From Candidatus Endolissoclinum faulkneri L2 (GTDB lineage Bacteria; Pseudomonadota; Alphaproteobacteria; Thalassobaculales; Thalassobaculaceae): a stretch of 64,000 nt of DNA. The DNA is taken from positions 883,266 to 947,265 of the forward strand of contig NC_019566.1 of assembly GCF_000319385.1 (NCBI RefSeq), read 5' to 3'. Shown in pieces: positions 1 through 64,000 of the stretch. How positions within the stretch are numbered: the first letter of the stretch is position 1; every line of letters starts with the position of its first letter. The notes below the pieces were generated by a model that worked only from the letters and a program-made list of their open reading frames with translations, did no database searches and was not told the DNA's origin. The position numbers were made by a program, and so were the translations under genes.

Positions 1-273
1 ATAAAGCTGTTTGTTTTAATTTATTAGATAAAGAAGCATAAATTTACTTCAATAAAGCAATCCGACTACAAGTAAAAAATTATTTATCCTTATAAAAATC
101 ATTTATTGTACTTTTTATTTGACAAACCTGATTAAGAAAAAGATATTTCTATCTGTGCTGATGTACAAGAACATTGTTGTGCTAACAAGCTAATTTAAAG
201 CTTGTTTCTAGGTTAATGGGAATTTTTGTAAACTTTTATGTATACTTTAAAGGAGTAGTTAATTAATTTTCGC
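1..273. other. AT-rich leader upstream of the CCA-adding enzyme gene
   Basis: No coding sequence is recognisable. An AAAGGAG-like stretch lies near 249-255, but at about 18 bases from the next ATG it is too far to be an optimal ribosome-binding site. Nothing else can be supported. Confidence 0.5.
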
Positions 274-1503
274 ATGAAACCGGCTGAGAGTATGGTATTT
301 GCTGAATGGATGTATAATCCACCTTGCAGTTCTGTTTTATCTTTATTAGCCAACAATGGTTACCTCGGACGATTTGTCGGCGGAGCAGTTCGTAATCATG
401 TGCTTGGCTTGCCGGTTGTTGATTTTGATATAGCAACCAATGCACTGCCTGCTAATATACTTGCTCTATGTACATCGGCTGGTTTACACGCAGTTCCTAC
501 TGGAATAAGACACGGTACTATAACTATCTTTATTGATAGTTCTTTTGTAGAGGTTACTACTCTGCGTCGAGATATGGATACTGATGGTCGTCATGCTGTT
601 GTATCCTTTACAGAAGATTGGCTTGAGGATGCTTCACGTCGAGATTTTACTCTAAATGCTGTTTATCTCGACATGGAGGGTAATCTTTATGATCCAACTG
701 CTACCGGCATTGCTGATATTCGTGCTAGACGCATTCGCTTCATTGGTGATCCGCGAATGCGAATTCACGAGGACTGCTTGCGAATTCTTCGCTTTTTCCG
801 CTTCTATGCTGAGTATGGGCATAAAGAACCTGATATTGATAGTCTTAAGGCTTGTGTTGATTTAGCGCCAAGTTTATCTGGGTTATCTGGTGAACGAATA
901 TGGAAAGAATTTTCCCGCCTGCTAATTGCTCCAATGGCAGCAAAGGTGATAGTTATCATGGCGGAAAGTGGAATAGCTAAGCATTTGTGGGATGGTCCAT
1001 TTGATGTAGGTCAGCTCATAAGATTCATAAATATCGAGCGTTACTATAGTATTAATCCAAATCCTATTAGTCGCCTCGCCGCTTTATTAGCCGATTCAAA
1101 TACAGCTCGATCGGTTTCAGAAAGGCTTAAGTTTTCTAATGTTGATGCAAAACGTTTAGCTTCTGCTATCGCAACATCCAGAAATACTTTGATGAATTCT
1201 TATGAACGTAAAACAATAATATATCGCTTCGGTGCTAAAAACTTTATCAATGCTAAAATGCTGCTCGCAGCAAAAACAGGGGAGAACATTGAAGATGATC
1301 TTGCTATCGCTAAAAATTGGATACCACCTGTTTTCCCTCTCAGGGGCAATGATGTGCTTGCACTCGGCATTAAACCTGGACCAAAAATTGGGGAATTGTT
1401 ACGTTTAGTAGAGAATTGGTGGATTACAGGTGGTTTTACAGCAGATGAACAAGCTTGTCGATTAATGCTAAGACGTATGATATCAAATACTAAGATAAAC
1501 TAA
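274..1503 (+). CDS. cca: CCA tRNA nucleotidyltransferase / poly(A) polymerase family
   Basis: It adds or repairs the 3' CCA end of tRNAs in the cytoplasm. The N-terminal class II nucleotidyltransferase head is clear: GGAVRN near residue 36, the metal-binding DFD (DFDIAT) near residue 50, and the RRDFTLNA block near 128. IHEDCLRILRFFRF near 164 is the neck/RNA-binding signature. Length (409 aa) fits alphaproteobacterial members. The usual GGxVRD reads GGAVRN, an Asp to Asn change at a normally well-conserved position. The tRNA genes in this window already encode CCA, so the role here would be repair. An ATG at 292 is an alternative start. It stands alone, with no operon partner. The family call is firm; poly(A) polymerase rather than CCA activity cannot be excluded from sequence. 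Confidence 0.92.
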   Translation: MKPAESMVFAEWMYNPPCSSVLSLLANNGYLGRFVGGAVRNHVLGLPVVDFDIATNALPANILALCTSAGLHAVPTGIRHGTITIFIDSSFVEVTTLRRDMDTDGRHAVVSFTEDWLEDASRRDFTLNAVYLDMEGNLYDPTATGIADIRARRIRFIGDPRMRIHEDCLRILRFFRFYAEYGHKEPDIDSLKACVDLAPSLSGLSGERIWKEFSRLLIAPMAAKVIVIMAESGIAKHLWDGPFDVGQLIRFINIERYYSINPNPISRLAALLADSNTARSVSERLKFSNVDAKRLASAIATSRNTLMNSYERKTIIYRFGAKNFINAKMLLAAKTGENIEDDLAIAKNWIPPVFPLRGNDVLALGIKPGPKIGELLRLVENWWITGGFTADEQACRLMLRRMISNTKIN

Positions 1504-3809
1504 GCGACTAATCCGACTTATGACAAATAATCTACGCTGAATAGCTAATGGATAGTAGTATCCTTCCTAAAAAAGGAATTTTTAACTATAGTCGCTAAGT
1601 CAATTGCTTAAATTATCGCTTGAACTATTATTAAGCCTACAACTAAATATTAGTTGTGTAATGGCAAATCAAAAATAGCATTATTTTTAGTTAAAAAAAT
1701 CAACATCAGGTGGACCGTATGGTAAATGAATTAAAAAGAACTGATAAATGTTAAAATAAAGCGATAGCAATTGTAGATGGGTGATGTTTGGAACATTTAT
1801 TAGATTATTGGCCCAAAGCCGCATGCTCTTAAAAAAGATTTTTAAATGTAAAACGCGATCTTAAACAATAACTCAGCTGATAAAGGCAGGTTATTATTTT
1901 ATACCTATGAATATAAGTATTTTATAGATAATTGGAGCATTAGAAATAACTAAAGTTTTATTGTCAATATGACAAATTAGGCCATAGCCAAAAAAATAAA
2001 TCTATATTGGTAAAATGTATAGTTTTTTTAGAAACCAAATGAATTAATCAAATAAACTATTAATATAGTTTAAAAAGAAAATACGATCAATAAGAATTAA
2101 ATTTTCACAATAAAATTATTAGACTACGTTTATTCTTAATGATTTAATTACGAAGATTTTTTTTAGTAAAAATAGATTTACTTTCAGTGTGCTAAAATGA
2201 GGCTAAAAAGCTTCACTAGTTCTATATAATTGACAAAAATCAATTACTTTTGTAAGCTATAGTATATTCGTTGTTGAAGATGAACTATAAGTTTTGAAAC
2301 AAGGCTTTTGTATTTAATTATCTTACCTTCGTTTAAATTAACATATCTCCAACATTATTTAGGTGATTAATAAGTATAAATATTACTTTAATTAAAGGTT
2401 AATATTTTATTGAATAATAATATATTATAAGTTATTTTTATGCAATCTAATTTTAGAATTGCTAAATAATATTATAATAAAGCTGGTAATATAACTTTTG
2501 ATAACCAATGATTATACTATCCTTATGTTTAAAATTATCATCTTAAAAAAAGATGGTGATAAGTACATAGCTAAGTTTGATTATTTACATAACTAAAATG
2601 GTTATGCCTTGTGTAAAGTTACTTAAATAGCACCATGTTGGGGAATTACTTTTTTAATTTTTGTTTAGTCAATTGCTTTATTGATTAAAAATAGTTGCGA
2701 AATTACCTGTAGTGAGTTTATTTACTGGTCTTAGGTTGACGAATAATTTAACAATCCAATTATATTTTACATGTATAAATACATGTTTTATCTTTAAAGT
2801 GAAGTTTTGTAGTTGAATTAGGTTTTATTATTTCTTTGCAAGAATTACAAGCTGTTTAACAAATATCTAACTTCATATTTTTATACTTAATTCTTATAGC
2901 TAAGAAAGCTATCGATTGATAAAATACCATCTTAGTATGCTTGTGTTATTGTTTTTGTTGGTTAACTTCTAAAGAACTAGAATAACATTATATCGGCTAT
3001 TAATTGCTAGTTAATTATCTATCTAACCGAAATTAAATATTTTTAATGAATAATTTATTTATAGCAGTTTATTAATTAGCATTTGATTATTTGTAATATT
3101 CTACATTAAGTAAATTAATTTGTTAATTAGCGCATAAGCTATGGTTAATAATATTTAAATCAATGCTGATTTTTTTAAACATATTTAAGTTATTATTTGA
3201 TCATTCTAAACAGATAAGAAAACAACATATATCCTGAATAAATACATTTAACCTAGTATAATTTTATGCGTAATCAATGTATTACTACAAAAATGGTTGA
3301 TAAAATTTATATTTTATCTTTAAAAAAACCTTAATATGATTAATCTTATATGCCAAATGAAGAATAATTAACAATTTAGCTTATAAATTCTAGCATAAAG
3401 CATTTAATTTAAACCTTAAGTTATACTAATCACATAGATTATAATAATCTGTTTTTACTAAATCATGTATATTATCATCAAGTGTGATGATTTTTCATAA
3501 AAAATTTTTACAGCGAGAGCTAGATAAATAGCTTGATTTAACAAATAGTAGCAATTTAATCACTGATTATTAATTCATAATATAATAACTTATAAGTGTT
3601 AAAATAAAAACAATATTATCTATTGTTAATCACTGAAATTATATAGTTATTTCATCAATTATGTAATTGAGATAAGATAAGCTAAATAAAATAATAACTT
3701 AGATATCATCTTTATCTTTCTTAATAGTCTGATCAATATAGACATATGATCATTAATTTGGTAAAATGTTACTATATTTTAAAATTTTTCCTTAAGATGG
3801 GGCTCCTAA
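1504..3809. other. 2.3 kb gene-free AT-rich region
   Basis: Stops are dense in all frames. A slightly GC-richer patch at about 1770-1860 has short protein-like readings in two frames, which could be a fossil gene, but no family is recognisable. The rest holds nothing I can support. Confidence 0.5.
1564..1583 (+). terminator. weak intrinsic terminator candidate after cca
   Basis: A TTCCT/AGGAA stem with an A-rich loop is followed directly by TTTTT, 60 bases after the cca stop. The stem has only 5 pairs. A second small hairpin (GGATA/TATCC, 1550-1563) precedes it. Confidence 0.4.
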
Positions 3810-4376
3810 ATGAAGCTAAATGGGAATGCGCTACGCATCGGCAACGTGGTGGAGCATAAAAGAAGACTTTGGGTTATTACTAAGACTCAGGCAGTAAAGC
3901 CAGGTAAAGGCGGAGCCTTTAATCAAGTTGAGATGAAAGACATTCGCAGTGGTACGAAATTAAACGAACGTTTTCGTGCAGGAGAACAGATTGAAGTCAT
4001 ACGCCTAGAGCAGCGTGAAGCAACCTACCTATATAGTGATGACAATATACTGTACTTTATGGATCAAGATAATTTCTCTCAAATAGAGATTGATTCTAGA
4101 GTAGTGGGTAATAAAAGATCATTCTTAAAAAATGGCTTAAAAGTAAGCATTGAGTTTTTTGAGCAAAATCCACTCTCTATTGCTTTACCCAACACCGTAG
4201 CTATGAGAATTGTAGAGGCAGACTCTGTAATTAAAGGGCAAACTTCTGCAGCCTCATATAAGCCTGCTCTTTTAGAAAATGGTTTAAAAATTTTAGTACC
4301 ACCTTACATTGAAATTGGAGCTTGTGTCATTGTGAAGACTGAAGACTGCAGCTACGTCGAGCGTGCAAAAGAATGA
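3810..4376 (+). CDS. efp: translation elongation factor P
   Basis: EF-P binds between the ribosomal P and E sites and relieves stalling at proline runs. The 188-aa length is standard for the family and all three domains are present. The KOW-like N-terminal domain carries the tip loop KPGKGGAF, with Lys33 at the position of the modified Lys34 of E. coli. No Lys34-modifying enzyme gene (epmA/epmB) is in the window. suhB-like follows after 55 bases on the same strand, an arrangement I recall as common in alphaproteobacteria, so co-transcription is likely. No strong Shine-Dalgarno is visible, only GGGGCT just upstream. The identification is firm. Confidence 0.95.
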   Translation: MKLNGNALRIGNVVEHKRRLWVITKTQAVKPGKGGAFNQVEMKDIRSGTKLNERFRAGEQIEVIRLEQREATYLYSDDNILYFMDQDNFSQIEIDSRVVGNKRSFLKNGLKVSIEFFEQNPLSIALPNTVAMRIVEADSVIKGQTSAASYKPALLENGLKILVPPYIEIGACVIVKTEDCSYVERAKE

Positions 4377-4431
4377 CAATTAATGTTCTAGCTTTCATCA
4401 AGGAAATATTTAGCAATAGGAGAATATACTA

Positions 4432-5241
4432 ATGGCCGTTCATTCGGCCTTATATAACGTAATTTTTAAAGCCTGCCAAAAAGCAGCTCGCAACCTACGG
4501 AGAGACTTTGGTGAGGTTGAAAATTTACAAGTTTCTAAAAAGGGTCCACTAGATTTCGTATTAACTGCTGAGAGACAAACCGAACGTTTACTCTATGAAG
4601 AGCTCAAACACGCTAGGCCAAAATACGGGTTTTTAATGAAAGTGCAAGGTACATTGCATAGCAGTGATCCGAATAGACAGCGTTGGATTATTGACTCGCT
4701 TGACGGTGCCAAGAATTTTTTACACGGCATTCCGCATTTTGCTATTTCTGTTGCACTTGAAGAAAAAGGTGAGATAATTGCCGGTGCAATTTACCAACCG
4801 CTAAATGATGAGTTTTACTGGGCAGAAAAAGGCTCCGGATCCTTTCTCAATAATCGTCGCTTACGTGTATCTAGCCGTAGTAAAATTCAGCAAGCTTTGT
4901 TAGCCACTGGTATTTCTATTGCTGAAATTACTAATAGTCGAAATTTATTTAACGTATCAGAAAGTAAATTGCTAGAAAAAAGCTTTGGGGTGCTTTGCTT
5001 CGGTAGCTCAGCACTAAATCTTGCTTGGGTTGCTTCTGGTCGGCTTGATGGATACTGGGAGCAAAAACTAAATATCAACAATACAGCAGCGGGTATTTTG
5101 TTAGTAAAAGAAGCAGGTGGCTATATCAGCGATTTTAAAGGCAAGATAGCGTTGCTAAAATCAGCAGGCGATTTAATTGCTTCTAATAGCGTTTTGCATA
5201 CTCCATTAGTCAGTTTGTTAAACCATATCAATATTTCTTAG
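4432..5241 (+). CDS. suhB: inositol monophosphatase-family protein, predicted catalytically dead (SuhB-like)
   Basis: The 269-aa fold of the IMPase/SuhB family is complete, and GRLDGYWE and the EAGG near the C terminus are kept. The catalytic set is largely gone. The family Asp in the xxAD motif is Glu47. The metal-binding GEE is replaced by Met69-Lys70-Val71. DPLDGTTNF reads DSLDGAKNF, keeping Asp88 and Asp91 but losing the catalytic Thr (Ala93). The WD before AAG is Asn216-Asn217. Phosphatase activity is therefore unlikely. The frame is unbroken and starts after a good AGGAG at 9-base spacing, so the protein seems maintained. In E. coli SuhB has a non-catalytic role in rRNA antitermination with NusA. 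A similar role here is inference; slow decay is the alternative. Confidence 0.88.
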   Translation: MAVHSALYNVIFKACQKAARNLRRDFGEVENLQVSKKGPLDFVLTAERQTERLLYEELKHARPKYGFLMKVQGTLHSSDPNRQRWIIDSLDGAKNFLHGIPHFAISVALEEKGEIIAGAIYQPLNDEFYWAEKGSGSFLNNRRLRVSSRSKIQQALLATGISIAEITNSRNLFNVSESKLLEKSFGVLCFGSSALNLAWVASGRLDGYWEQKLNINNTAAGILLVKEAGGYISDFKGKIALLKSAGDLIASNSVLHTPLVSLLNHINIS

Positions 5242-5676
5242 ATATTAATCGCCTAACATATAGTTTTATTTAGAGAATAATTTGTTATTGAATTTTATTC
5301 ACAAAGAGAAATTAATCACCAACAGAACATTGTTTATAGCGTATTTCATATTAAATACTTATCGTTTTTATATAAGTTATTGCTATTTTCTTATTTTGAT
5401 TATATTTCTAGTTAGTTATTTAATTTAATTTTTTTCTAATTGATATGGTACATCAGTAATACAACTAGCATTTGTTACTTATTATAACCTTAATATTAGT
5501 ATATATGCTTAAATGTATAATTATTAGATTTTTACTCGGAATAAAGCAAGTAATAAGTTTACGTTAAATAAAACATCGTAAATAATAAAGTAATTTTTTA
5601 CTTAGGATAATAAAAATTTTTTTATCAGTAATTTAAATTTAATGCTGAAAACCAGTAAATAAATGAGAAAAATTAA
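5242..5676. other. AT-rich convergent spacer between suhB-like and dut
   Basis: The two flanking genes converge on this stretch. No gene, tRNA or convincing terminator stem was seen. Confidence 0.5.
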
Positions 5677-6126
5677 TTAATTTAATCCAGTCGAACCAAA
5701 ACTACCGGTCCCGCGTTCGCTATCTTCTAAAGCATATACTTCTTCCCAAGCTACCTTGATAACAGGGGATATAACTAGCTGAGCAATACGATCTCCGCGT
5801 TCGAAATTCACCGTTTTCTTACCAAGGTTTATTAGCATCACCTTGATCTCACCACGATAATCGCTGTCTATAGTCCCAGGTGCATTGTAACAAGCAATAC
5901 CACAATGAAGCGCTAGGCCTGAACGTCCTCTTATCTGCCCTTCGTACCCTTTAGGTAGCGCGATTGATAACCCAGTAGCAATAACGGCTCGCTCCGTTGG
6001 AGGCAGACTTAACGAAGTAAGAATAGCAGCATGCAAATCCATTCCAGCTGAACCACTAGTTTTATAGGCTGGTAAAGGCAAGTCGGCTCCATGTGCTAGA
6101 CGAACAACACGAATAAAAATGCTCAT
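5677..6126 (-). CDS. dut: deoxyuridine 5'-triphosphate nucleotidohydrolase (dUTPase)
   Basis: It hydrolyses dUTP to dUMP and pyrophosphate, supplying the dTMP precursor and keeping uracil out of DNA. The 149-aa trimeric dUTPase is complete. SAGMDL (motif 1) is near residue 27, GRSGLA (motif 2) near 67, NAPGTIDSDYRGEI (motif 3, with the catalytic Asp) near 81, GDRIAQLV (motif 4) near 110, and the C-terminal RGTGSFGSTG (motif 5) closes the active site. Its start overlaps the coaBC stop by 4 bases, so the two are translationally coupled, as in many alphaproteobacteria. No residue is out of place. Confidence 0.96.
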   Translation of the reverse strand: MSIFIRVVRLAHGADLPLPAYKTSGSAGMDLHAAILTSLSLPPTERAVIATGLSIALPKGYEGQIRGRSGLALHCGIACYNAPGTIDSDYRGEIKVMLINLGKKTVNFERGDRIAQLVISPVIKVAWEEVYALEDSERGTGSFGSTGLN

Positions 6127-7340
6127 GTAAAAAGCCTACTCTGAAAATACTCTGCTATCTTGGAGGCAAGACGATAAGCAATCTCAGCTTTAGTCATAGT
6201 TGGCCAGTTTTCTAATTTATCGCTAGTAATCAGATGAATAGTATTGTTATCACTACCAAAGGTACTATCATCAAGAGAAACATTATTAGCTAAAATCCAA
6301 TCACAACCTTTACGTATTAACTTAGCCATAGCGTGTTCTACTACATTGTCTGTTTCCGCTGCAAAGCCAACCATTAAATCTGGCCTATCCTCCGTCTTTT
6401 GGGAGAGAGTTTGCAATATGTCTGCATTTTCGGTAAGTTGCAAGGTTTTAATGCTACCAACTTCCTTCTTGATCTTATGTTTGCTTATAGTATTTACTCG
6501 CCAATCACTAATAGCAGCAGCACATACCACGATGTCAACAGGCAAAGCTGCCTCACAAGCTGCTAGCATATCACTAGCGCTTTCAATCAGCACAGTATTT
6601 ACTCCCAGAGGATAAGGTTCGCTGGTTGGGCCACTAATTAGCGTAACCTCAGATCCTAAATCTACTAAAGCCTTAGCAATGGAATATCCTTGTTTACCAG
6701 AAGAACGATTAGTAATATAGCGCACTGGATCAATATGCTCATATGTCGGTCCACTGGTTACAATCGCCTTGCGTCCAGCGAGAGAGCCAGAGCGATTTAG
6801 AAAATAATTTTCCGCCTCCTTAACAATATCAATTGCCTCAGCCATACGGCCAAATCCGTGCTCACCGCATGCCATATATCCCTTATTTGGCCAAACTATT
6901 CGCACCCCTCGAGATATTAGTGTCGTTAAGTTTGTCTTAGTAGCCGGATGTTCCCACATACGGAAATTCATTGCAGGAGCAATTAACACATCAGTATCAG
7001 TTGCAAGTAATAAAGTGGAAGCAAGATCTCCACACAATCCATTGGCCATGCTTGCAATTAAATCTGCAGTAGCAGGAGCAATAATAATCAAGTCGGCAGA
7101 ACGAGAAAGCTTAATATGTTTCATTTCCAAATCGTTTGTCGATTCAAATAATTTTGTATAAACCTTGTTTTCCGTTAATACTGATAGCGATAGTTGAGTA
7201 ACAAAATGCTCACCTGCCTTAGTCAATATTGCACGGACAATTGCTCCACGATCACGCAAACATCGAGTCAAGTCAAGTGCCTTATAAGCAGCTATTCCAC
7301 CACCAACTATCAAAATAATTCTTTTATTATCTAGCGTCAT
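6123..7340 (-). CDS. coaBC: bifunctional phosphopantothenoylcysteine decarboxylase / phosphopantothenate-cysteine ligase
   Basis: It performs two consecutive steps of coenzyme A synthesis. The N-terminal flavoprotein CoaC half begins with IILIVGGGIAAYKA, carries APATAD, the PAMNxxMW motif and the ACGEHGFGRMAE substrate clamp. The C-terminal CoaB half has TSGPTYEHIDPVRYITNRSSGKQG and the KHKIKKE lysine segment. I chose the ATG at 7340 (405 aa). A TTG at 7358 would add six residues, but the ATG puts the usual short N-terminus before the first beta strand. It overlaps dut by 4 bases. ubiB, often upstream in relatives, is not found within 1.7 kb upstream. Confidence 0.95.
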   Translation of the reverse strand: MTLDNKRIILIVGGGIAAYKALDLTRCLRDRGAIVRAILTKAGEHFVTQLSLSVLTENKVYTKLFESTNDLEMKHIKLSRSADLIIIAPATADLIASMANGLCGDLASTLLLATDTDVLIAPAMNFRMWEHPATKTNLTTLISRGVRIVWPNKGYMACGEHGFGRMAEAIDIVKEAENYFLNRSGSLAGRKAIVTSGPTYEHIDPVRYITNRSSGKQGYSIAKALVDLGSEVTLISGPTSEPYPLGVNTVLIESASDMLAACEAALPVDIVVCAAAISDWRVNTISKHKIKKEVGSIKTLQLTENADILQTLSQKTEDRPDLMVGFAAETDNVVEHAMAKLIRKGCDWILANNVSLDDSTFGSDNNTIHLITSDKLENWPTMTKAEIAYRLASKIAEYFQSRLFT

Positions 7341-7358
7341 AATTAAAATTCCACGCAA

Positions 7359-9114
7359 AGACGCGTAACGATACAGACTTTGTTACAGTCAAAGCAGCAA
7401 ACATTTACTAGTTTATCAGCAGCAATAAACGTATTTAAAGAACTACATTACAAATAAAATAAATCAATCTTCTTCTTTTCCATAAAAGCGGAATCAAATC
7501 GGCTGTTTTTAGCAAAACAACTTTATTAATCAAATAAAAATTTTTTATTCGAGATTAAATTTAATTAAGGTAGTTGTGTTACTCAACAAAAAAATTTTGC
7601 TTAATTGTATTAGAGTTAATGTACTCGCCTTAATTAATCTTTACTCACAAATAGCTAAAATATATTAAATTATTTGATCATTTAGACTGGTAACTATATG
7701 CTGAAGCTATTGTATTCAAGATCAAAAGTATAATAGACTGCCATTTGTATTATTGAAATAATAAATTAGCCGAAAAATTTTTTTTTGTCGGTCTAAATTT
7801 AGAAAAAATACAAAGCACTTAGTAAATTTACTAAAATTCAAAATGACAAACCTATCTATATAGGCTAGGATTATAAAAAGCAGCAGGTAAAATACGAAGA
7901 TTATTTTTTTTCGTTTGAATACTCCAACAGTCATTAAAACCTGAGTTATAGTAATTATACTAAAATGGAAATTTTATAATAATCAATAATTTGTCAAGTG
8001 ACAATCTATACTCAATACAAAGTAATCTTACTGAGTATCAGTAAGATTGATGAGGTAAAAATTATAAGTAATTGAGATATAGCAAAATTTATAAAGCTAA
8101 AAATCAAGGATAAATTCATAAATTATGCTTAATATTTAATCGATCAGTCATTAAAACGGCAGTAGTAGAATAAACAGTAAAGCCTTCCTAACTACCATAC
8201 ATCGTTATTCAGGGTAACAAAATTCCGTAATTTTATAATCACAACCAAGCTATTCAATAGCCAAACCATCATAACAACAACAATGTTCATTGTGTAAAGT
8301 AGATTTTAGCGTATTATTTAAATTTATAAAATCATAAAAATCAATGAGTAATTTAAAATTAATTTAGTATTTCCGTTTTCCCATATAGCATTTAACTAAA
8401 AATACTATCACTAAAATAGCTATAACAAAAGTGCTGTTTAGAATGTAAATTATTACTCACTTATCACTTGATAAGTGAGTAAATGATAGCAAGCATCTTA
8501 CGCTTTTTAAATACCCTCAAATAATTAAAAATTAATTTTTTACATTGTAGAATAGTATTAATATTTCTTTCTAATAAGAACATCACTCTTACTAATGAGT
8601 AAGTAAAGATAATAATAAATAAATCAGTTGGTCATTACAGTGTATCTTTTATATATCTCTCTAAAATCACTCAGTAAATATTTGTCATTAAACAAAATAG
8701 AGAAAAAATTATTTCATCTTTATTGGTTCATTTTTATTGATAATGATAATATGATTATTACCTTATAATTTTATTCAAAAAGAACCAAAAAATTATCTCT
8801 ATAATACTAAAAATTATCTTATATATTTGACGCTAAAATAGAAAAAGATTCCATATGTATAGATTAAAAAATTTTAATTTGATGAATTACTCACAATTAA
8901 CAATTATTTCAAACAACTTAATAATTTTAATACATAAAAATGCTCTTAATAATAATAGTAAAATATTCAACAAAAATCTGAAATGGTTTACTTAACATTA
9001 ATTATTTATTGCAACAATATAAATTATATTTTATTCAACTAGCTGACATAAATATAATTTATAGGTAAAATCAACCAATCTATTAGACATTATGTTTTAC
9101 TTTTACGTTATCTA
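7359..9114. other. 1.75 kb gene-free AT-rich region with small hairpins
   Basis: No recognisable gene. Two strong inverted repeats are present: arms of 11 bases around a GTA loop at 8024-8048 and arms of 13 bases around a 2-base loop at 8454-8481. A 70-codon frame on the minus strand at 7722-7934 is low-complexity F/I/L/K and is not supported. Confidence 0.5.
8454..8481. repeat. inverted repeat, 13-bp arms, 2-base loop
   Basis: TACTCACTTATCA is followed after CT by its exact reverse complement. It lies more than 600 bases from the nearest gene with no adjoining T-run, so it is not an obvious terminator. Confidence 0.6.
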
Positions 9115-10296
9115 TTACTCCAAAAATTTTCTAGTTCTCATGATCCAACCACCTCCAAGCAGACGATTGCCAGCCTCAGCGTCATAAAAAACTGCCGCTT
9201 GTCCTGCAGAAATACCAAATTGCACATCATCAAGAATCAATTTTGCACTATCACCAGTCAAATGCAAGGTGCCCATAGTAATTTCTTGAGAAGATCGAAG
9301 TTTTGCAAATACGCGAAAATTAGAAGATATATTCATATTTGCATGAAGTTCACCTACAAGCCAGTTTAGCTCACCAATCAGAACATAATTTGTTCCCAAT
9401 GCCGAGCGCGGGCCAACAACAACGCGATGTGTTTCTGGGGATAAGCTAATCACGTAAAGAGGATCGGTATGGGATTGACCACCCTTAACCTTTCTACCAC
9501 CGATACCAAGGCCACGACGTTGGCCAATCGTATAATGAATAATCCCCTCATGACGCCCAATTACGGTACCATCTAGATGTACGATTTCACCTGGTTCATA
9601 TGCTTCCGGGCGTAATTTTTTAACTACTTCTGAGTATTTGCCATTTGGCACAAAGCAAATATCTTGGCTATCTGGCTTATTTTGCACCTTTAGCCCAAGC
9701 CGACTAGCGTAATTTCTAGTCTGATTTTTCCTAAAATTCCCCAGAGGAAAGCGTAAAAACTCAAGCTGTTCTCGTGTAGTAGTAAACAAAAAATAACTTT
9801 GGTCTTTAGCTAAATCGATAGCTCGATGAAGTTCAACACCATGCGGTCCAGGCACTCTACGTACATAATGGCCAGTAACCAGTGCGGATGCACCTAAGCC
9901 TCGAGCTGTTATCAATAAGTCTCTAAACTTAATTCTCTGGTTGCATTGGACACAAGGAATAGGAGTTTTACCTCGTAAATAGCTGTCAGCAAAATCTTCA
10001 ATTACTCTCTCATGAAAACGGCTTTCGTAATCTAGTACATAATGTGGAATACCAAATAGCTCAGCTACTACTCGAGCATCATAAATATCCTTACCAGCAC
10101 AGCAGCCACCAACACTACCAATCTTCAAACCATGATCATAAAGTTGTAAGGTAATGCCAATAACGTCATAACCAGAATGTTTCAGCAGACAAGCGGTTGT
10201 TGAGCTATCAACACCACCAGACATTGCTACAACAACACGCTGATCTCTACGGGGACTAGGTAAGTCTAAATCCAAATCAGGAAGCAAGTCATCCAT
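9115..10296 (-). CDS. mnmA: tRNA-specific 2-thiouridylase
   Basis: MnmA transfers sulfur to U34 of tRNA-Lys, -Glu and -Gln. The ATP-PPase P-loop AMSGGVDSS is near residue 23. The two catalytic cysteines sit in VQCNQRIKF and in DICFVPNGKY, and GHYVRR, KDQSYFLF and IGQRRGLGIGG are typical. I start at the ATG at 10296 (393 aa), close before the P-loop domain. A TTG at 10344 would add 16 hydrophobic residues not expected in this cytoplasmic enzyme. It has no operon neighbours within 700 bases either side. Confidence 0.94.
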   Translation of the reverse strand: MDDLLPDLDLDLPSPRRDQRVVVAMSGGVDSSTTACLLKHSGYDVIGITLQLYDHGLKIGSVGGCCAGKDIYDARVVAELFGIPHYVLDYESRFHERVIEDFADSYLRGKTPIPCVQCNQRIKFRDLLITARGLGASALVTGHYVRRVPGPHGVELHRAIDLAKDQSYFLFTTTREQLEFLRFPLGNFRKNQTRNYASRLGLKVQNKPDSQDICFVPNGKYSEVVKKLRPEAYEPGEIVHLDGTVIGRHEGIIHYTIGQRRGLGIGGRKVKGGQSHTDPLYVISLSPETHRVVVGPRSALGTNYVLIGELNWLVGELHANMNISSNFRVFAKLRSSQEITMGTLHLTGDSAKLILDDVQFGISAGQAAVFYDAEAGNRLLGGGWIMRTRKFLE

Positions 10297-11083
10297 AAGC
10301 AAAAGGTTATCTATAAAGATAGAACACAAATAAAAATTAGGCAATCAATTACGTTGACTGTTTGAATAGTTCATTAAAGATCAATACGAAATTACTTGGA
10401 TATCCCAACACTAACAACAATACTAATCTAAGTTACAACGCTATTACAACCAAATTTCATTCTTGGTAAATTATCGCGTTTACTTTAAGGATTAGCAAAG
10501 CTAATTCTTATTAAAAAGCTATAAAGCAAATTATCACAAGCTAATTATATTCAATAATATAATTATTGGCAACTAATGATTTTTATAGCTCAGCGATTGG
10601 TAATTGTTCATCAATTGGAGATATGATAAATTTTTCCAAATGATCCATAATCTTAGTCAGTAAGTATTTTTACAATCTAATACTTAAAGGATAAATAAAT
10701 CACTTAAGATTATCCTGAACAAATATAGGTAAAATATTATCTAAATTGCTTAAGCTAAGATGGTAATTCGAGAAAGAAGCAAATCACATGACCAAAAACA
10801 ATATCTTGCTTTTTCTAATCAAAATATGTAGTTAAATACTAAAAATATATCATAACAAATGCAGGAAAGAAATCAACACCCATTCATGATCAATGGACAA
10901 GGCGTAGCATAATCAATAGGAATAACGAACTAATACATTAGAGTGCTATCACGCTAGCATTTTCACATCATAAATATTCGCGATTGAATTATAGTTAGAT
11001 AAAGAATCTATAATAATTTGCTTATAGCATTTTAATCATTGGTTATAAAATAAAGGGATTTTGTTGTTAGTATAGAAGCAATG
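10297..11083. other. spacer between mnmA and the phosphatase gene
   Basis: A 21-codon frame on the minus strand (10583-10648, beginning MDHLEKFI) reads like the end of a protein and may be a gene scrap, but it is too short to assign. Otherwise AT-rich with nothing recognisable. Confidence 0.45.
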
Positions 11084-11689
11084 TTACTCGCGACGCAAAA
11101 TCCAGTTGATCAAAATATTCGCTCGACTTTTCTGTTTAAAAGCAGCATCCATAGCATCACGATCGTAAATTGTTTCTACCCACTTGCGAAAACCAATTCC
11201 ACTTTCTTTTTCGGCCTGCAGGTATTGTTCATAAAAAAAATCAATAACTCCTGTTTTAGCTTGTTTGACGTGTCCATAACGCAAAGATAAATGATTCATC
11301 GCTTGGCGTAAGGGAACTTTTTTATGCTGCCATAAATACATCGTTGCCATAAATCCGGTCCTGTCTGATCCAGATTTACAGTGCATCAATACCGGATATT
11401 CTAAGGTTTTCCAAATGTCAATGCTAGCCAACATAGTTAGCTTGTTTGAGGCCGAGCGTGAGCGAATACGAAAATCTACTAAATTAAGTTTAAGTTCTGT
11501 GCACGCAGCACGTTCCAAGATATAGGTAGCGTCATTGCGTGACCCTCGTAAATTCAAGATTGTCTTAAAGCCCTCTGCTTTAATTTTTTGCAAATGAGCG
11601 GGGCTTGGTTGAGCAGACCGCCAAAGATCTCCATCAACTCTGCGCTTATTAAAAAAAAGTATACGCAAAAAGCCATGATCAACTAGCAT
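11084..11689 (-). CDS. tyrosine / dual-specificity phosphatase-family protein
   Basis: A 201-aa cytoplasmic protein with the PTP signature HCKSGSDRTG (nucleophile Cys104, Arg110), preceded by a conserved start of the DSP fold (WRSAQPSP, LNLRG). It should hydrolyse phosphotyrosine or another phosphoester; the substrate cannot be read from sequence. It is divergent from the MsbA-like exporter gene, with about 150 bases between them. I recall this pairing in related alphaproteobacteria, where an envelope role has been suspected. The start ATG is clear. No transmembrane segment is visible. Confidence 0.85.
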   Translation of the reverse strand: MLVDHGFLRILFFNKRRVDGDLWRSAQPSPAHLQKIKAEGFKTILNLRGSRNDATYILERAACTELKLNLVDFRIRSRSASNKLTMLASIDIWKTLEYPVLMHCKSGSDRTGFMATMYLWQHKKVPLRQAMNHLSLRYGHVKQAKTGVIDFFYEQYLQAEKESGIGFRKWVETIYDRDAMDAAFKQKSRANILINWILRRE

Positions 11690-11836
11690 GATTTTTCATC
11701 AATCTGAACGGTGAGTTAAATAGGAGTATATAGTATCCAGCATCTTAATTAATCTTCTCAAAAACCTCATTAAGGGCTGACTATAGCAACGCGAAGTAAG
11801 TCAAGAAGTTTATTGTCAACAAGAATCAGGTATCAA

Positions 11837-13621
11837 ATGATCGTTACAAATTACGAAAAAATTAAAATTTTGTTAAAACATACTTACACTGAACTACTAT
11901 TGTTCCGCTTGTGGACAACCTTCGTACGAGCTTACATAAAATGGCTAGTTTACGCCGCTATTGCTATGGCGATGGTAGCTTTAACAACAGCTCTTACCGC
12001 TTGGTTGATGGATCCTATTGTTGATAAGGTCTTCGTGGAACGGAACCATTCTATGTTATGGTTAGTTGGCTCTGCGGTAATGATAACCTTTGCGCTCAAG
12101 GCGTCAGCATCTTTTTTTCAGGAAGCGTTTCTTGCCAGAGTAGGAGGAAGAATTGTAGCGGACGTACAGGTTAGATTATTTACTCATATGCTTGATCAGA
12201 ATATGTTATTCTTTCAAAATCACTCTACGGGAGAACTAGTATCACATTTTACTGTCAACGTCCAGGCTTTACGTCAAACAGCTTCAACTGCCATAGTTGG
12301 CCTAATACGTGACGGTTTATCGGTAGTCTTATTGTTTGGAGTAATGCTATATCAAGATTGGCGTCTCTCGTTAATCGCTTTACTGATCACACCGATCACT
12401 GTTTTTCCTATACAAAAATTGGGTGAAAACATGCGCCAAATTTCTATTACAGCCCAAGTATGTATGGGAAATTTAACAACACTGCTAAGCCAGTCTTTTC
12501 AAGGTATCCGGGTAATAAAAGCTTACTTAATGGAGAAATCAGAAACTAAACGTATTTACACATTAAGCAATAAAATTTATCAAATAACTTACCGACAAAG
12601 CCTAGTGCGTGCTGCTGTGCAGCCTATTGTCGATGGATGCGGTGGTCTAGCTATAGGAGCAATAATCATTTATGGAGGATATCAAGTTATTGAAGGAACC
12701 ACAACTCCGGGCGCTTTCTTCTCCTTTATTACTGCTATGCTTATGATCTATCAACCATTACGCGGTCTTGGCAAAGTTAGCACAACTTTGCAAGAAGGTT
12801 TAGCAGCGGCTGAGCGGCTATTTGTGTTATTTGATCATCGTTCTGTTACAACCGAAGCGCCGAATGCTAAAGCCATGGTACGAGCTCCAGCGGACATTAC
12901 TCTAAAGGATGTAAGATTTAGCTATTCCGATGGTACTGAAGCGTTAGCAGGTATTAACTTATTAGCTCCAGCTGGCAAAATTACTGCCTTGGTTGGTCCC
13001 AGCGGTGCTGGCAAGAGTACTATTATTAATCTTATTCCACGATTTTTTGACGTAGAGAGCGGTTCAGTCACTGTTGGTGGCAGCGATGTGCGTGCTTTAA
13101 CTATAAATAGCTTACGTGACTCAATAGCTTTGGTAAGTCAGGAAATTATCCTTTTTGATGATACCGTTGCTGAAAATATCCGTTTTGCCCGACCCGAAGC
13201 TACAGATAAGGAATTGTATGCAGCAGCTGAATTTGCAGCAGACACTTTTATTAGTTCTTTGCCAAAAGGCTATAATACTCGAGTTGGTGAGTACGGAATT
13301 AAATTATCTGGTGGTCAACGACAACGCATTGCTATTGCACGAGCAATACTAAAAAACGCACCAATTTTACTGCTTGATGAAGCAACAAATGCACTTGATA
13401 GCGAATCAGAACAGCAGATACATGATGCACTTGGAAAACTTATGAAAAATAGAACCATCATGATTATAACACATAGGATATCTTCTCTGCTAAAAGCAGA
13501 CCTTATCTATGCTATTGAAGGAGGAAAGGTAGTAGAATGCGGTGACCATCAAGCATTAGTAAAAATAAACGGAACTTATGCTCAGCTTTATGCTAAACAA
13601 TACGTAAACGCTCGGAAATAG
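11837..13621 (+). CDS. msbA: ABC exporter, MsbA / lipid-flippase type (TM domain fused to ATPase)
   Basis: A half-transporter that dimerises in the inner membrane and exports lipid A or another lipid or peptide. The N-terminal ~320 residues carry about six transmembrane helices, with the region containing AVIGLIRDGLS-type coupling helices. The ATPase domain has Walker A GPSGAGKST near residue 390, the Q-loop VSQEIILFDD, signature LSGGQRQR, Walker B ILLLDEAT and H-loop ITHR. The ATG at 11837 gives 594 aa; a TTG at 11813 would add eight residues. The usual downstream lipid A partners (a DUF374 acyltransferase, kdtA) are missing; a 1 kb desert follows. Substrate is inferred from family only. Confidence 0.85.
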   Translation: MIVTNYEKIKILLKHTYTELLLFRLWTTFVRAYIKWLVYAAIAMAMVALTTALTAWLMDPIVDKVFVERNHSMLWLVGSAVMITFALKASASFFQEAFLARVGGRIVADVQVRLFTHMLDQNMLFFQNHSTGELVSHFTVNVQALRQTASTAIVGLIRDGLSVVLLFGVMLYQDWRLSLIALLITPITVFPIQKLGENMRQISITAQVCMGNLTTLLSQSFQGIRVIKAYLMEKSETKRIYTLSNKIYQITYRQSLVRAAVQPIVDGCGGLAIGAIIIYGGYQVIEGTTTPGAFFSFITAMLMIYQPLRGLGKVSTTLQEGLAAAERLFVLFDHRSVTTEAPNAKAMVRAPADITLKDVRFSYSDGTEALAGINLLAPAGKITALVGPSGAGKSTIINLIPRFFDVESGSVTVGGSDVRALTINSLRDSIALVSQEIILFDDTVAENIRFARPEATDKELYAAAEFAADTFISSLPKGYNTRVGEYGIKLSGGQRQRIAIARAILKNAPILLLDEATNALDSESEQQIHDALGKLMKNRTIMIITHRISSLLKADLIYAIEGGKVVECGDHQALVKINGTYAQLYAKQYVNARK

Positions 13622-14653
13622 ATTTAAATTAATCATTGCACAAAGTGCTCACTAAAGCTAATTCTTACCTTAAGAAAGATATTAATTTTATGTATAGTCT
13701 GAGTAAAACTTAGCTGAATGATCTTATTTTATACATGGAAGCGCGGATGGTTCCTTTTATAAATTTAATGGGCTCACTTAAAAAGTGAGCTTAAAGTAAA
13801 AGTATAAAGCAAAGCTAAGAAAATTCAGCTTATATCGTTTAAAAATCATACGCGACAAATCAATTCCTAATATTTTACATTAGTTCTTCAAATTATCATT
13901 CTGATCAAGCAGCAGAAAAATTATTTATAAAGCATCTTCTATATGCATAATTTTCTGTTAAAAATACAGCTAACGCCCATGTCTCTCAATGAGAGCGGGT
14001 AATAAAAAATCCTTAAATTATAACACTTACTCTATTGTAATCTTCTTATATAGTCACTTTCTTTTGAAAGATCTCTGGTTTGTTGTCTGGCCGTCTCTAA
14101 ATAGGGAAAAAAACTAAAAGAATACATTAAATATTGATATCAAAAATATATCCTAGCCTACTGCTCCTAACGTTTACCAGTTTTAATTTTCAAAAAAAAC
14201 AATTAATTAAAGATCATTTAATTCGCAATTAATGCAGTAGTTGTAAGTAAAATACTTATATGTTATCAAATCACTGTTCTTAAATCTTATTGTTTTTATG
14301 CTAGATGACATAAAATCAGAGTAAACACGTCAAAACGCATATAACTACGAGTGTAAAACAAAACTTATATCAAAAAAATCACAATTGTTGTCCTTTGATA
14401 CTTAAGAATTTAATGTAAGTTTAAACAACACACTATCTGAGTATAAGCTTTAGTATTTAAAAAGAAAAATAAACCTTCTTTTGCTATTCATCTCGGTGCA
14501 TATATTTAATCTTGATAATGTAATTCAATCTATCTGTTCTACAGTAGAGATGAATTGTTATCAAATACGACTAGTTTTAATCAAACTATTTGAAAAAATC
14601 TATAGCAAATAAAATATAGCTGCACCGGCACTATTAGATTCCTGGTATGGTGA
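13622..14653. other. 1 kb gene-free AT-rich region
   Basis: Apart from the hairpin at 13772-13790 I see no gene. In relatives an acyltransferase gene often follows msbA; no trace of it could be read here. Confidence 0.5.
13772..13790 (+). terminator. hairpin downstream of msbA, possible terminator
   Basis: GCTCACTT and AAGTGAGC form an 8-bp stem around three bases, 150 bases after the msbA stop. The following TTAAAGT is a poor T-run, so this is a weak call. Confidence 0.35.
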
Positions 14654-15214
14654 GTGCCGCGATTGCAAATAAAAATAATTAGTAAAATATTACGTCAGTG
14701 GAAAAAGACTAGTATGTCGCCCGGGGTGATCTCCCGTTCAATGTCTATGGGAATGGTGATCGGCTTTTCACCCACTGTCGGTCTGCAAGCAATTATATGC
14801 TTCCTTACCGCATTTATTTGCAACCGACTATGGCGTCAAGATACTTTTGATTGGATAATCGCTTTAGTTGGTTCGCTAGTGGTTAACCCATTAACCTTGG
14901 TACCCACTTACACGTTTTATTATTGGGTTGGTTGTCATATGATCACATGCTCTAATGTGATGGATGTACAAGATTTTGAAAATATTAAGTATTTTTTGTA
15001 CGCTTTAAAAGAAGGCACCGCTGCAATATTTCTCGGATCAGTACCATTCATGATTATTGGCTTGCCATTAGGGTATTATATAGGAAAAATAGTTGAACGC
15101 CTTCTGAAAAATCGAATACAAAGTCGCCAAGCACGTATGCTTAAACAAGCTCTTAACAATAAAACCAGCAAACTAAATAAAAACAAAATACCACGCACAG
15201 TAAAAGAGGAATGA
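14654..15214 (+). CDS. DUF2062 membrane protein
   Basis: A 186-aa inner-membrane protein of unknown function. The DUF2062 pattern is visible: SMSMGMVIGFSPTVGLQ near residue 28, followed by a hydrophobic helix, VVNPLTLVPTYTFYYWVG near 75, and a third hydrophobic stretch with GLPLGYYIG near 140. The C-terminal 35 residues are lysine/arginine-rich and probably cytoplasmic. The start is a GTG at 14654; an ATG 7 bases upstream is out of frame. It stands alone. Some DUF2062 proteins are linked to glycosyltransferases or lipid metabolism, but nothing here narrows the role. Confidence 0.8.
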   Translation: MPRLQIKIISKILRQWKKTSMSPGVISRSMSMGMVIGFSPTVGLQAIICFLTAFICNRLWRQDTFDWIIALVGSLVVNPLTLVPTYTFYYWVGCHMITCSNVMDVQDFENIKYFLYALKEGTAAIFLGSVPFMIIGLPLGYYIGKIVERLLKNRIQSRQARMLKQALNNKTSKLNKNKIPRTVKEE

Positions 15215-15916
15215 CTTGCGCAACTGGATAAATATGTAATAATTTAGCAGAAATATAATTGATCAAATACTCCTCCAAGCTTAGTTGCAAGCTATTAAGC
15301 AAACGATCTTTAACCATAGCAAGATCGTAACAAGTCAATGCTAGAGATTAAATAAAATCTTTATTTATTTAATAAATGATTGGTCGATTAAAAAATTAAA
15401 TTAAAGATTATTACGACTACAATAGTAACAAATTATATCTCCAAGCAATTATTTTAATGACAAATTAATTGCAAAACATTAATAAACATAAAGTATAAAC
15501 TGCTAGACGGCAAACCTGGTTTTTTTGATAGGCTAGCAATTGCAATTTAAGTTTTTCCCAAAACACAACTTATCTGTAATTATGATATAATTATTATTGC
15601 CTAACTATATGCTATAAAAATACTGCAGCTATAAAATATTGACGACCTTTTACATTAAACTAAATTAGCATCTAGGAGATAATCCCACTAATAAACGCCT
15701 TAAAACAAAAATATTCGATAGTGAGATTGTATTATTCTCTGATAGTATTCCTAATATAAAGGACAAAAAACTAATTAGTTACTGTATAGCTACAATAAAT
15801 CACACATTTATTTAAATCATTTACTATAATAAATTAGTAAAATAATATTAATAATATGAGAAGAATAAAGCACCATCTATTATAGTATAAATTAGAACAA
15901 AATAAAGCAAGCTATC

Positions 15917-16039
15917 GTGTCATTCTCTGTATCTTTAAACTGGATTATTAGTAGTGCTGTCACTAAAAGGTGGTCTTTATTTGCTAATGATCTTTCTGTA
16001 AAAGATGAATATGCTTCATACCAATCCTCTTGGGCTTAA
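15917..16039 (+). other. unassigned 40-codon open frame, possible gene scrap
   Basis: From a GTG the frame reads VSFSVSLNWIISSAVTKRW then a hydrophilic tail ending in a TAA. Composition is less F/I/K-rich than random AT-rich frames nearby, which is the only reason to list it. There is no ribosome-binding site. Confidence 0.2.
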
Positions 16040-16195
16040 TTTATTTTTTTTTGAATTATAATTCATTAGTCGTTAAAAAAATATTTTAAACAATAGTAAA
16101 GTACTACGAATACTATATAAGTAATCCCTTGCCGCATTAAACATGACATAAATTTAAACAGTTAACCTGCTAATTAAATTTATGTTATTGCTAAA

Positions 16196-16221
16196 ATAAA
16201 ATAGCTAACAAGCTATTTTAT
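16196..16221 (-). terminator. possible intrinsic terminator of the FecE-type ATPase gene
   Basis: Read on the minus strand, ATAAAATAGCT, a TGTT loop and AGCTATTTTAT are followed by TTTAG. The 11-bp stem is AT-rich. It lies 170 bases after the stop codon. Confidence 0.4.
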
Positions 16222-16394
16222 GACTGTACTTTTACTTAGAATAACAAGATTGTTTGCTGCAGAGTATTGTAGATAATATCAACTTTCAAGTTTACATAAT
16301 CGATATCCTACAATTAAACTTTCTTATGCTTATGGTTTTTATTAATAGTAAACGCTGGAACAAAGCAGTCAATTATGCCTAATTTTTAACTAAC

Positions 16395-17213
16395 TTAGCT
16401 CTGCTCATGAAGAGACCAAGGAATAATCAATACTTCGTTACCTTCTTCGATACGCCGAGTCTCTACCCCAAAAACAGAAGCCATGATTTCGATATTCAGT
16501 GCCTCAGAAGGAAAGCCCTCAGAAATTATCCTTCCATTATTTAGTACATAAATCCGATCGCAAAATCGAGCCGCCAAAGTTATATCATGCAAAACCATTA
16601 AGCTACTTCGACCGGTTAGAGCAAGCTGTTTGAGTAATATCATCGCTTCCAGTTGATGACGTGGATCAAGACCTGTCACCGGTTCATCTAATAGCAAAAG
16701 CGATGGATCTCCTGCTAGGACACGTGCTATCATAATCCGCATGCGTTCACCGCAAGACAATTTAGTTACCTCTCTTTTAGAGAGATGTGTAGTATCTGTT
16801 GCTAACATAGCGTTGTTCACTGCGCTGTGATCTACTTCAGAAATTTTAGATAACGATGATAGAAAAGGTATACGACCAAGCATAACTATTTCACGTGCTG
16901 AAATCGGCCATGTACTATTAGCTCCCTGTGGTAAATAGCCTATCGTACGAGCAATTGATTTACGATTTAAGCGAATAATTGGCTTACCATTAAGCAAAAC
17001 ATCTCCCTCTGATGGCTCAGAAAGACAAGCAAGAATTTTTAATAATGTGCTCTTACCAGAACCGTTAGGACCTAGCAATCCGATCATTTCGCCGGCTTTT
17101 ACCGATATGGTAATTACTTCAAGTAATCCTTTGTTCCCATTATATAAACTTATACCCCTTGCTTCGAGGATAAGTGGGGAAGAGCTCGACATTAATTTTA
17201 GAGAGATGCTCAT
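16395..17213 (-). CDS. ABC transporter ATP-binding protein, FecE/HmuV/BtuD type
   Basis: The ATPase subunit of an importer for ferric siderophore, heme or cobalamin, working on the cytoplasmic side. Walker A GPNGSGKST is near residue 49, the Q-loop YLPQGANSTW near 93, Walker B LLLLDEPVTGLD near 170 and the H-loop VLHDITLA near 205. The signature, normally LSGGE, reads LSCGE: the second glycine position is Cys. WPISAREIVMLGR is typical of the FecE group. The 272-aa length is standard. No permease or substrate-binding protein gene is in the window, so the partners must be elsewhere or lost. Confidence 0.82.
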   Translation of the reverse strand: MSISLKLMSSSSPLILEARGISLYNGNKGLLEVITISVKAGEMIGLLGPNGSGKSTLLKILACLSEPSEGDVLLNGKPIIRLNRKSIARTIGYLPQGANSTWPISAREIVMLGRIPFLSSLSKISEVDHSAVNNAMLATDTTHLSKREVTKLSCGERMRIMIARVLAGDPSLLLLDEPVTGLDPRHQLEAMILLKQLALTGRSSLMVLHDITLAARFCDRIYVLNNGRIISEGFPSEALNIEIMASVFGVETRRIEEGNEVLIIPWSLHEQS

Positions 17214-19129
17214 AGTGCTAGCATTGATAAATGCACCTTAAATTATCATAATTGAATTTTCATTATTAAATTTAGCAAGATGTATATTTGGAGTACTATT
17301 AATTATAATACATCGATTATTTAGTTAGCTAACTCACCGTGTATACTTTTTTATAAGAATACATTCCACTTCAATGGCTAATCTTGATATCTAAATTATT
17401 CGTTGGAATTTACTAACTACAGCTCATTTAATGTTTTTTAGCAAAAAAGGATTTCTATACGTTATTGTATAATAATAAGCTTTTTGATAGCTTTATCGAA
17501 AATAAAAGCATTTATGCCGCGCTAATGTAGAAGCTGAAAGCAAGGATAGATTATTTAATCGTAATAAATACTGCAAAAACAACGTGATGATTTTATCATC
17601 CTCATTTATGGCATAAAATCCAATTAGAAAAATATTTTTTTCCAATTCTAATGATAAATTGCAAGTGAATAATTACCCCCACCAGTATTAAGCAAATCAC
17701 TCGTATGTAAATCTTATTTCTCTTCAATCAAACAAAAGCCATAATGAACAATGCGATACATGTTGCTCGATCAACTTTATCGTTCAAAAATAAATATTCT
17801 ATAAAATACTAGTTTGATAAGACTAATTATTGATCCTTCTGCAATACTCAAAATGTTTTTGATAATTCTGATACAACACAGATTAATTAGGTTCAGTGAA
17901 AATGTTTAACCTAGTTATCATAAAAGAATTTTGAGTTACCGATTGTTTTATGATTCTAAATAAAATAAAAATACTTTTAGGAGGAACACATACAAGCAAA
18001 TAATTTTTATTTGTCTGAATTTAGCATGAATAAAATTTGACTATACACTTAAAAAGTACCCCATTTACGTTTTGATTATTCTATTGTATCAAGCGCTCTA
18101 TACATGTCAATATAAACATTGACAACTTATAATATAAACTAGTATTATACTAGGTCTATGTTTAAGATCAGATTATATTAATAATAGCCTGATACCATCG
18201 ACATTGGGAATAAATAATATAATTTTATTCAATGCTATACCCAACTTGCAGAGTCATTCTATTATTGTACGCTATTAGATAACTTAAAATATTAGACTGT
18301 AGTTAAATAATTTAATTTTTCTAAACTTAGAAATAATTCAATAAAATGTTATCTAGAATATCACATCAATAAAGCTTATAAAAATTGCTACTATTGTAAT
18401 TAGATACTAAAATATAATTTTTTTAACAAACAACTAAGACCAAACTCTCTAGTTTATTGCTTTTTAATCGCTCCATCTTGCTTGTTTTTGCTCATAGCGT
18501 TAGCTATGATACATCTAATTATTATTATTCTACAGGAATGCTTTAGTAGGTTAGCTAACTTACTGTATTACTCTAATAGAATAAGCAAAATATATAATAA
18601 TTAAGCTAACCAAATGTTTTAAGATTTTCTTTTAATAAATTAAATTCTTTGACAAATATATTTAAATTAAATATTAATCTTTGACGATTATTAGTGTAAG
18701 AAATAATTTAATTTATTTATTTTTATTTACAAAAGATCACATCCAACAATATCTCTTTTTATAGGTATAAATAACAATTGGCACAGTAAGCAGCTTTGAA
18801 ATAAACAATAGGAAAAAAAGAAAATTACTATCGATAAGTTTCTGTATTGTTTTAATTTTTATTCTATCTGAGAACGATCTTAGTCTAAAACAATAGTCAA
18901 TCGTATTTACAGGAGAACAGGAAATTATTAAGGGTACTATTTGCTTCTGATCCTCGCATAGATTCAACATCTGCAAATTTCATGAAGTATGTTTACTCCT
19001 CATTACAGCTTTGGTATTAGAATCAATATTAGCAATGATAAGTTTCTTCAAATGTACAAGATTATTTTGTGAATTAATATTAATAATTTTAACATTGTAA
19101 CACTGGTAAAGGCAATCATATTGTGGGAT
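17214..19129. other. 1.9 kb gene-free AT-rich region
   Basis: A 79-codon minus-strand frame at 18737-18976 has no ribosome-binding site and an ordinary random composition, so I do not call it. Nothing else is recognisable. Confidence 0.5.
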
Positions 19130-20045
19130 CGCGGCAATGAGCTAAGCTTGCAGTGAGGTACTCATTCGAGTACTTGGTTTCAATGAAAATAACAGTGTTA
19201 AATTAGTGCCAATTTAATGTCTATACAATACTAACTGCACCATTACAGGTATTGATGTATGCTTATCCATAGACATATGCATAACATGTTACAATTGGGA
19301 GAACGAACAGATATCATACTTAATCATGCGCATATCAACGTATATATTTTTGGCAAGAGTACCAAGCGATCTCTTTAGAAGAGAGAAAAATTTTGGCTGA
19401 ATTAACTGAAGTTAAACACTAGTCATTCTGTTCGTGCAAATAACAAAGGAACATGATCTTTTACCAGCAAATATAGCAGATTATTCCTCAATAGTTATTA
19501 GGTATGTTAACTTTTTGGGTGTATTTCCAACACTAGAAAGATTTCAGAAAAATAAATATGTTGATGAGGCTATATTTAAAGTGGTACGTAAAGAAGCATG
19601 CAATATTAATAAGCGTGTTGATTTATTTTTACTGAGAGCTATAGCATTGCTCTAACGTTTAATCCTGATACTCCAGTGTTCGCTATAGATGTTAACGCAG
19701 AAAATATCCGAGCAATCCGTTCCGGAGTTCATGCTAATGGCATCTACAGCGGTCGAATTAAAAATATACCCTTAATCTGTTTACACGACCTTTAGGAAAT
19801 AATAAACTGTGTGGTTTTTTGCTATCTTTAACCATCCATACGATCGATCTAAAGCACAAGTCAATAACTTTGCTGTAAACAAAATCCCAGCAATCATAGC
19901 CCTCTCTTGCAATCTTACAAACTTAGCGCGAGATACCTCGATTCTTAACAGAGGCAGTTATTCGTTAGAATAACTAATGCCAAATTGATCAATTTTTCCT
20001 GGTCTTACCACATTGAGCTTGTCGCTATTTTCCGCGCTAATATTT
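19130..20045 (+). pseudogene. decayed 23S rRNA (uracil-5-)-methyltransferase, RlmD/TrmA family
   Basis: Pieces of one protein appear in order but in different frames. VLGFNENNSVKLVPI (about 19158-19214) matches the N-terminal region of the SAM-dependent m5U methyltransferases. A 73-codon frame at 19434-19655 ends in NKRVDLF, where the SAM-binding VADLFAGCGTF should begin. A shifted frame gives SIALTFNPDTPVFAIDVNAE and IRAIRSGVHANG (19642-19745). Another gives the catalytic block IIALSCNLTNLARDTSIL (about 19890-19950), and a last frameshift leads to HIELVAIFR before 20045. The catalytic Cys survives, but several frameshifts, in-frame stops and an internal deletion preclude function. It ends just before fumC. 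Confidence 0.8.
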
Positions 20046-20072
20046 TTCCTAATCTTAATTTAAGGAGTCTAA

Positions 20073-21467
20073 ATGTCCATCACCCGTAAAGAAACTGACA
20101 GCATGGGAACTATGTACGTGCCAAACGATAAATATTGGGGCGCCCAAACTCAACGCAGCCTGGAAAATTTTCCAATTAGTTTCGAACGAATGCCCATCGC
20201 ACTAATACACGCGTTTGCCTTGCAGAAACAGGCATCAGCCCGAGCCAATAGCAAACTTGGTACCTTGAAAATGGAACTAGCTAAAGCTATTGAGAATGCC
20301 GCAGCAGAGATTGCAGGAGCAAATTACGACGAAGAATTTCCGTTGGTAGTATGGCAAACTGGTTCCGGTACTCACACTAATATGAACTTAAACGAAGTGA
20401 TTGCAAATCTGGCTAATAAATATTTCGGTAATTCTCTTGGCTCAAAAAGCCCAATCCATCCTAACGACCACGTCAATCTAGGGCAGTCATCCAATGACAG
20501 TTTTCCAACTGCCATGCATATCGCTGGGGTGCGTGAGATTTATGCTAGACTATTGCCCGGGCTACATCATTTACAAAACGCATTAGATAAAAAAGTACAA
20601 AAATTTCAAGGTATTGTTAAAATTGGTCGCACACATTTACAAGATGCTACGCCATTACAACTAAGTCAAACGGTCGGTGCCTGGGCATTTCAGGTAAGAA
20701 CTGGAATAAAACGTCTGGAGGGAGTTCTACCACGCCTTTTAGAGCTTCCTCAGGGAGGAACAGCAGTCGGTACTGGTATAAATACTAATCCGGCATTCGC
20801 CGAAAAATTTATAGAGGAGATTAGAGATCTTACAGATCTGCCATTTACCTCTGCCACCAACAAATTTGAAGCGCTTGCTGCTCATGATGCTGTAGTAGAA
20901 ATTTCTGGAGTACTCAATACTCTGGCAGTATCTCTAATGAAAGTGGCAAACGATATACGCATGCTTGGTTCTGGCCCTCGCTGCGGCATAGGTGAATTAA
21001 TTCTACCTGCCAATGAGCCAGGTTCTTCCATTATGCCTGGCAAAGTTAATCCAACTCAAGCCGAAGCTATGACTCAAGTATGTGCTAAAGTAATGGGAAA
21101 TCACACTACCATCACTATTGCCGGCTCTAGTGGGCATTTTGAGCTTAACGTATTTAAACCAGTAATGGCAGATGCATTATTGCAGTCAATTCGATTACTG
21201 GGAGACGCATCAACGAGTTTTGCTGAACGTTGCGTAGAAGGGATGGAAGCTAATAAAGAACGCATTGCCTATTTACTAAGCCGTAGTTTAATGCTAGTTA
21301 CTGGCTTAGTCCCACATATTGGTTATGATGCGGCAGCCAAGATTGCCCAAAAAGCACACCAGGACGGCATTAGCTTAAAACAAGCTGCTCATGCTCTGAG
21401 TTTAGTTTCAGAAGCAGATTTTGACAAGTGGGTATGTACAGAAACAATGTTAGAATCGCGGAGATAA
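20073..21467 (+). CDS. fumC: class II fumarate hydratase
   Basis: It interconverts fumarate and malate in the TCA cycle as a homotetramer. The 464-aa protein is full length. [12 protein letters not shown] and the [11 protein letters not shown] block with the active-site His are intact, as is the [16 protein letters not shown] signature loop carrying the catalytic Ser. [12 protein letters not shown] is also present. TAAGGAG lies 6 bases before the ATG, one of the best ribosome-binding sites in the window. Only a pseudogene lies upstream, so it is probably transcribed alone. No anomalies. Confidence 0.97.
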
Positions 21468-23633
21468 ACAGCGCTCGATTAGAAAAATTAATTAAAATAT
21501 CTCCTATATTCCCTGTAAAAGTGTAACAATACAACAAAATAACAGGAAAGCATTTTTATGTATCAATTATTCTTAGATGAAGTACAAATTTTAGTCTAAA
21601 AAAATATGATTATAATCAATTAATACAACGGTTATATCAGCATAATAAATGGTATTTGTAGCAAGTAAAAAAAATCTGCGCTATAAAAAGAAATGGTATT
21701 ACTTGAACACTGTACCTATATTTATATCTTAAACTGTTGAAAAAAACACCCAATAAATACAACTTATCATTGATAATAAACAATGCTATTGGTATACTTA
21801 AACATAATTTAATTAGATTTGATTAGTAAATAGGCCTAATCCAAGAATTGTAGAACAAAGATTGCTTTATTTGTTGATCAAGCAAGAATATAGCCATTTC
21901 AACTAAGTAAAAAAAGATAGCTATAATTCAATAGTATCGATCTATATTAACAGTAAGGAAATAATAGCTAATTTTGCATTAATGCCCTCCTTAATTACTA
22001 TAGGATTAAGATTCCCGTTAAAAAATAATAAAGGATTATACAATAATTAAAAGTGCGAATCATCTATTACTACTTTTACCAACTAAACCAATAGCTTTAT
22101 ACAACTAGATTATTGATACCACTACGCTAATTAATAGAATTAAAGCTACAGTAAATGTTCAAAAATACTACCAAGCCATATTATTAAATAGAATGAGAAT
22201 AATTGATGAAAATATGCTTTAGATTAGAGTTTTGTTTATAAACCAATATTCTTCTCTTAGTTTTCCGGTGAATTATACTTAATTAACCAATTAAGTACTT
22301 TATGGTATGATTAATATACCATTCAACAAACAAAGCTGCTGATACTAAAAATTAGTATAAGCTGTACTATACTATATAAGTAGGTAACAGTAACTAACGA
22401 CAATATTTACTGAATAAAGATAATTAACTAGTAAATAAAATAATAACTATTAAATAACGTTGAAGGTCATTACAAGCCGTATTAGTTTAAGAAAAGTAAT
22501 AATAAAAATGTATGATAATTTTGTATACACTTATACTGTAAACTATTTTCTTTACTATATGAGAATTTTAATTTTGATCTAAATCCAATGTTAAATCTTA
22601 TGGTAGATTGGAAGTAAGCTAAAAATGATTACCTTTTTTCTTATAAATAACCGCACAAGTTATTTTTATTAGCATTAATCTAAATTAATTTAATTTTATT
22701 ATATATTTTCATTATAAAGCTTATAATTATAATATATAATAAGTTTTGTAATTGCGATAAACCATATTTGAGATTTTGTTCTATGGTAATGATACAATAA
22801 ATAAAACAATAGGGTTGATAATGCGCAATTTGCTATAAACAAAATAATAATATATCCACAATAATTTTGTAAACTTGATATTTACTTTTAAGAGGCGAAA
22901 GCTTATCTTTCGACAAGGGTTGAATGCAAAGGATGATAGCTAATCAGTCCTTTTAAAAAGGAAAACAAGACGAAAATGTCGTTGGTTGCGTATATAGAAT
23001 AATATAAAATCAGCTACCTTTAGTATTAAGCTTCGATAGTAGATAATACATTACACTTAGCCTCCCAATATGATTGGTAAAATTCATCGCTGATGATTGC
23101 ACATCAATCCACGACATTACTCACTAATTAAGTAACTCATGTATTAAAATATATCTTATCATAAAGCAATTTATTTCACAATTATTCGTAATTTATTATT
23201 ATGGCCATAAAATTTAACGAGATATGTAAGCGCTGCTTATTACAGACCATTACTTTGGAATGAAAACTAAATTGGATATTAGTAGTAAATTTATAGATTT
23301 ATACACAATGCAATAAAAATAATTATGATAAGTAGATACTAGTCAAAAATACCAATCTTCACAATCTATAACCAATCACACATAGAAAAACGCGTTGTTA
23401 TTTGTGATGCTTTATCATAATTTTGATAAATAATTTTTTTTAGAAAAAAAGCATGTAGACTAGTAAAAAAAAATAACAAAGGAACTTTACTTCTTGCATA
23501 AACATTAAAAAATTAAAATTTAGCTATAAAACTTAAAGACTTATTCTATAATCACCGCTATCTCCCTATAATCCGCAACACATTAATCATTAAATAGTCA
23601 ATCGGTACAATATTTAGTATGAAAAGTCATCGA
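21468..23633. other. 2.2 kb AT-rich region with one GC-richer patch
   Basis: In many alphaproteobacteria surE and pcm follow serS on this side; neither could be recognised on the minus strand. A patch at about 22891-23000 is more GC-rich than its surroundings and contains three adjacent small hairpins. Protein readings there change frame within 15-20 codons. The rest shows nothing. Confidence 0.5.
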
Positions 23634-24920
23634 TTATTCTACCAAATTAATCAAATCTCGACCAAAATATGGTTGTAAAACATCAGGTACCGATACTGAA
23701 CCATCTTCATTTTGATACGTTTCCAAAATAGCTATCATGGTTCTTTGAATAGCAAGAGCAGAACCGTTCAGTGTATGAACAAAATCAGTTTTTTTTTCGC
23801 CTTTAGCTTTAAATCTACTTTTCATACGTCGCGCCTGAAAAGAACCACAAGTAGAACAAGATGAAATCTCGCGATATTGACCTTTTCCTTCATTCTGACC
23901 CGGTAGCCAAACTTCCAAGTCATAAGTACGCCGAGCTGTAAACCCCATATCACCTGCAGATAACTTCATCACACGATATGCTAAGCCAAGCTTTTGTAAA
24001 ATAGTTTCAGCACAATTAGTCATTCTCTCTAATTCATCATCTGAATTTTCTGGATGAACTACGGATACTAACTCAACTTTAGTGAACTGACGTTGGCGAA
24101 TCATGCCACGAGTATCTCGACCGGCAGCACCGGCTTCTGAGCGAAAACATGGCGTGTAAGCAGTAAAACGCAACGGTAGTTCACTTTCATCAACTATGCT
24201 ATCTGCGACTAAGTTAGTTAAAGGGACTTCAGCGGTTGGAATTAACCAATGTCCATCAGTAGTTTGAAATAAATTATCAGAAAATTTAGGTAATTGTCCG
24301 GTACCATAAACCGCAGCATCACGCACAATGAAAGGCGGAACAATCTCAGTATATCCGAATTTATTAGTATGAATGTCAAGCATAAAGTATGCAATTGATC
24401 GCTCTAGCTTAGCTAGATGACTCTTCAATACAACAAAGCGAGAGCCAGCTAGTGTAGCACCCAATGAGAAATCCATCATACCTAAACCTTCACCGAGCAT
24501 AACATGATCTCTTGGTAAGAAATTAAAACTGCGCGGGGTACCTACTGTACGCATTAGAATATTAGCACTTTCATCTAGACCATCTGGCACATCGTCTGCT
24601 GGAATGTTTGGCAAAATTTCAAGCATGGCATTAACCTCAGTGGCAAGCTTCCGCTCTAATTCTTGCAGCTGACTTATATCATGTTTAATCTGCGATATTT
24701 CGGCAATTATAGTTTGTACATCCTCCCCTTTGCATTTAGCAATGTATATTTGCCTAGATGCTTCATTACGACGTCGCTGAGCAATCTGTAGCTCTGTAAT
24801 TATTGATCTCCATTCTGAATCCTTAGCCAAAACAGCCTTAGAAGATGAAGCTATCCCTCGTTTGATTAAACCTTTATCGAAAGTGGCAGTATTTTTACGT
24901 ATGCTTCGAATATCATGCAT
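23634..24920 (-). CDS. serS: seryl-tRNA synthetase
   Basis: Charges tRNA-Ser; class II synthetase, cytoplasmic dimer. The 428-aa protein has the N-terminal coiled-coil arm (about residues 30-105), VPP near the start of the catalytic core (motif 1 region) and motif 2 FRSEAGAAGRDTRGMIRQRQF near residue 264. Motif 3, usually NGSGLAVGRT, reads NGSALAIQRT: the arginine is kept but two glycines are replaced. It follows tatC by 111 bases on the same strand, the common alphaproteobacterial tatABC-serS order. The sequence is otherwise full length and in frame. Confidence 0.95.
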   Translation of the reverse strand: MHDIRSIRKNTATFDKGLIKRGIASSSKAVLAKDSEWRSIITELQIAQRRRNEASRQIYIAKCKGEDVQTIIAEISQIKHDISQLQELERKLATEVNAMLEILPNIPADDVPDGLDESANILMRTVGTPRSFNFLPRDHVMLGEGLGMMDFSLGATLAGSRFVVLKSHLAKLERSIAYFMLDIHTNKFGYTEIVPPFIVRDAAVYGTGQLPKFSDNLFQTTDGHWLIPTAEVPLTNLVADSIVDESELPLRFTAYTPCFRSEAGAAGRDTRGMIRQRQFTKVELVSVVHPENSDDELERMTNCAETILQKLGLAYRVMKLSAGDMGFTARRTYDLEVWLPGQNEGKGQYREISSCSTCGSFQARRMKSRFKAKGEKKTDFVHTLNGSALAIQRTMIAILETYQNEDGSVSVPDVLQPYFGRDLINLVE

Positions 24921-25031
24921 GAGTAAATTATGCAGGTTAATTATAAATCTTTACGAATAAATTGTAGGCATTTGCCATATCTATTAGTTTGAAAAATTTA
25001 TTATTTTAACGTCGAGATATAGGTTAATAAC

Positions 25032-25856
25032 TTATGACATCAAACCACTGCATCCTGCTGTCTTTGCATTTTCTTTACGTTTATTTTCGATAAATTGCGC
25101 AATAAAAATAGAAAATTCATAAAGAAGAATGATAGGAACAGCAAGCAATACTTGGCTAACTACGTCTGGGGGAGTCATGATAGCAGCTACTACAAAGGCC
25201 AATACAATGAAATATTTTCGCTTGTCTTTAAGGATTCGAGAATTAACTATGTCATACTTAGCTAATAAAATTAGTAATATAGGAAGTTCAAATGCAACTC
25301 CGAAAGCAAAAATTAATCTCATTACCAATGACAAATACTGATCAACTTTTGGCTCTAACATCATAGCCAAATGACTATGTGAGCCAACTATTTCAAAACT
25401 GACAAAAAACTTCCAAGCAATTGGTATAACGAAGTAATATACAATACCTCCACCTAGCAAAAACATTAGAGGGGTAGCCACCATAAAAGGTAGTAACGCA
25501 TGACGCTCACTTTTGTATAGTCCAGGAGTAATAAAAAGCCATACTTGCATAGACACCAGTGGAAAGGAGAAGCAAGAAGCAAAGAAAAAACCAACCTTGA
25601 TGTAGGTGAAAAATGCCTCATGCAAACCGGTATAAATAAGCTGGCGATCTGACTGACCATTCCATAATTGCCGTAGAGGCTCAACCAAGAACCAAAAAAT
25701 TGGCTCAGCTAAATAATAACCTACAAAAAAACATGCTAAAAAAGCTGCCATCGCATAGATCAACCGTACCCTCAACTCAATTAAATGACTGAAGAACGAC
25801 ATCTTAGTATCATCTAGATCATATTTTTGATCTCTTAGACGATTACCCATACTCAT
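25032..25856 (-). CDS. tatC: Sec-independent translocase subunit TatC
   Basis: The multispanning receptor that binds twin-arginine signal peptides. The protein has the family pattern: N-terminal FFSHLIELRVRLIY, six transmembrane helices, a conserved FxxPL-like periplasmic loop region and PPDVVSQVLLAVP near the C terminus. I start at the ATG at 25856, whose A is shared with the tatB stop (TGATG), which implies translational coupling. A TTG at 25859 and a second ATG at 25850 are alternatives. Length is about 274 aa, normal. The C-terminal tail is short and basic. Confidence 0.95.
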   Translation of the reverse strand: MSMGNRLRDQKYDLDDTKMSFFSHLIELRVRLIYAMAAFLACFFVGYYLAEPIFWFLVEPLRQLWNGQSDRQLIYTGLHEAFFTYIKVGFFFASCFSFPLVSMQVWLFITPGLYKSERHALLPFMVATPLMFLLGGGIVYYFVIPIAWKFFVSFEIVGSHSHLAMMLEPKVDQYLSLVMRLIFAFGVAFELPILLILLAKYDIVNSRILKDKRKYFIVLAFVVAAIMTPPDVVSQVLLAVPIILLYEFSIFIAQFIENKRKENAKTAGCSGLMS

Positions 25857-26353
25857 CAATTATGTCTAGAATACGCATTCTCATCCAACAGATGAGTATT
25901 AGCTGAATCATTTTCAGGTGACATCGAAGATAAACTTAAAGTAGTTTTATCAAGAAAGGATGATGATGTTTTATCAGGTTCATTGCATGCAATATCAACC
26001 ATTCGTGATGAATTATAGATGCTATCATCATGCTCATTATTAACTTCATCAAAAATCAATTTAGCATTTACCGATTTGTACATTTCCTTAAAAGCATTAT
26101 CTTTGGACTTTTGAGGCTGCGATTGTATATTGAAATTATTGCCAAATAATTCTTCAAAAGATGAACGAATATCACCTTGCACATCATCAAGCTCAGCCTC
26201 TTCTAGAAGACTTTGAAATTCTCGTACCATTAAACCTACCTTACGCATCCAACGACCAACTGCCCGCATTACGTAGGGCAATTCTTTTGGACCGACCACA
26301 ATAATTGTTACAATGGCTACCATAACGCATTCTTGCCAGCCAAGTTCAAACAT
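25856..26353 (-). CDS. tatB: Sec-independent translocase subunit TatB
   Basis: One N-terminal transmembrane helix (about residues 3-20) beginning MFELGWQECVMVAIV, then the conserved GPKELPYVMRAVGRWMRKV hinge and amphipathic helix, then a variable acidic tail to 165 aa. TatB pairs with TatC to receive Tat substrates. The usual MFDIGxxEL start is MFELGWQE. A GAGAGAG stretch about 11 bases upstream may serve as the ribosome-binding site. It is coupled to tatC through TGATG. Confidence 0.92.
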   Translation of the reverse strand: MFELGWQECVMVAIVTIIVVGPKELPYVMRAVGRWMRKVGLMVREFQSLLEEAELDDVQGDIRSSFEELFGNNFNIQSQPQKSKDNAFKEMYKSVNAKLIFDEVNNEHDDSIYNSSRMVDIACNEPDKTSSSFLDKTTLSLSSMSPENDSANTHLLDENAYSRHN

Positions 26354-26461
26354 TTATACTACTCTCTCTATTGATTTGCGATTAATACTTCATGTGGAAG
26401 GCAATTAAACAATAAGGTCGCTATTTAAAAATTTTTAATCAAATCAGTTATTAACTTTATG

Positions 26462-26656
26462 CTAATCTTTAGTCTTTTCAGAGAGCAACCTGTTAGTTTT
26501 TTGACCACCGCAGCTATCAGATTCCATGCCTTCTTTAAAGTTTTTTATCCCTTTACCAAAGTCACCCATTAAGCTAGAAATTTTACCCTTACCTCCAAAC
26601 AACAAAAGTAAAACTGCTAACACAACAAGCCAATGCCATATGCTAAAACTTCCCAT
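26462..26656 (-). CDS. tatA: Sec-independent translocase subunit TatA
   Basis: A 64-aa pore-forming Tat subunit: one transmembrane helix ([16 protein letters not shown]), the [25 protein letters not shown] amphipathic region, and a short charged tail. An AGGA about 8 bases before the ATG decides the start. It lies 108 bases upstream of tatB, rather wide for this operon. The usual FG-(x)-KLP segment reads FGGKGKIS, a modest divergence. Together with tatB and tatC it gives a complete Tat system. Confidence 0.93.
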
Positions 26657-26798
26657 GAAATTGTTCCTAAATCCTATCCTAGAATGAATTTTTCAATGGA
26701 CTCTACCAGCAATTTATAGACAAATCACTACAATTAGTGAAAGCAAATATACAAAAGCCAGCTATGTTTAAATTATGCTATAGCAAGACTCTTTGCTT

Positions 26799-27896
26799 TC
26801 ATTGAGGATCACTGCGCGGAAATACAAAAGTTTGAGAAGGATCGATCGTAATTCGTACGCGAGTCCCAGGCAATGGCAAAAAAATTCCAGATACGCGCGC
26901 AGTTAAATGTAATGTTTTACCCACTTTCACATCCTCACCCCTTACACTAAGATTAATTAAGCTAGCGCTACCTAGTAGGCGGGATTGATCTACTTCGCAA
27001 CAAATACCGCAGTTAAAGGTTTCAGAATAAGTATCAATATGCACACCTTCTGGTCGCACAACTACAGTAACATTTTGGTCATTAGGCAATCCACCAGATG
27101 AAAATGCTCCAGCTATAGTATAGACTGTATCACCACGCACTCTACCCTCAATCAAATTCACCTCGCCAAACAACCCAGCAACAAAAACTCCAGATGGTGA
27201 ACAATAAAGCTCGGCGGGACTACCAAGCTGAACAATCTGCCCAGCTCTCATAACAACAATCCTGTCAGCCATAAACATAGCTTCTTCAGAATCATGAGTA
27301 ACCATTAAACATGCAGAAAAACTGGATTTCAAAATACGCAGCACTTCGCTTCGTACACGATCTCGCAATCGAGCATCCAGCCCGGAATACGGTTCGTCAA
27401 GCAATACTACACGCGGCTTGGGAGCTAAAGCACGAGCTAGTGCAACGCGTTGCTGTTGACCGCCAGATAATTCATGAGGAAAGGATTTCGCCACATCCGT
27501 TAATCCGACCATTTCTAACATATATGCCACGCGAGCCTTACGATCACTAGCTCGCCAATCAATCAAACCAAAGGTTACGTTATCTATCACGTCGAGATGT
27601 GGAAACAAAGCGTAATCCTGAAAAACTAATCCAACCCCGCGCTTTTCTGGCGGCAAGTTGTTTCCGTTTACCGCTACAACTTGCCCATTCAAGGATACTT
27701 CTCCCTCTTGTATATCCTCGAGTCCAGCTGCTAGACGTAAGATTGTTGTTTTTCCACAACCAGAAGGACCAAGTAAACAAACTATCTCACCAGGACTCAC
27801 AGAAACATCCAATCCATCAATAGCCTGTACGGTCCCATAAGCATGGCGAATACAGGTCATGGAGAGAGCAAGAGGAATGCGATGCTCGTATGTCAT
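26799..27896 (-). CDS. ABC transporter ATP-binding protein, FbpC / PotA-like
   Basis: The cytoplasmic ATPase of an importer for ferric iron, spermidine/putrescine or similar. Walker A GPSGCGKTT is near residue 43, the Q-loop VFQDYALFPH near 91, signature LSGGQQQRVALARAL near 142, Walker B VVLLDEPYSGLD near 166 and H-loop MVTHDSEEAM near 198. A TOBE-type C-terminal domain follows (VVVRPEGV near 277). The 365-aa length fits FbpC. No permease or binding protein lies beside it. It sits between argS and tatA where relatives usually carry SPOR, nagZ, scpA and scpB, so the locus has been rearranged or eroded. Confidence 0.83.
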   Translation of the reverse strand: MTYEHRIPLALSMTCIRHAYGTVQAIDGLDVSVSPGEIVCLLGPSGCGKTTILRLAAGLEDIQEGEVSLNGQVVAVNGNNLPPEKRGVGLVFQDYALFPHLDVIDNVTFGLIDWRASDRKARVAYMLEMVGLTDVAKSFPHELSGGQQQRVALARALAPKPRVVLLDEPYSGLDARLRDRVRSEVLRILKSSFSACLMVTHDSEEAMFMADRIVVMRAGQIVQLGSPAELYCSPSGVFVAGLFGEVNLIEGRVRGDTVYTIAGAFSSGGLPNDQNVTVVVRPEGVHIDTYSETFNCGICCEVDQSRLLGSASLINLSVRGEDVKVGKTLHLTARVSGIFLPLPGTRVRITIDPSQTFVFPRSDPQ

Positions 27897-29166
27897 ATTA
27901 GATATAGGTTATCCAAGATCGCCACCAATCATGGCTATTAAAAAATAATTTGGTCAAAAATTGCTTAGAGCAAGTCTAAATAATTAACAATTGATAAGCA
28001 GCTATTTAATAGTTGTTTATTGCCATCCAATTAGATGGTATTCGGTAAAAATTCAAACTAAAAATCACCTTCATTATTATTTCTGCAAATGCACAACTAG
28101 AATTGCCATGTGAGAATGGTCTTATTGTATTATAATTAATAGGTATTTATGTTCCTAATTAAAACACGTAAATATCATCATCAAAAAAAAAAATAAAAAT
28201 AATGATTTTGCTATACATAAAAAATTAACAGAGCATATATTGCATATCCCATATTGATAATTCTATTATATAGTATTTATATCATTCAAATATAAACTAT
28301 AGTATAATCACAACCATTTGCCAAATTATTAAATATATAGCTTTAATAAAAATAATCTAATTTCTAAATCGTTAAATGTTAATAAAAATCTTTGCAGTAT
28401 TTTACAATTATTAAATCTCTAAATATAATTACTAAGAAATATTTTTTTTCTAAACCAAAATACAAGAATTGGGCTACTTAATCTAAACTTTTATTTTTTA
28501 CTGCCTATAGGCCTACCAAAGGTAAAATAACATCTTACAAAAAAAGAAAAACATATAGCTAACATACTAGCATTTTGTTCATTAAACTAAGAGTTAGTTT
28601 TTCTCGCTACCCTCATTTGCTAACATAATGCTCTGCGAATACAGAGTAAAGTATTTATATTATTTGCAAAATTCCAAATAACGCTTATTAGCTTTCGCTT
28701 ATAGTAGTATACATTTTCTTATCATCAAGAGCGCATTGTTGCTTAACAATGGCTTGCTTTTCATTAAAATAAATTATAAATGATTGTCGCATAGTATAGA
28801 ATGATATATTTAGCGTATAGCTTGACTTTCGTGATAAAAGTCATCGATACTAACTTTTTATCAAAAAAAGAGTAATTTTATGGCAGAATGACTGCACAAT
28901 ATTAAGCTTTAGGATGGCGCTTTCACTGGTTATGCACTTATTGTAAACTATTGCTAATTGTTTCCGTATCAATTTATGTCCCAACTTGGTTATCTAGCTA
29001 CTGAGAATTGCAAATTGTCACTCTAAGATCCGAAGCTTCTTTGTACCAGCAAAGAATTAAAGGATTCATTCGTTAAGCTATACGACTAAGTCCTACAATA
29101 ACCAATAACAGATTCAAAATAGTTATTTTAATGCTCTCTTGTGTTATAATTTATTAGGTTTGCGTT
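27897..29166. other. 1.3 kb AT-rich region between argS and the FbpC-type gene
   Basis: In relatives this interval of the operon holds a SPOR-domain protein, nagZ and scpAB. I looked for them on the minus strand and found none. A somewhat GC-richer patch at about 28860-29100 is interrupted by stops in every minus-strand frame and could be a fossil, but no motif is left. Confidence 0.5.
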
Positions 29167-30951
29167 TTATCCCCTGAGTTCATCCATAGGCTTAACACCC
29201 ATTATTTCTAGTCCAGAGGCAACCACCACAGCTGTTGCACGTACTAGGGCAATTCGTGCAATAGTTATTTCTCGCTCATTTTTTAAAATAAAGCGCAACC
29301 GTGCATTTTCCCTACCCTTACTCCAAAGCTCATGAAAGTTAGCGGCAACATTAGCTAGATAGAATGCAACTCGATGTGGCTCGTGTGATGCCGCCGCGCT
29401 CTCTACGACGCGCGGCCAACTTGCCAACAGCTTGCTAAGCTTCAATTCATTACGATCAGTTAAAAAATTTATTTCAACCCGAGAAAGTGCAAAATCTGAG
29501 AGATCTTCAGCAGAAAAAATTTCCTTAGCGTTGCGAATTACCGAACAAGCTCTAGCATATGCATACTGTACGTAAAACACCGGATTGTTTCGGCTTTGCT
29601 CGCTAACTTTCTGATAGTCAAATTCCAAAGTTTGATCGTTACGCCGAGTTAGCATAATAAAGCGCAAAACATCAGGTCCAACTGTATCCAATACGTTGGA
29701 CAAAGTAACGAAATTACCAGAGCGCTTTGACATACGTACTGGTTTACCACCGTCAAACATATTCACCATCTGACACAACTTAACATCTAAATTAGCCTGA
29801 CCACCAGTTATGGCAGAGATTGCTGCTCTTATGCGATTTACATAGCCTCCGTGATCAGCGCCAAAAACATCGATCATATCCATATAACCTCGTTCTACCT
29901 TATCCATATGATAAGCGATGTCATTAGCAAAATACGTCCAAGAACCATCAGATTTTTGTAGTGGACGATCAACGTCGTCGCCAAACTTGGTCGACCTAAA
30001 GAGGAGCTGCGGTCTTGGTTCCCAATCGTCAGGACATTTTCCCTTTGGTGGATTAAGCATACCTCTATAAACTAGTCCTACAGCTTCTAACCTAGCCAAT
30101 GCATGACTAATTAAATTTTTTTTTACAATTGCACGCTCAGAAGAAAATCGATCTATGTGAATGCCCATAGTCACTAGATCTTTCATGATATTAGTCATTA
30201 TCAATTCGACAGCAAAGGTTCTAACCGGTTCTAGCCATTCCTGTTCTAAAGCATTCATCAAGTTGTCTCCCTCGTGCATTACTAATGCTTTAGCAACATC
30301 CTTTAAATATTCACCAGGATAATCGCATTCTGGAATGCACGAGCTACTACCCAACACTTCTTGGTAACGAAGATAAACAGAATGAGCTAATTTATCTATT
30401 TGTGAACCAACATCGTTGATGTAATACTCTCGTATAACGCTAAAGCCAGCTTTTTCTAGTAAAGACGCAAGTGCGTCACCAAAAACCGCACAGCGCGCAT
30501 GAGCAGCGTGCAATGGACCGGTAGGATTTGCAGAAACATACTCTACGTTTACTTTAAGACCAGACCCCATATTAGAGTTGCCAAAATCTTGGCCAAGTTC
30601 AAGTATCTTGCTAATCTGGGCCAACCAAATATCTGATATTAAGCGGATATTGATAAAGCCTGGGTGGATAATCTCAACACTTTTGACAGATTCAAGTTTT
30701 TTCAACCCTTCTGCTAGTGGCAAATAAATATCATACGGATTAATACCGACTGGTTTAGCCAATACCATTGCAGCATTCGTAGCAATATCGCCATTAGAGG
30801 CATCGCGTGGAGGCTCGACGGTAATTCGATCAAATGGTAATTTTTCTGGCCATTTTTTTGAGATAGCCAGGCTTCTTAAACAGGATTTAATTTCATATTT
30901 AATCCAATTAAATACATTCATTACAGTTTGTTTATTCTTTATCTCTGTCAT
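29167..30951 (-). CDS. argS: arginyl-tRNA synthetase
   Basis: Charges tRNA-Arg; class I synthetase. The N-terminal domain has VEPPRDASNGDIATNAAMVLAK. The HIGH signature, expected as HVGH after SANPTGPLH, reads HAAH: both histidines are kept but the glycine is Ala. The usual following RG is RC. The KMSKS counterpart is RMSKRSGNF. The C-terminal anticodon-binding DALR domain (near LRFILK to the end) is complete. An ATG at 30921 matches the usual family N-terminus (MNVF) and may be the true start. No Shine-Dalgarno helps choose. Length 594 or 584 aa. Confidence 0.94.
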   Translation of the reverse strand: MTEIKNKQTVMNVFNWIKYEIKSCLRSLAISKKWPEKLPFDRITVEPPRDASNGDIATNAAMVLAKPVGINPYDIYLPLAEGLKKLESVKSVEIIHPGFINIRLISDIWLAQISKILELGQDFGNSNMGSGLKVNVEYVSANPTGPLHAAHARCAVFGDALASLLEKAGFSVIREYYINDVGSQIDKLAHSVYLRYQEVLGSSSCIPECDYPGEYLKDVAKALVMHEGDNLMNALEQEWLEPVRTFAVELIMTNIMKDLVTMGIHIDRFSSERAIVKKNLISHALARLEAVGLVYRGMLNPPKGKCPDDWEPRPQLLFRSTKFGDDVDRPLQKSDGSWTYFANDIAYHMDKVERGYMDMIDVFGADHGGYVNRIRAAISAITGGQANLDVKLCQMVNMFDGGKPVRMSKRSGNFVTLSNVLDTVGPDVLRFIMLTRRNDQTLEFDYQKVSEQSRNNPVFYVQYAYARACSVIRNAKEIFSAEDLSDFALSRVEINFLTDRNELKLSKLLASWPRVVESAAASHEPHRVAFYLANVAANFHELWSKGRENARLRFILKNEREITIARIALVRATAVVVASGLEIMGVKPMDELRG

Positions 30952-32341
30952 TCTAATTATTTACATTAATAATAAAACTAAGCTTAGTAAAAAGATCTTT
31001 TAGCAAAAATAACTAACAATGTTTTTAATATAAAAAATAATTTTTTTTTGAGTAAAGCGTTAATTAACCTTCTCTGGCGTAATAGTGAATTAAGTTAGGA
31101 TTTTAAATAAAAAATATAGTATATAAAAGCAACAATGTTAAATACAATTATACTTTCTTTACTTATTAAAGTTTATAGCTTTTACATTCCAATTATATAC
31201 CTAATATATTAGGTATATAAACAATTTTTATAAATTTAGTAATTCTTTTTAAGAATAGTATTATATTTAAAAAAACATTGATGATGGTCGATAAAGTAAA
31301 ATTGATTTTTATCAAGCTATCGCAAATTACGCGGCTAAAAATTTTTGACTTCTCTATAAGAATGATAAAGAGAACAAATAGAAACATCAGAAATAACTAT
31401 ATTTTGTACTCAACTAAAAACAATATATCAAATCAATATTATGATAACATAGTCTTATCTTATAATGTAAATGAGCTTTTTGATAGAAAAATCCACCTAT
31501 AATCAAATATTAATTCAGCGTAATTGTTATGCTGGCTAACAATATCTTTCATAGTTCATGATTAACACGCTCATTATTGGCACTAATGTATATTTTATAA
31601 ATCAAACTATTTTTCTCGATTAATACTTTAGCCACCAAGCAAGCAAAATTTAGTTTTAACAAAAAATTTTACTACGCTCTGTGCGGCATAAAATAATAAT
31701 TTAAAATAGTTAGTTTTTAAAATGCTAAATTATCGAATAAAAAAAACTTGCAACATTCTTTACTTAATCTTTTGCTCGGTATAAAGGCAGTTAATTATTG
31801 TTGTCGAAATGTGCAATAATTAAGAACAATATGCCAAATTGCTCATTTTTTCTCCATTTCATCTGAAATTCAAAGCGGAATGACTAATACTCATCTCCTA
31901 TCCTCAGAACAATAAGCGCAATCTAATTAAATAAAGAATTTTATTTTTACTAAGCCAAGATAAAAGTTATTCGAAAAAATAAAAATTAATTTAATTAAAT
32001 TTTATTGATCAAAATTATTGCATAATAAATGCAAACAATCATCGTTTTAATAACATATAAATATTTATTACTCACGTTATCCCATGTTAAGTAAACAAAG
32101 ATATCTAATAAGCAGATCTACCACAAAACTTTAAGAAACTAATTGTCTAATATAAGCACATAAACTAAAGAATTAAAAAAATGATAACTATTGTGTAATA
32201 TAGATTTTTTAAAAAAAACCAATAACCTAGGTAATGTATAATTTAATAAAATACTTAATTTACTTAAATTTTTAAGTAAAGATAAAAACAATGCAGTATA
32301 ATATTACCATTGCTGCTGATGTTAAATTTTCTATTCATTTT
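30952..32341. other. 1.4 kb gene-free AT-rich region
   Basis: Contains a 28-base perfect palindrome at 31193-31220. Two frames of 64-74 codons at about 31193-31502 on opposite strands are I/N/K-rich and have no start signal. Nothing else is supported. Confidence 0.5.
31193..31220. repeat. 28-base perfect palindrome
   Basis: Uninterrupted self-complementary sequence centred at 31206/31207, core CCTAATATATTAGG. About 240 bases upstream of the argS start, not near any gene end. Confidence 0.6.
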
Positions 32342-33193
32342 ATGAACAATAATAAATCAATAGATCAGTTGATCGGCAAACTACTCTCACTTTTAAGCAT
32401 TTTAGGTATACTATCTGCATGCGGGCAAATACCACAGCCTTTTTCCAAGAACAAAGCAAATATATCTTATGCTTCTTTCTTAATAGCTCCTTATACAGAA
32501 GGGGTATTAGTATGCCCAGTGTTTGCTTTACCGGATGCTGCTATAATGAAACGCATTACCACTATGACGGTTAAAGCCATTCAAAAGCATGGCATACCTG
32601 CTAGCTCAATAACATCAAACCGGGCAAGTTTAATTCTTATAGCGGAAGGTAAGCAACAATTAGATGAGAAGCTAAGAATCAAATGGACTTTAAAAAAACC
32701 AAACGGCAAAGTGGTTGCGTTAAGGCAAGATGTGATCGCCAACAATATCAAGATTGATCAAGCTCTAGATCAATTGGCTTGTTGGATCATGCCAAAAGTT
32801 AGTTGCATCGATATTCCACTTGCGGATTTAACAATAACAATCAATAAAATTATAGGCGCAACGGGTAATGGTAATGATTTGCTACATCAAAGTCTGACTG
32901 ATGCCATTAAACAAGTTAATGTTAATATTACTAAGTTTCCTGCACAAGATGGATTTGTGATACAAGGAACCGTTACTCTAACACCAAATGATATCAATGA
33001 TGACTTAGTTGTTGTTTCCTGGAGCATTTCAGATGCTCGCGGTCGTAATTTAGGGAGCATCAAGCAATCCAACGTTGTTGCTCACGGAGCTCTGTTGATG
33101 GATTGGTCGGCAGTTGCTTCACAAATTGCCACAGCTGCAGTTCCTGCTCTCCTAAATCTTATTAGATCTCACCTTTATTTTACTGCAAGATAA
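32342..33193 (+). CDS. putative lipoprotein of unknown function
   Basis: Starting at the ATG at 32342 the protein (283 aa) opens with a lipoprotein signal: basic-poor n-region, hydrophobic LLSLLSILGIL and lipobox SAC with Cys27. An ATG at 32291 would add 17 residues, making an unusually long n-region. The mature part has several beta-rich segments, including SLILIAEGKQQL and VVSWSISDARGRNLGSI, which repeat a theme of predicted strands, as in outer-membrane-associated lipoproteins. I do not recognise the family. It stands alone, with a hairpin 60 bases downstream. Confidence 0.75.
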   Translation: MNNNKSIDQLIGKLLSLLSILGILSACGQIPQPFSKNKANISYASFLIAPYTEGVLVCPVFALPDAAIMKRITTMTVKAIQKHGIPASSITSNRASLILIAEGKQQLDEKLRIKWTLKKPNGKVVALRQDVIANNIKIDQALDQLACWIMPKVSCIDIPLADLTITINKIIGATGNGNDLLHQSLTDAIKQVNVNITKFPAQDGFVIQGTVTLTPNDINDDLVVVSWSISDARGRNLGSIKQSNVVAHGALLMDWSAVASQIATAAVPALLNLIRSHLYFTAR

Positions 33194-33250
33194 TGTGCTT
33201 GGCTATGCATTTGCCGAATGCTCAATTCGCTATATTTTATATGTAGATTA

Positions 33251-33274
33251 AAGGAAAATTAGCTAATTTTCCTT
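33251..33274 (+). terminator. possible terminator after the lipoprotein gene
   Basis: AAGGAAAATTA, a GC dinucleotide and TAATTTTCCTT form an 11-bp hairpin 58 bases after the stop. It is followed by CTTTAG, a weak T-run. Confidence 0.4.
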
Positions 33275-34155
33275 CTTTAGCAGAGCTATTTATACATGCC
33301 TTAATCTCTTTAGAGATTTCTTAAAACATAACAAAACTTGAAATCCTTTGTTTTATCTGTGTGATGTCACCAAGATATTAATAACGTAACAGCATACAGC
33401 AGATTGAATAACTTATATTTTTATTGCTAAATAATAAATAAGTTTATCATAAATTACCAACATTAATAAGATATACTTGTTATCACTAATTCATTGCTAT
33501 TTCAAATAAAAATAATTTATCTTAATTACCATTAGTAGTAGTACATTAACAGGTATCACTATACGATTAATCTTGCACTAGACTTCTCTTCTTTGATAAG
33601 AAAAATGTTGACTTTACTAGATAGTAATCTAGTAATAAATTTCACTTCATTGCTAGAATTATCAAGAAAAGCTCTGTTCGATTATTAGTAGACAATGCAA
33701 TAAATTGAAAGCATATACATCACTACTTGCTAACAATCCAAAAATTATTTTATAAAATAAGCCTTTACCAAAAGCAAAAGTATAGAGGTACTGCTCTTTA
33801 ACTTTAAAAAAATTTAATTACAAGTTATTCATACGCTTATAACTGGACGAAGAGTTAATTAAATTACTGTCAACTCGTGCCGATTGCCATTAAGTAAATC
33901 AAAAGCACATGTAAACTTATCGATAAATATAAAAACAATAGTTACAATGTTCGATTTTTAAAAAAAAGTTAAAATAATAAACAAGACAGCATATTAACGT
34001 ATTAATAACATTAATTAACTAAATTAAAAATAATGTTGACTATCTTATCCTAAGATAGCATAAATATTATGCCTTTTAGCTATTATTGTATTGTTTGAAT
34101 TACTATGGATTAAAACATAGAAAAGACGTATAGCTAAATATTAAAAAATTTTAAT

Positions 34156-34174
34156 AGTCTTTCACAGAAAGACT
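34156..34174 (-). terminator. intrinsic terminator of pepP
   Basis: On the minus strand AGTCTTTC, a TGT loop and GAAAGACT form an 8-bp stem followed by ATTAAAATTTTTT. It lies about 90 bases beyond the pepP stop. Confidence 0.55.
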
Positions 34175-34263
34175 CAAGAAAATTTGCTAAAATTACATAA
34201 TATTTCACAACTAATATTAGGGTATTTTAATAAAAACTTACTAATCTAAGTTTTTTATTAAAA

Positions 34264-36312
34264 TTAGTTGCTAAAACCGATAAAAAACCAAGCAATGATA
34301 CTAACTATCAGGGGGGCCGTGGCCAATTTTAGCCAGTGCTGATGATTTGAATCCAAATTAGGCAATATTTTTTCACGCACCTTTGCATGATAACTGTCAA
34401 ACCAACTAATCTCTTCCTTTGTCATCAATGATATCTCGATTAACCGCCGGTCTATTGGTGCAAAAGTAATGATCTCAAAACCTAGCATATCAGTTATTTG
34501 ATCATTTTGCAAAGGTACTGGCACCGTTATCATCAAATTTTCGATACGAATACCATAGGCACCAGGTTTATAATATCCCGGTTCATTCGATAAAATCATT
34601 CCAGCTTCGATGGAAACATTATTCGAAATGGCTATCCTTTGTGGACCTTCATGAACACCAAGAAATACTCCTACCCCATGTCCTGTAGCATGATCGAAAT
34701 CAAGCCCAGCCTTCCACAAAAACTGTCTCGCTAGCGCATCAAGCTGACCGCCATTGGTTCCAACTGGAAAACGTGCTGAAGCAATAGCAATATGCCCCTT
34801 TAGTACCAAAGTAAAACGTTCCTTCATCTCTTGATTTGGCGTACCTATAGCAACAGTTCGTGTAATATCGGTAGTTCCATCAGAAAATTGGCCACCGCTG
34901 TCAATCAAGTAAAGATTATCATTATCCAGTTGACGATTAGTCTTTGATGTTACTTGATAATGCACTATAGCAGCATTAGAGCCAGAAGCAGATATTGGAG
35001 GAAAACTAGGACCACGCCAATTGCTAATTTCAGAGCGAAATGCTTCCAATACTTCAATAGCATCTAATTCAGTAGTGTTATTAGCATTATCTTCTACCCA
35101 TTTCAAAAAACGCGTCACTGCAACTCCATCATGTATATGAGCATTACGAGTATTAGCTAATTCGATAGCATTCTTGCAGGCTTTAAGCATGATGCAAGGA
35201 TCAGAAGCCAAAAAAATAACGGCACCAGCGTTTTCTAACCTACGACGCATCCATTCAGTAGAGAAATTTGGATCAATGGCTACTGTCTTATTATTAGCTC
35301 CTAAAGTATCTATAGCACTGCCAATATCCTCAAACGGATACAAAGAAATCTTATTATCTAAAATATTCTGCAAACAACCCCTGCATTTTGATTTTTCTAA
35401 AAATAGTGCAACCTGTGCAGTACGATTGATAATAGCATAAGCTAATGGTAAAGGCGTGTATGCTACATCAGCGCCACGTAAGTTAAGCAGCCAAGCAATC
35501 GATTCTGATTGATTTAATACCATTGCATCTACTTTATAGTGCTCCAGTTTGCTTGCAACCAATTTTTGCTTAACTGTCGTCTCCATGCCTGTCAATTTAA
35601 CCGGAAGCAACTCTACAGGACTAAGCGAAGTAGGTGGTTGATTAATCCATAACTCATCAATTGGATTGATTTCCAGTGAAAGTATAATACCTCCTGCATC
35701 GTGGACTGCAATAGTTAACTGATGAATGGTATTAATTGAATGTAGTTTAGGGTCAAAGCCAAGAGAACGGCCAGCAAGATGCTTGCGCAAGTAGTTGGTT
35801 AAGTTTTTGAGGGAAAAATTCTCCACGGTCCATAAATCGATGTCAACTTGCTGAACGACTTGCGTAGTGTACCGCCCGTCTACAAATATTACCGCTACAT
35901 CGGATAGTACTAGTAGTACCGCAGCTGAACCAGTAAAGCCAGTTAACCAAGATACACGCTCTGCTGAGGATGGTATAGACTCACCCATATGTTCGTCCGC
36001 TCGAGGTAAAATAAATCCGTTAACGCCTATTTTCTCAAGTGCACTGCGTAGGCTGGCTAATCGAGATGCATTGGATTGTAATTCTACTTCATAGGTGTTT
36101 TGCCGTAACGTTTCTACAGCATAGTCAAGATTGTCTGCCAAGATATTAGGTAATTTGGAAGTGAAGATCAGCTTATGCCATGCATGAGTTGGATAAGTTC
36201 TAGGACTAATTGCAATTCGCGTCAAAATTTTAGTTAATTCGCGTTCACTAATTTCAATACCTATAACACGTAAAGAGGAAGAAAGAGAAGATATGTAGCT
36301 GGGTATTTTCAA
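34264..36312 (-). CDS. pepP: Xaa-Pro aminopeptidase (M24B)
   Basis: Removes N-terminal residues preceding proline. The creatinase-type N-terminal halves begin at about residue 82 (RLASLRSALEKIG). The C-terminal pita-bread domain carries the metal ligands: LIDSGGQFSDGTTDITRT near residue 472, the His in GHGVGVFLGVHEGPQRI near 550, the Glu in NEPGYY and in GIRIENL. At 682 aa it is longer than the roughly 600 usual for this type. There is about 75 extra residues at the N terminus, unrelated to the family, and 14 hydrophobic residues after the normal WLKLATAPL end, which could act as a tail anchor. The extra N-terminus may be non-coding; a TTG near codon 57 is an alternative start. Confidence 0.9.
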   Translation of the reverse strand: MKIPSYISSLSSSLRVIGIEISERELTKILTRIAISPRTYPTHAWHKLIFTSKLPNILADNLDYAVETLRQNTYEVELQSNASRLASLRSALEKIGVNGFILPRADEHMGESIPSSAERVSWLTGFTGSAAVLLVLSDVAVIFVDGRYTTQVVQQVDIDLWTVENFSLKNLTNYLRKHLAGRSLGFDPKLHSINTIHQLTIAVHDAGGIILSLEINPIDELWINQPPTSLSPVELLPVKLTGMETTVKQKLVASKLEHYKVDAMVLNQSESIAWLLNLRGADVAYTPLPLAYAIINRTAQVALFLEKSKCRGCLQNILDNKISLYPFEDIGSAIDTLGANNKTVAIDPNFSTEWMRRRLENAGAVIFLASDPCIMLKACKNAIELANTRNAHIHDGVAVTRFLKWVEDNANNTTELDAIEVLEAFRSEISNWRGPSFPPISASGSNAAIVHYQVTSKTNRQLDNDNLYLIDSGGQFSDGTTDITRTVAIGTPNQEMKERFTLVLKGHIAIASARFPVGTNGGQLDALARQFLWKAGLDFDHATGHGVGVFLGVHEGPQRIAISNNVSIEAGMILSNEPGYYKPGAYGIRIENLMITVPVPLQNDQITDMLGFEIITFAPIDRRLIEISLMTKEEISWFDSYHAKVREKILPNLDSNHQHWLKLATAPLIVSIIAWFFIGFSN

Positions 36313-37139
36313 TTAAAGAAAATCCATTCCACTATGCTAATAGTTGTTATTTAGCGAGCAACCTACAGAAAAATTAACATCAAATTATTTATTAATTGAT
36401 TTTATGCAACTCGTTAATAAAAGTAAATTTATAAATAATTAGGCAACTTCACTGCGGACAAGACGCTAATTAAAAGCAAAGCACTTGTACGGGTTAATAA
36501 GACTTGAAAAAGTTCTTTTAAAAATATAATGTCTAATTATAGCAAAAAAAATTACGCAAATGAAAAAAGTAATAATATTTTTATATAAGGAAAGCTAAGG
36601 TATATCAAACAATATTGCAGCTTAGTAAGCAGCATTGACAATGCTAATAGCAAGCATTAGAATTTTATAGTATAATCTGACAATTATTTAATATTATTGA
36701 TATAAATGGTAAAAATTTATTAGTTAGTTTTACGTTAGAATTTTTACTCTATCGGAATATTACATTCTGCTTGTTCTGGAAAATAATTAAAAATTATTGA
36801 AATAAATATTCGCTATTAGTAAACCTAATGGGATTATCTTATGAGTACTTTTAGTTAAAGAAATAATATTTAAGCAAATGCAATTATTTTTATTAAAAGT
36901 TGAAAAATAATTAATGTATTTTACAATCTAATCTAAAACAAAACACACTATACTATTTCACTGTAATGGATTTTCTAAAAAACAATGTATTATTTTACTA
37001 ATAAATCTATTTTATTAGATTAAACTGTATTATAACAATAAACCGACTAAAAGTGCTAATAATATGATAAAAAACTTAAGTTAATCATAACTATTATGTC
37101 TTACTTATTGATTAATTTAACCCAATAAACACGACTCAA
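36313..37139. other. 0.8 kb divergent AT-rich spacer
   Basis: Upstream regions of both pepP and the sulfotransferase-like gene. No convincing promoter or gene can be read. Confidence 0.5.
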
Positions 37140-37958
37140 ATGGTTAAATTTAAATTACCTATTCTCTTCATCGGAGGTATTGGTGGCTCAGGTACTCGAG
37201 CTGTTGCTAATGCAATAATGTCTTTTGGCTACTATGCTGGTGATTGTCTGAATAATGCTTACGATAACTTAATTTTCACCGAGCTGTTTAAGAGACCTCA
37301 TTGGATTCGCCGTGGCGTATCAGAAAAAAAAATTCACCAACGTCTTCAATTGTTTGAGCGTGTGATGCGAGAAGGTGTTAACTTAACGTCAATAGCTCGC
37401 TGGCCAGCCTTGGGGAGATTTTGGCATCAACAACGGCAAGGTTTTGATAGATTTAAGAATGTCGTTGGTTGGATGACTAAAGAACCGAATTGTCATCTAT
37501 TTTTGGAACAAATTATAGATCACTGGCCAGACGTGCTATTTATTTATGTTACTCGTCATCCGCTTGACATGGCTTATAGCAACAATAAGGGCCAACTTGG
37601 CAATTGGGGATGGTTATTTGAGATAGATTTAAATACTTATGTCGTACCAGAGGTTGCCCAACTTGAGTACTGGATTCGCACTCAAAAGCGACTTAACAAC
37701 ATGAGTGCACGACACAAAGAGCGAATTTATACTTTAAAATTCGATACTTTCGTTGTCAATCCGATGGAAGCTATGCTGGAACTAGCTGAAAGGTTAAATT
37801 TATCAATAGATAAAGCTACCTTAATAAAGGCAGCAAGTAAAGTGATTGTGCCAGAAAGCATCGGACGATGGCGTAAACATGATCTATCTATTTTTACTCC
37901 CAGACAAATTGATTTTTGTCGTACAGTCGGATGGCCAGTTGACTTGGAAATTAATTAA
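37140..37958 (+). CDS. sulfotransferase-family protein
   Basis: A 272-aa protein with both PAPS-binding landmarks of the sulfotransferase fold. The 5'-phosphosulfate loop is near residue 12 (GGIGGSGTRAV, a GxxGSGT form of the P-loop). The 3'-phosphate motif is near residue 138 (FIYVTRHPLDMAYSNN, with Arg and Ser). It would transfer sulfate from PAPS to a carbohydrate, lipid or other hydroxyl. The acceptor is unknown. No PAPS-synthesis gene is in the window. It is alone in a 1.9 kb region, with no operon context. It could be bound to a metabolite or envelope modification; its retention in such a reduced region is notable. P-loop NTPase-like misassignment is possible but less likely. Confidence 0.75.
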   Translation: MVKFKLPILFIGGIGGSGTRAVANAIMSFGYYAGDCLNNAYDNLIFTELFKRPHWIRRGVSEKKIHQRLQLFERVMREGVNLTSIARWPALGRFWHQQRQGFDRFKNVVGWMTKEPNCHLFLEQIIDHWPDVLFIYVTRHPLDMAYSNNKGQLGNWGWLFEIDLNTYVVPEVAQLEYWIRTQKRLNNMSARHKERIYTLKFDTFVVNPMEAMLELAERLNLSIDKATLIKAASKVIVPESIGRWRKHDLSIFTPRQIDFCRTVGWPVDLEIN

Positions 37959-38340
37959 AAATTTTTAAAGTATATGATATAAAAATCAATTTGCCTTTGC
38001 CTTATAAAATATTTTATTTTCTCAAAAGCTAATTAGATCTTTAGCAGTTTACTAGTGAGTTAAAGTTATTTAATCACCAAAATTATAATCTTGGAATAAT
38101 TTTTGATCATCTAAATTAAGCTGCTAACTCTTACAAGTATAGGTTGAATATTTGTCTAGTTTAGCGTTAGGCAATGCAATTGCATACTCATTTAACTTAA
38201 AACTGTAAGCATTTTTTGAACAATCAATCTAATTACAAGATTCTTGTTCAAATAAAACCTAAAAAAAATACCTCTCTATATATTTATAATAATTTAATAT
38301 TATTCAATAACAAAATAATACCAGAGTTATATACGTCATT

Positions 38341-38392
38341 ACTAATAACAATAGTAGTAAAATACATGTATTTTACTACTATTGTTATTAGT
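38341..38392. repeat. 52-base perfect palindrome without a loop
   Basis: Both halves are exactly complementary for 26 bases with the centre at CATG (about 38366). The outer part reads ACTAATAACAATAGTAGT. It does not recur elsewhere in the window. It would extrude as a cruciform or fold to a tight RNA hairpin. Confidence 0.9.
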
Positions 38393-38453
38393 TTGCTTAA
38401 TTAAACATTATCTTTTGTAAAACTTATAGTTTTTACTGGCTACTATCAGACAA

Positions 38454-38850
38454 TTAAAAATTTTTCAACCTTCGAAAGAATAGAATCACCAACAAAAATA
38501 AATATCGCAGTAATTGAAATGATTTACGCGACTTAACAAGTTGATCTATAATCAATATCAATGATCCTTTTGTGATATTTTTCCGGTAAAAAAAGAATTG
38601 TAAAATTTTCTTTTTACTATCTTTGAATATAATTTTATCTAACTTTTGACTTAAGATTCCTAAAAGATCTTCTAAAAATATCTCCTCCCACGTCGATAAG
38701 CTTAACTTTGCTCATTGACAAAATCTCCTTCCTGAAAATCCAATATATTACCCAATAAAGTCCACAGCAAACTTGCATATTGTGGGAATGTAAGCACCAA
38801 AATAGTTAAGAGAATAAAGAATAAACTATTAGTTAATAGTAATTTTTAGT
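38454..38850 (-). other. possible disrupted small gene(s) downstream of the EamA gene
   Basis: Three overlapping minus-strand readings are seen. The first, 38708-38850, is hydrophobic then ends DFQEGDFVNEQS. The second starts at an ATG at 38715, 9 bases after a GGAAGGAG at 38725-38732, and stops after 26 codons (MSKVKLIDVGGDIFRR...). The third is open for 85 codons from 38711 to the stop at 38454 and reads WEEIFLEDLLGILSQKLD and then a basic, hydrophobic C terminus. A single frameshift would join the second to the third. The strong ribosome-binding site argues for a real start. An 85-codon open stretch alone could arise by chance in such DNA. No family is recognised. Confidence 0.3.
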
Positions 38851-39031
38851 ATTAAAATAAGCTATAATTAAGCACTAGATAGTAAGGCGAATTTATCAAA
38901 ACTTTAAGTAATTTAACTAATTAATCTAGATACAAGTAATTATTTTTTTATCCAAGATGATCTCTATATATAACGGAATATTTAAGACTGACTGCTATTT
39001 AACTCTCCTATTTCTTTGCGTATGCAAAAAC

Positions 39032-39925
39032 TTAATTACCAAGAGCAATGAAAAGAACAGAAATCACAACAATAAGCGTTGAGCACACAACTTTATTAGT
39101 CAAACGCTCGCTGTGGAATATCAACACTGATAGTAGCATAGTGAATATCGGTGAAGTTGCAGCCATAGGTGCAAGAACGACCAAATCACCGCGCAGCAGT
39201 CCAACATTTAAGCAAATTATACCAGCTGAGGTCGTTGCTCCTCCCAGAGCAAACCACTTCACCCCAGGGGCTTTCCAATCTATTAATATTGAATCACGGA
39301 GCAAGACTTGTACTAACCACGTTATGATGGCAGAGACCGTAAAACCAACAATACTTGCAAAATAAGGATCTGGAATGCCAGACTCCATACCAACTTTTGA
39401 TAACAAATGACCTAAGGCACGCAGCGAAGCAGCACCGATTGGTAAAAATAATGCCCATAATGGCCAGTCAACCTTAATCTCTCCACGCTTAGATAATAGC
39501 AAAATACCAACCATAATGCCAATGGTTCCGATTGCCATTGACCATGTAAATCTTTCTCCTAAAATTAAAACTCCCATAACAGTATCGAATAATGGAGAAA
39601 TAGAAGCTAAAGCATTACCCAAGGTAGGCCCAAGATATCGTATCCCCGCCGCAGCTAAATTTGCGGAGACAGCCGGACGAAAAAGACCAACTAAAGCAAA
39701 TATTAGTACTTGCGGTTCTAGCCAATATTGCCAATGCATAAAGAAAGGCGCAAAAATCCACAGGGTGCAGGTAGCTGCAGTAATTAAAATCATTGCTCCA
39801 GTAGACCAATCTACAGTTGCTAAACCGATTTTTTGCCATTGAGCACCAAGTGCAAACATAAGTGAAGCGATTATCGCTAGAATTATTTGCATATAATCAA
39901 AGAAAAAGTTCGTTACCTCTATCAT
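39032..39925 (-). CDS. EamA/DMT-family transporter
   Basis: A 297-aa inner-membrane protein with about ten hydrophobic helices in two EamA repeats (residues ~10-140 and ~155-295). Landmarks are FRPAVSANLAAAGIRYLGPTLGNALASISPLF near residue 83 and VLAPMAATSPIFTMLLSVLIF near 252. The family exports or imports small metabolites such as amino acids; the substrate cannot be told. The ATG start at 39925 is clear. It has no partner gene. A frameshifted frame follows at 38454-38850. Confidence 0.85.
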   Translation of the reverse strand: MIEVTNFFFDYMQIILAIIASLMFALGAQWQKIGLATVDWSTGAMILITAATCTLWIFAPFFMHWQYWLEPQVLIFALVGLFRPAVSANLAAAGIRYLGPTLGNALASISPLFDTVMGVLILGERFTWSMAIGTIGIMVGILLLSKRGEIKVDWPLWALFLPIGAASLRALGHLLSKVGMESGIPDPYFASIVGFTVSAIITWLVQVLLRDSILIDWKAPGVKWFALGGATTSAGIICLNVGLLRGDLVVLAPMAATSPIFTMLLSVLIFHSERLTNKVVCSTLIVVISVLFIALGN

Positions 39926-41671
39926 GTTTTACGCTTTTGGCTAAAATTATTTAGTGTTAAGCATAGGTAACAACTATGGAATTTTATTAATGTAATTCGA
40001 AGCAAACTACAATTGATATTCGATACCATGCTAATTACTTAATCTTATCTTGTTCTCAATAAACTATGCGTATGGCGCACCTAGCATGAATTTTTCAAAT
40101 TATATTGGATAACGCTCATAGGATGATAAATTGCATCCATAATAAGTATGTTAGTTATTTTATTATAGTTAGCCCCTGAATACATAGGTGTTTATAATTT
40201 TGATGGATTTATAAAATTTTTATAAAAATAGACATCTATTAGATCTAGTTTTAATCACAACCAGACTAACAATTAACTAAGCCGTAGCAAGGAGTATAAA
40301 TAAAGTTTATGTGAACTCCGTATCGAAGGTATCAATCACCACCCATAAAACTGATACTGTTTCATTTTTAAATCAGCCTATATTATTTTATAATAACAAA
40401 TATTTATTAAATAGAATTTATTTGTAAACATACAATAATAGCGCAATAGCTATAACAAACTGCTTCCAAACCCTTTATTTAAATTATATTGCTCTAATGC
40501 TGGATTAATTTTTTCAGTAGAAATTGATTAAAAATGTTTTTGTTATTTCTCTCCATACCTAAATGAAAATTTTTTATTCTAAAAGTAAAGAATGCCAATG
40601 AAAGAAACCACCTGTATAGTTATAGTGATAGATGCTTATAGCCGTATCATCTAGTACATCCTAGATAATGATATTTACTATAAATCGCAGAATACTATTA
40701 ATTATTTGAGTAAAAAATTGAGCGTTATTTTCTTAGATTATTTTCGCTCTAATTTGCTACTTAATTATTAAACTATTATTTATAAAATATTTTTTATAGT
40801 AAAAAATCTTGGTCGTAATTAGCTATGATTATCTACTTTTTACTAAAAAAAAACTAAAAAAAATTATTTAAATACGAATTTTTCGGTATTTATATTTAAC
40901 AATGCATATATAGAAAACATTGATTGAACACATCACTAACAAGTTTATTGTTCTAATAATAGACTATAGTGATGGTTCAATTTCTGATATTAAACTAGAA
41001 CCTAGGATGATTTTAGTTTTTAAAAATGTATTATTTGCTAACTACTGTCTTTACAGACAGTAGGAAAAAGCACCCTTGCTTGAGAACATTCTCTTATCGA
41101 CTAGACGTTTGTTGTTTTTTAATAATTAACTTAATTAATTACTATTAAGTTTACCTCCCAATTATTATTTGTAATAATGTGCTACTAGTTAAATCTATTA
41201 GTTCGGTACTCTTTTGATCTTATAATTACACCTTCAGTAGCATTTGCTAACACGATACAAATTATATATCGCTACTGTTCAGAAGGGTAATGATTGTGCT
41301 GCTATTGATCAGTTAGAAATCATGTATCGAATCTATTGATCGGCTAGGGTGGTTTGATGGATGAAACCCTAACGTAAAACATACAATATTTAAATATATT
41401 AGCCGTAAAGCTAATTTTATGATAGCATAATAAAATATTTTTCAAATTCCTAATAGGAGGAAAAGCGCTTGGAGTACAGTCAGAAATCCTATATTATGAT
41501 ATATGAAGTTATTGTACTAATTTATTTCATTAATGAAGTTCTTTTTTAGAATAAAGATTGCTTTGTGCAAGTTGACCATTAGTGTGAGGCACATAGGTAG
41601 TTTTGTTTAAACAACGTAGCCTAAGAACTAAACAATGGTTCGATTTTGAAACAACAGGAAATGTGGTTGGC
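39926..41671. other. 1.7 kb AT-rich spacer upstream of the DUF4167 gene
   Basis: Contains a 9-bp hairpin at 41042-41063 and frames of 20-48 codons near 40250-40430 and 41220-41360 that read weakly protein-like. prmC often precedes the DUF4167 gene; I could not recognise it here. Nothing can be assigned. Confidence 0.45.
41042..41063. repeat. small inverted repeat, 9-bp arms
   Basis: CTACTGTCT, loop TTAC, AGACAGTAG. It stands in otherwise featureless DNA and is not next to a gene end. Confidence 0.5.
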
Positions 41672-42409
41672 ATGAGACAAGGCCCACATCAAAAGCGTAA
41701 TCGCGGACGTAATAATTGCCGTACAAACACGCCTAATCGTAATCAAACATTTGATAGCAATGGTCCTGATGTGCGTATAAGAGGCAACGCTAATCAGGTC
41801 TATGAAAAGTATTTAGCTTTGGGTCGAGATGCTGCAGCATCCGGAGATCGAGTCCTTGCAGAAAGCTACTTTCAGCATGCAGATCACTATTATAGAATTG
41901 TCAGTGCGTTTGCAGAAGATGAAGCTGATCGCCACGATCGTAGTAATTTCCAAGGCCAGCAACATAATGGTACCTCTCGTGATTCGAATGATGATGAAGT
42001 TGATGATTATCGTTTTCCTTCTTACAAAAGCCCAGGAGCTAATCGTGTAAATAACAGCGAAGATAATCGTCGAGCTTATGATGGTCAATCATCTAGTTTC
42101 GAACGAAGTGAAAAACGTAACGTCAAAGCAGTTCCATCTGAGCATTCCCAAAAACATGACGAAAAAACATCAGCTTCTACACGACACTTTTCAAACAGAA
42201 TCTCTACAAAATCTAACGAAGTAGGATTATCTATCAATGATAATGGTGTACGTCAGACACTTCGCCTCTCAAGTAACAAGGATGGTGATTTGCCTACTAT
42301 TGAGGCTAATAGCGAAGATGATGAGCATCGGCCGCGCCGAAAACGCCGGCGGCGAGGCTCTAATATCGAACAATCAGTTAACAAAGAAGTCATAGATGCA
42401 AATAGTTAA
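41672..42409 (+). CDS. DUF4167 domain protein
   Basis: A soluble, highly charged alphaproteobacterial protein of unknown function, likely RNA-binding by its arginine-rich N-terminus (MRQGPHQKRNRGRNN). The DUF4167 core QVYEKYLALGRDAAASGDRV followed by ESYFQHADHYYRI is exact. The remainder is disordered and basic/acidic to 245 aa, ending in a PRRKRRRRG cluster. I use the ATG at 41672 because it opens with the canonical MRxG start. A TTG at 41603 would add 23 residues unlike the family. In relatives it sits after prmC; that neighbour is not seen. Confidence 0.88.
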   Translation: MRQGPHQKRNRGRNNCRTNTPNRNQTFDSNGPDVRIRGNANQVYEKYLALGRDAAASGDRVLAESYFQHADHYYRIVSAFAEDEADRHDRSNFQGQQHNGTSRDSNDDEVDDYRFPSYKSPGANRVNNSEDNRRAYDGQSSSFERSEKRNVKAVPSEHSQKHDEKTSASTRHFSNRISTKSNEVGLSINDNGVRQTLRLSSNKDGDLPTIEANSEDDEHRPRRKRRRRGSNIEQSVNKEVIDANS

Positions 42410-42707
42410 CCGCATTAAATAAGAATGAGTTGAATAAATTTCACATCATTAGACAGCGTTATTTTTGTGTAAAATATTGTTGACTTAGCTTTATAATGTG
42501 ACTCTTCTATTTATTGATTTAATTTACGCAATTTTGATTATATAATACTGTTTCTTTCTATCGTTTTAATAATTTATATTATTATTCTCGTTATTGAATA
42601 GGTCAATTTTTAATTGACTGATGTTATTTTTTGCTTTGTTGTTTTATGTTATGTTGTTATTAGTGACTTTCATTATAACATTTTATAAAATTTTTTTACA
42701 AAAATGA

Positions 42708-42821
42708 TTTGTATATACTATTCGATGGATAAAAGGCATTACTCCTGGGGATGTGTTTAGTATTGTTGTGGGTTATTTGTAAATGCAAAACTGGCAATCT
42801 GCGTTAAGACGATACAAATAG
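42708..42821 (+). other. short broken open frame, possible gene remnant
   Basis: Reads FVYTIRWIKGITPGDVFSIV then VGYL, a single TAA, and then MQNWQSALRRYK and a stop. Both parts are in the same frame. The wording is less AT-biased than random frames. Its end lies inside the left arm of the hairpin at 42800-42862. No family recognised. Confidence 0.25.
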
Positions 42822-42862
42822 GAAGATTCAATTAGAATCTTCCTATTTGTATCGTCTTAACG
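42800..42862. repeat. hairpin with 29-bp perfect arms and a 5-base loop
   Basis: Left arm 42800-42828 begins GCGTTAAGACGATACAAATA. The loop is AATTA and the right arm 42834-42862 is its exact complement. It is more GC-rich than neighbouring DNA. No T-run follows, so it is not a classic terminator. The left arm encodes the end of the remnant frame at 42783-42821. Confidence 0.9.
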
Positions 42863-43498
42863 CTCCATTTAAAGAATATTTTAGGATTTGCTTTTGAGCT
42901 TTATTCATTGTATAAGCGTATGTTCAAGTAGCTCATCTCTTTATCAATTTTATCTTGTAATAGCAAAAAGGCTTTATTATCTGTTGCCTAGTGATCCAGT
43001 TATTTAGTTTTATGAATGATTAATGCTTTTCTGTAAAAAGAAGCCTATGGTTTTATCAATTTAAATATCATTCTCTTAGAGCAATTTTTATTAACTGATT
43101 ACATAATTTGAGTCTAGGTTGCTATTTAATACGATGTATTCATTCTTTATATCATAATTAATAAATTTCAGTTAAGTCGAGTAATTTTATACAATATTTG
43201 TCATGTTTAATCCAAAATTATATCAGTACATTAGTGATTATTTTTAATATATTAAGTAGTATTTCTACTAAGATTAATGTTATTCAATTATTATTTAAGG
43301 TATTTAATTTAGCTAAGATTAATGAGTATTTTTAAGCTTATTTGTAACGAGCTTGATAAATTAACAGATGTTAAAACATTTTCTACCTGTTGGTGAACAA
43401 TAGAATGTAATAGCATTCCCTCAAATAAATACAAAATCAATGTAAATTACGCTTAAAGATTAAAAAACTTAATTCCGGACTTATCTAAGGAAAACAAG

Positions 43499-43807
43499 AT
43501 GCAGATTTATGTAATAGATAGGGAAGGTAGCGAACACGCACTTGAAGCAATTCCTGGATGGCGAATAATGGAGATTATTCGTGATTCTGGTCTGCCGATC
43601 ACAGCCGAATGTGGAGGTGCTTGTGCTTGTGCTACTTGTCATATCTACGTTGATCCTGAATGGTGGGATAAGCTAGAACCACGAAATGAAGAAGAGAATA
43701 ATACGCTAGATCTTGCATTTGATGTTAGTGAGTATTCTCGACTTTCTTGCCAAATCTTATTCAATGAAAATTTAGATGGGCTTAAAATGACACTAGCGCC
43801 TGAATAA
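43499..43807 (+). CDS. fdx: 2Fe-2S ferredoxin, adrenodoxin/ISC type
   Basis: A 102-aa electron carrier. The ligands are Cys38, Cys44 and Cys47 in ECGGACACATCHIYV (Cx5Cx2C) and Cys84 in SRLSCQI, the pattern of adrenodoxin-type ferredoxins that feed iron-sulfur cluster assembly or cytochrome P450s. AAGGA is 7 bases before the ATG. No isc, hsc or P450 gene is adjacent, so the electron partner cannot be named. The C-terminal LAPE end is ordinary. Confidence 0.92.
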   Translation: MQIYVIDREGSEHALEAIPGWRIMEIIRDSGLPITAECGGACACATCHIYVDPEWWDKLEPRNEEENNTLDLAFDVSEYSRLSCQILFNENLDGLKMTLAPE

Positions 43808-44333
43808 TTAATAAATTTAAGCAGAGATTTAACTGAGTATAGAATTATACTTAATAATTAAAAGAAAATTTCCCAAACATGTCAGTAGTGTTATAAATTT
43901 ATTTTTGATTTAGGGACTATTTCGCATTGATTCTTCAATCATTCTGATCTTTGATCAAAAGATATATGATAAAAAATCAAGAGAAATTATCTTAGGTTAA
44001 GAATGGTGTATTATTGTAATAACATTAGTAATTTAAGTCAAGTATAACCAAATGACTTTATGCTCCCGAGTAATTATTAGAGAATTATAATTTAAATGTT
44101 TTTCCTTTTTCCAGCATCAAAATAAATGTTTTTGACATTTAACAAACTTTTTATAGTACTAAAAAAAATTAAATTGCTTCGTTAATTACTTTAAATACTT
44201 AGAGAAAAGTAAGTATCTAATCCATTATTTAATGTATGATACACAGCTAAAATCTGTGTAAATGATGTAAAATATACACAAACAAAATGACTTCTTATTA
44301 GTTCGCTGTATTTAAACTAAGATAATAGATTTA

Positions 44334-44363
44334 CTTTAATAGTTAAATATTTAACTATTAAAG
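44334..44363. repeat. 30-base perfect palindrome
   Basis: CTTTAATAGTTAAAT followed by its exact complement. It is purely AT-rich apart from a few bases, so a chance origin is more plausible than for the 48-52 base examples. Confidence 0.5.
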
Positions 44364-45334
44364 ATCTAGTTTAGATTTTTAAATAATTAAAATTAACTCG
44401 AGTGTATTTTTTTTACTGTTAAAATTGATTATTGTTTATTAATATTAATTAAATAGCAAGTCTATCGGTTGATGCAAGGTGTGCTATCGTAGCACTTGTT
44501 AAGAAAAAAAAGATTATTAGTTTATTATTATTTGAATATGTATTATAATTAAATTAACTACCATCGTTAATTCAATTCAGCAACATAAACAATACTAATT
44601 AGATACTTGCATCTACTATTAAGACTAAAGTATACTACTTCTTGGAAGTTGACTTTTGAATCCTCTATAATCATCATTAAAAATGAATCAAAAAATAATA
44701 TTGTATTTGCTATTTTATTAGACTCCAGCAGCGATTAATTGTAATTAATAGCCATTATTTTGTACTTATGATAAAAGATTAAATCAAGTTATCTAAACTG
44801 GTATCTTGTGTATACAATAATTTTCATTGACTATTAGTTTATTTCTTATTGAGAATCAAAATATGTATTATATTTTATAAACATATTGTATAAAAATTTA
44901 ATCCTTATAACAAAATTGTAAAACATATATTAACTTTTGGTAAGTTGCTTGATAAACAATTTTTGTTATTTTTTACTTTAAGTAAGTAAGGAAAATTATC
45001 AATTATATTATCAATAACAAGTCAAATTATTTATTTATTAATTGGTCATTATCAGTGTTACTGATCAACAAAACTAAAGCAAAACAAAATATCATAACTT
45101 TAGTATTATTTATGGCTTTAGTAGATTAATATCTTAACTCGTTTTTTTTTGATTTATCTAAACTATTTTAGTTGGATTTAATAATAATAGCTATCTATTC
45201 TTGTCTGAATAGACAGAAAGATTAACTTTATTAGAAATATATTATCTTTATTTAACACGAATTATCTTTTCATACTCTTGAAATAAGTAAATATTACTTA
45301 ATATGGATTTGACTAAAGAAAATTTATTAAATTA

Positions 45335-45343
45335 TGTTATAAT
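45335..45343 (+). promoter_or_regulatory. extended -10 element upstream of tRNA-Cys
   Basis: TGTTATAAT is a perfect TATAAT with the TGn extension, 130 bases before tRNA-Cys. A TTGACT lies at 45309-45314, too far (23 bases) for a standard spacing, so the extended -10 may act alone. Confidence 0.45.
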
Positions 45344-45474
45344 ATACGAAGAAAATAAAAATGGCTAATTTACTAAAGAGCGTTTTGTATGCCATCGATT
45401 TCTTTCAAAATAAGCAATACTTTACATTTTTTTCGTACGATTATATACATCAATTCTCGTATTAATTTCTAAAT

Positions 45475-45548
45475 GGCCCCGTGGCAGAGTGGTTATGCAA
45501 AGGACTGCAAATCCTTCTACATCGGTTCGATACCGGTCGGGGCCTCCA
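45475..45548 (+). tRNA. tRNA-Cys (anticodon GCA)
   Basis: The acceptor GGCCCCG (45475-45481) pairs with CGGGGCC (45538-45544), followed by the U discriminator and an encoded CCA. The anticodon loop in GGACTGCAAATCC shows GCA, and the T arm carries GGTTCGATACC. All stems pair. A second tRNA follows 67 bases later, probably in one transcript. Confidence 0.97.
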
Positions 45549-45615
45549 AAGAAGAAAGATGAGTTATTTATCTCAAGCAATAATCTTAAAAATAAATCTG
45601 TAGTGTTAACATCAA

Positions 45616-45690
45616 TCCCGGGTAGCTCAGTGGTAGAGTCGGCGGCTGTTAACCGCTTGGTCGGGGGTTCGAATCCCTCCCCGGGAGCCA
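45616..45690 (+). tRNA. tRNA-Asn (anticodon GTT)
   Basis: Acceptor TCCCGGG (45616-45622) pairs with CCCGGGA (45680-45686), G discriminator, CCA encoded at 45688-45690. Anticodon arm GCGGCTGTTAACCGC gives GTT; T arm GGGGGTTCGAATCCCTC. D arm AGCTCAGTGGTAGAGT is standard. Confidence 0.97.
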
Positions 45691-46691
45691 TTTATTTGCT
45701 ATTAAAAATATTTTTCTTAATTTTTTTGCTTGATTTTGTCTAGTATATCTGAAATCCTTGAAGTTTAAGCAATAGTTAAAAAAAAATCATCAAGTTAATT
45801 TATACTATATTGTTCATGGTATTAAAGGAGAGTAAAATATTTTAATTTGGCTAATCATTTATTTATATTGATTCTGTGTTTAAAAAAAACAGTAGACAAG
45901 TATATTAAGTTTGTTAAAATATTTAATAATACTTATTGAGGATTAATTTTAATTAAAATTAGAGATTATTCTGAAAATATAACTATTTTATGAGTAAAGA
46001 TTTGAAGTATGGACTAGCTTGATAAAAATGGATTTTAAATTAGCTGACACTGCTCATAGCATTATGTCTAGAACATCAAAATCATGTTACTAGATGATAA
46101 TAGCGAACTTAAGTTAGCTGGCTAAAGCTTTAGTTGAACTTAACTTATTATTGCTATATGTAGCTAGTTAATATAGTAAATGTATAGCTATATTTCTTTA
46201 ATATTTGCTAATTTAATATACTATTAATTATTATTATAAAAACACTTCTTAAATCGAGAAACATAGCATTTTATGTGCAATTAAATTACAAATTTTTAAT
46301 CACTTTATAGTGAAAATACTTAAGGATATAAACACCAACGTCGTCTAATTATCTTTATAATAAACCAATAACTAAAACTGATCTATAGCTCGCTAACAGC
46401 GTATGAATTAAATACACTGCATAACGACTTATGCTTTCTATACAATCGACTACAAGGCAATTGTATAACTGCTACAACTTACGATTAAAAACTAGAGTAA
46501 TGTTACTATGAAACAAGAAGCAATACGATACATGCTATATTTTCTTAATTTGTTAATGAATATAAACTCATTTAATGAGATTAATAATTTTATTAATTGT
46601 TAATTACTATCTGCTATAGATTTTTAATTTCAATATTAATTTTATATTTTAAGGATTTCTAGTTGCAATAAAAAAAACTGCGATGGATTAA
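45691..46691. other. 1 kb AT-rich spacer
   Basis: The T-rich run directly after tRNA-Asn (about 45700-45730) may end the tRNA transcript, but without a GC stem. No gene is seen before msrB. Confidence 0.5.
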
Positions 46692-47111
46692 ATGATAAAT
46701 AAAATCAATAGGTCAAATGCTGAATGGAAATCTAAATTAACTCCAGAGCAGTATAAAGTTACACGTGAGCATAAAACAGAGCAGCCATTTGTGAATCAAT
46801 ATTACACAACCACTGAACAAGGGATATATGCATGCGTGTGCTGCGATCAACCATTATTTGATAGTAATACTAAATATAAAAGTGGTTCGGGCTGGCCTAG
46901 TTTTTGGTCTCCAATCATAAAAAATTCAATCGGCATTAAAATGGACTATTCGTTTTCTATGATACGCAAAGAGTTACACTGCAATAATTGTCAAGCTCAT
47001 CTAGGACATTTATTCTTAGATGGTCCTCCGCCAACAGGGCTAAGGTATTGCATAAATTCGACCAGTATAAATCTAAAAAAATATAAAACACATTCTAATC
47101 CTAGCGTTTAA
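46692..47111 (+). CDS. msrB: peptide-methionine (R)-S-oxide reductase
   Basis: Repairs oxidised methionine (R-sulfoxide) in proteins. The 139-aa MsrB fold has two CxxC zinc motifs (CVCC near residue 49, CNNC near 97), GSGWPSFW, HLGHLFLDGP and the catalytic Cys in LRYCINS. GATGGA just upstream is a fair ribosome-binding site. The C-terminal 15 residues (from KKYKTHSN) are lysine-rich and not conserved. No msrA nearby. Confidence 0.95.
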   Translation: MINKINRSNAEWKSKLTPEQYKVTREHKTEQPFVNQYYTTTEQGIYACVCCDQPLFDSNTKYKSGSGWPSFWSPIIKNSIGIKMDYSFSMIRKELHCNNCQAHLGHLFLDGPPPTGLRYCINSTSINLKKYKTHSNPSV

Positions 47112-47875
47112 AAAAAAACAAGCCCTTATCTATAATCTAGAATGAATCATGCCATTTGCTTGGGAATTATAAAATAGCTATTTTTTAGTATAATTTGATA
47201 AGCATTCCCTATTTTTAATTTTGTGTCAACATCACTCAAATTGAGGATAAGTATATAAATGAAAAATTTCTTATTGCTCGTGGTCTTATAATCGCTTACA
47301 CATTTTTAATATTTTGCTTTATTAAAAAGATAAATCAAAAGTATTTCATTCAAATAAAAGCTTTTTAATTATTTTTTATGCTTAATCGAAAGGGATGTTG
47401 CTATAGGCAAGTTATTATGATGGATAATTTGAATATCGCCCTAATTTGCCAGTTAGCCGAATTCCATTACTATCATTGATTAATTTATTCTTAAAAATTG
47501 ATTTCTGTTTAAAACATATATAGTTTTATTTATGCTTTATATTAGTTGTATAAATTTATAGTTCACATATCTAAACCAATAAATAGCTCTACATTTCCTA
47601 CGATAGGTCAAGAAAAAATATCCTCTCCTCGAGAGAGGAGTAATGTTATTAATTTACCAAAATATCATAACTATTGACTAATGATTATTGAAGTAAAAAT
47701 AGTAAATACTAACTTAAAAGTATACCAGTACTCAAAGGTTAATATATAAATTAAAGAGGTACGAGCTGACATAATATTAAATTATTAAAAATTTCAGTTA
47801 AAAATTGAAACAATTAAATTATTTAAGTGATGATCTGCCGTTAATGCTCTTTAATTATTAAAAATCATACAAATT

Positions 47876-47911
47876 TACATAAGTTAATCTCCTAAGAGAT
47901 TAACTTATGTA
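47876..47911. repeat. inverted repeat, 16-bp arms, 4-base loop
   Basis: TACATAAGTTAATCTC, loop CTAA, then the exact complement. Far from any gene; no following T-run. Confidence 0.7.
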
Positions 47912-50575
47912 CGGTAAACTTATTGATTATTTATCAATCAAATTAATATAGTATTTTATAATAATTTGATGAAAATTAATAAGAGAAAGCTTTTTCTAGC
48001 TAAAAAATCGTTGATGCCCATAATATCAATTATTTCTAATGTATAAAAGTATTTAAAGATCATTTTTAACTATTTAATACTTCTATCGATTAGTAGCTTG
48101 TATACTCATAACCTCAGCTTCTCATATTAGCTAGTTGTTGTTATTATTTGCTAAAAATAATTTCTTGTTAACAAAATGCAGTCCACATCATATTCCCAGC
48201 AATTTAACATATATATTAGTGTAGCCTAGTATTATAATAATCAAATAAAAGCAAGAAATTTGTTGATGAATACAATAATAAAATTTCATTAATTCCATTA
48301 AATTAATGGTAAAATAATTGTATAGGATAAAAAAATTCTCTGCGTAAAAAATCTACTCGTAGAGTGAATAGAAAAAGCTTTTGATATTATTTTATAAGAG
48401 AAGTAATCGATTAATACTTTGTGCATTATTTAAACTACAAGCTTTTTCTTTGACTAACTATAAATAAATTTTAAGCAAGGATTTTGTAATATTATTATAA
48501 CAGCATACAATGCGGCAGATCTAAAAAAGTATCTAATAAAAGTAACCATTAATCGACAATGCAATGTCTAACCATCTAAAATTATACGCAAAGGTAGTTT
48601 TTTATAACAAAGTTATTATCTACCAAATTATAGAAAATATTACAATAATATAACTAATTAAAAATATACAGATTAAAGAATTAAGAATGATTATGTATAT
48701 TTAATATTAAATTACTTTTTATGAAAAACATTATTTAGTGATTGAATAATACAGTAATCTTAGTGATGATAACAAATATATACTGATGATATTCGGGTTT
48801 TATCATTAAATTTGTGAATATCTTAACAAAGATTTCTCCTTTTTCGGCTAAATGCATAAAATAAATTCAGCTTTTCATAAAGCTCAATAAACCTATCTAT
48901 TAACAGCCAACGTTATTAGGCATTAACTACTGGTAAACTGTAAAAAAATAAATCTTTCTAAGAAAATATTTGATTGATACATTAACAGCTCTAACCAATA
49001 GTTAATGTTAATAGGAGAAAGGCTTATTCAGATAAGCGTAAGCAATGTAAGAATATCACAATATACTAAACTAGGTATACTTATCATTAAGTATGCTAAT
49101 TATAAACAATCCTTCGGATTTAAAAAATATAAACTTTTACTACTATCGCTAATGATATGATTCTATAAAATATTTAAATTGTTAAAAACAGATATTATTA
49201 TAAATCCTGTTAAATTAAATTTAAGTTCATAGATAGATTCTATCATTTACTAAAAATCAAATGCAAATTTGCAATCCTCTGCTTATTACAAAAAGAAGAT
49301 TCTGCATGATAATATATTTTCTGTATTATAATTATTTAGGTGACAGCATAACTAAAAAATTCTAGCAAAAACATTTAATTAATGCGGTTAGATGACTTTA
49401 ATAGCAAAAGCTATGCTCCGCCCTTAGTTCTAAACAATACCTGAGTAAAGTAACTAACAATATCCTAAAATGTTATTTTCCTAAATAACAAGCATAAAAT
49501 GCTTGATAACATATTTTATAACTTTTTAAAAAAAAAGGAGAATCAAATTTAATCTAATTAAACTTCGTAGTAATTAATTTCAGTGCCCTGAATAAAAAAT
49601 TTTTATACTTATTTCAAAATCGAAATCTCAATTGTTGCTATGTGAAGACAGTACATTAAAAATAATTTAAAGAATTATTAGCTATTTGATATCATCAAGT
49701 TTAATCAAATAAGATAATAATCACCTTTATTACATATGATAAAGATTCTACAGCTATAATAAATTTATTTCTTTGTTAAGGTTGAAATATAATGAGCAAG
49801 TAGTTTTCTATAAACTGCTCCGATCTCGAGCAAAGGATTAATTTGAAGTTACTGTTAATCATAAAAATTGACAATCGAAAACATACAAGCGATGAGGTTA
49901 CCATTTATAAATATTACATAATAAAATGTTAAAAAATTAATTCTGTAATTTAGTAAAAGCAAAGAAATTGATTAAAGCGTTAATTATGGATGATCTTATT
50001 TACTACTACTTATTTTAATGATATCAACTTAAACAATGGCTTCATTTGAGATTAAGGTTTACATCGAGAAAATTCATTTTATTAGATATAATATATAAAG
50101 AAAAATATTAAGCTCAACTGTACATTAGTTATAGTAAATTATATAAAATTACTATTTTATTAGTATTGAGCTTAAAATCCATTGCCTTTTGTGATTTCTA
50201 TTCCATAAGTTAATTTATTGACTACTTTTTAGACTAAAAATAGCAATACTAATTGTACTTGATAGTATCAAAAATCCACGTACAGGTGTATGTTATACTA
50301 GAGAATTATAATGAGCAATTGTAATAGTGATAAATCTAAATTCTATTAATTTTTATTGCTAATAAATAAGTTAATAATTCGCCTTATCACACACGACGTA
50401 TTTTATGTTTTTTATAAAGTAAATTAAAAAATTTAAAAAGATCTAGCAAGATTTGCATAAAAAGCTATCTGTAGTAAATTATAATGAAAAAAATTCCCTA
50501 TTTCCTCTAAAAATACAATTAACCATTAAACTTAGGAAGTATGGAAATATTCAAAATAGTATTTAAAAAAAGAAT

Positions 50576-50605
50576 AGTTCAGTCCGCGTATTTTTATTCT
50601 GAACT
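50576..50605 (-). terminator. intrinsic terminator of the LivJ-like gene
   Basis: On the minus strand AGTTCAG and CTGAACT form a 7-bp stem around a 16-base loop, followed by ATTCTTTTTTT. It lies about 65 bases beyond the stop. Confidence 0.55.
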
Positions 50606-50669
50606 CTAGCTAACAAGCAAATTTTAATCGAAGATCATTACACCAAGTCTATGCAAATAAAACAATAAC

Positions 50670-51875
50670 TTATCGCAGCAATGAATGGTATGATACTGTA
50701 TTCCAGGTTCCATTGATAACGACTTTTTCACTGAAGCTACCAACGGATTCGCCAGTTCCAACCAATTCCACAGTAGTACCACCAATATAATCAATTTCAC
50801 CGCCACTAGCAAGAATTTTTAGGCCTTTAGCCAACTCACCAGGGTAAATTTTCTCGCCAGGAAAGTTGGCAACCTTATTTACATGGTATTTATATACAGC
50901 ACTATCAGTGCTGCCAGCGGACTGCATAGCAAGCAGCATAATTGCGGCTGCGTCATATGCCTCCTTAAAATAAGGGTCATCTCCATTAAATCCATTTTTT
51001 TTGGCTAGATCAACTAACATCTTCGAACCAAGGCTATCATTACCCTGTACAATGCCAATTGATCCATCGATAGTTTTACCAAAAGCATTAGTCAAGGAAT
51101 CACCGACCATACCATCTGGTAACATAAATTTTTCGAAAGCGCCGGTATCAATTGCAGCCTGGATTACTCCCTTACCACCTTGGTCTAAATATCCTACTAC
51201 AATTAATATATCACCGCCTGCTGAAGCCATAGTAGCAACTTCAGCTGAATAATCGGCTTTCCCATCTTCATGGGCAATGACAACAGTAATCTTGCCGCCA
51301 TTCTTTTCAAAAGATGTCCTAATGGCTTCAGCAAGGCCCTTGCCGTAATCATTATTTGTATAAGTAAGAGCCGCAGACTTAATTCCCTTAGAAAATAAAA
51401 TATCGCCAATAACCTCCCCTTGACTAGCATCAGATGCAGCAGTGCGAAAAAACAAACCGTCATCCTCAAGGAAGCTCATTACCGGGGATGTTGCGGAAGG
51501 AGAAATCATAACAACACCATGCGGTCTTGCAACATTATTAAGAACTGCCGTAGCTGCACCAGAGCAGGTGGTGCCAATTATACCTGCTACTCTCTCTAAC
51601 GTGATTAAACGATCAGCTGTAGTCCTAGCTGCTGCAGCATCTATGCAAGTAGTATCAGCTCTTACAGGGATTACCTTCTTACCCCCAAGAAACAAACCGC
51701 TATCAGAAATTTCTTTAATGGATAATTCAGCACCCGCAACTATCGGAATAACTAAAGACTCAGCAGGGCCAGTAAATCCTTGAAGTATACCTACTTTGCA
51801 GTATTTCTGAATGGGGACAGCAGCTGACAAAAATACAGCACACAATAGGTTACTAAATTGTAAAAATAATTTCAC
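50670..51875 (-). CDS. livJ: branched-chain amino acid-type ABC transporter substrate-binding protein
   Basis: A periplasmic binding protein of the LivJ/LivK (type 1 fold) family, 401 aa. It begins at a GTG and has a hydrophobic signal-like N-terminus (FSNLLCAVFLSAAVP). The mature part has the ligand-binding layout: GFTGPAESLVIPIVAGAELSIKEIS near residue 33, GIIGTTCSGAATAVLNNVA near 97, TNNDYGKGLAEA near 170 and DAAAIMLLAMQSAG near 307. No livHMGF genes are in the window, so it is an unaccompanied subunit. Substrate could be any amino acid or amide. A terminator candidate follows. Confidence 0.88.
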   Translation of the reverse strand: MKLFLQFSNLLCAVFLSAAVPIQKYCKVGILQGFTGPAESLVIPIVAGAELSIKEISDSGLFLGGKKVIPVRADTTCIDAAAARTTADRLITLERVAGIIGTTCSGAATAVLNNVARPHGVVMISPSATSPVMSFLEDDGLFFRTAASDASQGEVIGDILFSKGIKSAALTYTNNDYGKGLAEAIRTSFEKNGGKITVVIAHEDGKADYSAEVATMASAGGDILIVVGYLDQGGKGVIQAAIDTGAFEKFMLPDGMVGDSLTNAFGKTIDGSIGIVQGNDSLGSKMLVDLAKKNGFNGDDPYFKEAYDAAAIMLLAMQSAGSTDSAVYKYHVNKVANFPGEKIYPGELAKGLKILASGGEIDYIGGTTVELVGTGESVGSFSEKVVINGTWNTVSYHSLLR

Positions 51876-53858
51876 TTTAAAAAAAATCTTTGTTTTCTAA
51901 GAAAATTTATTGGACCCTCGTTTTTTACGTAATTTATTATTGTAGTGCAAATTTAAAATAAAATTTATTTGCGTAAAAAATCATCAAAAATTTAACTTTA
52001 CACAACTTAATTACAATACTTTAAGCAATAAAATTATGTATATTTTTAATATTGCTAACAATTAATTGCTATGAATAGCTAGATTGACAGCACCTTTCTA
52101 AAAAGAAATTAATAAAGCAGGCATTAATAATACCTAAGCATTTTTTTTCATACGCAGTTTCTTTTATCAAAGATAACTAAATTACACTGCAAAACACAAA
52201 GCGTTAAATTATTTTACTAATTTCTATATCTTTTGTTTGCGGAGATCGCAAAAAAAACATTTATTTTCATTACACATTCGCTATTTATTAACACAAAATT
52301 GAACTAAAGTTTTTTTTAAAATCTCTAACTATTTTCATAAGCAAACTTACATTAATCTGTATTAAGCAAATAAACAAAAAGTAAAATTTTATTACAACCT
52401 ATTACAAAAAACCATAATCAGCTGGTTGGATTTCATCAGTGCTGGCAAATATTAATATATCAAGAAATCCAATTAATTAGCTAATCAATTTATCATAAAT
52501 GTTAAATTTATCCTGAATTTTATATCAGCGAATAAATTTATAATATAATGAATTTATCAAGATACTCTACTAAAAAAAACTATACTATACATTTATAAAA
52601 GATAACATTTTGTTAATTCTACCTTACACTTTGAAAAAATTAAATTGCTTTTCCTACTATAAATGAATCATTACTCGTAATGTACTAATATTTAAAATTA
52701 TTTCTGTTCTAATATTTGTAAGTCATAAACTTATAATTATTGATTATCGTAAAATCAATTCTTGGACAATTCCACAAGCTAATTAATTTTCTTCACACAA
52801 TTTAATATGTTCCAAAATTAAAGATAATTATTAATACTCAACAGTAGTTAATAATAAATCATTGAAATTTCCTAATCTGGATTTAATGCAAATGATGCAA
52901 TAATTTTATCGAATAAAATTATAAAAACACCAGGGAATATCCTTAATTGTGTCATCATATAAAAGTGCACTTATGTTTTGTACTCATTGTTAAGACAATA
53001 TTAAACTACATATAGAAAATTGTATAGTGCGCTATTTAACCTATTAAATAGCCGAAATATTAATACATTTCTTTAAATCAAAATTATTAAAAATAAATTA
53101 TTCATGAAACAAACTAATATCTAGTTATTATCCTTTAGTAGTTTTTATACATAAAAACTACTAAAGGATAATAAATTTTCAATAAAATACTAAATAGCCG
53201 ATAATTTAGTATTTAAACAATTTTTAGTTATCAAGCCAAAATTATACAATCTAAACGATTGTATAATCAAATATAACGAGTTAAATGAAACTAATAATAC
53301 TCATACTTATCAAGTACATACGCTTAGAATAAGGTCTAATATTTGATTACAAATCAAATATTAATTAATTTGTTAGTAGTAAATAATCTAACTTATAGAT
53401 AAGTATAAAACAAATTTCATCTAAAATAGAGCTAAACAAAATTAGATTCTTAACGTTTATTATTTTAATTTAAATAAAAATAATAACAAATATGCTAAAA
53501 ACTAGTAGCGGCACTTTCTAATTCTAATTTCATTTTTAGCATACAAAATACTTAATGATAAAACCCAAGCTTAGGAAGATAAATATTAATGGCAATTGAG
53601 ATAAAAAATTAAGGATTCTATTAGTTAAGCTTCAACATAAAATGATTTTTAGTTTTAAAATATAAAAAAGTTTTATTTTCATATGAATCAATGATCTTTT
53701 AAAGAAAAATTTAGTAAGCATTGATTACATTAACCTCTATATTTAAAACATTGCAAATTTAGTATTAGATTAATTTTGTTCATTATATCTTAATTCTAAT
53801 TAAAAATTAGCTATTTCTCTACTTTATTTATTTTTTAAGATAAGGATAAAAACTGGTA
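51876..53858. other. 2 kb divergent AT-rich region with a hairpin cluster
   Basis: The divergent upstream regions of livJ and metA. A cluster of five inverted repeats occupies 53031-53363. The remainder holds no gene I can support. Confidence 0.55.
53031..53363. repeat. cluster of five unrelated inverted repeats
   Basis: Five hairpins in 333 bases: 53031-53052 (9-bp arms, GCTATTTAA), 53125-53174 (24-bp arms, 2-base loop), 53185-53214 (11-bp arms, 8-base loop), 53241-53267 (11-bp arms, ATTATACAATC), 53337-53363 (12-bp arms, TAATATTTGATT). Arms differ in sequence, so it is not a repeat family. It lies 500-800 bases before metA. Confidence 0.75.
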
Positions 53859-54773
53859 ATGCCTATCAAAATTCCACGCAACCTCCCCGCTAGAACTCAG
53901 CTAGAAGCAGAAGGAGTTATATTGATTGACGAATCTCTTGCTGTTCGTCAAGGTACGCGGCCAATTAAAATTGGGTTGTTAAATCTAATGCCAAATAAAA
54001 TTCGCACAGAGACTCAGTTTGCTCGTCTTCTAGGAGCAACACCACTTCAAGTTAATCTTATTTTAGTAAAAATCACGAAACACATCTCACGTAATACTTC
54101 AAACAATCACATCATATCGTTTTATCAAAACTGGGAAGATATCCGAAATCAGCGATTCGATGGATTTATTATTACAGGAGCGCCTATAGAAAAGCTAAAG
54201 TATGAGGAAGTTACTTACTGGGAAGAAATGCGTCATATCTTTGACTGGACTCAAACTAATGTGCATGAATGCCTTAACATATGTTGGGGAGCGCAAGCAG
54301 CTGTTTACCATTTTTATGGCATGCAGAAATACGATTTACCGAAAAAAGCTTTTGGCGTATTCCCTCATTACGCAGTAGACCAAACCTCCCCGTACTTGCT
54401 TGGTTTTTCCGATAATTTTTTTGTTCCAACATCCCGCTGGACCGAAGTTCGAGCCGATGACATCCCAGTCGATAGCGGAATAAAAATTTTAGTGGTATCG
54501 AAAGATACTGGCCTATGCCTACTAGATGACCAGCAACATAGATCACTGCACATGTTTAATCATATTGAATATGACTTGTCTTCATTAAGTGAAGAGTATT
54601 TTCGCGATTTGAAGCGAGGCGAATCTACAGAAATGCCATACAATTATTTTCCGAATAATGACGCATCATTAGTCCCAGAAAATCTATGGCATAATGAAGC
54701 TAAATTGCTGTTTTACAATTGGCTCAATAACATTTATCAAACCACACCATTTAACCTTAGAGAAGGTGAGTAA
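53859..54773 (+). CDS. metA: homoserine O-acyltransferase (MetA family)
   Basis: It acylates homoserine (acetyl- or succinyl-CoA donor) as the first committed step of methionine synthesis. The 304-aa protein has the nucleophilic Cys in NICWGAQAAVYHFYG, the FGVFPH segment, SRWTEVR, the catalytic His in HMFNHIEYD and the C-terminal NWLNNIYQTTPF. MetA proteins with this NHIEYD pattern belong to the group in which many are acetyltransferases, so the acyl donor is uncertain. A weak AAGGAT-like site precedes it. It stands alone, downstream of the hairpin cluster. Confidence 0.93.
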   Translation: MPIKIPRNLPARTQLEAEGVILIDESLAVRQGTRPIKIGLLNLMPNKIRTETQFARLLGATPLQVNLILVKITKHISRNTSNNHIISFYQNWEDIRNQRFDGFIITGAPIEKLKYEEVTYWEEMRHIFDWTQTNVHECLNICWGAQAAVYHFYGMQKYDLPKKAFGVFPHYAVDQTSPYLLGFSDNFFVPTSRWTEVRADDIPVDSGIKILVVSKDTGLCLLDDQQHRSLHMFNHIEYDLSSLSEEYFRDLKRGESTEMPYNYFPNNDASLVPENLWHNEAKLLFYNWLNNIYQTTPFNLREGE

Positions 54774-55942
54774 TATAATTTAATCGTATCGCAATTATCT
54801 TAAAAAAATGTAAAAAACTTTTCTATAGAAGAATGATGGAATATTCGTATGATTATTCCAAAACAAGCTGTAATCACTAGAGTTAAATGCTTTCCTTAGC
54901 GTTTTTTACAGTATTGTATTTTAAAAAAAACTTTTTTAACAATTAAAGTTAAAGAATTTAGCTGACCTATTAGTCTCAAAAAAATAGCTGCTTTATTATA
55001 GTTAAGCTACTACTAAGATTACGGAATGACTGTGACTCTATATCTAAATAATTAAGTAATATTGTATCGAATTACTTGTTTCTTCTTGCTGAAGAGAAGA
55101 AACAAGTAAAAATTATAGCAGTAATTATGTAAAAGAGAAATTGCTGCGGTTGAAAAGTAAAGTAAAGTAAGATGGCTTAAACACTGTTTGAAATCTCCCT
55201 AAAAAATGCTAAATTTAACTAACCTTACATCTTATAATAGCTACAAAATTATGCTAATAATAATTCATAATTTTGCTTTCTTTAATCAGCCGAAGTTAAT
55301 TCTATTACAAATTAATTAGATTGATTATAGAATAAACTTATACAAATAAGTAAAGCGATGAGCATTTATCAATTAAGTGATATTTAACTTTAGCAATACT
55401 TCGCAATCACATAATAAGCATTATTTACCACTTATACCATATCAGTTAATCTAGCAATGTGCACCAATACAACTGGCTATTATATGATTAAAGAAAAACC
55501 CTAAAGTAGATTAGGCAAAGATATACTTACTAGCATAGGCTAATTAGTAAAATAATTATGTTATTCCTTATTCATTGAGTAATTTTAAATTAGATAATAA
55601 ATAATCCAGCATAACATGATGTAATTTTGTAAAAAGCGATTGCGCAAAATACAGCCTAGATGATCACGATAAATATAAATACTTACCTAAAAGTTTTTCA
55701 CAATAAAAGCTAATTGTTAGTATTAAATATATAATAACCTTTTATTAAGGCTTTTAATGTAAAAAATTATAAAAGGAAGTTAAGAAAAAATTAACCTGCT
55801 AAATGCATTTACATATATGGTTTAATTGTTTCTATAGAAACAAACTGTAACGAAAAAATATCCAGTTATTTGTCAAAAAAATTGTATATTTGATAGATAT
55901 ACAAAAAAAATAATTGAATAAAGGTATAAGGATAGTTTAACC
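54774..55942. other. 1.2 kb AT-rich spacer
   Basis: Holds a 15-bp hairpin at 55072-55109. No gene recognisable. Confidence 0.5.
55072..55109. repeat. inverted repeat, 15-bp arms, 8-base loop
   Basis: TTACTTGTTTCTTCT, loop TGCTGAAG, then the complement. 300 bases after metA; the sequence after it is not T-rich, so it is unlikely to be a standard terminator. Confidence 0.6.
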
Positions 55943-56947
55943 ATGAATCTGGAATGTATTGTTGTCGAAGCTGATACTGCTGCATTAGCAACACTACAAA
56001 TCGATCGTATAGATCGCTGGCTTACTATGGCTTGCAGACGAATGAAAAATTTACCTGAACCATTATCTCGCTCCCAGTTAAAGTCTTTGATTAAACAAGG
56101 TAAGGTAAGCGATGGAACAAAAATAATCAAAAGTCCATCGGTTCGAGTTAAATCAGGTGCACGATATAGGATTTTTTTTAAACCTTTAGTGACAACCGCT
56201 CATCCCAAAGCTCAAAACATACCCTTGAACATCTTATTTGAAGATTCGGAGCTAATTATTATAGATAAACCTGCTGGGATGCCCATGCATCCAGCTCCTG
56301 GGGCACTAGATAAAACTCTAGTAAACTCTTTATTGTATCATTACGGAGAGAATTTATCAAGTATTAATGGAGTACAGCGTCCAGGCATTGTACATCGAAT
56401 AGACAAAGGCACATCTGGTCTAGTAGTAATAGCCAAAACAAATAGGGCACATGCTGCTTTGGCTACCTGCTTCGCTGCTCACGACATAAATCGAGCATAT
56501 CAAGCTATCTGTTTTGGGCATCCTATCCCGCTAAATGGAAATATTAACTTACCCATAGGGCGCCATCCTAAGAATCGCAAGCGAATGGCTGTAGTTGATC
56601 AATACAGTGGACGTCATGCTATAACTTATTATGAATCGTTAAAACGAATGAACGGGGCTAGTTTACTAGAATGCCAACTAAAGACAGGAAGAACTCACCA
56701 GATCAGAGTTCATTTAAGCCATATAGGACATCCACTAATCGGTGATCCACTTTATTGTCTATATCATAAAAAAAAAATATTAGCTAGAGAATCTAGCGCA
56801 GGCAACGCAGCTCGTCATTTTTCACGTCAAGCCCTGCATGCAACCGTACTAGGGTTTAATCATCCAGCAAATGGCAAGTCATTGACTTTTACAAGCCAAC
56901 TTCCAGAAGACTTAATGACGCTTCTGCATGCATTGGAAACAACTTAA
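55943..56947 (+). CDS. rluD: 23S rRNA pseudouridine synthase, RluD/RluC type
   Basis: Converts specific uridines of 23S rRNA to pseudouridine. The 334-aa protein starts with an S4 RNA-binding region (PLSRSQLKSLIKQGKV near residue 40) and then the RluA catalytic domain: LIIIDKPAGMPMHPAPG, the active-site Asp in HRIDKGTSGLVVIAKT near residue 150, and TGRTHQIRVHLSHIGHPLIGDPLY. The usual DKDTSG reads DKGTSG, also seen in relatives. AAGGAT is 10 bases before the ATG. It precedes rpoH on the same strand by about 130 bases, as in many alphaproteobacteria. Confidence 0.93.
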   Translation: MNLECIVVEADTAALATLQIDRIDRWLTMACRRMKNLPEPLSRSQLKSLIKQGKVSDGTKIIKSPSVRVKSGARYRIFFKPLVTTAHPKAQNIPLNILFEDSELIIIDKPAGMPMHPAPGALDKTLVNSLLYHYGENLSSINGVQRPGIVHRIDKGTSGLVVIAKTNRAHAALATCFAAHDINRAYQAICFGHPIPLNGNINLPIGRHPKNRKRMAVVDQYSGRHAITYYESLKRMNGASLLECQLKTGRTHQIRVHLSHIGHPLIGDPLYCLYHKKKILARESSAGNAARHFSRQALHATVLGFNHPANGKSLTFTSQLPEDLMTLLHALETT

Positions 56948-57076
56948 TTATGCATTCAAATTCTCATTTAATACGCTAAAATATAAGCCTATACTATATG
57001 ATATACTGAAATGATACTTTTATGTATATGCTTTTAAGATCCGAGCTGTGCAAGGTTGCAATTGGAAGGGAATCGC

Positions 57077-57964
57077 ATGATATCAAATGGCAACGCACTA
57101 CCTACAATTAGTACAGAAGGTAATCTATCACGATACCTACAAGAGATACGTAATTTCCCAATGCTGGAGCCTGAGGAAGAGTACATTTTAGCTAAAAACT
57201 GGAGAGAGCAAGGAGATACAGATTCAGCTCACAAGCTAGTAACTAGTCACCTTCGTCTTGTTGCCAAAATCGCGATGGGTTACCGTGGCTACGGACTGCC
57301 CGTTGCTGAATTGATTTCAGAAGGTAATGTTGGCATGATGCAAGCGGTAAAACGTTTTGATCCAGAGCGTGGATTCCGTTTAGCTACTTATGCAATGTGG
57401 TGGATCAGAGCATCTATTCAGGAATACATTCTTCATTCTTGGTCGCTTGTTAAAATGGGCACCACAGCAGCTCAAAAAAAGCTTTTCTTCAACTTGCGCA
57501 AGCTTAAAGGGCAAATGCAAGCTATTGAAGACCGTGACCTTCCGCCAGAAAAGGTTATAGCAATAGCCAAGCGTCTCGATGTTACAGAAGCAGATGTAGT
57601 ATCTATGAATCGTCGCCTAACGAGTCCAGATCATTCATTAAATGCTCCACTAAGAATTGATGGAGAAGGCGAATGGTTAGAATGGCTTGTTGATGACGAG
57701 CAGATCAGCCAGGAAACTCGCTTAGCTGAGGACGAAGATCTTCATAAACGCCTATTGCTCCTCAACAAAGCAATGGATAGTTTAAAAGATCGCGAGCGCC
57801 ATATATTGACAGAACGTCGTCTAAGAGACAATCCTACTACACTAGAGGATCTAAGTCAAGAATACGGGATTAGCCGCGAGCGAGTACGTCAAATAGAAGT
57901 AAGAGCCTTTGAAAAATTACAAAAACTGATTAGGAACGCAGCAATGGATCAGAACATTCCCTAA
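57077..57964 (+). CDS. rpoH: heat-shock sigma factor sigma-32
   Basis: A sigma-70-family factor directing the heat-shock response. Regions are all present: region 2 with LVTSHLRLVAKIAMGYRGYGLPVAELISEGNVG, the RNA polymerase-binding FRLATYAMWWIRASIQEYIL, the RpoH-specific TAAQKKLFFNLRKLK box, and region 4 with TLEDLSQEYGISRERVRQIEVRAF. I start at the ATG at 57077 (295 aa), which has GGAAGGG at 6-base spacing. A TTG at 57056 would add seven residues. Follows rluD. Keeping a heat-shock sigma factor in a reduced genome is expected for chaperone control. Confidence 0.96.
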   Translation: MISNGNALPTISTEGNLSRYLQEIRNFPMLEPEEEYILAKNWREQGDTDSAHKLVTSHLRLVAKIAMGYRGYGLPVAELISEGNVGMMQAVKRFDPERGFRLATYAMWWIRASIQEYILHSWSLVKMGTTAAQKKLFFNLRKLKGQMQAIEDRDLPPEKVIAIAKRLDVTEADVVSMNRRLTSPDHSLNAPLRIDGEGEWLEWLVDDEQISQETRLAEDEDLHKRLLLLNKAMDSLKDRERHILTERRLRDNPTTLEDLSQEYGISRERVRQIEVRAFEKLQKLIRNAAMDQNIP

Positions 57965-59004
57965 GGTGGTTTGCCTAAGACAACATAATGCAGTGTCAAC
58001 ATTCCATGTATTTAAGCGAGAGAAAAATTATTTTCTATTATTTATACAGTTTGCTTGTGCAAATATTGCAAACGGCCATAGGATTTTCCCTTAAAGAGAT
58101 AGCTGGTTTATAACTTTATAATACAAAAAAAATCAGCAACACCATTTTAAGAAGTCAAAAATCCTTGGTAGGTAATAAGCGTAAAAATGAACATTCCTAA
58201 TATAAATATCTCTTAGTAGGATGAACGTATTGACTCTTTGAATAGGATTTATTTTCCAGATAAAAACTCGTTATAGATAACGTCCGATAAAAACTTTTAG
58301 TGAGAGAATGGATTTTCTTACTACAAATATTTCTTATAACATAAAATTAACTATACACAATTTTATACATTATTCTAATTTGTTATTGTATTCGTTCCAC
58401 GGAAAAAACATTAAAAATATAAAAAATTCTGTGGTAAATAAAACAAAAGACACGCAGTCGAATAAAATTATTGTGTAATAATAACAGTATATGCTCATTT
58501 CACATAGATAAGATAAAAAATAAACTCACATTTGTAAGAGAGCAAATCAACTTATAGGTTGCTAAATCCTTTATTAGATGGCAATAAGTTTAATCATCTC
58601 ATTTTATCGCTATAGAATAAGATATTTCCTTATTATATAGCGATAATGTTAGCTAAATTTAAAATTTAGACTAGTCTTATACCTTTTTATATTAAATTGT
58701 ACCCAAAAATTATTTTTTTTCAAAATTACTTAAAAATTAATTTATTAAATAAATCTTTACAAGATAGATTGAGTAAAATTTTATAATTTTAGAGCATAAT
58801 TAACTTAGTAAGTAAATTAAAGAGACAATACTATTATTTAATCTTAACGTAAGCTTAAATGATAGTGGAATTAGGTCCTTTTCTTGTTTATGATTGCAAA
58901 GTGCATATTATCGATAAACACTATGAATAGATGTTTCTCTCGATTACATCATAAAAGTTACCATTTTCCTCAAAACCAATTATACAATAACGGTAGTAGT
59001 AAAT
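57965..59004. other. 1 kb AT-rich spacer
   Basis: Contains a 17-bp near-perfect hairpin at 58605-58645. I looked for a TPP riboswitch before thiM and did not see its conserved bases. No gene found. Confidence 0.5.
58605..58645. repeat. inverted repeat, 17-bp arms with one mismatch
   Basis: TATCGCTATAGAATAAG, a short loop, then a complement with one mismatch. 360 bases before thiM. Confidence 0.55.
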
Positions 59005-59790
59005 ATGATGGCATCATATATTGAATTTCTTCGAAATAGGGCACCATTGGTGCAAAATATTACTAATTTTGTTGCTATGAATATGGTGGCCAATGCTCAA
59101 ATCGCGGTTGGCGCTTCGCCAGCTATGGTGCATGCTCTGGAAGAAGCAGCTGAGTTTACAAAAATTGCTGATGCATTGACAATAAATATTGGTACCGTTG
59201 ATGCTTATTGGGAAAATTCGATGATTGCTGCTGCATCAATGGCTTCAACAATAAATAAACCTTGGGTACTAGATCCACTAGCCTTGGGTGCAACTAAATT
59301 TCGCCATCGATTAGCATCTCGTTTACTTGCAATTAAACCGACAGTATTGCGCGGTAACGCTTCGGAAATCATAGCACTAAATGGTATTTGGAAGCCACGC
59401 GGTAAGGGGGTGGATTCTAGCGATACCGTGGCAGACGCTGAAAATGCTGCTAGAAACTTAGCAAGATTTATTTCTGGAATAGTTGCAATTAGTGGAGAAG
59501 TTGATTTTGTAACCAACGGTGAGCGTTCAGTGCGAGTCTTTGGCGGTAGCCAGATTATGAGTAAGGTAACTGCAATAGGATGCGCGCTAACTGGCGTAAT
59601 TGGCGCATTTCTAGTTGAACAAGAACCGTTTGGAGCTACAATTGCGGCTCACGCTTCCTTTAGCTACGCTGGTAATATTGCTGCTCAAAATTCACTCGGA
59701 CCCGGTACTTTCAATTCCGCGATGATTGATGCTTTATACGCAATAAAATCATTTGAGATTGACGATGAAGTCAAAATTGAAGATGTTTGA
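59005..59790 (+). CDS. thiM: hydroxyethylthiazole kinase
   Basis: Phosphorylates the thiazole moiety for thiamine salvage. The 261-aa ThiM is complete: PLVQNITNFVAMNMVANAQIAVGASPAM near residue 14, LTINIGT, WVLDPLALGAT, RGNASEI and the catalytic Cys in AIGCALTGVIGAF near 193. The partner ThiE is not in the window, and no other thiamine gene is close. Two ATGs start the frame (59005, 59008); neither has a Shine-Dalgarno. No TPP riboswitch is visible, so regulation is unclear. Confidence 0.93.
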   Translation: MMASYIEFLRNRAPLVQNITNFVAMNMVANAQIAVGASPAMVHALEEAAEFTKIADALTINIGTVDAYWENSMIAAASMASTINKPWVLDPLALGATKFRHRLASRLLAIKPTVLRGNASEIIALNGIWKPRGKGVDSSDTVADAENAARNLARFISGIVAISGEVDFVTNGERSVRVFGGSQIMSKVTAIGCALTGVIGAFLVEQEPFGATIAAHASFSYAGNIAAQNSLGPGTFNSAMIDALYAIKSFEIDDEVKIEDV

Positions 59791-60072
59791 ATGTCAAACA
59801 GTTAATTTAATTCTATTCTATACTTTTATAAAAGTAACATTATGCTGCAGAGCTCAAGTACGAACTTAAGATCAAATAAAGAAACATTTATTTCTACAGC
59901 GTAATTTTAATAACCACAAAGGTAAATCAAAAATAAATGACTCTTGCAGTGCAAAATAGCATGTATCGTATCAAGATGCTTTTTGTAAAGCTAAGTAAAA
60001 TTAAAATCAGCTAGTACATTTTATACATAAAAATGTATAACAAAATTGTTACGTTTGCTGTTAATTCAAGCT

Positions 60073-60120
60073 GTATTATACAATATATAGAATAAATTTA
60101 TTCTATATATTGTATAATAC
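60073..60120. repeat. 48-base perfect palindrome without a loop
   Basis: GTATTATACAATATATAGAA opens the left half and is exactly complementary to the right half, centred at AAATTT (about 60096). Unrelated in sequence to the other inverted repeats. Confidence 0.85.
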
Positions 60121-61119
60121 GTAATATAAAATTCTTATTAAGAATAAGTGCTAAAAGAGTAATATTTATTACTCAAATAGATAAAATTTTTATGTAAATT
60201 TACTTTTAGAAGGTATACATTAAAATTTAAATTAAAGAAATTTTCTTTAATATTTAATGACCTATCAAAATGTTTTTTTTTAATTTCTATCTTAAGAATT
60301 TTCTTTTTAAAATTATATTTTAGTAATGTATTAATTTAATGTGGAAATAGTAAATTTTTTGTGCTTATTATCATGCTAATTTAAGCTATTATACTTAATA
60401 ATTAGATTTATTTTCTGCAGTAACAGAAATAATTTGTAGATGAAAAAGGATTATGATTTTTGTTATCAATTGTCAGCAAATTAGTATATGACTTCATTAA
60501 GAACCATCTGAATCAATTGCTAAAGTTGTTTTAAACTAAAAAATTAGCTAAATAAAATAAAGCTAATCTAATAGCAAAATTCATACAAAAGTTTTTTTTG
60601 CTATAATTAGGTAAGGTAATTTGTTAAATCTTATTATACATATAACAACCGAGCGCTTTATTAGCTGGTAGCAGTATTAAATCAAAAATTTTAATTTTTA
60701 AAATAATTCAACATAAAAAGCTTTACTTTTGTAAAAGTAACAAAAGGTAAGTTTAATTATGGCAAGAAATTAATTATCAACCTTGGACAGAAAAATTATC
60801 TATAAAAAGTGTAATTTATAAATTGTACTATTTCACAATCAATAATACAAATTAATTAATTCCATAAAATTTAAACCGAAACAAAAGTTATATATTTACA
60901 ATTAAAGAAAGTAAACCATACGTATTAGTACACTTAAAAAGTGAAAATAAATTAATACTTCCGTTCTTTCCTCCTAATGTTAAAACAATACAATATTTAA
61001 ATTCTTTATTACAGGTTTATATTATTATGGATCCCATTCTATACAAATAATCATTTCATTATCCATATCAGCAAACAACAAATTCTTCTTACTAAGACAG
61101 TCAGAAAAAATAAAGCCAA

Positions 61120-61160
61120 ATAAGAAGCCCCGTTAATCAAAATTTACCGGGGCTTCTTAT
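61120..61160 (-). terminator. strong intrinsic terminator of cspA
   Basis: On the minus strand ATAAGAAGCCCCG and CGGGGCTTCTTAT form a 13-bp stem around a 15-base loop, followed by TTTGGCTTTATTTTTT. It is 28 bases beyond the cspA stop and is the clearest terminator in the window. Confidence 0.88.
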
Positions 61161-61187
61161 ATTTATCGCTAATTAAGCTTAAAAGGC

Positions 61188-61397
61188 TTAAGTAGCTGAC
61201 AAATTACCAGCAAAAACCTTATTTCGACGCGGGTCAGATTGTAACTCGTATGAGATCTTTTGGCCCTCATTCAGACTATGCATTCCGGACTGTTCAACAG
61301 CACTGATATGCACAAAAACGTCCGCACCGCCATCTTCCGGCTGAATGAATCCATAACCCTTGGTGGTGTTGAACCACTTCACCGTACCAGTGGCCAT
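61188..61397 (-). CDS. cspA: cold-shock domain protein (CspA family)
   Basis: A 69-aa single-domain nucleic-acid chaperone. MATGTVKWFNTTKGYGFIQPEDGG carries RNP1 (KGYGFI), and DVFVHI is RNP2. An AAGGAG lies 9 bases before the ATG at 61397, so that ATG is the start rather than the in-frame ATG at 61415, which would put the ribosome-binding site inside the gene. It lies 49 bases downstream of the DEAD-box helicase on the same strand and may share its transcript. Confidence 0.95.
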   Translation of the reverse strand: MATGTVKWFNTTKGYGFIQPEDGGADVFVHISAVEQSGMHSLNEGQKISYELQSDPRRNKVFAGNLSAT

Positions 61398-61446
61398 AAC
61401 TGTAGCTCCTTTCATATTAACGTTGATTGGTATTCAGTCCGCCAGC

Positions 61447-62928
61447 TCAGGTTCCGGAGAATGGAATTCCTGTCCTTTGCCGCTGCGGTGGTTTGCGACC
61501 AGCAAATCGAACAATCCCAGAATTAATCTCCTTCTTGCTCAAGGATTGCTTTATCTGGGAATTTTTGTCATTTAGCTTCTTCTGGCGCTTACCTTTTTTG
61601 AGGGCATATTTCGATCGATTAACGCCCTTATTTGTAGGCTGTTTCTGATAACTTTCATCAAAAATTTGTTGTTTCAGATAATTCTTATCATGGACTCGTC
61701 GTAAATTACTAATACAGCGGTGACGATCGTACTTTACTTCTTTTTCAGCAGATCTAGTAAAACGCGATCTTCGCGTGCAAAAATCAACAGTTTTGTCAGC
61801 AACAAGAGATCGACCAATAAGGCGCTCTATAGCAGTAAGCAATTCCATTTCTCCATCATCTACTAAAGATATAGCAACACCCTCCGCGCCAGCTCGACCT
61901 GTACGACCGATTCGATGAACATAACTTTCTGGGACAATAGGTAATTCATAGTTCACTACATGAGTCACACCAATGACATTAATACCACGAGCAACAACAT
62001 CCGTTGCAACTAATATTTTCGATTTACCTGTTTTAAAAGTATTCAGTACACACTCTCGCTGAGCATGGGTTTTGTTACCATGAATAGCTTCACTTGCAAA
62101 ACCAGCATTGCTCAAACATCGAGCGATATGATCAGCACCTCGCTTAGTTCGTGTAAAAACAATGGCACGTTTAACCGTAACATCTGATAATATCTTGATT
62201 AGCGCTTTACTTTTACTGGAGCGAGATACTTGCACAACACTCTCGCGGATTAGCTCAATTGGAATAGAAGCTGGCGCTACTGCTATCTCAGAGACATTGG
62301 TCAAAAAGTCCTTAGCCAAAGCACGAATCTGAGCAGACATAGTTGCAGCGAATAACAACGTCTGCCGTTTCTTCGGTGTCATTGCTAATATATTGCGTAC
62401 GGCTGGCATAAAACCCAAATCCAACATTTGGTCTGCCTCATCCAACACAACAACCTCAGTATTGCCAAGATCTATAGTACCTGACCTAATATGATCAAGC
62501 AATCGACCTGGCGTAGCTACCAAAAAATCAACCCCTGGGGCACATTTGCGAATTTGCACGCAAGACTTTGCACCACCAATAATAACAGTGGAGCGCAGAT
62601 GTAATTTTTTACCATAGATCAAAACAGCTTTATGGATCTGAGTTGCTAGTTCGCGAGTTGGAGAAAGTACTAATACTCTAGTGCATTTTGGTTTTGCTAT
62701 ACGACCAGCTTGATCCAGCTTACTGAGCAAGGGTAAAAGAAAAGCAGCAGTCTTGCCTGTGCCTGTCTGTGCAACAGCAACAACGTCGCGCCCCTCAAGA
62801 ATCAAGGGTATAGCTTTAACTTGTATAGGGGTTGGTGCGTCATATCCTTCGGACAAAACAGCCTGAATTACAGCCTTAGCCAAACCGAGAGCATTAAAGT
62901 TAGTCAAATGATATCTTTCACTCTTCAT
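61447..62928 (-). CDS. rhlE: DEAD-box RNA helicase, RhlE-like
   Basis: ATP-dependent RNA unwinding, likely in ribosome assembly or RNA decay at low temperature. The 493-aa protein has the Q motif (F..LGLA, PTPIQ near residue 37), motif I AQTGTGKTAAF, Ia PTRELA, Ib TPGRL, II DEAD near 168, III SAT, IV/V ARGINV and VI HRIGRTGRAG. The C-terminal ~110 residues are basic (K/R/Q-rich) and RNA-binding, as in RhlE. cspA follows by 49 bases. The ATG start follows GGCGGGATGA. The assignment to RhlE rather than CsdA or SrmB is by tail and context. Confidence 0.92.
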   Translation of the reverse strand: MKSERYHLTNFNALGLAKAVIQAVLSEGYDAPTPIQVKAIPLILEGRDVVAVAQTGTGKTAAFLLPLLSKLDQAGRIAKPKCTRVLVLSPTRELATQIHKAVLIYGKKLHLRSTVIIGGAKSCVQIRKCAPGVDFLVATPGRLLDHIRSGTIDLGNTEVVVLDEADQMLDLGFMPAVRNILAMTPKKRQTLLFAATMSAQIRALAKDFLTNVSEIAVAPASIPIELIRESVVQVSRSSKSKALIKILSDVTVKRAIVFTRTKRGADHIARCLSNAGFASEAIHGNKTHAQRECVLNTFKTGKSKILVATDVVARGINVIGVTHVVNYELPIVPESYVHRIGRTGRAGAEGVAISLVDDGEMELLTAIERLIGRSLVADKTVDFCTRRSRFTRSAEKEVKYDRHRCISNLRRVHDKNYLKQQIFDESYQKQPTNKGVNRSKYALKKGKRQKKLNDKNSQIKQSLSKKEINSGIVRFAGRKPPQRQRTGIPFSGT

Positions 62929-63938
62929 TCATCCCGCCACACCAGACGGTATCCAAACTTTCTAATCGAGACACGCCAAAAAATTTACCCAAATAAACGT
63001 ATCATTAACAGCAAAGGTTAAATAATACTTTGTAGATTATATTAGTAATATGTTGACCTCACTAAAGGTGACATTACTGAATCCCCGTCGCATCCTCCTT
63101 AGAATATAAATAACCCAGCTTTTTAGGGGAACATGGGCCTTGCAATCAGGATTGCAAGATAATTCGTAAATGTTGTTTTTTACTGTATAGCATTATATTC
63201 TTACCTAAGCAACTTTCTTAGTTAGCTTTATTCTAAAAAAAAATTAATATTTATTAGTATAATTAATATTAATTTTAGAAATCGCTATGTTTTTGCTATA
63301 ATTTTAAAAGTAGAAAACAAAAAATCGTAACTTAAAAAAACGTCAGAGTGTTTATATTAAAAATCATTGGACTGCTTATACTTAAACATTTTTTTAATAT
63401 CACTGTAAAATTACTAATTTATCTCATATTTGGCTTTAAAAAATAATCTATCATGCTATCTTAGTTGTTGTTGGATCATTAAAAGCATTCTAATAATCGC
63501 TTAACCTTTAAGGTTGATAGCTGTATTTTTTACAAATGATCGTTTTTAGAAAAAATCTGTTGCAAATACTAAAGTTTTAACTTCTAAAGTGACCAAAATC
63601 CAAGAATAAAAGGGTCGATTATCCTGCTAAAGTTCATAAAATAATACCATAAGCGAGTGATAGTTTAGCGCATTACTTAATAGCTAATCAAAGATTATTC
63701 GCAATTAGTATCGAATATAATTCAAATAATGAGAAGCATATTGAATTTTCTTATTAAAGAAAACATATTACTCGCTGTCTAACAACGAATCAATTAGATA
63801 TAATTAAAATACCTAATATAGAGCAATATTAATCATCTTAACATTTGAATGTTTTATACAATAAAAAAACCAATCTTCGCTTAAAAAAATGCGAGATAAT
63901 AAAAGTTTGTTTAAAAAAAAACATATTGTTTTTAGTTT
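62929..63938. other. 1 kb upstream of the helicase and a truncated gene
   Basis: Contains a GC-richer patch at about 63052-63160 that may be an RNA gene, given in a separate entry. The rest is AT-rich and empty. Confidence 0.5.
63052..63160. ncRNA. possible small RNA or structured element
   Basis: A GC-richer island in AT-rich DNA with three possible stems: TCAC/GTGA (63059-63071), TCCCC/GGGGA (63082 and 63126) and a perfect 9-bp hairpin CTTGCAATC/GATTGCAAG (63139-63158). No family signature is recognised. It could equally be a scrap of a degraded gene. The strand is not known. Confidence 0.25.
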
Positions 63939-64000
63939 ATGAAGCAAATGGCAATTGTTTTATTAGCTATTCTAATTTGGACTAGACCAGCTGCTTCAAT
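63939..64000 (+). CDS. partial CDS, N-terminus of a secreted protein
   Basis: An ATG opens a frame running off the window edge. The 20 visible residues MKQMAIVLLAILIWTRPAAS have a charged start, a hydrophobic core and an AAS end typical of a signal peptide. No ribosome-binding site stands out. Nothing can be said on function. Confidence 0.55.
   Translation, partial: MKQMAIVLLAILIWTRPAAS

Follow-up and report, generated by a model that had tools for sequence, protein, structure and literature searches.

What keeps a gene in a reduced genome when the residues that gave its product its enzymatic function have been replaced? The 64-kb window analysed here, the whole stretch between positions 883266 and 947265 of the Candidatus Endolissoclinum faulkneri L2 genome (1,481,191 bases), raises this question with a complete gene of the inositol monophosphatase (IMPase) family whose active site is broken (Table 1). 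The best explanation as a whole, to which we assign a probability of roughly three in four, is that the product is a true SuhB orthologue that has become a pseudoenzyme.

Identity of the gene and state of its active site

Read directly, the suhB frame is complete and contains no internal stop, just as the original prediction had described it. The best sequence match of its product among solved structures is Bartonella SuhB (E 5.7e-72), and the top fold matches of the AlphaFold model are the SuhB proteins of Bartonella, Pseudomonas and E. coli, including the SuhB–NusA AR2 complex (6IB8) and the rrn antitermination complex (6TQN). The protein is nearest to SuhB rather than to HisN or CysQ, is placed within the SuhB tree, where it nests with intact congener SuhBs (66–68% identity, support 100/99), and is encoded by the sole SuhB orthologue of the genome. 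Orthology is also supported by the conserved neighbourhood with efp, present in E. faulkneri L2 and extending to catalytically dead copies, as efp flanks suhB at 62 of 69 intact loci, at 8 of 12 dead loci with enough flank, and at none of the paralogues in the flank survey. The resemblance to Bartonella henselae SuhB (3luz/3lv0) holds for sequence and for fold (41–44% identity, TM 0.82–0.95), but the E, E, P, T, W and D of the active site of such alphaproteobacterial SuhBs are replaced in E. faulkneri.

Table 1 Positions in the window of suhB, its surroundings and the codons of its active site
Feature	Position	Strand	Description
efp, elongation factor P	3810..4376	+	Directly upstream of suhB; TIGR00038, 218 bits
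suhB	4432..5241	+	269 aa, full-length IMPase-fold protein with broken active site; PF00459 (Inositol_P), 179 bits; AlphaFold model pLDDT 84
suhB codon 47 (Glu)	4570..4572	+	Conserved Asp replaced in L2 only; Asp in L5
suhB codons 70–71 (Lys-Val; Lys-Ala in L5)	4639..4644	+	Metal-binding Glu-Glu of the family lost
suhB codons 88–91 (Asp-Ser-Leu-Asp)	4693..4704	+	Metal ligands Asp88 and Asp91 still present; Pro89, otherwise invariant, replaced
suhB codon 93 (Ala)	4708..4710	+	Catalytic Thr of the DGT motif replaced in L2 and L5 alike
suhB codons 216–217 (Asn-Asn; Arg-Asn in L5)	5077..5082	+	Trp-Asp motif lost
AT-rich degraded intergenic stretch, suhB to dut	5242..5676		19% GC; alignment with L5 no better than shuffled level

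In L2 the critical positions read Met69-Lys70-Val71, Ser89, Ala93, Asn216-Asn217 and Glu47, whereas E70, E71, P89, T93, W216, D217 and D47 are invariant in an alignment of 28 intact orthologues. Comparison with Candidatus Endolissoclinum faulkneri L5 (NZ_CP006745.1), whose SuhB is 84% identical and whose genome was the one further small genome detected in the genus, revealed six losses common to both strains, namely E70K, E71V/A, P89S, T93A, W216N/R and D217N. On the basis of family motifs we take E70, D88, D91 and D217 to be metal ligands and T93 the catalytic threonine. Among the residues of a Mg-dependent IMPase, E70, T93 and D217 are thus gone from both strains while D88 and D91 are kept, and since K36, G92, N95 and E210 are also still present, the active site has been gutted rather than erased. 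The replaced threonine and Trp-Asp pair had been correctly called from L2 alone, and P89S is an additional loss that had escaped notice. A reported change of the entire Gly-Glu-Glu motif to Met-Lys-Val is accurate for the two glutamates only, because most relatives carry Met or Leu at this first position, and Met69 is normal. The reported Glu47 is a feature of L2 and not of L5, which retains Asp, indicating a later, conservative change. Four of the six losses carry the same replacement in L2 and L5 (K70, S89, A93, N217) and are therefore most simply older than the split between the strains; SuhB is intact in four congeners with genomes of 4.7–5.6 Mb.

The losses are concentrated in the active site. 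The 28 intact orthologues share 59 invariant columns, 11 of them in the active site; six of these 11 have changed in both L2 and L5, compared to none of the remaining 48 (Fisher p=1.0e-5), with the active-site set drawn from the motifs of the family independently of the result. Outside these columns, codons 188–189 (4993–4998) are altered, with R189 replaced by Cys in both strains and R188 by Leu in L2 only. R189 is the counterpart of E. coli R184, which is mutated in the R184A structure, and these changes count against the explanation favoured here.

Three further IMPase-family genes in the L2 genome, none of them SuhB, keep their catalytic motifs and score best as HisN-like, CysQ-like and HisN-family, all under the curated cut-offs. 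The HisN-like and CysQ-like proteins belong to the same superfamily as SuhB but serve other pathways. Their retained motifs indicate that catalytic loss is specific to SuhB, and the motifs are likewise kept in 10 HisN/CysQ-type best matches from other genomes. The HisN-like protein (L002) scores 245.7 bits against an NCBIfam cut-off of 275, and the CysQ-like protein (L003) 226.4 against 228.8, both with intact motifs.

Purifying selection on suhB

The L2 and L5 genomes have published sizes of 1.48 and 1.51 Mb, and the split between the strains has been dated to 6.1–31 Mya (PMC3851785). Over this interval suhB accumulated a dN of 0.087 and a dS of 0.507 (Nei–Gojobori), giving a dN/dS of 0.172 that falls within the spread seen for 31 ORFs of the window compared between the strains, and its amino-acid identity of 0.839 is close to their median of 0.856. 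In a neutral simulation, about 9.6 stops were expected per branch and none of 2000 runs remained stop-free, and the degraded stretch downstream of suhB provides a neutral contrast to the conserved frame. The gene is not decaying, and the protein outside the active site stays under ordinary purifying selection. Lost catalytic residues, an intact frame and purifying selection occur here together, as befits a pseudoenzyme under selection. Simple decay had been anticipated to show as a second, intact suhB combined with relaxed dN/dS in this copy; the genome contains no second suhB and the ratio is 0.17.

Recurrence of the loss in small proteobacterial genomes

To place the E. faulkneri gene in context, the best SuhB matches of about 150 genomes, some of them metagenome-assembled, were aligned. 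Besides the nearest relatives, the sample took in most of the small (<2 Mb), at least 90% complete members of a set of 385 alphaproteobacterial genomes, together with a few small genomes from the phylum at large. SuhBs that had lost at least three of E70, E71, D88, D91, G92, T93 and D217 were classed as dead, which applied to 29 of the 134 SuhBs surveyed, almost exclusively from small genomes. Dead copies made up 0 of 26 in genomes of at least 3.5 Mb, 3 of 10 at 2–3.5 Mb, 6 of 44 at 1.5–2 Mb, 12 of 41 at 1–1.5 Mb and 8 of 13 below 1 Mb; because small genomes were deliberately over-represented, these within-class fractions are meaningful and the overall total is not. Loci with dead SuhBs in other reduced genomes are L065, L070, L080, L144–L152, L161, L163, L169, L170, L177, L180 and L181. 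Five of these (L163, L169, L170, L177, L181) come from genomes of 1.7–3.2 Mb in two genera of the same family, indicating that the loss is not limited to extreme genome reduction.

When 385 alphaproteobacterial genomes and 399 genomes of the phylum were searched with a nucleotide pattern matching the T93A motif, the only IMPase matches were those of L2 and L5, the others being chance occurrences in unrelated frames. The uniqueness of the E. faulkneri case that this pattern implied was mistaken, as the SuhB alignment of small genomes contains many losses with other replacements. Among 17 dead representatives E70 is never kept, D47, E71 and T93 are each kept in one, and D217 in four. In the same 17, G92, N95, F96, G136 and A201 are present throughout and D25, E28, F42, L58, R143, G203, E227 and G229 in 16. 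Other dead pairs with usable dS have dN/dS values of 0.05–0.36, with several dS values near saturation.

Trees built with the active-site columns excluded from the alignment are consistent with repeated loss. A 142-row tree gave 11 changes, at least six of which are forced by supported branches; the divergent best matches in G163, G052, G043 and G247 were counted as dead in it although their positions are unreliable, and the minimum of six stands without them. A more careful 47-row tree, from which the most divergent rows had been removed, gave six changes in the bootstrap trees that were inspected (5%–95% range 6–6). These losses map to E. faulkneri, to a clade formed by two further genera in its family (G012, G013, G032, G034), to one gammaproteobacterial family (G516, G529, G662), and singly to G204, G056 and G409. 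A common origin of the E. faulkneri loss and that of the dead clade in its own family was rejected (AU p 9e-91), and because the motifs are common to the whole IMPase superfamily the direction is loss and not gain. By these trees, small-genome Proteobacteria underwent the same erosion on at least six independent occasions, which implies that catalysis and scaffold function are naturally separable. Recurrence in unrelated reduced genomes also strengthens the separation-of-function reading beyond a single gene. A literature search of open-licence PMC papers, with most subscription papers outside its scope, found no description of SuhB pseudoenzymes.

Nus partners and the probable role of SuhB without catalysis

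In E. coli, SuhB serves as a Nus factor: it contacts the AR2 repeat of NusA, binds the rRNA signal RNA directly (PMC6614801) and has a part in 30S biogenesis (PMC4807359). Its IMPase activity is reported not to be needed for its cellular function (PMC6614801, PMC4807359). E. faulkneri SuhB resembles this fifth Nus factor (6IB7/6IB8/6TQN) by homology and in fold, but the E. coli protein is an active IMPase whereas the loss in E. faulkneri is natural and fixed. The partners are in place, as both L2 and L5 encode NusB and a NusA with both C-terminal repeats. We posit that in the ancestor of the two strains the replacement of the metal ligands E70 and D217 and of the catalytic T93 should have abolished two-metal phosphatase chemistry, judging from the family mechanism; the remainder of SuhB was then held by ordinary purifying selection. 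By homology, the selected role is likely non-catalytic, with SuhB joining NusA, NusB and NusE on RNA polymerase transcribing rRNA, where it would support antitermination and help 30S subunits to mature, as it does in E. coli. A non-catalytic Nus/rRNA role is probably the conserved job of SuhB, with the phosphatase repeatedly dispensable.

A candidate boxA, GGATGGCTCTTGTTGAAGTTT, is located some 50 nt before 16S. The two strains share this block unchanged within a diverged leader, and its likeness to boxA was judged by eye; the comparison covers L2 and L5, as congener 16S leaders were mostly not found. It is one of two blocks of the L2 rRNA leader (L053, roughly 1440–1465 and 1215–1275) that are identical or nearly so in L5, the second being longer, containing TTTTTGACATTGTTTGTGAAGATGAAAGGGATGCG and lying about 270 nt upstream.

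Three other accounts of the E. faulkneri gene would dispense with a scaffold altogether. It is very improbable that suhB is a relic whose function is gone and that has merely escaped disruption so far: the genome is 57% coding and shows extensive decay (PMC3851785), and active-site positions 71 and 216 are still drifting between L2 and L5, but a dN/dS equal to that of functional neighbour genes, the absence of any change common to both strains in the 48 other invariant columns, a neutral simulation that never yields a stop-free frame, and low ratios in other dead clades all argue against it. The idea that residual phosphatase activity suffices and remains the selected function can draw on the two metal Asp residues left in the protein; with both Glu, the catalytic Thr and the third Asp lost and three other IMPase-family genes with intact motifs in the genome, we regard it as the least credible of all. 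Slightly better placed, yet still improbable, is a changed enzyme with an active site rebuilt for new metal use, a new substrate or ligand sensing, with which the persistence of K36, D88, D91, G92, N95 and E210 would agree. Such a rebuilt site is difficult to reconcile with replacements that vary from one dead clade to the next and also inside single clades (K, R, G, P, D or H at position 70; A, I, S, R, E, Q, V, L, M or F at position 93) and even between L2 and L5 at positions 71 and 216, a variability that suggests drift rather than a new conserved motif.

A more serious, though still unlikely, competitor retains the scaffold and removes NusA from the route, with SuhB acting through direct ribosome assembly, RNA binding or another partner, for which the RNA binding and 30S function of E. 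coli SuhB (PMC6614801, PMC4807359) offer a precedent. Mutating Lys251 and Leu254 of E. coli SuhB lowers AR2 affinity more than 1000-fold (PMC6614801). These positions are Thr257 and Val260 in E. faulkneri and are not generally conserved in alphaproteobacterial SuhB, intact or dead; since Lys251 is absent even from intact alphaproteobacterial SuhBs, the contact in this branch must differ from that of E. coli. The residues conserved in dead copies (D25, E28, N95, F96, G136, R143, A201, E227) are also distinct from the mapped AR2 contacts, and the NusA C-terminal repeat was not detected in the dead-SuhB genomes G163, G164 and G222, although G103, the sister of G222, has it. Against a NusA-free route, most dead-SuhB genomes keep the NusA repeats, and a SuhB orthologue is missing from three of six repeat-less genomes compared to five of 69 with repeats (p=0.014), a correlation limited to 75 genomes because the repeats are near-universal (186 of 192). 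Genomes without detectable repeats, as noted for G118, G127 and G257, thus tend to be without a SuhB orthologue as well. The dead gammaproteobacterial SuhBs (G516, G529, G662) further favour the NusA route, as they align end to end with E. coli SuhB (phmmer E 1e-105 or better) and keep Leu254 in all three and Lys251 in two. Like E. faulkneri SuhB they have lost E67, T89 and others (E. coli numbering) and kept the scaffold, but they differ in their separate origin and in these retained contacts.

Retention of a Nus/rRNA role thus remains the preferred reading, and we infer that dead SuhBs are kept for the non-catalytic role known from E. coli. The separation of function foreseen in the original prediction holds up, while its narrower form, in which the protein persists only for scaffolding with NusA, continues to be something that we infer. 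With somewhat less assurance, we consider it fairly likely that across Proteobacteria SuhB is primarily a structural Nus factor, and that its phosphatase is a dispensable ancestral trait dropped at least six and probably at least 11 times in genome reduction. The residues kept in every dead copy would then define an as yet unmapped functional surface.

The wide conservation of SuhB with an intact active site argues for a need for catalysis, whereas the genetic evidence from E. coli argues the opposite. The phenomenon is much broader than the first finding, a recurrent natural split of the catalytic and scaffold functions of SuhB, and the separation-of-function experiment has been done many times by nature. 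Dead SuhBs are ready-made reagents for weighing catalysis against the rRNA role, and the residues that they have in common point to a scaffold surface that E. coli K-12 makes it possible to probe while catalysis is left unaltered. For E. faulkneri, an intracellular bacterium of a tunicate, the retention of SuhB suggests that the protein is needed mainly as a scaffold for rRNA transcription.
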